The position numbers were made by a program, and so were the translations under genes. Source: a virus. Taken from it: a DNA stretch of 37,729 bases. The stretch is from positions 1 to 37,729 of IMG/VR virus record IMGVR_UViG_3300008267_000140. One strand, written 5' to 3'. Position 1 is the stretch's first letter; each line of letters begins with the position of its first letter. Below are positions 1-37,729 of this stretch, one piece after another. The notes under the pieces were generated by a model. That model saw nothing but the letters and a program-made list of their open reading frames with translations, was not told the DNA's origin and searched no databases.

Positions 1-1
1 A

Positions 2-1423
2 GGTTATGTAGTTATATCTGGGCTTGTTGAAGGCATCGACACAAACGGATTTAATTCTGGGGATATATTATATCTTTCTGGATCTGGTGGACTTTCTAAT
101 GTTAAAGCCGTTGCCCCTAATCATTTAGTTATAGTTGGGCAAGTTATTAGAAATGGTAATTCGTCTGTTGGATCTGTTTTTGTAAAAATTCAAAATGGAT
201 ACGAAATAGGCGAATTGCACGATGTTATTGATTCCTCTCCGCAAAACTATGATTTATTAGTTCGTGATACTGATGGATTGTGGAAGAATACAAAAACATT
301 AGCTGGTGATTATACATTTAGTGGAAATAATCAAATAACTGGTAATATTAATGGAACTGCTTCGTATGCAAGTGATTCAGATTTATTGGATGGTAAAGAT
401 TCTCTACAATATGCATTAAAAACTGACGTAACCGGAGCTATAGCTGATTTTCCAGTAAGAAGTGAAGTTTCTGGCGCAATCACTGGCGCATTAACACCAT
501 ACGCCCTATCCAGTGATGTTTCAAGTTCATTTGGACTAAAAACAGATTTAACTGCATCCTACGCACAACTTTCTGTTAATAATATATTTACTGGAGTTAA
601 TACTTTAGGCGCATTTACAGGATCTAGCGCATTTATTAGCGGAGATGTAAGAATCAACGGAACAGCAAGCGTTGGCTTACTTGAAACAGTCAACCAAACA
701 TCTCTACAAATCGGTGATAAATATATAATAATTTTAAGTGGAGCGGTGGATCATCCGACCTTAGATGGATCTGGTTTATTATGGGGTAGTGGAGCAGTCG
801 GAGATCCAACTCAAGGTCCATTAGGAGAAATGGCATATATTAGATATTATGCCGCTAACGATCAACTTGAAATATTCCCAGGACTAAAAGTTAGTGGAAG
901 TTTAACTGCATCCAATGGATATAGTGGAAGATTATTTGATACAGCATCGTATGCATTGGATGCAGACACTGTTGATGGATTACATGCATCTTCTTTTGCT
1001 CAAAAAAATACTGCTGTAACATTTACAGAAGTTACAGCTTCTACTGGTTTTAGTGGTGGAACTTTTTCTGGTACTACAATCTCTGCTTCAGATGGACTAA
1101 CTGGTAGTAATTTACATATAAGAAATGTAGCAGAATTTGATGGTGGAGTGAAAATAAATTATTCAGCTAAAACTAATAATTATACGCTTACAGCATCTAG
1201 CGATTATGTTATTTCATTTAGTGGAAGTCTATTAACTGGTACTCTTCCAAATGCAGCAAACATATTAGGAACCGTATTAGTTATTAAAAATCTTCATACA
1301 TCTTCAGTGTTTGTTACATCCTCTACGGCAAGAATTGATGGTTCTACAACTGGCGTATATATAAATGGTAGATACACATCTTATACATTTTTATCAGATA
1401 ATACTGATTGGTTAATAATATAG
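2..1423 (+). CDS. Tail-fibre-like virion protein, 5' end missing
   Basis: The reading frame is open from base 2, so the gene begins before the window; the first in-frame ATG (215) is internal. The visible 473 codons are rich in Ser, Thr, Gly, Ala and Asn and carry irregular repeats of the type TASxGxSG (for example near 905-935, 1035-1070 and 1085-1110), as in beta-rich phage fibre shafts. The end is a compact domain with a Gly/Thr-rich strand pattern. It lies just upstream of three small genes of similar composition, then head genes. I infer a tail fibre or other extended receptor-facing virion protein. No enzymatic motif is visible. The fibre assignment rests on composition and context and not on a recognised family domain. 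Confidence 0.7.
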   Translation, partial: GYVVISGLVEGIDTNGFNSGDILYLSGSGGLSNVKAVAPNHLVIVGQVIRNGNSSVGSVFVKIQNGYEIGELHDVIDSSPQNYDLLVRDTDGLWKNTKTLAGDYTFSGNNQITGNINGTASYASDSDLLDGKDSLQYALKTDVTGAIADFPVRSEVSGAITGALTPYALSSDVSSSFGLKTDLTASYAQLSVNNIFTGVNTLGAFTGSSAFISGDVRINGTASVGLLETVNQTSLQIGDKYIIILSGAVDHPTLDGSGLLWGSGAVGDPTQGPLGEMAYIRYYAANDQLEIFPGLKVSGSLTASNGYSGRLFDTASYALDADTVDGLHASSFAQKNTAVTFTEVTASTGFSGGTFSGTTISASDGLTGSNLHIRNVAEFDGGVKINYSAKTNNYTLTASSDYVISFSGSLLTGTLPNAANILGTVLVIKNLHTSSVFVTSSTARIDGSTTGVYINGRYTSYTFLSDNTDWLII

Positions 1424-1431
1424 GTTTTTGA

Positions 1432-1851
1432 ATGATCCCATTTACTCATAGCGAAAATTTAAGAGACTTATCTGACAGATATAAAGTATATATCTCAGAA
1501 CACTTATTTACTGTTAATGGAACTTATGATATTTTTACACATTCAGATGGTAGAAATAGAAGATTTTTACCAACCGATGTCAGTACTTTTCTTTATTCTT
1601 CCCCAAGTGGTTCAATAGGCGCTGCGATGACTTTTGGTATAGCAGGGTCAGTATATAATGAATGGTCTACAAGTGCCGCTTTAAACCCATCAGTTGCTCC
1701 AGCATGGTCAGTTCGAACACTTACAATAAATACTACTAAAAAATTTTCTCTTGTAAATGGAGACATAATGAGATCAGTTTTTCAATATTCATCTCCAAGC
1801 GTGACCGGTCCTTTATATGTTAGAATATATTTTGGAGGACTTTTAATATGA
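1432..1851 (+). CDS. Small fibre-associated structural protein 1
   Basis: A 139-residue protein rich in Ser, Thr, Tyr and Phe, with no signal peptide and no membrane segment. It starts 9 bases after the fibre gene, and its end overlaps the next start (ATGA-type overlap at 1848-1851), so the genes are probably translated in series. Near residue 45 it has an RFLP segment followed by alternating hydrophobic residues, and it ends in a GPLYVRIYFGG-type strand. The same plan recurs in the next two genes, suggesting a small beta-sandwich family. The function is unknown. A fibre-tip, fibre-cap or receptor-binding subunit is an inference from position and composition. Confidence 0.6.
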   Translation: MIPFTHSENLRDLSDRYKVYISEHLFTVNGTYDIFTHSDGRNRRFLPTDVSTFLYSSPSGSIGAAMTFGIAGSVYNEWSTSAALNPSVAPAWSVRTLTINTTKKFSLVNGDIMRSVFQYSSPSVTGPLYVRIYFGGLLI

Positions 1852-2306
1852 GTTATTCACTATTAGATTTTGAAACTGCTGATAGCTATAAAATATATGA
1901 TACAACCATCACTAATGCATTTGTTACTTCCTCAGTAATAGTTAGACTTGATTCATATAAACCAAATAATAGATTTATACCAGATAAATTAGTTCTTTAT
2001 TATCAAGAAATGTCTGGTAGTTTTTTACAGAATGCAACTATTAATGTTGGATATACGCCACCGTACTACAGTGATTATTTTACTTCAGCCAGTGTACAAT
2101 TAATAGGCTTTGAAAAAGGAAATTCACAATTATATGATTTTACAAATGCAACAGCAAATGCTAACAACAAAATAGCAATCTCTGGGTCATCTCAACAAAT
2201 ACATATTAGGTGGAATACTATTAAACCAGCTAGCCAAGGCCCACTTACGGCAAGTGTGTATTTGATGGGTTATGAATCTCACGGAGCCAATAATGTCATT
2301 CTCTAG
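1848..2306 (+). CDS. Small fibre-associated structural protein 2
   Basis: A 152-residue Ser/Thr/Tyr/Asn-rich protein whose start overlaps the stop of the preceding gene by four bases. Its layout resembles the neighbours: a polar N-terminus, an NNRFIPDKLVLYY segment near residues 40-52, a run of beta-type alternation, and a C-terminal GPLTASVYLMGYE strand. This looks like a diverged paralogue of the genes on either side. No catalytic motif is seen. Like them, it is best described as a probable fibre or adhesin accessory protein of unknown function. Confidence 0.6.
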   Translation: MSYSLLDFETADSYKIYDTTITNAFVTSSVIVRLDSYKPNNRFIPDKLVLYYQEMSGSFLQNATINVGYTPPYYSDYFTSASVQLIGFEKGNSQLYDFTNATANANNKIAISGSSQQIHIRWNTIKPASQGPLTASVYLMGYESHGANNVIL

Positions 2307-2751
2307 TAATATAATTTCTTATGGTAACTATTTAAGCGGTAGTATAACTAATACAAAATTTGCTATTTTACAAGGCACAGTTAATGCACCAGCTTCTCAA
2401 ACAGCATATACAGTTTCATCAATAGTTGTTCCTAGAAATTTAGGCAGATTTTATATTACAGATATTAGATATAGATTAATTTCTCAAGTTGGTGCAAGTG
2501 CATCTGATAGAAATTATCGCATGAGAAGATCTGTAGGAGATGGTGAAATACATGCATCTACAAGCCCGGTGACTTTTAATGGTGCTATAAATACAATTCC
2601 AGGTGCTTGGTGGTGTCCTGTAATTACACTAGGACAAAATTATTTAGCGGGAGGAGATAGCCCAGTAATTCGTGACGGTCTTAGTTCATTTTCAGCTACT
2701 AGTTATATATTATCAATAATGTTAACAGGTTTTTATGTTAATCTTTTTTAA
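2293..2751 (+). CDS. Small fibre-associated structural protein 3
   Basis: A 152-residue protein. I place the start at ATG 2293, because GGAG lies at 2282-2285 with normal spacing; the in-frame ATG at 2272 has no such site. The start lies inside the end of the previous gene (overlap 2293-2306). The sequence contains LGRFYITDIRYRL, resembling the RF(L/I)P segments of the two preceding proteins, and ends with a hydrophobic strand (IMLTGFYVNLF). It is the third member of a probable tandem family. Function unknown; a fibre or adhesin accessory role is inferred. Confidence 0.6.
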   Translation: MSFSSNIISYGNYLSGSITNTKFAILQGTVNAPASQTAYTVSSIVVPRNLGRFYITDIRYRLISQVGASASDRNYRMRRSVGDGEIHASTSPVTFNGAINTIPGAWWCPVITLGQNYLAGGDSPVIRDGLSSFSATSYILSIMLTGFYVNLF

Positions 2752-2763
2752 TAAGAGGATAAA

Positions 2764-3213
2764 ATGAATAAAGCAGAAGAAATGAAAAAAATTATCAAGC
2801 CACTAGTTAAAGAATGCATAAAAGAAATTCTTTACGAAGAAGGCGTGATGAAAATTATGCAAGAAAATGTACAGAAACAAGAGAGAGTGATTGCTAGAGA
2901 AGTACCACAAAAAGATTACGATGTTAAAGAGCGTGAATTTATGAAAAAAAATGCTCCAAACACAAAAGTTTCTCTACAAGAAGCAAAGAAAAAACTCCTT
3001 CAAGAGATAGGCATGTCGGGATTTGACCCATTTGCGGGTTCAGAGCCTCTCCCTCAAGATTCGTCTAATCAATTACATGAAGAAGGCGTTCAAGAAGGTA
3101 GATTAATGGCTGGCATTCAAGGATCAGGTGTTGATATATCTAAATTAATGAATGCAAACAAACAATCATGGAATTTTTATAACAAAGCTTTGAATAAAAG
3201 CAAGAAAGAATAG
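2764..3213 (+). CDS. Small helical phage protein of unknown function
   Basis: 149 residues, starting after AAGAGG at 2753-2758. The first 40 residues form an amphipathic, Lys/Glu-rich helix containing KPLVKECIKEILYEEG, a pattern I associate with small uncharacterised proteins of T4-like environmental phages. The middle holds a short Gly/Pro-containing segment (GFDPFAGSEPLPQ, about residues 85-97). The protein lacks membrane segments and catalytic motifs. It lies between fibre genes and the prohead scaffold, which suggests a virion or head-assembly role, but nothing in the sequence proves it. Confidence 0.55.
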   Translation: MNKAEEMKKIIKPLVKECIKEILYEEGVMKIMQENVQKQERVIAREVPQKDYDVKEREFMKKNAPNTKVSLQEAKKKLLQEIGMSGFDPFAGSEPLPQDSSNQLHEEGVQEGRLMAGIQGSGVDISKLMNANKQSWNFYNKALNKSKKE

Positions 3214-3220
3214 GTGATAT

Positions 3221-3505
3221 ATGGCAAGAGCAGTGCATTTAGAGGTAAAACTACCTGGACACGTTATACCAACAGCAGAAACAACTGATATTTTAATTAA
3301 AAAGTTTTTAAAAGCATGTAGTAAAGAGTCAATAGTGCAATATATGTATGAAAATTGTGCGTATACTAGAAGATTTACTAAAAAATGTGTTTTAGAACGT
3401 CAAAAAAGATCAAAATATCGCAGAAACGCACAAAAACACAACAAAGAATTAATATCTATGCCAGAAGAAAAAACAAAGAAGAAAAAAAAATTAAATAGAC
3501 AATAA
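3221..3505 (+). CDS. Basic protein resembling ribosomal protein bS21
   Basis: A 94-residue, very Lys/Arg-rich protein starting 8 bases after the previous gene, with an AGGTG site before the ATG. Residues about 22-60 follow the bS21 pattern: a D-x-L-I-K-K-F-x-x-x-C-x-K helix (compare A-L-R-R-F-K-R-S-C-E-K in E. coli S21), then a Tyr/Arg stretch and an E-R-Q-K-R-S-K-x-R-R helix (compare E-R-K-R-A-K). The tail is poly-Lys. Phage-encoded bS21 homologues are known and are thought to bias host ribosomes toward phage messages. The match is a weak one made by eye. The alternative is a basic DNA-binding or internal head protein, which its place before the scaffold gene would fit. Confidence 0.5.
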   Translation: MARAVHLEVKLPGHVIPTAETTDILIKKFLKACSKESIVQYMYENCAYTRRFTKKCVLERQKRSKYRRNAQKHNKELISMPEEKTKKKKKLNRQ

Positions 3506-3538
3506 AATATATTTATTTGTCAATTCAAGCAATAAATT

Positions 3539-3557
3539 ACTATTTATATAAAATAGT
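3539..3557 (+). promoter_or_regulatory. Candidate promoter/leader element before the scaffold gene
   Basis: The leader contains ACTATTTATATAAAATAGT, a 7-bp inverted repeat around a 5-base AT centre. ACTATTTAT recurs in the leaders at 6860, 8711 and 31163, with TCTATTTAT at 15030. It lies about 40 bases before the scaffold ATG (3590). It could be a phage late promoter -10-like element or an operator. The inference rests only on recurrence and position. A small CCTGTTAACAGG palindrome (3568-3579) also touches the ribosome-binding site. Confidence 0.35.
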
Positions 3558-3589
3558 AACGGATCAGCCTGTTAACAGGAGAATATTTA

Positions 3590-4933
3590 ATGTCAAATTT
3601 GTTAGAAGAAGCAATTATAGATGCAAATGCTCTAAGAGAAACTGCTCTTAAGAGTGCTGAGAATGCTTTAATAGAAAAATATAAAGAAGAATTTAAAAAA
3701 TCAGTGAATAAACTCTTAGAACAAGAAGAAAGTACTGATATGTCACCACCAGAAGATTCTGCTGTGGCTGATCCGTCTTTAGATACTACATCTTTAGGTG
3801 CAGATGGTCAAACGGAAGCGGGAGGAGAAGCATTAAAAGACGTTCCTTCTTCGTTTCTAGATGGCGACGATGATGAAATAATAACGATTGATTTTGATCA
3901 ATTAGAAAAACAAATATCAGATGCTCTTTCATCTCCAATGCTGGCTTCACCAGAGCAAGATAATGTACAATCGACAGACGATCAGCAATCAACAGAAACA
4001 GAAATTGAACCACAGCAAGATTTAGACCAACCTCAGATGCAACAACTAGAAGAAGATCTTGAACTTACTGAAGAGTTTATTGAGGAAGAATTAGAATTAG
4101 ATGAAGATTTAGAAGAAGCATACGATGAAAAAAACTCTGAGGGTTTAAACATAGACGCCCTAACTGAAGTAGGTGGTGGTAATGATCAAAAAATTAGATC
4201 GCTCAAAGATATGATTGAAAAACTTAAAGCATTGCTTGCTGGCGCAGAAGCAGAAGCAAAAGCTGGAGGGGTAGTTAAAGATACATCTGATACCTCTAAT
4301 ACCAATCCAGTCAAGTCTGGATTGGAAGAAGATTTTGAAATAACCGAAGAAGAAATTCAAGAATTAGCAGAAGATATGAAAGTAGATATTGAAGTTGAAG
4401 GTCTTTTAGATGGTCATATGGGAACTCATCAAGGTGAAAAACGCGAAGTTCGAAATATGGAACTAGCAGCAGCCCGTGATGAATGCGATGAAGATGATCG
4501 TGAAGAAGAATTAGAAAAATTAGGCGATTTAAAGAAACAACTAAGTGAGTCTATAAATTATAATCAAAGACAATCAAATTTAATTGAAGAATTAAAAGAT
4601 AATTTAATTGTTTTAAAAGAACAAACAGAAAAATTGAGCATTTCAAATGCCAAGCTACTATATATTAATAAGGTTTTTGCAAATAACTCGTTGAATGAGC
4701 GACAAAAACAAAATATTGTCGAATCTATTTCAAAATCCTCATCGGTCCTAGAAGCTAAAACCATATTTGAGACTCTTCAAAGCACAGTGGAAGGATTAAA
4801 TAATAAAAAATCCAAAGAATCACTAAGCGAAGCATTAAATCGTGGAAATACAGTTTTCTCAGTTAGACCAAAAGCAAATCAAGAAGAGTATACATACTCA
4901 GATCGCTTTAAAATTTTAGCAGGAATTAAATAA
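3590..4933 (+). CDS. Prohead core scaffold protein (gp22-like)
   Basis: A 447-residue, strongly acidic protein without membrane segments. Residues 1-45 are helical, residues about 50-185 are Asp/Glu/Gln/Ser-rich and low complexity, and residues about 300-410 are predicted coiled coil. It ends with a conserved-looking tail (SDRFKILAGIK). An acidic, helical protein immediately upstream of the major capsid gene is the usual position and composition of the T4 gp22-type scaffold, which fills the prohead and is degraded by the prohead protease. AACAGGAGAA precedes the start at good spacing. No protease catalytic residues are seen, so the gp21-type protease is probably outside the window. The assignment is by context and composition rather than strong sequence identity. 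Confidence 0.7.
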   Translation: MSNLLEEAIIDANALRETALKSAENALIEKYKEEFKKSVNKLLEQEESTDMSPPEDSAVADPSLDTTSLGADGQTEAGGEALKDVPSSFLDGDDDEIITIDFDQLEKQISDALSSPMLASPEQDNVQSTDDQQSTETEIEPQQDLDQPQMQQLEEDLELTEEFIEEELELDEDLEEAYDEKNSEGLNIDALTEVGGGNDQKIRSLKDMIEKLKALLAGAEAEAKAGGVVKDTSDTSNTNPVKSGLEEDFEITEEEIQELAEDMKVDIEVEGLLDGHMGTHQGEKREVRNMELAAARDECDEDDREEELEKLGDLKKQLSESINYNQRQSNLIEELKDNLIVLKEQTEKLSISNAKLLYINKVFANNSLNERQKQNIVESISKSSSVLEAKTIFETLQSTVEGLNNKKSKESLSEALNRGNTVFSVRPKANQEEYTYSDRFKILAGIK

Positions 4934-4959
4934 TTAACTATAATCTACAGGAGATTAAT

Positions 4960-6726
4960 ATGGCTAACGTATTAGAAAAATTAACAGAAGGTATTGTCGA
5001 ACGCAATACACTAAAAGAAACAGAAGCCCTTGTTTCAAAATGGGAAAGAAGTGGCTTACTAGAAGGTCTAAAGAACACTCGCCAAAAAAGCAACATGGCT
5101 GTTCTATTAGAGAACCAAGCTAAAGAACTATTAAAAGAAACCACCACAATGGCCGGTGGCGATGTTCAAGGTTTTGCTGCAGTAGCATTTCCAATCGTCC
5201 GTCGTGTATTCGCTGGGTTAATTGCAAATGATCTAGTATCAGTACAACCAATGAGCCTACCATCAGGTCTAGTATTCTTCATGGACTTTAAGCGTGGAAC
5301 TAACGTAGGAAACACTGGAGATGTTGTATTCGCTGAAGATTCTTCATTCTTTGGTGATCGTTTAGGTGTACAAATCACTGGTGGTATCCGTGTTGATGGT
5401 GTTGATAATGCCGAAAAAGGCTTCTACAACATGGCAAACGGTTATAATACTTCACGTTGGTCAAATGGTATCGGTACAAGCAGTGTAACTGTTGATGAAA
5501 CTTTCTTAATTTCATCAGCAACAGATGCTCAATTAAAACTAATTCGTTATGATGCCGATTTATTAAATGATACTGCAAATTATTGTTCAGCATCAGTTCT
5601 ATCAATCCCATTGAGCGATTTATCCTATGGAAGCCTATTAGCTGTTCAAGATGTATTTGCTGTTTCATTAGTAACAGGTTCATCTGCAGTTAGTGCAGCT
5701 GGCGATACAACTTCTGGCGTTGGAGCTATGGGTGCTGGCGCAAAGGTTATTCGTCGTTTAACTAAGGTTGATGGCAATAATCTAAAGATTGTTGTTGTAA
5801 CTCCTCCATCAACTTCACCAACCAAGGCAAATCTATTCGCTGGGGCATCACATGCAGTAGTTTCATATCCTATCAAAGATAACTTAACAACTGTAGGCGA
5901 TAGTGCACTAGGCGCTCTAAGAGGTACAACTCCTTGGACATTTGAAAACAATGGAGCAATCCCAGAGATTGAACTCAAAGTCGATTCATTCTCAATCACT
6001 GCTCGTACTCGTAAACTAAAGGCTAGCTGGACCCCAGAACTAGGTCAAGATCTAAATGCTTATCACAACCTAGATGCTGAAGTTGAGTTAACCTCAATGT
6101 TAAGCGAGCAAATCGGTCTAGAAATTGATCAAGAGATCATGAATGATCTAGTCAAAGGTCAAACTGCCGGTGTCAAATACTGGTCACGTCGTCCAGGTAA
6201 ATTCGTAAACCGTGATACCGGTGCAGAATTAGGAACCGGTTCAGGCTACGCAGCTCCACCAGACTTCACTGGTAACGTTTCAATGTGGTATGAGACTCTA
6301 GTTGAAACCATCAATGACGTATCAGCTCTAATCCATCGTAAAACATTACGCGGTGGAGCAAACTTCGTAGTTTGTGGTCCAGAAGTTGCAAACATCCTAG
6401 AGTTCACCTCTGGATTCCGTGCTTCAGTAACCTCAGATGCAGAAAAAGGCTCAATCGGCGCAGTTCGCGTTGGTGATCTAAACAAGAAATGGGATGTTAT
6501 TGTTCATCCTTACTTCCTACGTAACGTGTTACTAGTAGGTCGTAAAGGTGGTAGCTTCCTAGAGAGCGGTTACGTCTATGCACCATACGTACCACTACAA
6601 AGCACACCAACCATCTTCGACCCAACTACCTTCGTACCACGTAAGGCAGTTATGACTCGTTATGGTAAAGCAATGGTTCGCCCAGACATGTACGGCTTAG
6701 TTGTTGTACAAGATCTATTAGGCTAA
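4960..6726 (+). CDS. Major capsid protein (gp23-like)
   Basis: 588 residues, the shell subunit of the head. The N-terminus is helical. A likely prohead-protease site is L-K-E | T-T-T at residues 58-61, fitting the (L/I)-x-E rule and followed by M-A-G-G-D. The mature protein then has the conserved F-P-I-V-R-R-V-F, N-D-L-V-S-V-Q-P-M and P-S-G-L-V-F segments. The C-terminus (YAPYVPL...FDPTTFVPRKAVMTRYGKA, ending near MYGLVVVQDLLG) is typical of gp23. Residues about 155-320 form a Ser/Thr/Ala-rich insertion, probably a surface domain. CAGGAG precedes the start. Codon use differs from the neighbours (many CGT, AAC and CTA codons), as expected for the most abundant phage protein. A strong terminator follows directly. 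Confidence 0.95.
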   Translation: MANVLEKLTEGIVERNTLKETEALVSKWERSGLLEGLKNTRQKSNMAVLLENQAKELLKETTTMAGGDVQGFAAVAFPIVRRVFAGLIANDLVSVQPMSLPSGLVFFMDFKRGTNVGNTGDVVFAEDSSFFGDRLGVQITGGIRVDGVDNAEKGFYNMANGYNTSRWSNGIGTSSVTVDETFLISSATDAQLKLIRYDADLLNDTANYCSASVLSIPLSDLSYGSLLAVQDVFAVSLVTGSSAVSAAGDTTSGVGAMGAGAKVIRRLTKVDGNNLKIVVVTPPSTSPTKANLFAGASHAVVSYPIKDNLTTVGDSALGALRGTTPWTFENNGAIPEIELKVDSFSITARTRKLKASWTPELGQDLNAYHNLDAEVELTSMLSEQIGLEIDQEIMNDLVKGQTAGVKYWSRRPGKFVNRDTGAELGTGSGYAAPPDFTGNVSMWYETLVETINDVSALIHRKTLRGGANFVVCGPEVANILEFTSGFRASVTSDAEKGSIGAVRVGDLNKKWDVIVHPYFLRNVLLVGRKGGSFLESGYVYAPYVPLQSTPTIFDPTTFVPRKAVMTRYGKAMVRPDMYGLVVVQDLLG

Positions 6727-6748
6727 TCTAGCTAAAAATAAAAGAACC

Positions 6749-6779
6749 CTCGGTAGAAATATCGGGGGTTCTTTTTTAT
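6749..6779 (+). terminator. Rho-independent terminator after the capsid gene
   Basis: A hairpin of AGAACCCTCG and CGGGGGTTCT separated by a short loop is followed by a run of T. One T-G pair is the only imperfection. It separates the highly expressed capsid transcript from the neck genes. Confidence 0.9.
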
Positions 6780-6781
6780 AA

Positions 6782-6828
6782 AACCCGCCAAGGCTATGCA
6801 AGAAATTGTATCCTCAAACTGGCGGGTT
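6782..6828 (+). other. Nested RNA hairpin with GAAA tetraloop
   Basis: A perfect 9-bp outer stem (AACCCGCCA 6782-6790 with TGGCGGGTT 6820-6828) encloses AGG/CCT (6791-6793 with 6812-6814) and a 6-bp inner stem (ATGCAA 6796-6801 with TTGTAT 6806-6811, one G-U pair) capped by the GNRA loop GAAA (6802-6805). No T run follows, so it is not a classical terminator. It lies just downstream of the capsid terminator and 64 bases before the next gene. It could be a processing or stability element, a leader structure, or a small RNA. The pairing is read directly; the function is unknown. Confidence 0.6.
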
Positions 6829-6859
6829 ACTTATTTATATGCTTTATATTTGAAATAAA

Positions 6860-6870
6860 ACTATTTATTT
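6860..6870 (+). promoter_or_regulatory. Candidate late promoter motif before the neck genes
   Basis: ACTATTTATTT lies 23-33 bases before the ATG at 6893, downstream of a terminator, where a new promoter is expected. It shares ACTATTTAT with the leaders at 3539, 8711 and 31163. Confidence 0.4.
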
Positions 6871-6892
6871 AAGCTATCTTGAGGAAAAATAT

Positions 6893-8176
6893 ATGGCGCT
6901 GCCAGTTTTGTCACCAATATCACAAATGAGTAAGGTTATATTACCAGTAACCGGTTCTTCGATAAATTTACAAGGTTCTGCTTTTCCTTTTGGAGTTTAT
7001 ATAAATTCTAATTATTGGAACAATGAACAAATAGAATCTTTTAAAACAGGCGCACTAGAACAAGTTGCATTTGTTTATAAAAAACTAGGTGGAGATGTTT
7101 TAGACGTTGAACTAGTGGAGACACAAGTATATGCTGCTTACGAAGAGGCGTGTTTAGAATATTCGTATCTAATAAATCTCCACCAATCTAAAAATGCTCT
7201 ACCTTTTGCTCTAGGACAAGCAACTAGTTCTTTTAATAGCGATGGTCAAATAACTGGTGCTCTCGACAATATTAATGCAAATTTAGCTTTTCCAAAAATG
7301 TCTTTTACATACGCAAGAAATGTTGCTATGGGTGTTAACAGTGAAGTATCGTTAAATGGTAGCGAGCCAATTTATAGTGCATCTTTTAAATCAGTTGCAT
7401 CTCAACAAGATTATGATTTACAGGCAATAGTAAGCGCTTCTGCACAACAAAAAGGCTGGAATTTAAATAATAAAAAAATAATAATTAAAAAAGTATATTA
7501 CAAATCACCTGGGGCTTCTTGGAATTTCTATGGATACTTTGGTGGATTAAATGTAGTTGGAAATCTATCAACATACGGTCAATACGCCGATGATAGCACG
7601 TTTGAAATTGTACCTACTTGGCAAAATAAATTACAAGCTATGGCTTATGAAGATGCGATTAAAACAAGAGTAAGCGATTGGTCGTTTCAAATAAGAAATA
7701 ACGTTCTGAGAATATTTCCAGTACCAAACGCTTCAAGCCCTGAGTATTTTTGGTTTGATTTTTCAATACCCTCAGAATCTTGGTCTGACACTAAATCTGC
7801 TGATGGCAGCACTGTAAAATCAGGAGTGGAGGGTGTTAATAACATGAACACTTTGCCATTCCAAAACTTACCATACGATAAAATTAATTCAATAGGTAAA
7901 CAATGGATACGTAGATTTTGTTTAGCACTTTGTAAAGAAATGTTGGGACAAATAAGAAGCAAATTTGCTCAAATTCCAATACCAGGAGAAAATATAACTC
8001 TTAATGGAGATAAATTAGTTCAAGAAGGCAAAGAAGAACAAAAAGAATTAAGAGAAGAATTAAAAACACAATTAGCTGAAATGACATATATTAAAATTGG
8101 TGAAGAAAGTGCAAAAATTATGGAAGATGCTAGCAAAACCCAAAGCTTCATTCCTAATCTTATATTTGTAGGATAA
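6893..8176 (+). CDS. Probable neck/head-completion protein (gp13 position)
   Basis: 427 residues, first gene after the capsid terminator, with GAGG about 10 bases before the ATG. It is soluble and mixed alpha/beta. Residues about 75-105 contain an acidic helix with EEACLEYSYLINLHQ, of the kind seen in head-tail connector helical domains. The C-terminal 60 residues form a charged helix (EEQKELREELKTQLAEM). It sits directly before a gp14-like gene and the sheath gene, the place of neck protein gp13 in T4-like genomes. I infer that it belongs to the connector between head and tail. I do not see a motif that proves orthology to gp13, and another connector protein is possible. Confidence 0.55.
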   Translation: MALPVLSPISQMSKVILPVTGSSINLQGSAFPFGVYINSNYWNNEQIESFKTGALEQVAFVYKKLGGDVLDVELVETQVYAAYEEACLEYSYLINLHQSKNALPFALGQATSSFNSDGQITGALDNINANLAFPKMSFTYARNVAMGVNSEVSLNGSEPIYSASFKSVASQQDYDLQAIVSASAQQKGWNLNNKKIIIKKVYYKSPGASWNFYGYFGGLNVVGNLSTYGQYADDSTFEIVPTWQNKLQAMAYEDAIKTRVSDWSFQIRNNVLRIFPVPNASSPEYFWFDFSIPSESWSDTKSADGSTVKSGVEGVNNMNTLPFQNLPYDKINSIGKQWIRRFCLALCKEMLGQIRSKFAQIPIPGENITLNGDKLVQEGKEEQKELREELKTQLAEMTYIKIGEESAKIMEDASKTQSFIPNLIFVG

Positions 8177-8180
8177 AAAT

Positions 8181-8687
8181 ATGGCTAGAAAAAAGAGACA
8201 AGAAAATATAGCACAGATCCCGCAAGATTCGCCACCGCCTCCATTATTTACAGGCAAAAAAGAAAGAGATTTTGTAAAACAAATAAATGATGAAATTATT
8301 GAAAGAGTAATTGGTCAAACAATTATATATTATCCAATAAGCGTTGAGCTAACAAACTATCATAAAGTATACGGCGAGGCAATACAAAAGACTTTTTTGT
8401 CTCCAATAAAAGTTAATGCGATGATAGAATGGGAAGGAAGTAAAACAACAGCAGATGAGTTTGGCGTTGATCGTCTTACTTCTATTATTGTAAAATTTCA
8501 TCGTCGTAGATTAGTTGAAGATCAAGATTTATATGTTAGAGAAGGTGATTTTGTTTTGTATGGTGATACATTTTATGAAATAGTTTCTTTAAATGAATCA
8601 AAACGTTTATTTGGTCAAGTTGATCATAAATTTGAAATTACTGCAAAGTGCATAAAGGCAAGAGAAAATATATTTAATGCAAAGTAA
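8181..8687 (+). CDS. Probable neck protein (gp14-like)
   Basis: 168 residues, beginning 4 bases after the preceding stop. After a basic, Pro-rich N-terminus (residues 1-30), the protein has a YYPISVELTNYHKVYGEA segment, then a beta-rich domain (IEWEGSKT, DRLTSIIVKFHRRRLVE, REGDFVLYGDTFYEIVSL). The kVYGEA helix followed by a small beta-barrel, with position between gp13-type and sheath genes, fits the gp14 / head-closure type of connector protein. Its predicted role is joining the filled head to the tail. T4 gp14 is longer (about 256 residues), so this would be a reduced form. Confidence 0.6.
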   Translation: MARKKRQENIAQIPQDSPPPPLFTGKKERDFVKQINDEIIERVIGQTIIYYPISVELTNYHKVYGEAIQKTFLSPIKVNAMIEWEGSKTTADEFGVDRLTSIIVKFHRRRLVEDQDLYVREGDFVLYGDTFYEIVSLNESKRLFGQVDHKFEITAKCIKARENIFNAK

Positions 8688-8710
8688 TTTGACATTTACA
8701 CACTTCATTT

Positions 8711-8727
8711 ACTATTTATAATAAATA
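8711..8727 (+). promoter_or_regulatory. Candidate late promoter before the sheath gene
   Basis: ACTATTTATAATAAATA contains the recurring ACTATTTAT motif and, partly overlapping it, AATAAATA, close to the T4-type late -10 sequence TATAAATA. TATTTAT and ATAAATA are inverted copies around a single A. It lies 44-60 bases before the sheath ATG in an 83-base gap between genes. The site is a better promoter candidate than the other copies because both readings of the motif occur here. Confidence 0.45.
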
Positions 8728-8770
8728 AAAGTAATTAACTTTTTTAGCGTTAGTCAAGGAGACATAAATA

Positions 8771-11545
8771 ATGTCAGTAGAAAAATTTAGATTTGTAAGT
8801 CCTGGTGTTTATGTAAACGAAATAGATAATTCTAGACTACCAAGAGCGCCAGACGAAGTAGGCCCAGTAATTATTGGTAGATCACAACGTGGTCCAATTT
8901 TAAGGCCAGTCAGAGTTGAAAGTTATTCTGACTTCGTTGATGTTTTTGGTGAAACTTCACCTGGCGGTATGGCTGGTGATGTTTGGAGAAATGGAAATAA
9001 AACAGCCCCAACGTATGGTTCATATGCCGCTAGGGCATATTTAAGAAACGCTGGTGCAGTTACTTTCGTTCGTTTAGGTGGATACGAGAATAACAAAAAA
9101 CAAGCTACTGGTGCAGCCGGATGGTCAACTGGAAAAGCTTATGGTTTATTTGTTGTACCTGTCACTGAAACCGCGCTAAATAAATATTCTGATACCGGAG
9201 ATGCCGCTTTAGCTGCTGTTATTTATGCAAGTGGATCAAATTATGGTTTAAAAGGTACAGCATTAACAGCTAGTACCACAATTGAAGGTCTTAATAAATT
9301 TGTTTTATCCAGTGCAGGTGACTTACAATTAGATATTATTGTAAACGGCGCTACCAAGACAGTAAACTTTAATAAAGATTCAAGAAATTATATTAGAAAC
9401 GTTTTAAATACAAATGCAACATTAACTAATAATAAAATTGTTAGCGCACCAGAAGATTACTTTTTAGGAGAGACATTTAGAACATTCGCTAATGACAATG
9501 CCGCTATAACCTCCACAGGTAAATACGCAGCCGTATTAGTTCAATTAACTACAGCTGGTGGTACTAATTTTTCTAATTTTAAAGAAGAAGCAAAAAATTC
9601 AACATCTGGTTGGGTTGTCGCACAACACAAAGGTGCTGCTAGTACATTTCAATGGGCTACAAGCAGCTTAGGTCCAAAAAAATTATTCAGAGTAGTAGGT
9701 CTTTCTGAAGGCGAATGGAACAGCCAAAATATAAAAATTTCTATAGAAGATATTAAACTTCCACCAAATGAATTTATTAAGTATGGATCATTTACACTGT
9801 CAATAAGAAGAATAGATGACGATGACATATCTCCTAAGTATTTAGAAAGATTCACAAATCTTTCATTGGATCGCTTTTCTGATAATTACATTGCAAAAAG
9901 AATAGGCGATAAATATACAGAATGGGATTATGATAATAAATTATTCAATGAATATGGAGAATATAACAATAATTCAAGATTTATAAGAATAGAGATGGAT
10001 GATGACGTTGCTGCTGGTGGTACTGAGAGTGATTTAGTACCATTCGGATTTTGGTTACAAGATACATTTGCACCAGAGCTTTCTGCTGGATCTGGATCTT
10101 CTCATATGTTCCCTACTCCATCTTATATTAATAGTGGTTTATCTGGAACTATTGTTGCACAAGGTGATATAACTGCTTCGTTTAAACTACCAGAAATTCC
10201 TTTATTAGATTCATCAAATAACAGCGTAGCTTCGTCACTTACATCTGTTTATTTTGGATTAAAAACAACAGTTGGCGCAACTAAAAAATATAATGAAGAT
10301 ATAGTAGATTTAGTTAGATCAAGACCAAAAGGTTTTGAAACAGATCCTAAAAAAGTTTCTTATAAACTATTCACACTAGATGAAGTTTCTGGTACTATAT
10401 CAAGTGGTGTATTAGATAGATCCGCTGAAGTAAAGTGGGTTTCTGGCTCAAGAAAAGCAGTAGCAGCTTCTGCCTCTTTGACAGCTAATGGATATGTAGA
10501 TCAATTACTTAAATATTGTAATAGATTTACCATGCCATTATTTGGTGGTTCTGACGGCGTTGATATTACCGAAAAAGATCCATTTAATAAAAGAGTACTA
10601 AATTCAAAAGACGAGTTCACAAGCTATGCTTACAATAGCGTAAAAGTTGCAATCGATTCAGTTGCGGATGCCGAAGTGGTTGAATGTAACTTAATGGCAA
10701 TTCCAGGCATTGATAATAGTTCCCTAACTGATTATTTGATTGATAGATGTGAAGCTAGAGGAGATGCTTTAGCTGTAATAGATCTTGATGGAGATTACAC
10801 CCCAGAAGAAGGAAAAGAAGATTCTTCAAAGACAATCAAAGATCGTAAGCCAGATGTTGATAGTACAATCACAAAACTAAAGGCTCGTTCATTAAATTCA
10901 TCATATGGATGTGCATTTTTCCCTTGGGTGCTAATTAGAGATACTACTAACAATAATACTGTTTGGGTTCCACCATCTGTTGCAGCATTAGGAACTTTTG
11001 CTAGTTCACAAGTTAGAACAGAACTATGGTTTGCTCCAGCAGGATTTAATAGAGGTGGTTTAAGTGATGGTGCAGCTGGTATACCAGTAATTCAAACAGC
11101 TCTAAGATTAACTTCAAGAAATAGAGACGATTTGTATGAAAATAACATCAATCCTATAGCTACTTTTCCAAATGAAGGAATAGTTATATTTGGTCAAAAA
11201 ACTCTTCAAGTAACTCCAAGCGCCCTTGATCGTATAAATGTTCGTCGTTTAATGATTTATCTTAAAAAAGAAGTAAGTAGAATGGCAAGAGTTGTTCTAT
11301 TTGATCCAAACTTAGAAATAACTTGGAGAAGATTTACTAATATGGTAAATCCTTTCTTAAATGATGTTAAAACAAGATTTGGATTATCTGATTTTAGAGT
11401 TGTCTTAGATTCAACTACAACAACACCAGATTTAGTAGATAGAAATATTGTTTATGCAAAAATATTATTAAAGCCAACACGCGCTATAGAATTTATTGCA
11501 CTAGACTTTGTAATTGCACCTACCGGCGCTTCATTTGATGATTAA
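8771..11545 (+). CDS. Contractile tail sheath protein (gp18-like)
   Basis: 924 residues, longer than T4 gp18 (659). The N-terminus has the sheath signature FVSPGVYVNEIDNS and PVIIGRSQRGP. The conserved C-terminal sheath domain spans about residues 790-924, with INVRRLMIYLKKEVSRMAR, FEPN-like FDPNLEITWRRF, and the tail YAKILLKPTRAIEFIALDF, which forms the interlocking strands of the sheath mesh. The extra length lies in the middle (about residues 100-650), rich in Ser, Thr, Asn and Gly, and probably forms outward-facing domains. CAAGGAGACA precedes the start. It is followed by the tube gene, as in T4 (18-19). Confidence 0.95.
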   Translation: MSVEKFRFVSPGVYVNEIDNSRLPRAPDEVGPVIIGRSQRGPILRPVRVESYSDFVDVFGETSPGGMAGDVWRNGNKTAPTYGSYAARAYLRNAGAVTFVRLGGYENNKKQATGAAGWSTGKAYGLFVVPVTETALNKYSDTGDAALAAVIYASGSNYGLKGTALTASTTIEGLNKFVLSSAGDLQLDIIVNGATKTVNFNKDSRNYIRNVLNTNATLTNNKIVSAPEDYFLGETFRTFANDNAAITSTGKYAAVLVQLTTAGGTNFSNFKEEAKNSTSGWVVAQHKGAASTFQWATSSLGPKKLFRVVGLSEGEWNSQNIKISIEDIKLPPNEFIKYGSFTLSIRRIDDDDISPKYLERFTNLSLDRFSDNYIAKRIGDKYTEWDYDNKLFNEYGEYNNNSRFIRIEMDDDVAAGGTESDLVPFGFWLQDTFAPELSAGSGSSHMFPTPSYINSGLSGTIVAQGDITASFKLPEIPLLDSSNNSVASSLTSVYFGLKTTVGATKKYNEDIVDLVRSRPKGFETDPKKVSYKLFTLDEVSGTISSGVLDRSAEVKWVSGSRKAVAASASLTANGYVDQLLKYCNRFTMPLFGGSDGVDITEKDPFNKRVLNSKDEFTSYAYNSVKVAIDSVADAEVVECNLMAIPGIDNSSLTDYLIDRCEARGDALAVIDLDGDYTPEEGKEDSSKTIKDRKPDVDSTITKLKARSLNSSYGCAFFPWVLIRDTTNNNTVWVPPSVAALGTFASSQVRTELWFAPAGFNRGGLSDGAAGIPVIQTALRLTSRNRDDLYENNINPIATFPNEGIVIFGQKTLQVTPSALDRINVRRLMIYLKKEVSRMARVVLFDPNLEITWRRFTNMVNPFLNDVKTRFGLSDFRVVLDSTTTTPDLVDRNIVYAKILLKPTRAIEFIALDFVIAPTGASFDD

Positions 11546-11571
11546 TATAACTTTTTTAGGAGAATAAAAAT

Positions 11572-12093
11572 ATGAGTTTTTGGAATACAAATGCAATGGA
11601 GCCTTTAAGGCAGTTCAGATGGTATTTTTTGTTTGGAAATCCGAGTTTAGATAATATACAATATGCATTAAAAAAATGCGATAAGCCAAAAATGAAAGTA
11701 AACAGCATTCAGCACAAATACATGAATCATTTTTATAATTTTCCAGGTCGCGTTGAATGGGAAGACATCAATGTTACTTTTGCTGGTGTTACTGATCCAA
11801 ATGCAGCTAGCATTTTATTTGATGTTTTAAAAAATTCTGGTTATGAGTATCCTGCGAGTCCAACTAATCGAAAAACACTATCAAAAAGTGGATTTGTCTC
11901 AAATCTATCTAGTGACGGTGTAATTATATATCAAGTTGATCCAGCTGGCACAGTTGTTGATGGTTGGAAATTAATAAATCCATTCTTTACCTCAGTTCAA
12001 TTTGGCACTCTTGACTATAGCTCAGAAGAAATCGTAGAAGTTACATGTGTATTAAAGTATGATGCTGCTGAGTATAAGGCTAGTACTTTTTAA
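11572..12093 (+). CDS. Tail tube protein (gp19-like)
   Basis: 173 residues, close to T4 gp19 (163). It begins MSFWNTNAMEPLRQFRW, with the EPLRQ-x-RW N-terminal pattern of T4-like tube proteins, and ends with beta strands including EIVEVTCVLKYDAAEY. The protein forms stacked hexameric rings inside the sheath. AGGAGA lies upstream of the ATG in the 26-base gap after the sheath gene. Its close N-terminal resemblance to the following gene shows that the two are paralogues. Confidence 0.9.
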   Translation: MSFWNTNAMEPLRQFRWYFLFGNPSLDNIQYALKKCDKPKMKVNSIQHKYMNHFYNFPGRVEWEDINVTFAGVTDPNAASILFDVLKNSGYEYPASPTNRKTLSKSGFVSNLSSDGVIIYQVDPAGTVVDGWKLINPFFTSVQFGTLDYSSEEIVEVTCVLKYDAAEYKASTF

Positions 12094-12112
12094 TTAATAT
12101 TAATCAATAGAA

Positions 12113-12183
12113 GGATGAACCATCGATGACATTTTGGAAAGATTCAAAATCAGAACCTTTACGTCAAAATCGATGGTTCATCC
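12113..12183 (+). promoter_or_regulatory. 15-bp inverted repeat covering start of tube paralogue
   Basis: GGATGAACCATCGAT (12113-12127) is perfectly complementary to ATCGATGGTTCATCC (12169-12183). The left arm includes part of the AAGGA ribosome-binding site and the first two bases of the ATG at 12126. The right arm lies in codons 15-20. In mRNA this could form a 15-bp stem with a 41-base loop that blocks initiation. The complementarity is seen directly; a translational role is inferred. Confidence 0.7.
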
Positions 12184-13922
12184 GTTTTAATGGTGAACAG
12201 CAGTTTCAATATTCTTTAAAAGAAGTACAAAAGCCAGAATATTCAATTTCCTTCACCGAACACAGACTATTAACTCAAACATTTAAACTTCCTGGTTTAT
12301 TGAAATGGAAGCCTATAACAATAAAATTAGTTTCTAATGTAGGTGAAAAAAGAACAACAGATTTTGCATTAGAAACTATACTTAGGCAATTTGGGTATCA
12401 TTCACCAAAGGATTTTTCTTTAGGCGACGCGTCCGAACAAACTGAAACTGAAACTGTCTTTACGAAAGAGCAATTTGATAAACAAAGACAAGCTTTAGGC
12501 AACAAAGGTAGCGCTTTAGCAAATCCAACAATATCTTATACTTATACTAAAAAATCTCTTGAGAAAGAAGAAAATGGATTACATCAACAACTGACAACAA
12601 TTAATAAAGGCGCTGAATTTAGACAAGATGGTGATGATTCATACCATGATTTTAATAAGATAGAAATTGTTGAAATAAATCCGAACGGTGATGAAATTCA
12701 ACAATGGACTCTTCATAATTGTTTTTTTAGTTCCGTTAAATACGGTTCTTTAAGCTACGACAATGACAATTTTGTAGAAACTTTAATTACAATAGAATAT
12801 GATTTTGCAACTCAAAAAGATATTCTATATGAGGAACAGGCGAAGCAGATTGCAAGAAGATCAAAACAACAAGAAATTGATAAAAAAATACAAGAAGAAA
12901 AAACAAAATTTGATGAAAAATATCAAAAATTATTAAATGAGAAAAAAGCAGAGGAAGCAGCTGCCGCCAAAAAAGCAGAAGAAGAAAAAGAAGTCGATAA
13001 ACAAAAAGCTGAGAGAACTGCCGCAGATGAAGCAGTTAAAAGAGAAGAACGGGAATTAGCAGCTATCAAGGAAGAAGAAGCAAATAAAGCAGATAGATTA
13101 GCGCGCTTAACAGCAGAAAAAGATGAATTAGATAAATTAAAAAAAGATGGAAGCGATGCACAGAAAGCTGTTGCTGAAGAAAGATTAAAAGAACTAGAAA
13201 GATTAAAAAATGAACAAAATAGTTCTAAAGATAGAATTAAAGATGCTGAAAGAGAGTTGTTAGAGGCTAAAGAGCGTCAACAGAATGAAGCTAGAGATGT
13301 AGCAAAAGCTGAAAGAGAATTAGCACAAAAAAGAGCAGAAGAAGCTGAAAAAGCAAGACAAGAAGCTGAAAAAGCAGCAGCAAAAGCAAGAAAAGAAGAA
13401 GAAAAAAGGGTTGCAAGAGAAAAGCTTGAGGCCGATATAGCTAAAAAATCTGGTGAGACATCTGATCAGAAAACTAGTAGAGAAACAAGAGAAAGAGAGG
13501 CTAGACAAGAAGCTGAAAAAGAAGGTACACTCCTTAGAATTGCTGGAGAAGAAAGACAAAAAGCAGCATCAGAAAGTTCTAATGCTGCACAAGAAGCAAA
13601 AAGAGAAACAGCAAGAAAAAATAGGGATGAAGCAAGAAGGAGAGTTGAAGAAGCTAGAGCGACTGCAGCTAAGGCAGAAGTGGATAAATACCAAGCTGAG
13701 AGTGTGCAGAGAGAAAAAACAAGAGAGGCACAGGAATTTGAACGTCAAGTAGCTAGAGAAACCGATGAAGCTAAAAGGAGAGACTTAAATAAGAAAAAAA
13801 CAGAAGCACAAGCAGCAGCAGCAGCCGCAAGAGAACGTGCCAACCAAGCTATAGATGCGGAAAGAAAAGCTCAATCAGATAAAGCAGCTGCTGAAGCAAC
13901 GCTGGCTCAATTGCCTAAATAA
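12126..13922 (+). CDS. Tube-like protein with long TolA-like coiled-coil tail
   Basis: 598 residues in two parts. Residues 1 to about 230 resemble the preceding tube protein (MTFWKDSKSEPLRQNRW against MSFWNTNAMEPLRQFRW, and a C-terminal E-T-L-I-T-I-E-Y-D strand). This domain has an insertion at about residues 95-165. Residues about 235-598 are almost entirely Ala, Glu, Lys, Arg and Gln with few hydrophobics, a long single helix or coiled coil like that of TolA. T4 gp19 has no such extension. The start is certain from the N-terminal match. The ribosome-binding site and start can be hidden in a 15-bp stem, suggesting low or timed synthesis. It may be a minor tube, tube-terminator or tail-tip component, or a whisker-like appendage. 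The role is unproven. Confidence 0.8.
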   Translation: MTFWKDSKSEPLRQNRWFIRFNGEQQFQYSLKEVQKPEYSISFTEHRLLTQTFKLPGLLKWKPITIKLVSNVGEKRTTDFALETILRQFGYHSPKDFSLGDASEQTETETVFTKEQFDKQRQALGNKGSALANPTISYTYTKKSLEKEENGLHQQLTTINKGAEFRQDGDDSYHDFNKIEIVEINPNGDEIQQWTLHNCFFSSVKYGSLSYDNDNFVETLITIEYDFATQKDILYEEQAKQIARRSKQQEIDKKIQEEKTKFDEKYQKLLNEKKAEEAAAAKKAEEEKEVDKQKAERTAADEAVKREERELAAIKEEEANKADRLARLTAEKDELDKLKKDGSDAQKAVAEERLKELERLKNEQNSSKDRIKDAERELLEAKERQQNEARDVAKAERELAQKRAEEAEKARQEAEKAAAKARKEEEKRVAREKLEADIAKKSGETSDQKTSRETREREARQEAEKEGTLLRIAGEERQKAASESSNAAQEAKRETARKNRDEARRRVEEARATAAKAEVDKYQAESVQREKTREAQEFERQVARETDEAKRRDLNKKKTEAQAAAAAARERANQAIDAERKAQSDKAAAEATLAQLPK

Positions 13923-13966
13923 TTATAACCTAAACTAAAATAACTAAATAAGAAAGAAGGTTAAAA

Positions 13967-14815
13967 ATGAGAAATAATGAAGAAAGACTTGGTGGTAAAA
14001 TTCAAAAAGACGACTCACTACCACCAATTACACAAAATGTAGACAGAGGATTAAATTTAAACTTTGTAGTACCTACAGAGTTTGTTGAATTACCATCCAG
14101 AGGTAGATTCTATAGCTCTGATCATCCATTAAGAAATAAAACAACCATAGAAATAAAACAAATGACTGCAAAAGAAGAAGATCTTTTAACTTCAAAAAGT
14201 CTTTTAAAAAAAGGCATTGCACTAGATAAAGTTATTGAATCACTGGTTGTAGATAAATCTATAGAAGTAGATAGTTTAACTGCTGAAGATCGTAGTGCTA
14301 TTGTTGTAGCTGCTAGAATCTCTGGATATGGCCCTGAGTATGTTACATCAATTACTTGTCCGTCATGTGAGACAAAAGTTAAATATTCTTTTGATTTAAA
14401 TACAAAATTACCAAAAGACGACGACGAACCAGAATTTGATCCACCAGTTGATGATAATGGATATTTTGAAATTGAATTACCTATAACTAAATGGATTGTA
14501 AAATGTAGAGCATTAGATGGAAGGGACGAAAAGACCCTTCTGAGAATAAATGAAATTAAAAAGAAATCTTTAAATGACTCCATTTTAATGAGCCAATTAA
14601 AATTAATGATAGTTTCTGTACAAGATTTGTTTGACGATGAAACAATAAGTTTGGCATTAGAAAAAATGCCAGCTGGTGATTCCAGATATTTGCGTAAAAT
14701 GTATCAAGCAATTGTTAGATCAGTTGATATGAGACAAAACTTTGTTTGTGAGAAATGTGAGTATGAAACGGACCTGGAGGTTCCGTTGAATGCCGACTTT
14801 TTTTGGATTAAGTGA
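13967..14815 (+). CDS. gp26-like baseplate hub / tail assembly chaperone
   Basis: 282 residues. It shows the T4 baseplate gp26 family plan: an N-terminal VPTEFVELPSRGRFY segment, an EIKQMTAKEEDLLTS helix, and two Cys pairs (C131-x-x-C134 and C261-x-x-C264) that could bind zinc. GAAGG precedes the start. It sits just before a gp51-like ORF and the tape measure, the position of tail assembly chaperones in many tailed phages. Its last 26 bases overlap the next ORF at a run of seven T. In T4, gp26 and gp51 are needed for hub assembly and are not abundant virion parts. Confidence 0.8.
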   Translation: MRNNEERLGGKIQKDDSLPPITQNVDRGLNLNFVVPTEFVELPSRGRFYSSDHPLRNKTTIEIKQMTAKEEDLLTSKSLLKKGIALDKVIESLVVDKSIEVDSLTAEDRSAIVVAARISGYGPEYVTSITCPSCETKVKYSFDLNTKLPKDDDEPEFDPPVDDNGYFEIELPITKWIVKCRALDGRDEKTLLRINEIKKKSLNDSILMSQLKLMIVSVQDLFDDETISLALEKMPAGDSRYLRKMYQAIVRSVDMRQNFVCEKCEYETDLEVPLNADFFWIK

Positions 14816-14987
14816 CGAATATCAGTTAAATGTCTATGAGCAGTTTTTTTATCTAAAATATTACGGTGGGTTTTCTTTATTTGAAAGTTATAATTTACCA
14901 GTTCAATTAAGAAAGTGGTTTATAGAAAAACTTATAAATCACATGAAAGAAGAAAACGAACAAATAAAAAAATCTTCAAAGTCTTAG
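14790..14987 (+). CDS. gp51-like hub assembly chaperone, overlapping gp26 end
   Basis: 65 residues with own ATG at 14790 and GGAGG at 14776-14780. It is a small helical protein with aromatic residues (YEQFFYLKYYGGFSLFESYNLP, then RKWFIEKL), the pattern of T4-like gp51. It overlaps the preceding gene in another frame. It may be made separately, from its own start, or as an extension of the gp26-like protein through a shift at the T run (14798-14804). A terminator follows, and then the tape measure gene. The name is based on position and on the YG...LP...RW pattern. Confidence 0.7.
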   Translation: MPTFFGLSDEYQLNVYEQFFYLKYYGGFSLFESYNLPVQLRKWFIEKLINHMKEENEQIKKSSKS

Positions 14988-14990
14988 TGA

Positions 14991-15022
14991 AAAGCAGGGA
15001 TTGTTTATCCCTGCTTTTTTTT
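14991..15022 (+). terminator. Rho-independent terminator before the tape measure gene
   Basis: AAAGCAGGGAT (14991-15001) and ATCCCTGCTTT (15007-15017) form a perfect 11-bp stem with a 5-base loop, followed by T residues. It ends the sheath-tube-chaperone transcript. Confidence 0.95.
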
Positions 15023-15029
15023 ATTTATA

Positions 15030-15039
15030 TCTATTTATT
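15030..15039 (+). promoter_or_regulatory. Candidate late promoter motif before the tape measure
   Basis: TCTATTTATT lies about 31-40 bases before the ATG at 15070 and just after a terminator. It differs from the recurring ACTATTTAT motif in one base. A second partial copy (GTATTTATT) lies at about 15045. Confidence 0.35.
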
Positions 15040-15069
15040 AAGAAGTATTTATTTTAGGAAAAAATTTAA

Positions 15070-17862
15070 ATGGCAGATAAAAATATTTCTTCTGAGTCTC
15101 CGCTATCGCAGTTACCAACAAAAGAACAAATTGATCTTTTACTTAAAAAATATCAATTAGTTAGAGAGGAAAGCGAGTCTACTGAGGATGTATTAAAAAA
15201 AATTGCAGAAGTAATTGCTGAACAAAATATAGAAGAACAAGCTATATTAAAATTAATTCAAAAAAAATTACAATTTGAAAAAGAATTAGAAAAAATATCT
15301 CAAAAAGAATTAAAATCTTTAAAAGAACAAGTACAAGAAACAAAAGGCTTACTTGGTTTATTTAAAACAAAAGAAGAAAAAATACTTGCTAGACTTGCGT
15401 TATTAAAAAAAGAACTAGAAGAATTAAAAAAACAAAAAGAAGTAAATCAAAAATTAATAGATGATAAAGAAAAAGAAATAGAATTAGCTGAAAAACATCT
15501 TGCGGTAGAAAAAAAAATAAGAGATGTTAAAGCTGGTATGTTAAAGTGGTTTAATGTCGTCAAAGACATGTTTGAAAGAATAGTTGATTTAGGTAACGCT
15601 TTTTCAGGCGGTATGTTAAAACAATTAACGAGCTGGTTTACTTTTACAGGTCTATTACAAAACGCAGAAGAACGTTTAAAAATGATGAGAGATTCTGCAT
15701 CTAAATTTGCAGAAACCACTGGAAGAGCTTTAGACCCAAAATTTTGGTCAAATGTAGATGCAGGATTGGCGAAATATGGTTTATCACAAAAAAGATTAGT
15801 TGAAACAAACGGACAATTATTTGTTAGCATGTCTAATTTTTCTAATTTAAACGAATCCATGCAAAATAAATTAACAGTTGTTGCAACAAAAATGGCAAAT
15901 TTTGGGATATCTGCTCAAACTGCTGGTAAAAATTTTGATACCTTCACTAAGGCTATGCGTATGTCTACGGACGGCGCGATTGCTGCTACAGAGAAACTTC
16001 AAAAAGCAGCAATAGGAGCAGGAATAGCTCCAAAGAGAATGGTTGAAGAATTCGCTTCTGCTATGCCTAAACTTGCAGTGTATGGACAAAAAGCAATAGA
16101 TGTCTATATCAATATGCAAAAACAAGCAAAAGCACTTGGTATGGAAATACAAGCTCTTACAAATATAGTTGGTGACCAATTTGATACGTTCGAAGGCTCT
16201 GCTACCGCAGCTGGTAAGCTAAATGCAATACTAGGAGGAAATTACCTTAACTCTGTTGAAATGTTAAATGCAACAGAAGACGAAAGAATAATGATCCTAA
16301 AGAGATCTATGGACGAAGCTGGTAAGAATTTCTCAGTATTATCAAAATATGAACAAAAAGCAATAGCATCAGCTCTTGGCATAAGTAACATGGAGGAAGC
16401 AAATAAATTATTTGGTGTTTCAACTAGTGAGGTAACTAAAGAGATTGCCAAGCAAGAAGCTTCAAACGATGCATTAAGCAATTCCCAGATGGCTGCAGCA
16501 AAAATGGCAGATATCATGGAAGCAAAAATGGACATGTTAAATGCCACAATATTAAATATTGGCAACACCATTCAAGAATATATTGATAAAGCAATGAAAT
16601 GGATACAAGAAAATGAAGGTTGGGTAAAAGTAATTTTAGGTGCAGTAGCGGCAATTGGAATATTGATGCCACTTTTGAAAGCATTAGCGGGACCAGTATC
16701 TGATGCTATATTAAGATCATTTTTTAATGTAAAAGTATCCTCTGGTGAAGCTATGACGGGTGTTACAAAAACTATGGATAAAGTAGGTCAAAGCGCAGCA
16801 AGCGTAGAGACTGCAGGTACAAAATTAAATACTGCTTCTGAGAGTATGAGTAAAACTGGTCAAATTGGTAACTCAGCAGCAGGAAAATTAGTTGGATTTG
16901 CTATTGTTATTTTAGCTATTGGTTTTGCAGTAAAAATCGCAACAGAGGGCATTGCTAAAATGGTTAAAGCGTTTAAGGGTTTAACCGGAGAAGAAATGGT
17001 AGGTGCAATATTTGCAACGATATCTGTTCTTGCTGGATTTGCATTTATGATAAGTATATTGGGTGGTATTGGAACCGTATCTGCACCAGGTATGCTTGCT
17101 ATTGCTGCAGCTATTTTCGCAATTGGTTTAAGCTTAGGTATAGTATTTAATTCATTAGCAAACTTTACAAAAGCTATGTCTGGGTTCATGCAGTCTCTTG
17201 AAAGTTTATCAAAAGTTGGATCCGAGAAAATAGACGCTCTGTCAGACTCTATTTCATCCTTAGCAAGCTCTCTAGCAGGTGGAGCATTTTCAAGTGCTGT
17301 AGGGGGAATATTTGGTGGAAAAACAGTTGGTCAAATGATAATTGATTTTACATCTGCTCTATCTAGACTTAAAGTTGATCAAATGAAAGAATTCAACGAA
17401 TTAATGAAAAATTTAGTAGGAATATTAAAATCAGATAATATTGCTGCTGGTATGAAAAGTGTATCAGATGGAATTGAAGCAATGGCAGAGGCATTAAATG
17501 AGATGCCAGACAAAAAAATTATTTCGCTCGAAACACTAAATCAAAGCCTAGAGATAGTTAAAACATTAAACGAAGCAAATGTTAAACCTACTCTAGATGT
17601 TGTTCGTGAAATTAAAGCAGTACAACCAACTCAAGAATTTGTTCAAGTTATGCAGCATTTTCACGAAATACAACTACAACAAAAAGAAAATAAAGAAAAC
17701 TTCTTGCTTGAAGGAATAAGAGAGATAGGTGGTTTAATTAAAGAAAGTTTTTCTACATCTTCTCAAGCTAAACCAATAAATTTAGTAGTTCAAGGAAGAG
17801 ATCTTTCAAGTGCATTAAATGATTTTGGACAGAGTATTGTCTCTGGTAAGCTTACTGCATAA
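15070..17862 (+). CDS. Tail tape measure protein
   Basis: 930 residues, the length ruler threaded through the tail tube. Residues about 15-160 are heptad-type coiled coil rich in Lys, Glu, Leu and Gln. Residues about 160-510 are mostly helical and rich in Ala and Met. Several hydrophobic stretches lie at about 515-540, 600-625 and 640-710, and the C-terminus is helical. Long coiled coil plus membrane-like segments directly after the gp26/gp51 pair are the hallmarks of tape measure proteins. No lysozyme or peptidase motif was seen. A terminator and the candidate promoter motif precede it, so it probably heads its own transcript, which continues into the baseplate genes. Confidence 0.85.
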   Translation: MADKNISSESPLSQLPTKEQIDLLLKKYQLVREESESTEDVLKKIAEVIAEQNIEEQAILKLIQKKLQFEKELEKISQKELKSLKEQVQETKGLLGLFKTKEEKILARLALLKKELEELKKQKEVNQKLIDDKEKEIELAEKHLAVEKKIRDVKAGMLKWFNVVKDMFERIVDLGNAFSGGMLKQLTSWFTFTGLLQNAEERLKMMRDSASKFAETTGRALDPKFWSNVDAGLAKYGLSQKRLVETNGQLFVSMSNFSNLNESMQNKLTVVATKMANFGISAQTAGKNFDTFTKAMRMSTDGAIAATEKLQKAAIGAGIAPKRMVEEFASAMPKLAVYGQKAIDVYINMQKQAKALGMEIQALTNIVGDQFDTFEGSATAAGKLNAILGGNYLNSVEMLNATEDERIMILKRSMDEAGKNFSVLSKYEQKAIASALGISNMEEANKLFGVSTSEVTKEIAKQEASNDALSNSQMAAAKMADIMEAKMDMLNATILNIGNTIQEYIDKAMKWIQENEGWVKVILGAVAAIGILMPLLKALAGPVSDAILRSFFNVKVSSGEAMTGVTKTMDKVGQSAASVETAGTKLNTASESMSKTGQIGNSAAGKLVGFAIVILAIGFAVKIATEGIAKMVKAFKGLTGEEMVGAIFATISVLAGFAFMISILGGIGTVSAPGMLAIAAAIFAIGLSLGIVFNSLANFTKAMSGFMQSLESLSKVGSEKIDALSDSISSLASSLAGGAFSSAVGGIFGGKTVGQMIIDFTSALSRLKVDQMKEFNELMKNLVGILKSDNIAAGMKSVSDGIEAMAEALNEMPDKKIISLETLNQSLEIVKTLNEANVKPTLDVVREIKAVQPTQEFVQVMQHFHEIQLQQKENKENFLLEGIREIGGLIKESFSTSSQAKPINLVVQGRDLSSALNDFGQSIVSGKLTA

Positions 17863-17871
17863 GGTTAAAAA

Positions 17872-18561
17872 ATGGGCGCTAAAGTTTATAAGTCAGAAAC
17901 AGATAAAATATATATTAATTGTTTATCAAATTTTCAACAATTAATATTTCCAGCATTTATAACTAGCTTTCAAGATGTAAGAAATTCTTCTTGGGCAAAT
18001 ACTGTAATTTATGGTAAAAATGATCCTGTTTTTACATTTAAAAACACAACAAGAAAATTATCTTTAGCGTTTGATATAGTTTCACCTATTCTTGGAGAGG
18101 CTAGGACTACATTTTCAAATTTAAAAATATTAAAAAGCAGTTTATATCCGGTGTATCAAGTATTTAATTCACAAACTCATCGTGGAGCAGTTATTCCAGA
18201 TATAAATTACGCTCTGAGCACGCCTCCAACACATGTAATAAAATATGCAAATTTAATTTCAAATATACAAGGTAGTAATTTTATGATTGGTGGATTAATG
18301 GGATGGATAGATTCATTAGATTTTAAACCAGAGTTAGATAGCGGATATTTTATGGAAAACAACAATTTGTACCCTAAACTATATAAATTAAAATTTAATT
18401 TTAATGTTATACATGATTACCCACTTGGATTCAGAATGAAGGGCTATGAAGTATTGCCAAGAGCATATAATGAAGAATTTGATTATGAAGGTTTTGAACA
18501 AGAAATTCTACAAAACGCGATGGATGACGAAGATATACCACCTGGTGCGTCTGGGGAGTAA
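17872..18561 (+). CDS. Baseplate tube-cap-like protein A (gp48/gp54 type)
   Basis: 229 residues, starting 9 bases after the tape measure. Residues about 25-60 read FPAFITSFQDVRNSSWANTV, then VYGKNDP-like IYGKNDPVFTFKNTTRKLSL. This resembles the S-W-x-x-x-x-V-Y-G-R-x-D-P...T-x-R segment of T4-like tail tube cap and junction proteins. A GWIDSLDFKPELDSGYF segment at about residues 142-158 and an LKFNFNVIHDYPLG segment at about 172-185 are shared with the next gene. It probably caps or initiates the tail tube on the baseplate. The exact T4 counterpart is not settled. Confidence 0.6.
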   Translation: MGAKVYKSETDKIYINCLSNFQQLIFPAFITSFQDVRNSSWANTVIYGKNDPVFTFKNTTRKLSLAFDIVSPILGEARTTFSNLKILKSSLYPVYQVFNSQTHRGAVIPDINYALSTPPTHVIKYANLISNIQGSNFMIGGLMGWIDSLDFKPELDSGYFMENNNLYPKLYKLKFNFNVIHDYPLGFRMKGYEVLPRAYNEEFDYEGFEQEILQNAMDDEDIPPGASGE

Positions 18562-18563
18562 TT

Positions 18564-19571
18564 ATGGATGGATTTACAAAAGATAGAATAAATATTTACG
18601 CTGTTCACACAACACAAAGATTTTTATTTTTTGCATATTTAAATAATTTTTCTGATGTTGTCAATTCTAATTGGAATTCAGAAGTTGTTTATAGCAAAAT
18701 GGATCCAATATATACATATCGAAATACAACAAGAAAAATTTCTTTAGGATTTTCAGTCCCTTCATATACTGAAGTCGAAGCTATATACAATTTTAATTTA
18801 ATGAATTCTTTGATGGATAATTTATATCCTCTTTACGAAGAAAGAGATCCAAGTTGTACTAATGGCAATAAGCCTGCTTCTGAATCTAAAGGAACTGCAA
18901 TAATATTAGCTCCTCCTTTATTTAGAATTAAATTTAAAAATTTATTATTAGCTGATGATACAGCTATGGATTCAAAAGGCCTTCTTGGTTGGATAGATTC
19001 TTTGACGTTTAGTCCTGATTTTGAATCTGGTGTTTATATTTCTGATGAAAATATATATCCAAAATCATTTAAAATAAATTTTAATTTTAATGTTATGCAC
19101 GAAATATTCGTTGGACATACTGCAGTTGATAGACTTTACCACAATCTGCCGCTAGATACCGAACAAGGTAAAGCTGCAGTTGCAGAAGATAGAGAAGGTG
19201 AAAAAATTGCGACAGGTGCAGAAGCTTCTGCCAATTCAACAACGAGTTCACCAGCAACGGGATTACAAGACGCTAGTGCAACAACTACAGCCGCTGGCGC
19301 GACTAGTGAAGATTGGAGAAATGACCAAAGTTTTAATGCATTTTTAGACAGACAATTTAGTGCTAAGGCAGCTGAAGGTGCTAATATTTCAAATGAAGAA
19401 AAAGCGTATTTATATTCAAGGTGGAAAACCGCTAATGATCAACAAAAATCAACACTAAAATCTGATTTTAGAACAGATCTCTTAAAAGATATGCAATTTT
19501 TTGACGATCAACCCGGTAATCAAGTTGATGGTATAAAAGCTGATCAAACAACAAGAAAAAAGAGGAAATAA
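18564..19571 (+). CDS. Baseplate tube-cap-like protein B with extra C-terminal module
   Basis: 335 residues, two bases after the previous gene, of which it is a paralogue. Shared features are FFAYLNNFSDVVNSNWNSEV, VYSKMDPIYTYRNTTRKISL, GWIDSLTFSPDFESGVY and INFNFNVMHE. After about residue 205 it adds an Ala/Thr/Ser-rich linker (about 210-248) and a helical module with ISNEEKAYLYSRW (about 275-287). A similar linker-plus-helix arrangement occurs late in the giant baseplate protein at 19917. It probably partners protein A at the tube-baseplate junction. Confidence 0.6.
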   Translation: MDGFTKDRINIYAVHTTQRFLFFAYLNNFSDVVNSNWNSEVVYSKMDPIYTYRNTTRKISLGFSVPSYTEVEAIYNFNLMNSLMDNLYPLYEERDPSCTNGNKPASESKGTAIILAPPLFRIKFKNLLLADDTAMDSKGLLGWIDSLTFSPDFESGVYISDENIYPKSFKINFNFNVMHEIFVGHTAVDRLYHNLPLDTEQGKAAVAEDREGEKIATGAEASANSTTSSPATGLQDASATTTAAGATSEDWRNDQSFNAFLDRQFSAKAAEGANISNEEKAYLYSRWKTANDQQKSTLKSDFRTDLLKDMQFFDDQPGNQVDGIKADQTTRKKRK

Positions 19572-19573
19572 TA

Positions 19574-19912
19574 ATGATTGATAGATATATAGATAGAAGA
19601 ATTGTTAAAAACAATTCAGAATTATATAGTGATATTTTCAATGATAGAAATTTAAATTTTATCGAACATTATACAACTCCGTTCTTTATACTTCCATCTA
19701 TTCAGCAGTATAAAAATTTAAATTCAGTAAAACATGTTTGGAAAGTTGGAGATAGATTTTATAAATTAGCTAGTCAATATTATGGCGATCCAAAAGATTG
19801 GTGGGTTATTGCAAAATTTAATAATAAACCAACAGAATCTCATGTAAAAATTGGCGATATTCTATATATACCTACACCAATACATCAAGCACTAGCTGCA
19901 ATGAAAGGTTAG
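19574..19912 (+). CDS. LysM-containing baseplate wedge protein (gp53-like)
   Basis: 112 residues starting 2 bases after the previous stop. Residues about 1-50 are a polar lead-in with EHYTTPFFILP. Residues about 55-105 form a LysM-like fold: HVWKVGDRFYKLASQYYGDP, then WWVIAKFNN, then IGDILYIPTP. This is the arrangement of T4-like baseplate wedge subunit gp53, whose LysM-like domain helps to lock the wedges together and is not used for cell-wall lysis. Position among the baseplate genes supports this. Confidence 0.85.
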   Translation: MIDRYIDRRIVKNNSELYSDIFNDRNLNFIEHYTTPFFILPSIQQYKNLNSVKHVWKVGDRFYKLASQYYGDPKDWWVIAKFNNKPTESHVKIGDILYIPTPIHQALAAMKG

Positions 19913-19916
19913 TTAA

Positions 19917-22900
19917 ATGGCAAGCGAATTTCAAGTTCCAGACGAATATACAAAAGAACAAAGAAAAATTAAAAAAGAAGTTGATATAAAAGAAGCTGAT
20001 AAATATATAAAAAGATTAAAAGATAGGTTTGAGAATGGCTATAGTTATATCTACACGCCAGAAGAAATAAATGCTAGAAGGCGTAATCATACTTTTTTTG
20101 GCGATGACGATAAATTAGAAAGATCAGCTAGATATCGTTATGCTGGAACTACTGCCGGTGTCACTTTTGTTAATAGCCAAAAAAAAGCTTTAAAAAATTT
20201 ATTAGATTTTTTTAATTTAAGTATTAATAGTAAAGATTTTGATATTCTTGAATTTGAATTTAATCGTGACGGGCAAGCAAGATATATTGATGGAGAAAAA
20301 ATAAAATTATTTGGAAAAAATGGGTCTAAATATAAGAAATTTTTTATAGATGAATCTAATGCGGTTAGAAATATTGATAAAATCCCAGAAAATGTCTTTG
20401 GAATAAGACGATTATGTAAGGAACTTGATCCTTATTTTTATTCATATTTTTATGATTATTGTGCTTATAAAATAATCGGGACAATTTCTAACGCATCAAA
20501 CGTTCAGGTTAAAGATGCAAGAGATAAAATATTTAAAAATGAACATTTTACAGAAGCATTAAAATTACAATTTAGATATGAGTTAATTAAGCAACTTTGT
20601 TTTTATTTAACATCTAACAATTTAAAGGAAGAAGATGTTATAGGAGAAGAGTTTTCTGAATTTATATTCAATACATATATTAGAAATATAAATTCAGATA
20701 TTAATTCAAAATATAATTTTTTTCAAATTTATAAATATATAAAAGATGATGAATATGATTTTAAAGATTATCCCGGCGATAAATTTGAAAGTGGAGACTG
20801 GGATGCAACACGTTATGAAATTTTTAAATACGGAGCTACTACTGAGGCAAGAAAAGAATGGTCTGACGCTGTAAAATCTATATTAAAAATATCTTCAGTT
20901 GAAATATTAAATAAAAGATTTAAAGATATAAACACCTACACTGTTACATTTCTTTATATTTATCTGCTTCAGTGTTTATATAATTCTTTTGCTGTGTGGG
21001 AAAGAATTTTAGAAGATACAGCTCCTCGATCACGGCGAGAAGGTTCAGCAGAAGATAATTTCAAAGATTTAATTTCAGAACATCTTAAAGAATATTTTAA
21101 ACCTTTTATAAAAGCACCAAAAAAAAAGGAAAGAGAACAAGAATCTGTACCATCAGGTGATTCTTCTGGAACCTCAGACGCAGCTGCTCAAGCAGAAGCT
21201 AAAAAAACAATTCAGCAAGCAAGAATCGCAACCGCTAATCGCCTTAGATTAAACGAACAAGCTGCATTAATGTTGAATGTAGATTATTTAAATGTTACAA
21301 AACCAGAATCTGCTGCTACTGATTTTAAATACAGAAGAGATATGACATATGATAATTTTATATTGTTTAGAAATGAAAATATAGATACCAGTAGAAATGT
21401 TGGTACAGAATCAACACAAACAGATAATTTAAATATAGTATCTAGATTATTAAAAAGTAATGGCACAAAATATCTATTAAAAGACATTCCCGCTCATATT
21501 CTTTCTGCTTTAACACCAACAATAAAAATTTATAAAGTATTTTATCCTGATAAAAGCGGACTTTTACCGAATTCTAAAGGATACCCTTGGAGAGTTCCTT
21601 TTGATGATATCCCGATGTCTTTTAAAAGAAATGATACATCCGATGATAAGGAAGCAATTTTAACAAGTGGATTTCAAGAAGATGTTTTTAAAGAAATTGT
21701 TGAGGGTAAAGGAAGATTTCATTCTATTGGCATAAAGTCTTTTTCTTATAAATATGTTGGAACAAATCCAGCAGAAGTTAATACAAATATTCAAGCTGAA
21801 TTACAACTATATTTTCAAGATGTAAGTGATATTATAAAAACTTTTAATGTACATGCAGGTCATCCTAATTTTAGTCCTTCTATAAGTGATACAGATAAAT
21901 CAGCATTAGAATCTGCAAGGTTGAAATTTTGTTATGCTGACTTAATAGCAGACCAACCAAGAGAAGAAAAAATAGCAGGTGTCTATAGATATAATGAAAA
22001 ATATTTTAGAATAAAAGTAATTTTAGGTTATTCAGATATTCCAACACATGTTATTAATGATTTAGCAACAGCGGGAGTTGATGCCGCTCTTGTTCATGAA
22101 GCTATTAAAAGTAATAAAGTTGCTTTTTATCTGACCCCTGTTAATCATGATCTTACCTTTGAAGAAAATGGAAGTATAATATTAAAAATAAAATATCAAG
22201 CTGCAATAACTTCTGTTTTATCTACTATAAACGCACTAGAAATAGCAAAAGGTGTTTATAAATCTAAAAAAGATTTAGAAAAAAAATTGTTAGAAGCAAG
22301 AACAAATCTTATTAAATACAAACAACCATCTAATGCTGAAGCTGGAGCAGCAGATAGAACTAAATTAACTACGGCTTTAAGAGAAGCGAGAGCAAATGTA
22401 TCAGCCTTTGAGCTTGATCTAGAAAATAAAAAAAATCAAATATATTCTGAAATATTTACTAGATTAGTAAATTTAGACAATAGAAATAAACATTTTATTT
22501 ATAGTGCTAATTTTTCTAAAGAAGCTCTTGGCGTAACATCTGGTGGTCAAGCACAAGGTCAAGTCGCATACAAACCAGAAACATTACAAAGTGCTAGAAA
22601 TGTAAGGAAGTTTAAGATAAGTTCTTGGGAGCAAACAGATAAATTAGATTTAGGAACAGTTAAAAGAGCTAACATTGTTTTATATGATCCATATGAAAAC
22701 ATCTATGGAACAGTTGGTGATGACAGCGCCATAGTAAATTCTTCAAATTACACTACAGAATTTGGCGAAATACCTCAAAAAATTATAGATACAATAAATA
22801 ATGTAATAGATAAAGTTAATAAAATTACAAAAGCAGGAAATTCATCTATAAATGATGAAAGTTTGATAAAAAAAATAAAAATTACTGAGGAAACTACAGC

Positions 22901-25397
22901 AGAGAAAAAAACAAAAACAACTAAAAAAAACTTTAAAGACGTATTTAGAGCTTCTGGTGACGTTGGTGTTACTATTACGGTCAATGCTACAGATTTTTCC
23001 AACTGGAAAGTTTTAAGAACCGGTGCTTCAAACAATCCACAAGATGTTGTTACTCAAGCAGCAATAAAAGCTGAACAAGCAAAAGTTGATGCTGCTTTAG
23101 CTAAAAGGACAACTCTTTCAAGCAATATAGATGGTACGTTTACTGTAAAATTTATATATTTAGGTGATATTTTTGATATATTTAGCGAATTAATTAATGA
23201 TCCAGATTATATAGGTGATCCATCTGATAGACCAAGAATGATATTATCTGATTTTTATTTAAGTATACCAGTTACAATAATTAAAGAAAGAATGGTATAT
23301 AAAACTTATAATCTAAATTTAGCTGATATACCCATATCAATTGAAATTTTAAAAGCATTTTTATTAGAAAAATTTATAAAACCAAGAGTTTCAACATTTT
23401 CTCTTATTTCTATAATAATTGGTATTTTAACTGATATAGTTGGTCCTGCTGTATCTCCAAGTTATTTTGGAAACAAAGCTGTATTTAACAAAATGATAAG
23501 AGCATCAACTCTTACATTGTGCCTGCCAGCTAAATTTGAAGAAAATACTTATAAAGATACTATTACAAATCAGCCTATTGATAAAGCTTTTGGAAATTAT
23601 ACAGTTACAGGAAATGGGTTAACAAAATTAACTGAAAGACTTTATGAAAAATTAGAAAATAATTTGTTACTTAATTATTATGTTATTTACTGCTCTAATC
23701 AATTGCCTAATTCAATAATTATGAATGGAGGAAATTATGAAAAAGATGAAAAAATGGGAGTCTACCATTTTTTTGTAGGATCAAATAAAGGTTGCTTAAG
23801 AAGAATTAATTTTTCAAGAACCGACACTCCTTTTTATGCTGAAGCAAAAATGATGTCTAGCCAAGGGCATAAAGGAACTAATTTAAGACTAAGAGAAGTT
23901 TTTAATGCAACTATAGAAATGTTTGGTAATAATATTTTTAGACCTGGGGATTTTGTTTATATAGAGCCTCTTTTTTATGTTGGACAAGCAGCATACGATT
24001 TACAAACAAAAATAGGTCTTGGTGGTTATTACATGGTGATAGATGTTGACACAAAAATATCTAACGATCAATATGTAACTGTTGCAAGGTTAGTTTTTTA
24101 TGGAACAATCGAAAAGAAGGGAGATGGCAATAAATTTGTATTACCAGCAGCTGAAGAAAACGAAAACATCTATGACGAAGAATCCGAGAGTTCTGTTTCA
24201 CCTACTGCGGCAGCTTCTGCGCCGCAAGGAAGTAGTGGTGCTGCTGCTACTAGCCCAGAACAAACTACACCAACAGCAAGTGTTGACACTACTTCATTTG
24301 ATAAAGTCATAATAAATCTTCTCTCTCAGGTTGATCGTATGGGTGAGCAAAGAGCAAAAAAATTATGGGATAATGAAAAAACATTTACACAACAAGAAAA
24401 AAGTTATCTTCAAATAGAATTTTCTGCAATCCCAGAAGATGAAAGAACAACAAATAATTCTCCTGGTAGACTTAAATTATTTCAAATATTAAAAGTCTTT
24501 AAAGAAAGCTCTGATCAAGCTCCTAATATCACCGAAGGAGGTGTACAAATTTTAGAGGAAAGAAATTATAATACTGTAGAAAGCAGTAAGATCACAGCTA
24601 TTCATGAAGAAATAAATAAATTAGCAAGAATAACAAAAGGATCAGAAGGCAAGTCGATTCCTAAAGATCAAATTGGTAAAGGACTAGGAAAGTTAACCAT
24701 TGCTGCTCTCAAACATTTTAACTTATATATTGGAACAGATTTTAAATTATATAAAAGTAAAAGCGGCACTAGCGCAACAACTACAGACGTTGTTCAGGCG
24801 GAGGCTTCTCTTACAGAGCAATCATTACCAAATCAAAAACAGTTTAATGTAGATAATTTATTTACTATAATAAAAGAGGGAAAAAATATAGATTCAATAA
24901 CATTAAATATGCTTGAAGGGGTTTATATTATTCGTTTTAGAAAAAATGCTTACAAAGGTCTTGAAAAGCAGACGATAAATTATCGTGGTTCATATCAACA
25001 ACTTCATTTTAAAAAGCAAGAACAGAACTCAGAAAATAAAATAATTTATTCTATAGTTGAATATCTAGAAACTAAATATGATTTATATCCATTCATTGGA
25101 GCCGCAGTTTATGACAAAAAATATTACGATCAATTAATTAAACACATGAGTAATAATAAGGATAGTTTTTTTATATATTTTAATAAAGACGGAACTTCTG
25201 ATATTTATTTATTAAAAGAAGAACCTTTTAATATAACAAGTAATTTTATAAAATTAAATGATAAAAATCAGTATACAGGTAAATCAGCGTTTTTTATTGA
25301 CTCTTCAACAAAAGATGGATATGGCAATAAAACGCGTGATTTATTGTTAAAATTTGCTAATGACAATAGTATAAAGTATTTTGAGGAGAAATCATAA
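19917..25397 (+). CDS. Giant baseplate structural protein, 1826 residues
   Basis: Much larger than any single T4 baseplate protein. By eye it falls into: a charged helical N-terminus (about 1-400), an Ala/Gln-rich linker (about 405-445), a mixed alpha/beta part (about 450-780), a coiled coil (about 780-860), a beta-rich region with hydrophobic core segments (about 860-1395) ending in GCLRRINFSRTDTPFYAEAK and FRPGDFVYIEPLFY...GLGGYYMVIDV, a Ser/Ala/Thr/Pro linker (about 1425-1460), and C-terminal helical plus beta domains. The GDFVYIEP / GGYYMVIDV part recalls hub or wedge proteins of environmental T4-like phages. It may fuse functions split among several T4 proteins. A C-terminal enzymatic domain was looked for and not recognised. 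The stop overlaps the next ATG by one base. Confidence 0.65.
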   Translation: MASEFQVPDEYTKEQRKIKKEVDIKEADKYIKRLKDRFENGYSYIYTPEEINARRRNHTFFGDDDKLERSARYRYAGTTAGVTFVNSQKKALKNLLDFFNLSINSKDFDILEFEFNRDGQARYIDGEKIKLFGKNGSKYKKFFIDESNAVRNIDKIPENVFGIRRLCKELDPYFYSYFYDYCAYKIIGTISNASNVQVKDARDKIFKNEHFTEALKLQFRYELIKQLCFYLTSNNLKEEDVIGEEFSEFIFNTYIRNINSDINSKYNFFQIYKYIKDDEYDFKDYPGDKFESGDWDATRYEIFKYGATTEARKEWSDAVKSILKISSVEILNKRFKDINTYTVTFLYIYLLQCLYNSFAVWERILEDTAPRSRREGSAEDNFKDLISEHLKEYFKPFIKAPKKKEREQESVPSGDSSGTSDAAAQAEAKKTIQQARIATANRLRLNEQAALMLNVDYLNVTKPESAATDFKYRRDMTYDNFILFRNENIDTSRNVGTESTQTDNLNIVSRLLKSNGTKYLLKDIPAHILSALTPTIKIYKVFYPDKSGLLPNSKGYPWRVPFDDIPMSFKRNDTSDDKEAILTSGFQEDVFKEIVEGKGRFHSIGIKSFSYKYVGTNPAEVNTNIQAELQLYFQDVSDIIKTFNVHAGHPNFSPSISDTDKSALESARLKFCYADLIADQPREEKIAGVYRYNEKYFRIKVILGYSDIPTHVINDLATAGVDAALVHEAIKSNKVAFYLTPVNHDLTFEENGSIILKIKYQAAITSVLSTINALEIAKGVYKSKKDLEKKLLEARTNLIKYKQPSNAEAGAADRTKLTTALREARANVSAFELDLENKKNQIYSEIFTRLVNLDNRNKHFIYSANFSKEALGVTSGGQAQGQVAYKPETLQSARNVRKFKISSWEQTDKLDLGTVKRANIVLYDPYENIYGTVGDDSAIVNSSNYTTEFGEIPQKIIDTINNVIDKVNKITKAGNSSINDESLIKKIKITEETTAEKKTKTTKKNFKDVFRASGDVGVTITVNATDFSNWKVLRTGASNNPQDVVTQAAIKAEQAKVDAALAKRTTLSSNIDGTFTVKFIYLGDIFDIFSELINDPDYIGDPSDRPRMILSDFYLSIPVTIIKERMVYKTYNLNLADIPISIEILKAFLLEKFIKPRVSTFSLISIIIGILTDIVGPAVSPSYFGNKAVFNKMIRASTLTLCLPAKFEENTYKDTITNQPIDKAFGNYTVTGNGLTKLTERLYEKLENNLLLNYYVIYCSNQLPNSIIMNGGNYEKDEKMGVYHFFVGSNKGCLRRINFSRTDTPFYAEAKMMSSQGHKGTNLRLREVFNATIEMFGNNIFRPGDFVYIEPLFYVGQAAYDLQTKIGLGGYYMVIDVDTKISNDQYVTVARLVFYGTIEKKGDGNKFVLPAAEENENIYDEESESSVSPTAAASAPQGSSGAAATSPEQTTPTASVDTTSFDKVIINLLSQVDRMGEQRAKKLWDNEKTFTQQEKSYLQIEFSAIPEDERTTNNSPGRLKLFQILKVFKESSDQAPNITEGGVQILEERNYNTVESSKITAIHEEINKLARITKGSEGKSIPKDQIGKGLGKLTIAALKHFNLYIGTDFKLYKSKSGTSATTTDVVQAEASLTEQSLPNQKQFNVDNLFTIIKEGKNIDSITLNMLEGVYIIRFRKNAYKGLEKQTINYRGSYQQLHFKKQEQNSENKIIYSIVEYLETKYDLYPFIGAAVYDKKYYDQLIKHMSNNKDSFFIYFNKDGTSDIYLLKEEPFNITSNFIKLNDKNQYTGKSAFFIDSSTKDGYGNKTRDLLLKFANDNSIKYFEEKS

Positions 25398-26719
25398 TGT
25401 ATGATCCAAGTTATAGACCGGATTTAAGTACAAATAAAAATTTTTCTGCTGGTTCATTATACGAAGCAAGAACTTTTTATAATGATGGTACGATTCCTCA
25501 TATTATTGACAATGCACAAATTGCAAAAATACCTTTTTCTGACATCTATAGAGAACATGCATTTTATGGAATTTTAGACAACAGCGGAGATGTAATATCA
25601 CCGTTTATAACAGACGTTTATATGGATATTTGTGGTACTACTGAGAATGGAGAAAATTTATATTTACAAAACTTTGTAATAAAAGCTTTAGCTGATCTAA
25701 AAAAGGATTTAAAAAATAAATTATTAACTTGTGTACCACCAGGTGAATCTGTACAAAAAGCTGTTAATTCACCTTTTTTTAATTTTCAAGTTGTTGATGC
25801 TGTTAAGATTAATAATTCTGTTGCTACTGCTAATTTGGCTTATGCAGCAGTTATGGGATCTGCGTTTAAAAGAAATATAGCAAATAAAAATGAAATAAAC
25901 TCAAAAATAATTTCTGTAAAAGATTTTATATATTATTTTACTGACTTTTTAATTAAAAATAAGTTAGGAGCGGTGACTAAAACAAGAATGCAATGTAATA
26001 CTAGTTTTTCATACTTTAATTCAGGCTTAACATTTAGTATATCTCAAGATGACACAGGCGATGATGAAAATAAATTTGATAAATATTACAATGACATAGG
26101 GTTTGAGCAATTTTGTACATCTTGTATACAGTATGGATTTATGATAGATAAAAATATTCCGTTTATTTTGACTGCTGATCTATCTTCGCCTTTTATGAAA
26201 AAATATTGGATTAATGATAATATTCAGTCAATTGAAGATTTATTGTCGAAAAGATACTATAAAGTTTATAAAGAAGATTTTGATGGAATTAAAAAATTTT
26301 ATTGGGTTGCTTATTTACATTATGTTGATGAAAATCCATATATACCACAAGATTTAAAAAATGTTTGTATAAAAGAAATTCTACAGTATGTTCAAAACTT
26401 AGAAAATTATAAAAGACTTGATTTTTCTGATGGGCTAGGATACTATAAGTTTACATCTTATATTAATGAAAAATTTTGGATTAGACTTTATTTATATATG
26501 AAAATTCAAGATATGAATTTAGATATTGAACAGAAACAGTTTGAAAATACATTAAATACTTGTTATTCATATTTAAATTTTAGTTTAGATATGTCCATTA
26601 AATATATAAATTCGTTATTTGACGAAACAAAAGGTCATGAATATTTTGATTATTTACAAAGAATCGACACTATGGTAGAACAGCCGGTGTCGTCAGGACA
26701 CGTTAAACTAAAATTATAG
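25397..26719 (+). CDS. Structural protein of unknown function, baseplate cluster
   Basis: 440 residues, overlapping the giant baseplate gene by one base (TAATG), with GAGGAG at 25383-25388. It is Tyr/Phe/Asn/Lys-rich, with no signal peptide. A distinctive segment GFMIDKNIPFILTADLSSPFM lies at about residues 245-265, of a type I associate with virion proteins of marine T4-like phages. Operon position suggests a baseplate or virion component. I cannot assign a T4 counterpart. Confidence 0.5.
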   Translation: MYDPSYRPDLSTNKNFSAGSLYEARTFYNDGTIPHIIDNAQIAKIPFSDIYREHAFYGILDNSGDVISPFITDVYMDICGTTENGENLYLQNFVIKALADLKKDLKNKLLTCVPPGESVQKAVNSPFFNFQVVDAVKINNSVATANLAYAAVMGSAFKRNIANKNEINSKIISVKDFIYYFTDFLIKNKLGAVTKTRMQCNTSFSYFNSGLTFSISQDDTGDDENKFDKYYNDIGFEQFCTSCIQYGFMIDKNIPFILTADLSSPFMKKYWINDNIQSIEDLLSKRYYKVYKEDFDGIKKFYWVAYLHYVDENPYIPQDLKNVCIKEILQYVQNLENYKRLDFSDGLGYYKFTSYINEKFWIRLYLYMKIQDMNLDIEQKQFENTLNTCYSYLNFSLDMSIKYINSLFDETKGHEYFDYLQRIDTMVEQPVSSGHVKLKL

Positions 26720-26726
26720 GTGAAAA

Positions 26727-27929
26727 GTGCTGTTTCAAACATTAGATGAAAAAAGTGAATGTCCCATTATTTATGCTGATAAAAAATTTTCAAAAATAGA
26801 TCTTAAATCTGACTTAACTCATACATGGGATTACTGTGGGTTACTCAAAAATCTTGACATAGATTATGCAAATTTATTTGTAGAGGGAAAATCCTTAGAG
26901 GATTCATGCCCAGAGCACTTAAAAATTGATTATAATGAAATAATTAAAAAGTTAAAAGCAATTATTAATTCTTTCGTTCAAGCAAAAATTAATATGAATG
27001 ATAGTTGTTTTTATGATTTAGTACCTAAAAATTTTTTGCAAGACTATTGCGAATTAAAAAATAAAATATGTTTATATGTTTTTGATAATTATAAAAAACC
27101 AATTGAATATGAGTTTTTATTAAAGTTTACTAAAATTATTACAGATATAAAAAATAGAAAATTAAATGTTGATTTAGAATGTCTAAAACCAAAACTTGCA
27201 GACAATAAAACACTACAATTTTATAAAAAAATGTATAATCAAGAAAACTATATATCATATAATTTATTTGGTTCAATAACAGGTAGGTTAACAACAGCAA
27301 AAAATAGTTTTCCAATACAAACACTTTCAACGCAGTATAGAAGTATAATTAAACCAACAAACGATTGGTTTGTTGCATTTGATATGAATGCAGCAGAACT
27401 TAGAACATCTCTTGGTTTACTAGAAAAAACACTACCAGAAGAAGATTTATATGAATTATTAAAAAATGATATTTTTAATGATTCTTTGAGTAGGGCCGAG
27501 GTAAAGAAAGCAACTACATCATGGCTATATAATATTAATAATACGTCTGAATATTCAGAAAAACTAGACGATGTTTTTGAAAAAGATCGACTGTTAAATA
27601 GTTATTGGGACGGTAAATATGTTTACACTCCATTTAATAGAAAAATAGAATCAGATAAGTTTCACGCTATTCCTTACTTAAATCAAAGTACTTTTATTGA
27701 TTTATTTCATAGACAAGCAATAAAAGTAGATGACTTTTTGAAAGATAAAAAATCATTTATTTCTTTTTTTCTGCACGATGAAATTGTATTAGATTTTACC
27801 GATGATGAAAAAGAATATATAATTAATCTAATTAAAATCCTAGAAGATACACAGTTTGGAAAATATATTGTAAATGTTAAAGTTGGCAAAGATTTTGGAA
27901 GTATGAAAAAATTAAAATTAAAGGTATAA
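26727..27929 (+). CDS. Minimal family A DNA polymerase-like protein
   Basis: 400 residues from a GTG start with AGGTG just upstream. It carries the family A polymerase core in order: the GRLTT...FPIQTL segment (186-200), motif A D219-x-x-x-x-E224-L-R226, the motif B helix R256-x-x-x-K260 with Y268, a Y-V-Y-T-P-F-N-R segment (298-305), an A-I-x-x-x-x-Q320 element, and motif C H350-D351-E352. These correspond to Pol I D705/E710/R712, R754/K758/Y766, Q849 and H881/D882/E883. The Pol I Phe762 position is Thr264, and the usual Gly after Tyr is Asn269. There is no room for 3'-5' or 5'-3' exonuclease domains: the N-terminal 150 residues resemble at most a thumb. It lies in frame with the late structural genes and 1 base before the tubulin-like gene. 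Activity and role are unknown. Confidence 0.8.
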   Translation: MLFQTLDEKSECPIIYADKKFSKIDLKSDLTHTWDYCGLLKNLDIDYANLFVEGKSLEDSCPEHLKIDYNEIIKKLKAIINSFVQAKINMNDSCFYDLVPKNFLQDYCELKNKICLYVFDNYKKPIEYEFLLKFTKIITDIKNRKLNVDLECLKPKLADNKTLQFYKKMYNQENYISYNLFGSITGRLTTAKNSFPIQTLSTQYRSIIKPTNDWFVAFDMNAAELRTSLGLLEKTLPEEDLYELLKNDIFNDSLSRAEVKKATTSWLYNINNTSEYSEKLDDVFEKDRLLNSYWDGKYVYTPFNRKIESDKFHAIPYLNQSTFIDLFHRQAIKVDDFLKDKKSFISFFLHDEIVLDFTDDEKEYIINLIKILEDTQFGKYIVNVKVGKDFGSMKKLKLKV

Positions 27930-27930
27930 A

Positions 27931-28752
27931 ATGACTATTATAGGTCTTGGATCAGCTGGTTGTAATATTGCAGAAATGTTTGAAAACAATAAAAATCATG
28001 TATTATTAATTGATTCTAATATAGAAGGAGATAATTGTTTTTGTTTACCCGAATACGACAATCCAGAAGACTATGAAAATAAAATACCAGATTTAAAAAA
28101 TTTTTTATCTATTTCTCAAAAAAATGTGTTGTTTATTCTTGGTGGGTCTGGTAAAGTTACGGGTGCTACGTTAAAGATCCTAGAATCTATTAAAGATAGA
28201 AATATATTTATTTTATATATAAGACCAGATATTGAATTGCTGGGAAACATAGGAACAATGCAAGATAGACTAACATTTAATGTTCTACAACAATACTCAA
28301 GATCTGGTATTTTTAAAAAAATGTATATTATTAGTAACTCTAATCTAGAGTCTATAATAGGAGACATTCCAATAATAGGATATTATGAAACTTTAAATAA
28401 AGTTATATATAATATAATTAACTTTTTAATCGTTGATGATGATAAAAAACCTATTATCGACTCCACTACTCAAACAAAAGATATATGTAGAATTTGTACT
28501 TTTGGAATTTATGATTTAGAATCAGATATGGAAAAAATGCTATATGAATTTGATTTTATTGATGATAAATGTTACTGTTTTGTGATTAATGAAAATACAT
28601 TAAAATCGGATGGCAAATTATTTAAAGATATTAAAGAAAAAATGAAACAAAAAAGCTTAAATAATGTTAAGATATCATATAAAATATACAGTACACAAAG
28701 TGAAATAAATTACTGTTATGTCACTCAATACACTAGAAAAGTTCAAGAATAA
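27931..28752 (+). CDS. Divergent tubulin/FtsZ-like GTPase
   Basis: 273 residues. The N-terminal beta strand and loop MTIIGLGSAGCNIAEMF match the FtsZ opening (V-I-G-V-G-G-G-G-x-N). VLFILGGSGKVTGAT (66-80) matches the strand plus the T4 loop GGGTGTGAA, with several substitutions (K75, V76). Then ILYIRPD, an R-L-x-x-x-x-L-x-x-Y helix, and YIISNSNLESII (132-143) follow FtsZ VVT-P, the helix, and LIVIPNDRLLEVV. A further helix (ETLNKVIYNIINFLI, 153-167) fits the segment before the T7 loop, and acidic residues lie beyond it. The protein is shorter than FtsZ and lacks the C-terminal tail. Phage tubulins (PhuZ, TubZ) are known to position or carry DNA, but this one is not obviously of either type. 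It ends the late operon. Confidence 0.75.
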   Translation: MTIIGLGSAGCNIAEMFENNKNHVLLIDSNIEGDNCFCLPEYDNPEDYENKIPDLKNFLSISQKNVLFILGGSGKVTGATLKILESIKDRNIFILYIRPDIELLGNIGTMQDRLTFNVLQQYSRSGIFKKMYIISNSNLESIIGDIPIIGYYETLNKVIYNIINFLIVDDDKKPIIDSTTQTKDICRICTFGIYDLESDMEKMLYEFDFIDDKCYCFVINENTLKSDGKLFKDIKEKMKQKSLNNVKISYKIYSTQSEINYCYVTQYTRKVQE

Positions 28753-28766
28753 ATTTCTTGCTTTAC

Positions 28767-28823
28767 ACTCTAGCATTGGCTGTGCTAGAGTCATCAACAG
28801 TTGGTGAGCGGCTCTCGACCAAC
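28767..28823 (+). promoter_or_regulatory. Two hairpins in the gp32 leader
   Basis: Hairpin 1 is ACTCTAGCA (28767-28775) with TGCTAGAGT (28783-28791), a perfect 9-bp stem and 7-base loop, without a T run. Hairpin 2 is GTTGGT-GAG (28800-28808) with CTC-ACCAAC (28814-28823, one bulged G), ending one base before the AAGGAG ribosome-binding site of the ssDNA-binding protein gene. T4 gp32 represses its own translation by binding a structured leader, so an analogous operator is plausible here. Hairpin 1 could also process or stop the upstream late message. Confidence 0.55.
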
Positions 28824-28836
28824 AAGGAGAATAAAA

Positions 28837-29622
28837 ATGGCTATTGATCTATCAAAAATGCAAGCAAAACTAAAGGCTGTAACCGAAAAACCAACCAAGA
28901 AGACAACAGTATTTTGGAGTCCAAAGGAAGGAACAGCATACAATGTGCGTGTTCTTCCAACACCAGATGGTGATCCATTCAAGGAATACTGGTTCCACTA
29001 TGATCTAAGCAAGCAAGGTGGCTTTCTATGTCCAAAGAAGAACTTTGGCGAATCATGCGCTGCTTGTGATTTTGCATCAAAACTATATCGTGAAAAAACT
29101 GAAGAAAGTGCCAAGATGGCTAAAAAGTTCTTGGCTCGTCAACGATTCTTTTCAGCTGTCGTAGTTCGTGGTGAAGAAAGCGAGGGTGTTAAGGTATGGG
29201 GATATGGCAAGACTGCCTATCAAGATTTAATCGGTCTAGTGCTGAATCCAGACTATGGTGATATTACTGATCCAGAAGAAGGTCGTGATCTAAATCTTGT
29301 TGCAAATAAAAACCCTGGTCAATCTTATCCAATCACTAAGATTACTGCACGTGTTAAAACTTCCAAGCTCTGTAATTCAGAAACTCAATGTAAGGAGTTT
29401 ATGGACGGTCTACCCGACTTTGATGCGATTCATAATCGTAAAACTTCACAAGAAGTTGAAGGAATTCTAGATGAGTACCTAGCTACAGATCATACGGAGG
29501 AAGAGACAGAGAAGTCTTCAACTGAAACTGTTAAATTTGGAGCCAAGCCGGTTGCTAAACCAGCAGCTAAAAAATCAAATCCAGTAGATGATGCATTTGC
29601 AGAACTTGGACTTGATTCTTAA
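28837..29622 (+). CDS. 32: Single-stranded DNA-binding protein (gp32-like)
   Basis: 261 residues from ATG 28837, chosen because AAGGAGA is at 28824-28830; the in-frame ATG at 28801 upstream lacks a site and would run through the leader hairpins. The N-terminus is basic (residues 1-22), a cooperative-binding type arm. H54, C65, C74 and C77 reproduce the H-C-C-C zinc site of T4 gp32 with similar spacing. The C-terminus (about 205-261) is acidic, then Lys/Ala-rich, ending with DDAFAELGLDS, the type of tail that contacts replication partners. It coats single-stranded DNA for replication and recombination with the downstream UvsX and helicase. Codons are less AT-biased than in the late genes, suggesting high expression. 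Confidence 0.92.
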   Translation: MAIDLSKMQAKLKAVTEKPTKKTTVFWSPKEGTAYNVRVLPTPDGDPFKEYWFHYDLSKQGGFLCPKKNFGESCAACDFASKLYREKTEESAKMAKKFLARQRFFSAVVVRGEESEGVKVWGYGKTAYQDLIGLVLNPDYGDITDPEEGRDLNLVANKNPGQSYPITKITARVKTSKLCNSETQCKEFMDGLPDFDAIHNRKTSQEVEGILDEYLATDHTEEETEKSSTETVKFGAKPVAKPAAKKSNPVDDAFAELGLDS

Positions 29623-29644
29623 CAACAAAAATCTAATGTAGTAT

Positions 29645-29682
29645 AACGGGGAACAAGTAAAGAAAACTTGTTCCCCGTTTTC
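29645..29682 (+). terminator. Rho-independent terminator between gp32 and uvsX
   Basis: AACGGGGAACAAGT (29645-29658) and ACTTGTTCCCCGTT (29666-29679) form a perfect 14-bp stem with a 7-base A-rich loop, then more T. It ends only about 13 bases before the uvsX start, so uvsX is read only by read-through or from a promoter upstream of the hairpin. Confidence 0.9.
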
Positions 29683-29694
29683 ATAGGAGATATA

Positions 29695-30834
29695 ATGGCA
29701 AAGAAACAGACAGAGCAAGTAGGTAAAATATCTATTTCTGATATGAGAGCCTTAATTAATAAGGCTAATGGAAAGGTAGTTGCATATGATCTTCAAGAGG
29801 ATAATCCCACAGAAGTTACGGACTGGATTCCTACTGGATCACGTTGGCTTGATTCCATTATATGCAGAGGTAAGCTGGCTGGTATTCCTGTTGGAAAAAT
29901 ATCAGAATTGGCGGGAGAAACAGCAAGTGGAAAAAGCTATATGGCTGCACAAATAGCAGGAAATGCCCAAAAAATGGGAATTACTGTAGTCTATTTTGAT
30001 AGCGAAAGTGCAATTGATCCAGAGTTTCTACAAAAAGCTGGTTGTAATATTGAAGACTTGCTTTATATTCAAGCGGATTCTGTAGAATTTGTTTTAGAAA
30101 CTATTGAAAGCCTTATGACTAGCTCGAATAACAAATTTCTTTTCATATGGGATTCTGTTGCACTTACACCTAGTAAAAGTGATATTGAAGGAGACTATGA
30201 TCCACAGTCATCTATGGCAGTTAAACCACGTATTTTATCCAAAGGTTTATCAAAATTGGTACAACCAATTGCCAATAAACAATGTACATTTCTAGTACTT
30301 AATCAACTTAAAACAAATCTAAATGTAACTAATCCAAAATATGCTCAAGATAATGAAAAATATACAACACCTGGCGGCAAAGCTTTGGCTTATTCATATA
30401 GTTTAAGAATATGGTTAACTGGCGTTAGAGACAAGAATAGCTACGTAAACGATGAACGTGGATATCGAATCGGATCAGAAGTAAAAGCAAGGCTTGAAAA
30501 ATCTCGTTTCGGAACTCACGGAAGAGAGTGCTTCTTTAAGATTCTTTGGGGCGCAGAAGATGTTGGTATTCTAGACAATGAAAGCATCTTTACTGCGATT
30601 AAACCTTTCATTAAGCAAATGGGTGCGTGGTATGAGATAGAGGTAGAAGGAAAGCCTCGTAAATTCCAGAGCACAAATTGGGATCAGCTAATGAAAGAAG
30701 AAGCATTTAAGAATACTGTTCTTAAAATCATGGAAGAAGAGATTATTGTAAAATTTGATACACGTGAAGGTGATGCAAAAAATTACTACAATCTTGAAGG
30801 CGAAGCTTCAGAACCACAACTACTAACAGAATAG
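29695..30834 (+). CDS. uvsX: UvsX/RecA-like recombinase
   Basis: 379 residues from ATG 29695 with TAGGAGA upstream; a further upstream ATG at 29668 lies inside the terminator stem and is rejected. Walker A is GETASGKS (74-81). Walker B is FLFIWDS at about 150. A downstream VLNQLK segment matches RecA loop/beta regions, and a TTPGGKAL segment matches the conserved T-P-G-G-x-A-L motif. The protein forms filaments on single-stranded DNA and catalyses strand exchange. Its neighbours gp32 and helicase are its normal partners in T4-type recombination-dependent replication. A UvsY mediator was not identified with confidence; the next small gene is one candidate. Confidence 0.95.
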   Translation: MAKKQTEQVGKISISDMRALINKANGKVVAYDLQEDNPTEVTDWIPTGSRWLDSIICRGKLAGIPVGKISELAGETASGKSYMAAQIAGNAQKMGITVVYFDSESAIDPEFLQKAGCNIEDLLYIQADSVEFVLETIESLMTSSNNKFLFIWDSVALTPSKSDIEGDYDPQSSMAVKPRILSKGLSKLVQPIANKQCTFLVLNQLKTNLNVTNPKYAQDNEKYTTPGGKALAYSYSLRIWLTGVRDKNSYVNDERGYRIGSEVKARLEKSRFGTHGRECFFKILWGAEDVGILDNESIFTAIKPFIKQMGAWYEIEVEGKPRKFQSTNWDQLMKEEAFKNTVLKIMEEEIIVKFDTREGDAKNYYNLEGEASEPQLLTE

Positions 30835-30842
30835 GATAAAAT

Positions 30843-31148
30843 ATGGAAAACGAACAACAAGTATCTGATGAGCAACTTCAACAAGAGGAAGAAAATTTAA
30901 GAATTTATCTTGATGAAAATCCTTTACTTTCTAAATGGGAACCAACTGGTTTATTTAAGCAAGTAGAATCAAATTCAGAAAAATATCTTATTTCTTCGAT
31001 TATGGAAAGTATATCTTATAAAATGTTTGAAATGAAATATAAGGATGGGAAGTCGCAAGAAGATATTATGAAGTATCATGATAATTTTCTTGTTAAGATG
31101 AGGGAAATTGGAATTTTCAATGGAGATTTTTTAAAAAGTATTGACTAA
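30843..31148 (+). CDS. Small acidic helical protein after uvsX
   Basis: 101 residues, starting 8 bases after uvsX with AGGA upstream. It is acidic at the N-terminus (Glu/Gln-rich, residues 1-22), then contains NPLLSKWEPTGLF, and a helical remainder with KYKDGKSQEDIMKYHDNFL. There are no Cys pairs, membrane segments or nucleotide-binding motifs. Co-transcription with uvsX suggests a recombination accessory such as a UvsY-type mediator, but I see no sequence pattern that establishes it. A terminator follows. Confidence 0.5.
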   Translation: MENEQQVSDEQLQQEEENLRIYLDENPLLSKWEPTGLFKQVESNSEKYLISSIMESISYKMFEMKYKDGKSQEDIMKYHDNFLVKMREIGIFNGDFLKSID

Positions 31149-31162
31149 TACTATTTCTTAAT

Positions 31163-31172
31163 ACTATTTATT
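31163..31172 (+). promoter_or_regulatory. ACTATTTAT motif copy after the uvsX operon
   Basis: ACTATTTATT, identical in its first nine bases to the copies at 3539, 6860 and 8711, lies immediately before a terminator stem and 59-68 bases before the small membrane-protein gene at 31231. The terminator between motif and gene makes a simple promoter reading less likely here. Confidence 0.25.
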
Positions 31173-31173
31173 G

Positions 31174-31214
31174 GATAGACCAATAGTTTTATTACTATTG
31201 GTCTATCTTTTTTT
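31174..31214 (+). terminator. Rho-independent terminator
   Basis: GATAGACCAATAG (31174-31186) and CTATTGGTCTATC (31195-31207) form a perfect 13-bp stem with an 8-base loop, followed by seven T. It ends the uvsX transcript. Confidence 0.95.
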
Positions 31215-31230
31215 ATAGGAGAAAGGAGAC

Positions 31231-31407
31231 ATGCTTGTATTATTATTAGTTCTTGTTGCATCTTGTATTTACATTGTTTTAAAGTTACCTGAAGTTAAAG
31301 AAAGTAACCGTGAATTAGAAAAAGCAGAGGAAGAAAGAATAAGAGCTAAGATAAGAGCAGAAAATCTTAAAAGAAAGATAAGAAAAATAAAGAAAGATAA
31401 GGAATAA
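31231..31407 (+). CDS. Small membrane-anchored, charged-helix protein
   Basis: 58 residues, too short for many gene finders. GAAAGGAGAC at 31221-31230 directly precedes the ATG. Residues 2-17 are hydrophobic (LVLLLVLVASCIYIVL), followed by a Glu/Lys/Arg-rich helix to the end. V-A-S-C at residues 9-12 could be a lipobox, but there is no positive N-region, so a single transmembrane anchor is more likely. The layout resembles an inner-membrane spanin or other small phage membrane protein; nothing proves a role. It sits alone between two terminators. Confidence 0.6.
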   Translation: MLVLLLVLVASCIYIVLKLPEVKESNRELEKAEEERIRAKIRAENLKRKIRKIKKDKE

Positions 31408-31428
31408 AGCACAGCTTGACAATTAATT

Positions 31429-31462
31429 CCCACTCTGGCATCTTGTTCAGAGTGGGCTTTTT
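31429..31462 (+). terminator. Rho-independent terminator
   Basis: CCCACTCTG (31429-31437) and CAGAGTGGG (31448-31456) form a 9-bp stem with a 10-base loop, followed by C and five T. It isolates the small gene at 31231 from the next operon. Confidence 0.9.
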
Positions 31463-31474
31463 ATTGGAGCAGAT

Positions 31475-31738
31475 ATGATCAAGATAGAAAAAATATCAGA
31501 TAATATTTCTACAAAAGGCATGTATATGCCAATTTATATGGTTGATAATGTAGAGAGCTGGAATGAATTCACTCAATGGCTTTATTCTTTAGAAGATAAA
31601 GAAATGACACTTATGATGCCAGGAAATATATATCATTTTTATTCAGCAGAAGAGCGGCTACAGTTTGTTTTTGGATTTATAAAAGCTTGGGACGTTATTG
31701 ACGACACATACTTAAAAAAGTGTCATGGAGATGTATAA
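31475..31738 (+). CDS. Hypothetical protein before the UV endonuclease gene
   Basis: 87 residues with GGAGC before the ATG. It is a soluble mixed protein with many Met, Trp and Tyr residues (for example NVESWNEFTQWLYSLEDKEM at about 28-47). No known motif is recognised. The stop overlaps the next ATG (TAATG at 31736-31740), so translation is coupled to the UV-damage endonuclease. Function unknown. Confidence 0.55.
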   Translation: MIKIEKISDNISTKGMYMPIYMVDNVESWNEFTQWLYSLEDKEMTLMMPGNIYHFYSAEERLQFVFGFIKAWDVIDDTYLKKCHGDV

Positions 31739-32667
31739 TGGCTTTAGGATTATGTTGTCAGTGGCTAGAAGAACGCACAAAACGCGATGGTACTGTTGTA
31801 TATGAAAATGCAATCGATGAAAAATCTTTACAACTTGGAGCATACAAAAATGGCAAGTACTCTAGAGAAAGAATTATTGACACGTATCGAAATAATGTCG
31901 ATGAACACTTGCGAATTTTTCCTAAGATCATTGAAGGAGGCATCAAGTCTTTCAGATTGTCAAGCAGCCTCTTCCCGCTTTATGAGTTCTGTTCAGAACT
32001 TGCACGAAATGATCAGCTCATATTATCGGGACTTGCCAGCCTTGGAAAGCTATTTAAAGAAGCTGGAATCAGAGTCACCACCCATCCAGGTCAATTCACG
32101 GTGTTGTCTTCCGACAAACAACAAGTAGTAGAAAATTCAATTAAGGAGTTAGAATATCATGCGTGGATTTTTGACCAAATGGGCCTTGATCACTCACCTT
32201 ACTATGCGATCAATATTCATGGCGGTAAGGCGAAAAGATCAGAGCAACTTATAGATGTAATTAATTCTCTTCCAGATAATGTAAAATTAAGGCTTACGCT
32301 AGAAAATGATGAGAAATGCTATTCTATCAGTGATCTTGTTCAGATTGCTAGTCGTTGTAATATCCCTGTTGTATTTGATTCTCACCATCATAATTTCAAC
32401 AATGGAGGTCTTGAGCCGATTGATGCTTTTAATCTTGCGATTTCTACATGGGGTGAGATTAAAAGTTTGCAACATCTATCCAACACCGAACCTGGCAGAG
32501 AAAATTCTAGCTTCAACGATAAACGAGCGCATTCAGAAATGATACATTATGTGCCAGATTTTCAACTTAAAGCAATACAAGAAGATAGAATTGATGTTGA
32601 TATCGAAGCTAAACTAAAAAATCTTGCAATTTTTAAAATGAGAAGGGATTTTAATGTCGAAGTTTAA
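31738..32667 (+). CDS. uvsE: UV-damage endonuclease (UvdE/UvsE-like)
   Basis: 309 residues from ATG 31738. It begins with the family's G-L-C-C-Q-W segment and carries the TIM-barrel metal-ligand motifs in order: RVTTHPGQFTVLSS, YYAINIHGG, LRLTLENDEKCYS, PVVFDSHHHNFN. UvdE cuts the strand 5' to UV photoproducts without a glycosylase and belongs to the xylose-isomerase-like barrel family. It would repair phage DNA after sunlight exposure, supporting a sunlit habitat. The end overlaps the next gene by 14 bases. Confidence 0.9.
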   Translation: MALGLCCQWLEERTKRDGTVVYENAIDEKSLQLGAYKNGKYSRERIIDTYRNNVDEHLRIFPKIIEGGIKSFRLSSSLFPLYEFCSELARNDQLILSGLASLGKLFKEAGIRVTTHPGQFTVLSSDKQQVVENSIKELEYHAWIFDQMGLDHSPYYAINIHGGKAKRSEQLIDVINSLPDNVKLRLTLENDEKCYSISDLVQIASRCNIPVVFDSHHHNFNNGGLEPIDAFNLAISTWGEIKSLQHLSNTEPGRENSSFNDKRAHSEMIHYVPDFQLKAIQEDRIDVDIEAKLKNLAIFKMRRDFNVEV

Positions 32668-32998
32668 AAAGAAGACTGATGAAAATCTCAAAGAAGCAAA
32701 AACACTTCTAAAAGATGCATACGATAGAATCGAAGGAAATTACTCCAATATTCCAGGGTGTTGTATAGAAGTTTTTGTCTGCGGAAGAACATACCAAAAT
32801 TTTGTGGAAGAGCTATCTGCAAAAGATAAATTAAAATTAGATGAGTGGGGATATGTTCCATGCGATGCTTGTTTCAAAGCCAATAGAAAAAACAAAATAA
32901 ATAAAAATGGTAGATCGGATCTTGGATATATGCTTCTTACAATCATGCAAATTTTAGAAGAAAAACAGAAACAACAGCCCTATGATTATTCCAAGTAA
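32654..32998 (+). CDS. Hypothetical Cys-containing small protein
   Basis: 114 residues, starting inside the end of uvsE with AAGGGA upstream. A helical Lys-rich start is followed by IPGCCIEVFVCGRTY and GYVPCDACFKANRK, so four or five Cys residues could bind zinc (C-C, C, then C-x-x-C). The end is helical. No catalytic motif is seen, and the function is unknown. The gene is transcribed with uvsE and overlaps the reading frame just upstream of the next gene. Confidence 0.55.
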   Translation: MSKFKKKTDENLKEAKTLLKDAYDRIEGNYSNIPGCCIEVFVCGRTYQNFVEELSAKDKLKLDEWGYVPCDACFKANRKNKINKNGRSDLGYMLLTIMQILEEKQKQQPYDYSK

Positions 32999-33020
32999 TA
33001 TTTCATTCAGAAAGGTTAAA

Positions 33021-33536
33021 ATGAGTCCAGAAAAAACCAAAGAACTATATGATAAATATCCTCTTATATTTGCTCAAAAAGATCTAGATATGCGTCAAAC
33101 TGCTATGTGTTGGGGATTTGAATGTTCTGATGGGTGGTATGACATTATTGATTGCCTGTGTGCCGATATTCAAAATCATATTGAAAATGAAAATAGAAGT
33201 ATTGAATATAAAATTAAGAAAGGTGATTTACCACCAGACACACCTATGTTTCCTCAAATCGAGGCAACACAAGTAAAAGAAAAATTTGGGGGTTTAAGAT
33301 TTTATACAAATCACTATGATGATTTTGTACGTGGATTGATTTCAATGGCAGAAAGTATATCTCTTAGAACTTGCGAATATTGTGGTAAACCTGGTAAACC
33401 AAATGAAGATGCAAGTTGGATCACTACGCTATGTCAGCCTTGCAAAGATGATCAAGATGCTAGAATGCGAAAAATAGAAGAACAAGCAAAAGAACGCTTG
33501 ACAGTAAAAATGAAGGATGTTACAGTAGCACCATAG
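33021..33536 (+). CDS. Phage protein with zinc-ribbon-like C-terminus
   Basis: 171 residues if begun at ATG 33021, preceded by AAAGG; the longer form from 32982 would overlap the previous gene. It has CWGFECSDGWYDIIDCLC at about residues 30-47, a VKEKFGGLRFY segment at about 87-97, and CEYCGKPG...TLCQPC at about 119-145, two C-x-x-C pairs typical of a small zinc ribbon. The GFECxDGWY plus FGGLRFY pairing is familiar from uncharacterised phage proteins. It may bind nucleic acid or a host protein; the function is unknown. Confidence 0.65.
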   Translation: MSPEKTKELYDKYPLIFAQKDLDMRQTAMCWGFECSDGWYDIIDCLCADIQNHIENENRSIEYKIKKGDLPPDTPMFPQIEATQVKEKFGGLRFYTNHYDDFVRGLISMAESISLRTCEYCGKPGKPNEDASWITTLCQPCKDDQDARMRKIEEQAKERLTVKMKDVTVAP

Positions 33537-33547
33537 AGGAGACTACT

Positions 33548-33992
33548 ATGGATAACGATGGGCAGCAGGATATGATCATTTCTAAGACTACTATCAGTCG
33601 AAAGACTCGGAGGTATCTTTCAGTTAGCTAAAAAGCTTGCTATGTCATCTACTTATGGGAACTTCCGCCACGGAGCCGTTTTGGTTGGTGGCGGAAGTTC
33701 TATTCTTGGCGTAGGTGTAAATAATGAAAAGTATTGCTCTGTAGGTGCAAAGTATAGATCTATTAATAAAGGTCATAGCACCTATCATGCTGAGATTGCC
33801 AGCATGTTAAATATACCCCGTCATGTTACTAAGGGAGCTACTATTTATGTAGCTAGAGCAGCTAAGGGTTCTGGTGAGGATAGATTAAGTAAGCCGTGTC
33901 CGATGTGTCATGCTGTGCTTGAGGCTCAAGGGGTGAAAAAGGTTTACTATACTATCGATGATGATAGTATTGGATTTTATAAGATTTCGTAG
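33548..33992 (+). CDS. Zinc-dependent (deoxy)cytidylate-type deaminase, split by +1 frameshift
   Basis: Two frames make one plausible protein of 147 residues. The first frame starts at ATG 33548 with GAGGAG at 33537-33542 and stops at 33631. The second holds the catalytic part: H-A-E and P-C-P-M-C, the zinc site of the cytidine/dCMP deaminase superfamily. The second frame remains homologous-looking upstream of its first ATG (33642), reading QLAKKLAMSSTYGNFRHGA. Joining RRYL to QLAKKLA at CTT 33617-33619 and skipping T33620 restores the usual N-terminal helix. The site CGG-AGG-TAT-CTT-T resembles the RF2 site AGG-GGG-TAT-CTT-T, except that TCA replaces TGA. Alternatives: initiation at 33642 without a good site, a real 1-base disruption, or a base error in the TTT run. 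The substrate is not determined. Confidence 0.75.
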
Positions 33993-34002
33993 GAGAAAAT
34001 TA

Positions 34003-34191
34003 ATGATTTATAATTTAGTATTATGCTCCAGGCACCTTGGAGAAATAGATGTTGAATATGGACTTGATGGTAGACCACTTAGATTCATTGATAAGGCATA
34101 TGCAGAGCGTGAAGCACATGAGAGAAATGTTGAATTAATTAATGAGCATGGGTCGGATTGCGGCATTCATTGGAAAGTTAGAGAGGAATAA
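34003..34191 (+). CDS. Small hypothetical protein
   Basis: 62 residues from ATG 34003, with AGGAGA at 33991-33996. The start at 33958 lies in the deaminase gene and is rejected. The sequence has MIYNLVLCSRHLGEIDVEYG and a charged helix, and ends GIHWKVREE. No motif is recognised. One base separates its stop from the next ATG. Confidence 0.55.
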   Translation: MIYNLVLCSRHLGEIDVEYGLDGRPLRFIDKAYAEREAHERNVELINEHGSDCGIHWKVREE

Positions 34192-34192
34192 T

Positions 34193-34333
34193 ATGATTAA
34201 AATACTTTTATTAACTACGATTTTCTCTTGTGCTACAACAAACTTCAGAGAAACAAATCAAGACAAAAAAGAACCTGCAGTTTGTAGAAATACACTACAG
34301 CACGATATACATCGTGATCAGTGTATGAGGTGA
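34193..34333 (+). CDS. Tiny probable lipoprotein
   Basis: 46 residues from ATG 34193, with GAGAGGAA upstream. The N-terminus MIKILLLTTIFSCATTNF has one Lys, a hydrophobic core and a Cys at residue 13, like a lipoprotein signal, although Phe at the -2 position is not ideal. The mature part is short, polar, and has two more Cys. It could be an outer-membrane lipoprotein such as a small o-spanin or an exclusion factor; no function is shown. Its end overlaps the start region of the nuclease gene. Confidence 0.5.
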   Translation: MIKILLLTTIFSCATTNFRETNQDKKEPAVCRNTLQHDIHRDQCMR

Positions 34334-34335
34334 AT

Positions 34336-35301
34336 GTGGATAAAAAAAGAGTATTAATCATAGACGGTAATAATAACTATTTTAGAGCATATATTGTAGA
34401 TCCAAGTGTATCCACCAATGGTCAACCTATTGGTGGCATAACTGGTTTTTTAAAAATTTTACAAAAATTAGTTCGTGAAACCAACCCAAATAGAATTGTA
34501 ATTTGTTGGGATGGAAAAGGTGGATCTTCCAAAAGAAAGCTTATGAACAAAAATTATAAAGATGGCAGAAAGCCTATCCGTCTTAATAGAAATATTAAAA
34601 ATCTCTCTGACAACGAAGATCTTGAAAATAAAATTTGGCAAATGACACGCCTTGTTGAATACATCAATGAAATGCCTGTTATCCAGCTATTATTAGATGG
34701 AGTAGAGGCAGACGATATCATTTCAGCTGTAGCATCACATCAGTCAGTAAAAGACTATAATAAAATAATTGTTTCTAGCGACAAAGACTTTATACAGCTA
34801 TGTAATGACACCACTATTCTTTATAGACCAGTACAACAACAGATCTTAAATAAGAAAAAAATTATAGAAGAATATGGAATTCACCCTAATAATTTTTGCC
34901 TAGCTAGGGCGTTATCTGGTGATAAATCTGATAATATTGATGGTGTTGATGGAATAGGTTTACCGACAGTTGCTAAAAGATTTCCTTTTCTATCAGAAGA
35001 AAAAGTGTACACAATACAGGATATTGTGAAGTATTCAACAGATACAGAATCAAATTTAAAAGCGTATCAAAATGTTGTTTTACAAGAGTCTAGAATTAGA
35101 GATAATTATAAAATAATGCAACTTGATATGCCAAATATATCTGTTCAAGATTCACAAAGAATTGAATATACTTTAGAGAATAGTGAATGTACATTTAATA
35201 AAATGGATATTGTAAAAATGATGATTGAGGATGGTTTTCCTTCATTAAATCTTGAAGAACTATTTATTCATCTAAAAAAAGTTGTACTTGAAAACTGCTG
35301 A
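34336..35301 (+). CDS. rnh: RNase H / 5'-3' exonuclease (FEN family)
   Basis: 321 residues. I choose GTG 34336 because GAGG (34327-34330) stands five bases before it and the protein then starts at the conserved strand KKRVLIIDGNNN; in-frame GTGs at 34321 and 34330 are alternatives. Metal-binding acids appear at D10, in CWDGKGG, in DGVEADDIISA and in VSSDKDF, followed by the helix-hairpin-helix SGDKSDNIDGVDGIG. This is the T4 RNase H type nuclease that removes Okazaki primers. Translation is probably coupled to the tiny lipoprotein gene it overlaps. The helicase gene follows. Confidence 0.9.
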   Translation: MDKKRVLIIDGNNNYFRAYIVDPSVSTNGQPIGGITGFLKILQKLVRETNPNRIVICWDGKGGSSKRKLMNKNYKDGRKPIRLNRNIKNLSDNEDLENKIWQMTRLVEYINEMPVIQLLLDGVEADDIISAVASHQSVKDYNKIIVSSDKDFIQLCNDTTILYRPVQQQILNKKKIIEEYGIHPNNFCLARALSGDKSDNIDGVDGIGLPTVAKRFPFLSEEKVYTIQDIVKYSTDTESNLKAYQNVVLQESRIRDNYKIMQLDMPNISVQDSQRIEYTLENSECTFNKMDIVKMMIEDGFPSLNLEELFIHLKKVVLENC

Positions 35302-35334
35302 CGGAAGTGCCAAGATAGAAATATTGGAGGATAA

Positions 35335-36717
35335 ATGTCTTTTGTAAATGAAAAGTCATCATTTGAAAAGTTTGGAACTAAATTTCAAGAAAATCTTGTC
35401 CAGTTAATGCTGGATGATAGATCTTTTTGTGATCAGATTAGCGAAGTTCTAGATATTCAGTTTCTAGAACTAAAATATCTACGTCTGTTTGTGGAGAAAA
35501 TGTTTGAATACCGTAAAAAATACGGAACTCATCCTTCAAGAGATACTATTACTACAATTCTAAGATCTGATATTGATAAAGAAAACGATCTTTTACAAAA
35601 ACAAGTAAGAGAGTTTTATGCTCGTATTCAATCTAATGATTTTAGTATTGATGGCGAGCAGCATATAAAAGATATTTCTCTTGATTTTTGTAAGAAGCAG
35701 AAATTAAAAGAAGCTATGATTAAGAGCGTAAGCTTAATTCAAAATTCATCCTATGATGAAATCAGTAAAATCATTAACGATGCTCTAAAGCTAGGTACAG
35801 ATAATGATTATGGTTATGATTTCTTTTTAGATTTCGAAAAGCGGTTTGAGCTTAAAGCTCGTAATCCAATTTCTACTGGGTGGGAGCTTATTGATAATAT
35901 CACAAAAGGCGGTCTTGGTCGTGGAGAATTGGGAGTTGTTATTGCTCCTACTGGTGCCGGAAAGAGTATGGCATTAGTTCATTTGGGAGCTATGGCTCTA
36001 CAAGCTGGCTTAAATGTGGTACACTATACTCTTGAATTACAGGATAAAGTTGTAGCTTTGCGATATGATTCTTGTATTAGCGGAATCCACCTTACAGACG
36101 TAAGGGAGCAGAAGGAACATGTATGGGAAAGCATTAAAGATGTTCCTGGTAAGCTTATTGTAAAAGAATACCCAACCAAATCAGCCACTACCAATACAAT
36201 TAAAAATCATCTTGAAAAACTAAAACGTAAAGATTTTAAAATTGACATGGTCATTGTTGACTACGGTGATCTAATTAAACCTATCTCTGCACAAAAAGAG
36301 AAACGAAACGAACTGGAGAGCATCTATGAAGAACTCAGAGGACTTGCACAAATCTACGGATGTACACTATGGACAGCCTCTCAAACTAACCGTAGCGGAC
36401 TTAACGCAGAAGTCATTACAATGGAATCAATTAGCGAAGCCTTCAACAAATGCTTCGTTGCCGATCTCATCTTTACCATCTCAAGAACAATCAAAGATAA
36501 AAACACTAATGAAGGACGAATCTTCGTTGCAAAAAATCGCAACGGACCAGACGGATTAGTTTTTCCAATCTTTATGGATACTGGTAATGTAAAGATTAAA
36601 GTACTTTCACAGAGTACCGAAACAGCAGTAGACTTGATGGAGAAGGCAACTCAAAATCAAGAAAAATTATTGAAAGAAAAGTATAAGAATTATAAAAAAG
36701 AACAAAGAGCTTCTTAG
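35335..36717 (+). CDS. 41: Replicative DNA helicase (gp41/DnaB-like)
   Basis: 460 residues with TTGGAGGA before the ATG. The N-terminal helical domain (about 1-150) is of the gp41 type. The RecA-like motor has Walker A PTGAGKS (205-211), a catalytic Glu in HYTLELQD, Walker B VIVDYGD (about 305-311), and QTNR in the polar H4-type motif (about 345). As a hexamer it unwinds the fork ahead of the polymerase and recruits primase. Bases about 36,290-36,560 use markedly more C-ending codons than the rest of the gene; no motif is lost there. Confidence 0.93.
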   Translation: MSFVNEKSSFEKFGTKFQENLVQLMLDDRSFCDQISEVLDIQFLELKYLRLFVEKMFEYRKKYGTHPSRDTITTILRSDIDKENDLLQKQVREFYARIQSNDFSIDGEQHIKDISLDFCKKQKLKEAMIKSVSLIQNSSYDEISKIINDALKLGTDNDYGYDFFLDFEKRFELKARNPISTGWELIDNITKGGLGRGELGVVIAPTGAGKSMALVHLGAMALQAGLNVVHYTLELQDKVVALRYDSCISGIHLTDVREQKEHVWESIKDVPGKLIVKEYPTKSATTNTIKNHLEKLKRKDFKIDMVIVDYGDLIKPISAQKEKRNELESIYEELRGLAQIYGCTLWTASQTNRSGLNAEVITMESISEAFNKCFVADLIFTISRTIKDKNTNEGRIFVAKNRNGPDGLVFPIFMDTGNVKIKVLSQSTETAVDLMEKATQNQEKLLKEKYKNYKKEQRAS

Positions 36718-36726
36718 GAGAATAAA

Positions 36727-36975
36727 ATGAAAAAAGTATTAATGTTTTCAGCTACATGGTGTGGTCCATGCAGACAAGCAAAGCCGGTGTTTAACTCACT
36801 AAAAGAGTCAATTAATCATGTAGATTTTCAAGTTGTAGATATTGATGAAAATCAAGGATTGGCTACTGATTATAATATCACGGGTGTTCCTACATTTGTT
36901 GTGTTAGAAAACGATAAAGAAGTACAGAGAATTGTAGGTGGTGCTAACGTAAATAAACTAAAAGAAATTTTATAA
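36727..36975 (+). CDS. Thioredoxin-like protein
   Basis: 82 residues with AGGAG upstream, shorter than E. coli thioredoxin (about 108). Active site WCGPC is at 11-15, and the cis-Pro loop GVPTFVVL follows near residue 60. It probably reduces the ribonucleotide reductase that starts 13 bases after it, replacing the host thioredoxin or T4 NrdC. The N-terminal strand of full-length thioredoxins is missing, as in other small phage forms. Confidence 0.93.
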   Translation: MKKVLMFSATWCGPCRQAKPVFNSLKESINHVDFQVVDIDENQGLATDYNITGVPTFVVLENDKEVQRIVGGANVNKLKEIL

Positions 36976-36988
36976 GGAGAAATAGGTA

Positions 36989-37729
36989 ATGTCAAATTGG
37001 TCCAATCTAGCTAAAGTTGTATATAAAAGAACATATGCCCGCAAAGATTACGGCGTATTAGAAAATTGGGAAGATACTGTTGAACGTGTTATTCATGGAA
37101 ACGTAGCTGGTCACAATGTTTCTGATGAAGAAATTAATCGCTTACGTTACTATTTAATGCAACGTAAGGCCGGTCCAGCTGGACGTGGTTGGTGGTATTC
37201 TGGTGCTCCATCACATAAACGTCTTGGCGGCGTAGCTTTAAATAATTGTTGGTTCGTTGCTGGTGATGATTGGACCAATTTTGTGCTCGCTCAAGATCTG
37301 CTTATGTTAGGTGGTGGCGTTGGTATGTCTGTTGAACACAGATACGTCAGTAAACTTCCTAAAGTTAAGAAGGACGTTAGAATTGTAAATGTAGATAGTA
37401 AAGACGCAGACTTTATCGTTCCAGATAGTCGTGAAGGATGGAATGAACTAACTCGTCGTATATTGGAGTCATACTTTGTTACTGGTAAGTCTTTTAGCTA
37501 TAGTACTGTATGCATTCGTCCTGCTGGTGAGCCTATTCGCGGTTTCGGAGGTTCTTCGTCAGGGCCAAAACCTCTTATCTCGTTTGTTGAAAAACTATGC
37601 GGAATCCTCAACGCAAGAGGCGGAAAACACGTCAAACCTCTTGACGCATCTGATATCTTGTGTTCAATTGCTGAGATGGTCGTTGCCGGTAATGTTCGTC
37701 GTTCAGCTATTATTATTCTCGGTGATTGT
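36989..37729 (+). CDS. nrdJ: Class II (B12-dependent) ribonucleotide reductase, 3' part outside window
   Basis: The first 247 codons only; the frame is open to the window end. AAGGAGA lies at 36974-36980. The sequence shows GRGWWYSGAPSHKRLGGVALNNCW, with the N-terminal redox Cys, then LLMLGGGVGMSVE, and a SSSGPKPL segment, as in monomeric adenosylcobalamin-dependent reductases of the Lactobacillus leichmannii type. There is no N-terminal ATP-cone in the visible part. It converts ribonucleotides to deoxyribonucleotides for phage DNA. T4 instead carries a class I enzyme (NrdA/B). Arginine codons are mainly CGT/CGC, unlike the AGA-rich structural genes, which suggests strong expression or later acquisition. 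Confidence 0.88.
   Translation, partial: MSNWSNLAKVVYKRTYARKDYGVLENWEDTVERVIHGNVAGHNVSDEEINRLRYYLMQRKAGPAGRGWWYSGAPSHKRLGGVALNNCWFVAGDDWTNFVLAQDLLMLGGGVGMSVEHRYVSKLPKVKKDVRIVNVDSKDADFIVPDSREGWNELTRRILESYFVTGKSFSYSTVCIRPAGEPIRGFGGSSSGPKPLISFVEKLCGILNARGGKHVKPLDASDILCSIAEMVVAGNVRRSAIIILGDC

Follow-up and report, generated by a model that had tools for sequence, protein, structure and literature searches.

A predicted family A DNA polymerase core without nuclease domains between the virion and replication modules of a T4-type phage

Gene order around the polymerase gene

The sequence analyzed here (the window) is a 37.7-kb viral record that carries T4-type head and tail genes. It encodes a T4-type major capsid protein, a sheath, a tube and gp25, with an RM378-like divergence from the Tevenvirinae, and the best relatives of its major capsid and sheath proteins include LR756508, Mel-JY01, immuto and RM378, at 32-49% identity, the last three being the closest phages in culture. 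By best-match identity, its phage is placed in the "Far-T4" group, genome fragments of which have been reported with DNA polymerases of unspecified kind (PMC4360716).

The gene under study encodes a 400-aa protein, named here POL, and belongs to a series ordered as gp25, two structural-side genes, POL, a tubulin/FtsZ-fold gene, gp32, UvsX, a 5' nuclease and a DnaB helicase. The features of the region, with the number of loci in which each gene was found at this place, are the following:

19574..19912, + strand: gp25-like baseplate wedge protein (phrog_7145, E 1e-9), with which the recognisable virion module ends; 45/45 loci
25397..26719, + strand: g440, a 440-aa protein encoded directly upstream of POL, structural by position only; 58/59 loci
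26718..26723, + strand: Shine-Dalgarno-like AGGTGA, read from the sequence, overlapping the stop of the upstream gene
26727..27929, + strand: POL, predicted 400-aa family A DNA polymerase core (motifs, Pfam, AlphaFold2, Foldseek)
27931..28752, + strand: g273, tubulin/FtsZ-fold protein according to its structure model, starting 1 nt after POL; 64/64 loci
28801..29622, + strand: gp32-like single-stranded DNA binding protein (PF08804, E 3e-11; phrog_1192, E 7e-25); 48/48 loci
29668..30834, + strand: UvsX/RecA-like recombinase (family match); 32/32 loci
31173..31208, + strand: intrinsic-terminator-like hairpin (15 bp stem and T run) that closes the gene string running from gp25 through POL to UvsX
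31720..32667, + strand: UvdE UV-damage endonuclease (PF03851, E 1e-58); 10/35 relatives, in the clade of the window
34321..35301, + strand: stand-alone 5'-3' exonuclease of the Pol I 5'-nuclease family (PF02739, E 3e-32); 30/30 loci
35335..36717, + strand: DnaB-like replicative helicase of the T4 gp41 type (phrog_19, E 2e-75); 27/27 loci

These counts take only the loci with enough flanking sequence, drawn from the best 80 of at least 208 IMG/VR viral contigs that bear a POL relative. The order is intact in all loci that are long enough, except one that lacks the gene preceding POL. Genes for a dCMP deaminase, a thioredoxin and a ribonucleotide reductase are also found downstream of POL. T7 DNA polymerase uses thioredoxin as its processivity factor. 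The thioredoxin-like protein of the window (36727-36975) adjoins the helicase and a class II ribonucleotide reductase, a position that suggests a partner of the reductase rather than a polymerase factor.

POL lies where the virion module gives way to the replication module, and not inside the former. A preliminary description of this DNA had located the gene within a virion-gene operon, following baseplate genes. In fact, virion-side genes are found upstream, but the genes downstream are those of replication and recombination, and the term baseplate holds for gp25, whereas g440 has no recognisable family and the rest are structural by position only. The g440 gene evolves fast.

The POL open reading frame starts with GTG, 7 nt after the preceding stop, as previously noted, and ends 1 nt before the next start. 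The AGGTGA motif overlapping the stop of g440 suggests that the translation of POL may be coupled to that of g440. The only strong terminator-like hairpins found on the + strand of the window are at 14989-15019, 31173-31208 and 31429-31456. Since there is no terminator from the tail genes to UvsX, a single transcript may extend from the tail genes through POL and gp32 to UvsX, and POL could be expressed late. The T4-type late promoter TATAAATA did not occur in the window above chance frequency, and none was found shortly before POL on its strand. The last two hairpins are contained in the gap 31149-31474, with a small open frame between them, and an Rfam search that included this gap gave no match.

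A family A polymerase core and its relatives

A profile-profile alignment (hhalign) of POL with E. coli Pol I (E 3e-14) located all the motif residues named in the preliminary description at the places given there. The equivalences are R187 to R668, D219 to D705, E224 to E710, R226 to R712, R256 to R754, K260 to K758, T264 to F762, Y268 to Y766, N269 to G767, Q320 to Q849, and H350, D351 and E352 to H881, D882 and E883. Thus, the residues D705, E710, R754, K758, Y766 and D882 of motifs A, B and C are all present in POL, with D219 and D351 as the catalytic aspartates. POL is about 20% identical to the other members of family A, and the Pfam model DNA_pol_A (PF00476) matches it at E 4.7e-7 with 29.5 bits, slightly below the curated cut-off of 34.3. 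The same model was found in 63/64 members of the POL family at E <= 0.01 (best 3e-21), and the family profile retrieves Taq Pol I at 1.5e-13, so the assignment to the Pol A families is borne out by profile searches.

The AlphaFold2 model, calculated from an alignment of 64 sequences (POL and its viral relatives), has a pLDDT of 94.3 and a pTM of 0.91. It shows thumb, palm and fingers domains in the right-hand arrangement of family A. Of the PDB matches shown by Foldseek for this model, the best is Bst Pol I (E 2e-13, TMq 0.61); they comprise Bst, apPOL, Klenow, Taq and pol nu, which all belong to family A. The lack of a palm/fingers geometry, which had been named as a possible argument against the assignment, is therefore not observed.

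POL shares with the Pol I enzymes of E. coli, Bst and Taq the thumb-palm-fingers fold and the full catalytic motif set, but it has shorter fingers, an Asn in place of Gly767 and neither of the two nuclease domains, as the preliminary description had proposed. Neither a motif nor a domain of a 5' nuclease is found in the 400 residues, and this activity is encoded by the separate gene at 34321-35301. There is no 3'-5' exonuclease in POL either; the N-terminal part is too short to hold a whole domain, active or vestigial, and PF01612 (3'-5' exonuclease) gave no match in the 8 family records searched. POL is, according to its model, a family A polymerase core without both nuclease domains of Pol I.

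A tblastn search of POL against 50,697 GenBank phage records gave no match, and iterated profiles were needed to find orthologues in immuto, Mel-JY01 and the 484-kb uncultured phage LR756508. Among the 84,980 bacterial and archaeal genomes searched there was a single match, 42% identical (CP070664.1, 2247046-2258236). It sits in a WOR-3 MAG, on a "chromosome" of 2.8 Mb, and comes either from a genuine integrated phage or from phage DNA that was assembled into the MAG. A literature search, by which subscription journals were scarcely covered, found no paper on an exonuclease-free Pol A core subfamily, and the POL family appears to be large and undescribed.

The protein gp001 of Flavobacterium phage vB_FspM_immuto (YP_010114413, 441 aa), annotated as "DNA polymerase family A", is recognized by the POL-family profile, retains both catalytic aspartates and is encoded between gp25-side genes and the SSB-UvsX-5' nuclease-DnaB series. 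However, it is only about 21% identical to POL and has no tubulin-fold gene directly downstream. Its longer N-terminus could contain a decayed exonuclease domain, a weak suggestion since such a domain appears in a forced global alignment only. In Microcystis phage Mel-JY01, WWT39333.1 (408 aa, annotated as "hypothetical protein") belongs to the same family by profile (E 8e-37) and also precedes the SSB-RecA-5' nuclease-helicase genes, but this phage has a family B polymerase. The branch formed by immuto, Mel-JY01 and LR756508 differs from POL in carrying His for Glu710 and Ala for Glu883.

The equivalents of R668, D705, K758, Q849 and D882 are invariant in the 84 proteins of the family alignment, and Y766 (83/84), R754 (81/84) and E710 (79/84) are nearly so. 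A replacement of the catalytic aspartates in relatives, which would have spoken against an active polymerase, is thus not found, both being retained in 84/84. Position 883 is more variable (Ser in 50 proteins, Glu in 28 and Ala in 5). The preliminary description had also called attention to two unusual residues at the nucleotide site. One of them, Asn for Gly767, turned out to be a trait of the family (71/84), whereas Thr for Phe762 is restricted to the clade of the window (12/84), with Phe in 67/84. The dN/dS values of all 11 close POL pairs range from 0.05 to 0.09, which together with the invariant residues indicates that the POL gene is under purifying selection as an enzyme.

The replicase of these phages

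It had been anticipated that a family B replicase of the gp43 type would be encoded elsewhere in the genome. T4 gp43 and POL both come from phages with T4-type virion genes, but they belong to unrelated families (B and A, respectively), and no gp43 homologue was found in the relatives of the window. Neither the window nor any of 17 relative records gave a match to PF00136 (family B), in a search that does detect this domain in the positive controls Mel-JY01, RM378 and LR756508. Instead, 7/8 family records searched (G001 and G003-G008) encode a family C polymerase of the DnaE type, about 1150 aa long and located about 14-20 kb downstream of the POL core; the remaining record stops a short distance beyond the core. 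The DnaE of G003 (104563-108018) provides an example with a PHP-like N-terminus, and the PDIDxD motif is present in all four DnaE proteins examined for it. Since the window ends before the place where DnaE is expected, its own replicase is deduced from these relatives. No homologue of the T4 clamp and clamp loader (gp45, gp44 and gp62) was found by phmmer in four large relatives. These large relatives are metagenomic records, not necessarily complete, and the absences reported for them depend on the sensitivity of Pfam and HMMER. A DnaE-type family C polymerase is the apparent replicase of far-T4 phages.

Other relatives use different enzymes. Mel-JY01 encodes a PolB besides the POL-family core. 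LR756508 contains a 575-aa frame matching Pol III alpha (at about 47415-48068), family B pieces and the core. In immuto, the core (L011:1-1326) is accompanied by a 777-aa PolA that includes a proofreading domain (L011:37898-40231), so that this phage encodes two family A polymerases, one full-length and one minimal. The core keeps its place between gp25 and SSB/UvsX in the DnaE records, in Mel-JY01 and in immuto alike. This fixed place beside three unrelated replicases, of families A, B and C, argues that POL is probably an accessory enzyme rather than the genome replicase.

That POL could itself be the main replicase, relying on separate proteins for its proofreading and 5' nuclease activities, was attractive as long as the PolB and PolA searches gave nothing else, the core being the sole DNA_pol_A match in 16/17 relative records and no PolB being found in any. 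This option was dropped once DnaE was found, and we now hold it to be highly improbable, because a complete DnaE-type polymerase is present in nearly all the relatives searched and the cultured relatives own other full replicases.

In its relevant section, a survey of jumbo phages describes PHP-DnaE replicases as well as PolB accompanied by a split mini Pol III alpha, with no mention of a Pol A core devoid of exonuclease. Rhodothermus phage RM378, which has related head and tail genes, also encodes polymerase and exonuclease separately (p092 and p024). However, its split polymerase matches PF00136 (E 1e-34) and belongs to family B rather than to family A, and no homologue of the 400-aa core was found in RM378 by profile.

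Possible functions of the core

Bacterial Pol I uses its polymerase and 5' nuclease activities for primer removal and for the completion of excision repair. The phage supplies both of these activities, together with gp32 and, in the clade of the window, UvdE, and this suggests a gap-filling role. POL would be the accessory, exonuclease-free polymerase module of a "split Pol I" that fills gaps with the stand-alone 5' nuclease, an interpretation whose chances we judge to be about even. The genome would be copied by another enzyme (the DnaE-type family C polymerase in the clade of the window), the separate 5' nuclease would remove RNA primers or damaged flaps, and the POL core, acting together with this nuclease and the gp32-like protein of the phage, would fill the resulting gaps behind the fork. 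In the clade of the window, UvdE would start an excision repair that the POL core and the 5' nuclease would finish. ATP- or NAD-dependent ligase families were not found in 12 records, and the last step, the sealing, would therefore need the host ligase.

The association of core and 5' nuclease would not be obligatory, since T4-type 5' nucleases also serve phages without the core. With PF01612 absent from the 8 family records, no separate proofreading exonuclease was found as a constant partner; a PF00929 stand-alone exonuclease was considered for this place, but it is found in G001, G002 and G007 only. The preliminary description had suggested a repair role, and repair or gap filling is indeed the best fit.

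The main rival of the split Pol I is a synthesis coupled to recombination, in which POL would extend the 3' ends of D-loops made by UvsX, in break repair or in recombination-dependent replication. We regard this as possible, although with a rather low probability. It would account for the constant place of POL just upstream of gp32 and UvsX, which come next in order in 48/48 and 32/32 loci, and this position is maintained in immuto, Mel-JY01 and LR756508 regardless of the replicase. However, the 5' nuclease and the helicase are just as constant, and POL has no recombination-specific domain. Moreover, such a role is compatible with a split Pol I, and hence the two are hard to separate by sequence.

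An unlikely proposal is that POL acts in lesion bypass or with modified nucleotides, for which the loss of proofreading and the altered residues of the nucleotide site would suit unusual templates or dNTPs. The family-wide Asn at 767, the Thr at 762 in the clade of the window, the His710 and Ala883 of the immuto, Mel-JY01 and LR756508 branch and the lack of a proofreading domain agree with it, and immuto bears a DpdA/7-deazaguanine pathway. Nevertheless, the sugar-selecting Glu710 and Phe762 are retained in most of the proteins (79 and 67 of the 84), and the residue changes differ among clades without a common pattern.

The g273 product has no Pfam or PHROG family, but its AlphaFold2 model (pLDDT 94.7) matches FtsZ, tubulin and TubZ in Foldseek (E 7e-13, TMq 0.72), and part of the N-terminal glycines are conserved. 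This fold match points to a predicted, hitherto hidden tubulin-superfamily protein in T4-type phages, which merits a separate study. It is conceivable, although we give it little credence, that POL and g273 form a "polymerase plus filament" module which, with gp32 and UvsX, would organize the recombination-linked DNA synthesis of far-T4 phages at a replication site of fixed position.

Finally, the suggestion that POL is a virion-carried or structural protein, either an injected enzyme or an inactive relic, finds no support and is very improbable: POL does lie in a single gene string with tail and baseplate genes, with no terminator between, but its catalytic residues are invariant over 84 proteins and the conserved gp32, UvsX, 5' nuclease and helicase genes downstream point to cytoplasmic DNA metabolism (a literature search found no paper on the virion proteomics of immuto).

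The split Pol I that we favor concerns an abundant and apparently undescribed subfamily of family A that has shed both nuclease domains, and whose place is fixed while the main replicase changes among families A, B and C. POL thus provides a natural experiment on the tasks for which a large phage cannot do without an accessory polymerase, and on the divisibility of Pol I into free-standing parts. Should it prove active, its length of about 400 aa would be unusually small for a family A enzyme and of practical interest.
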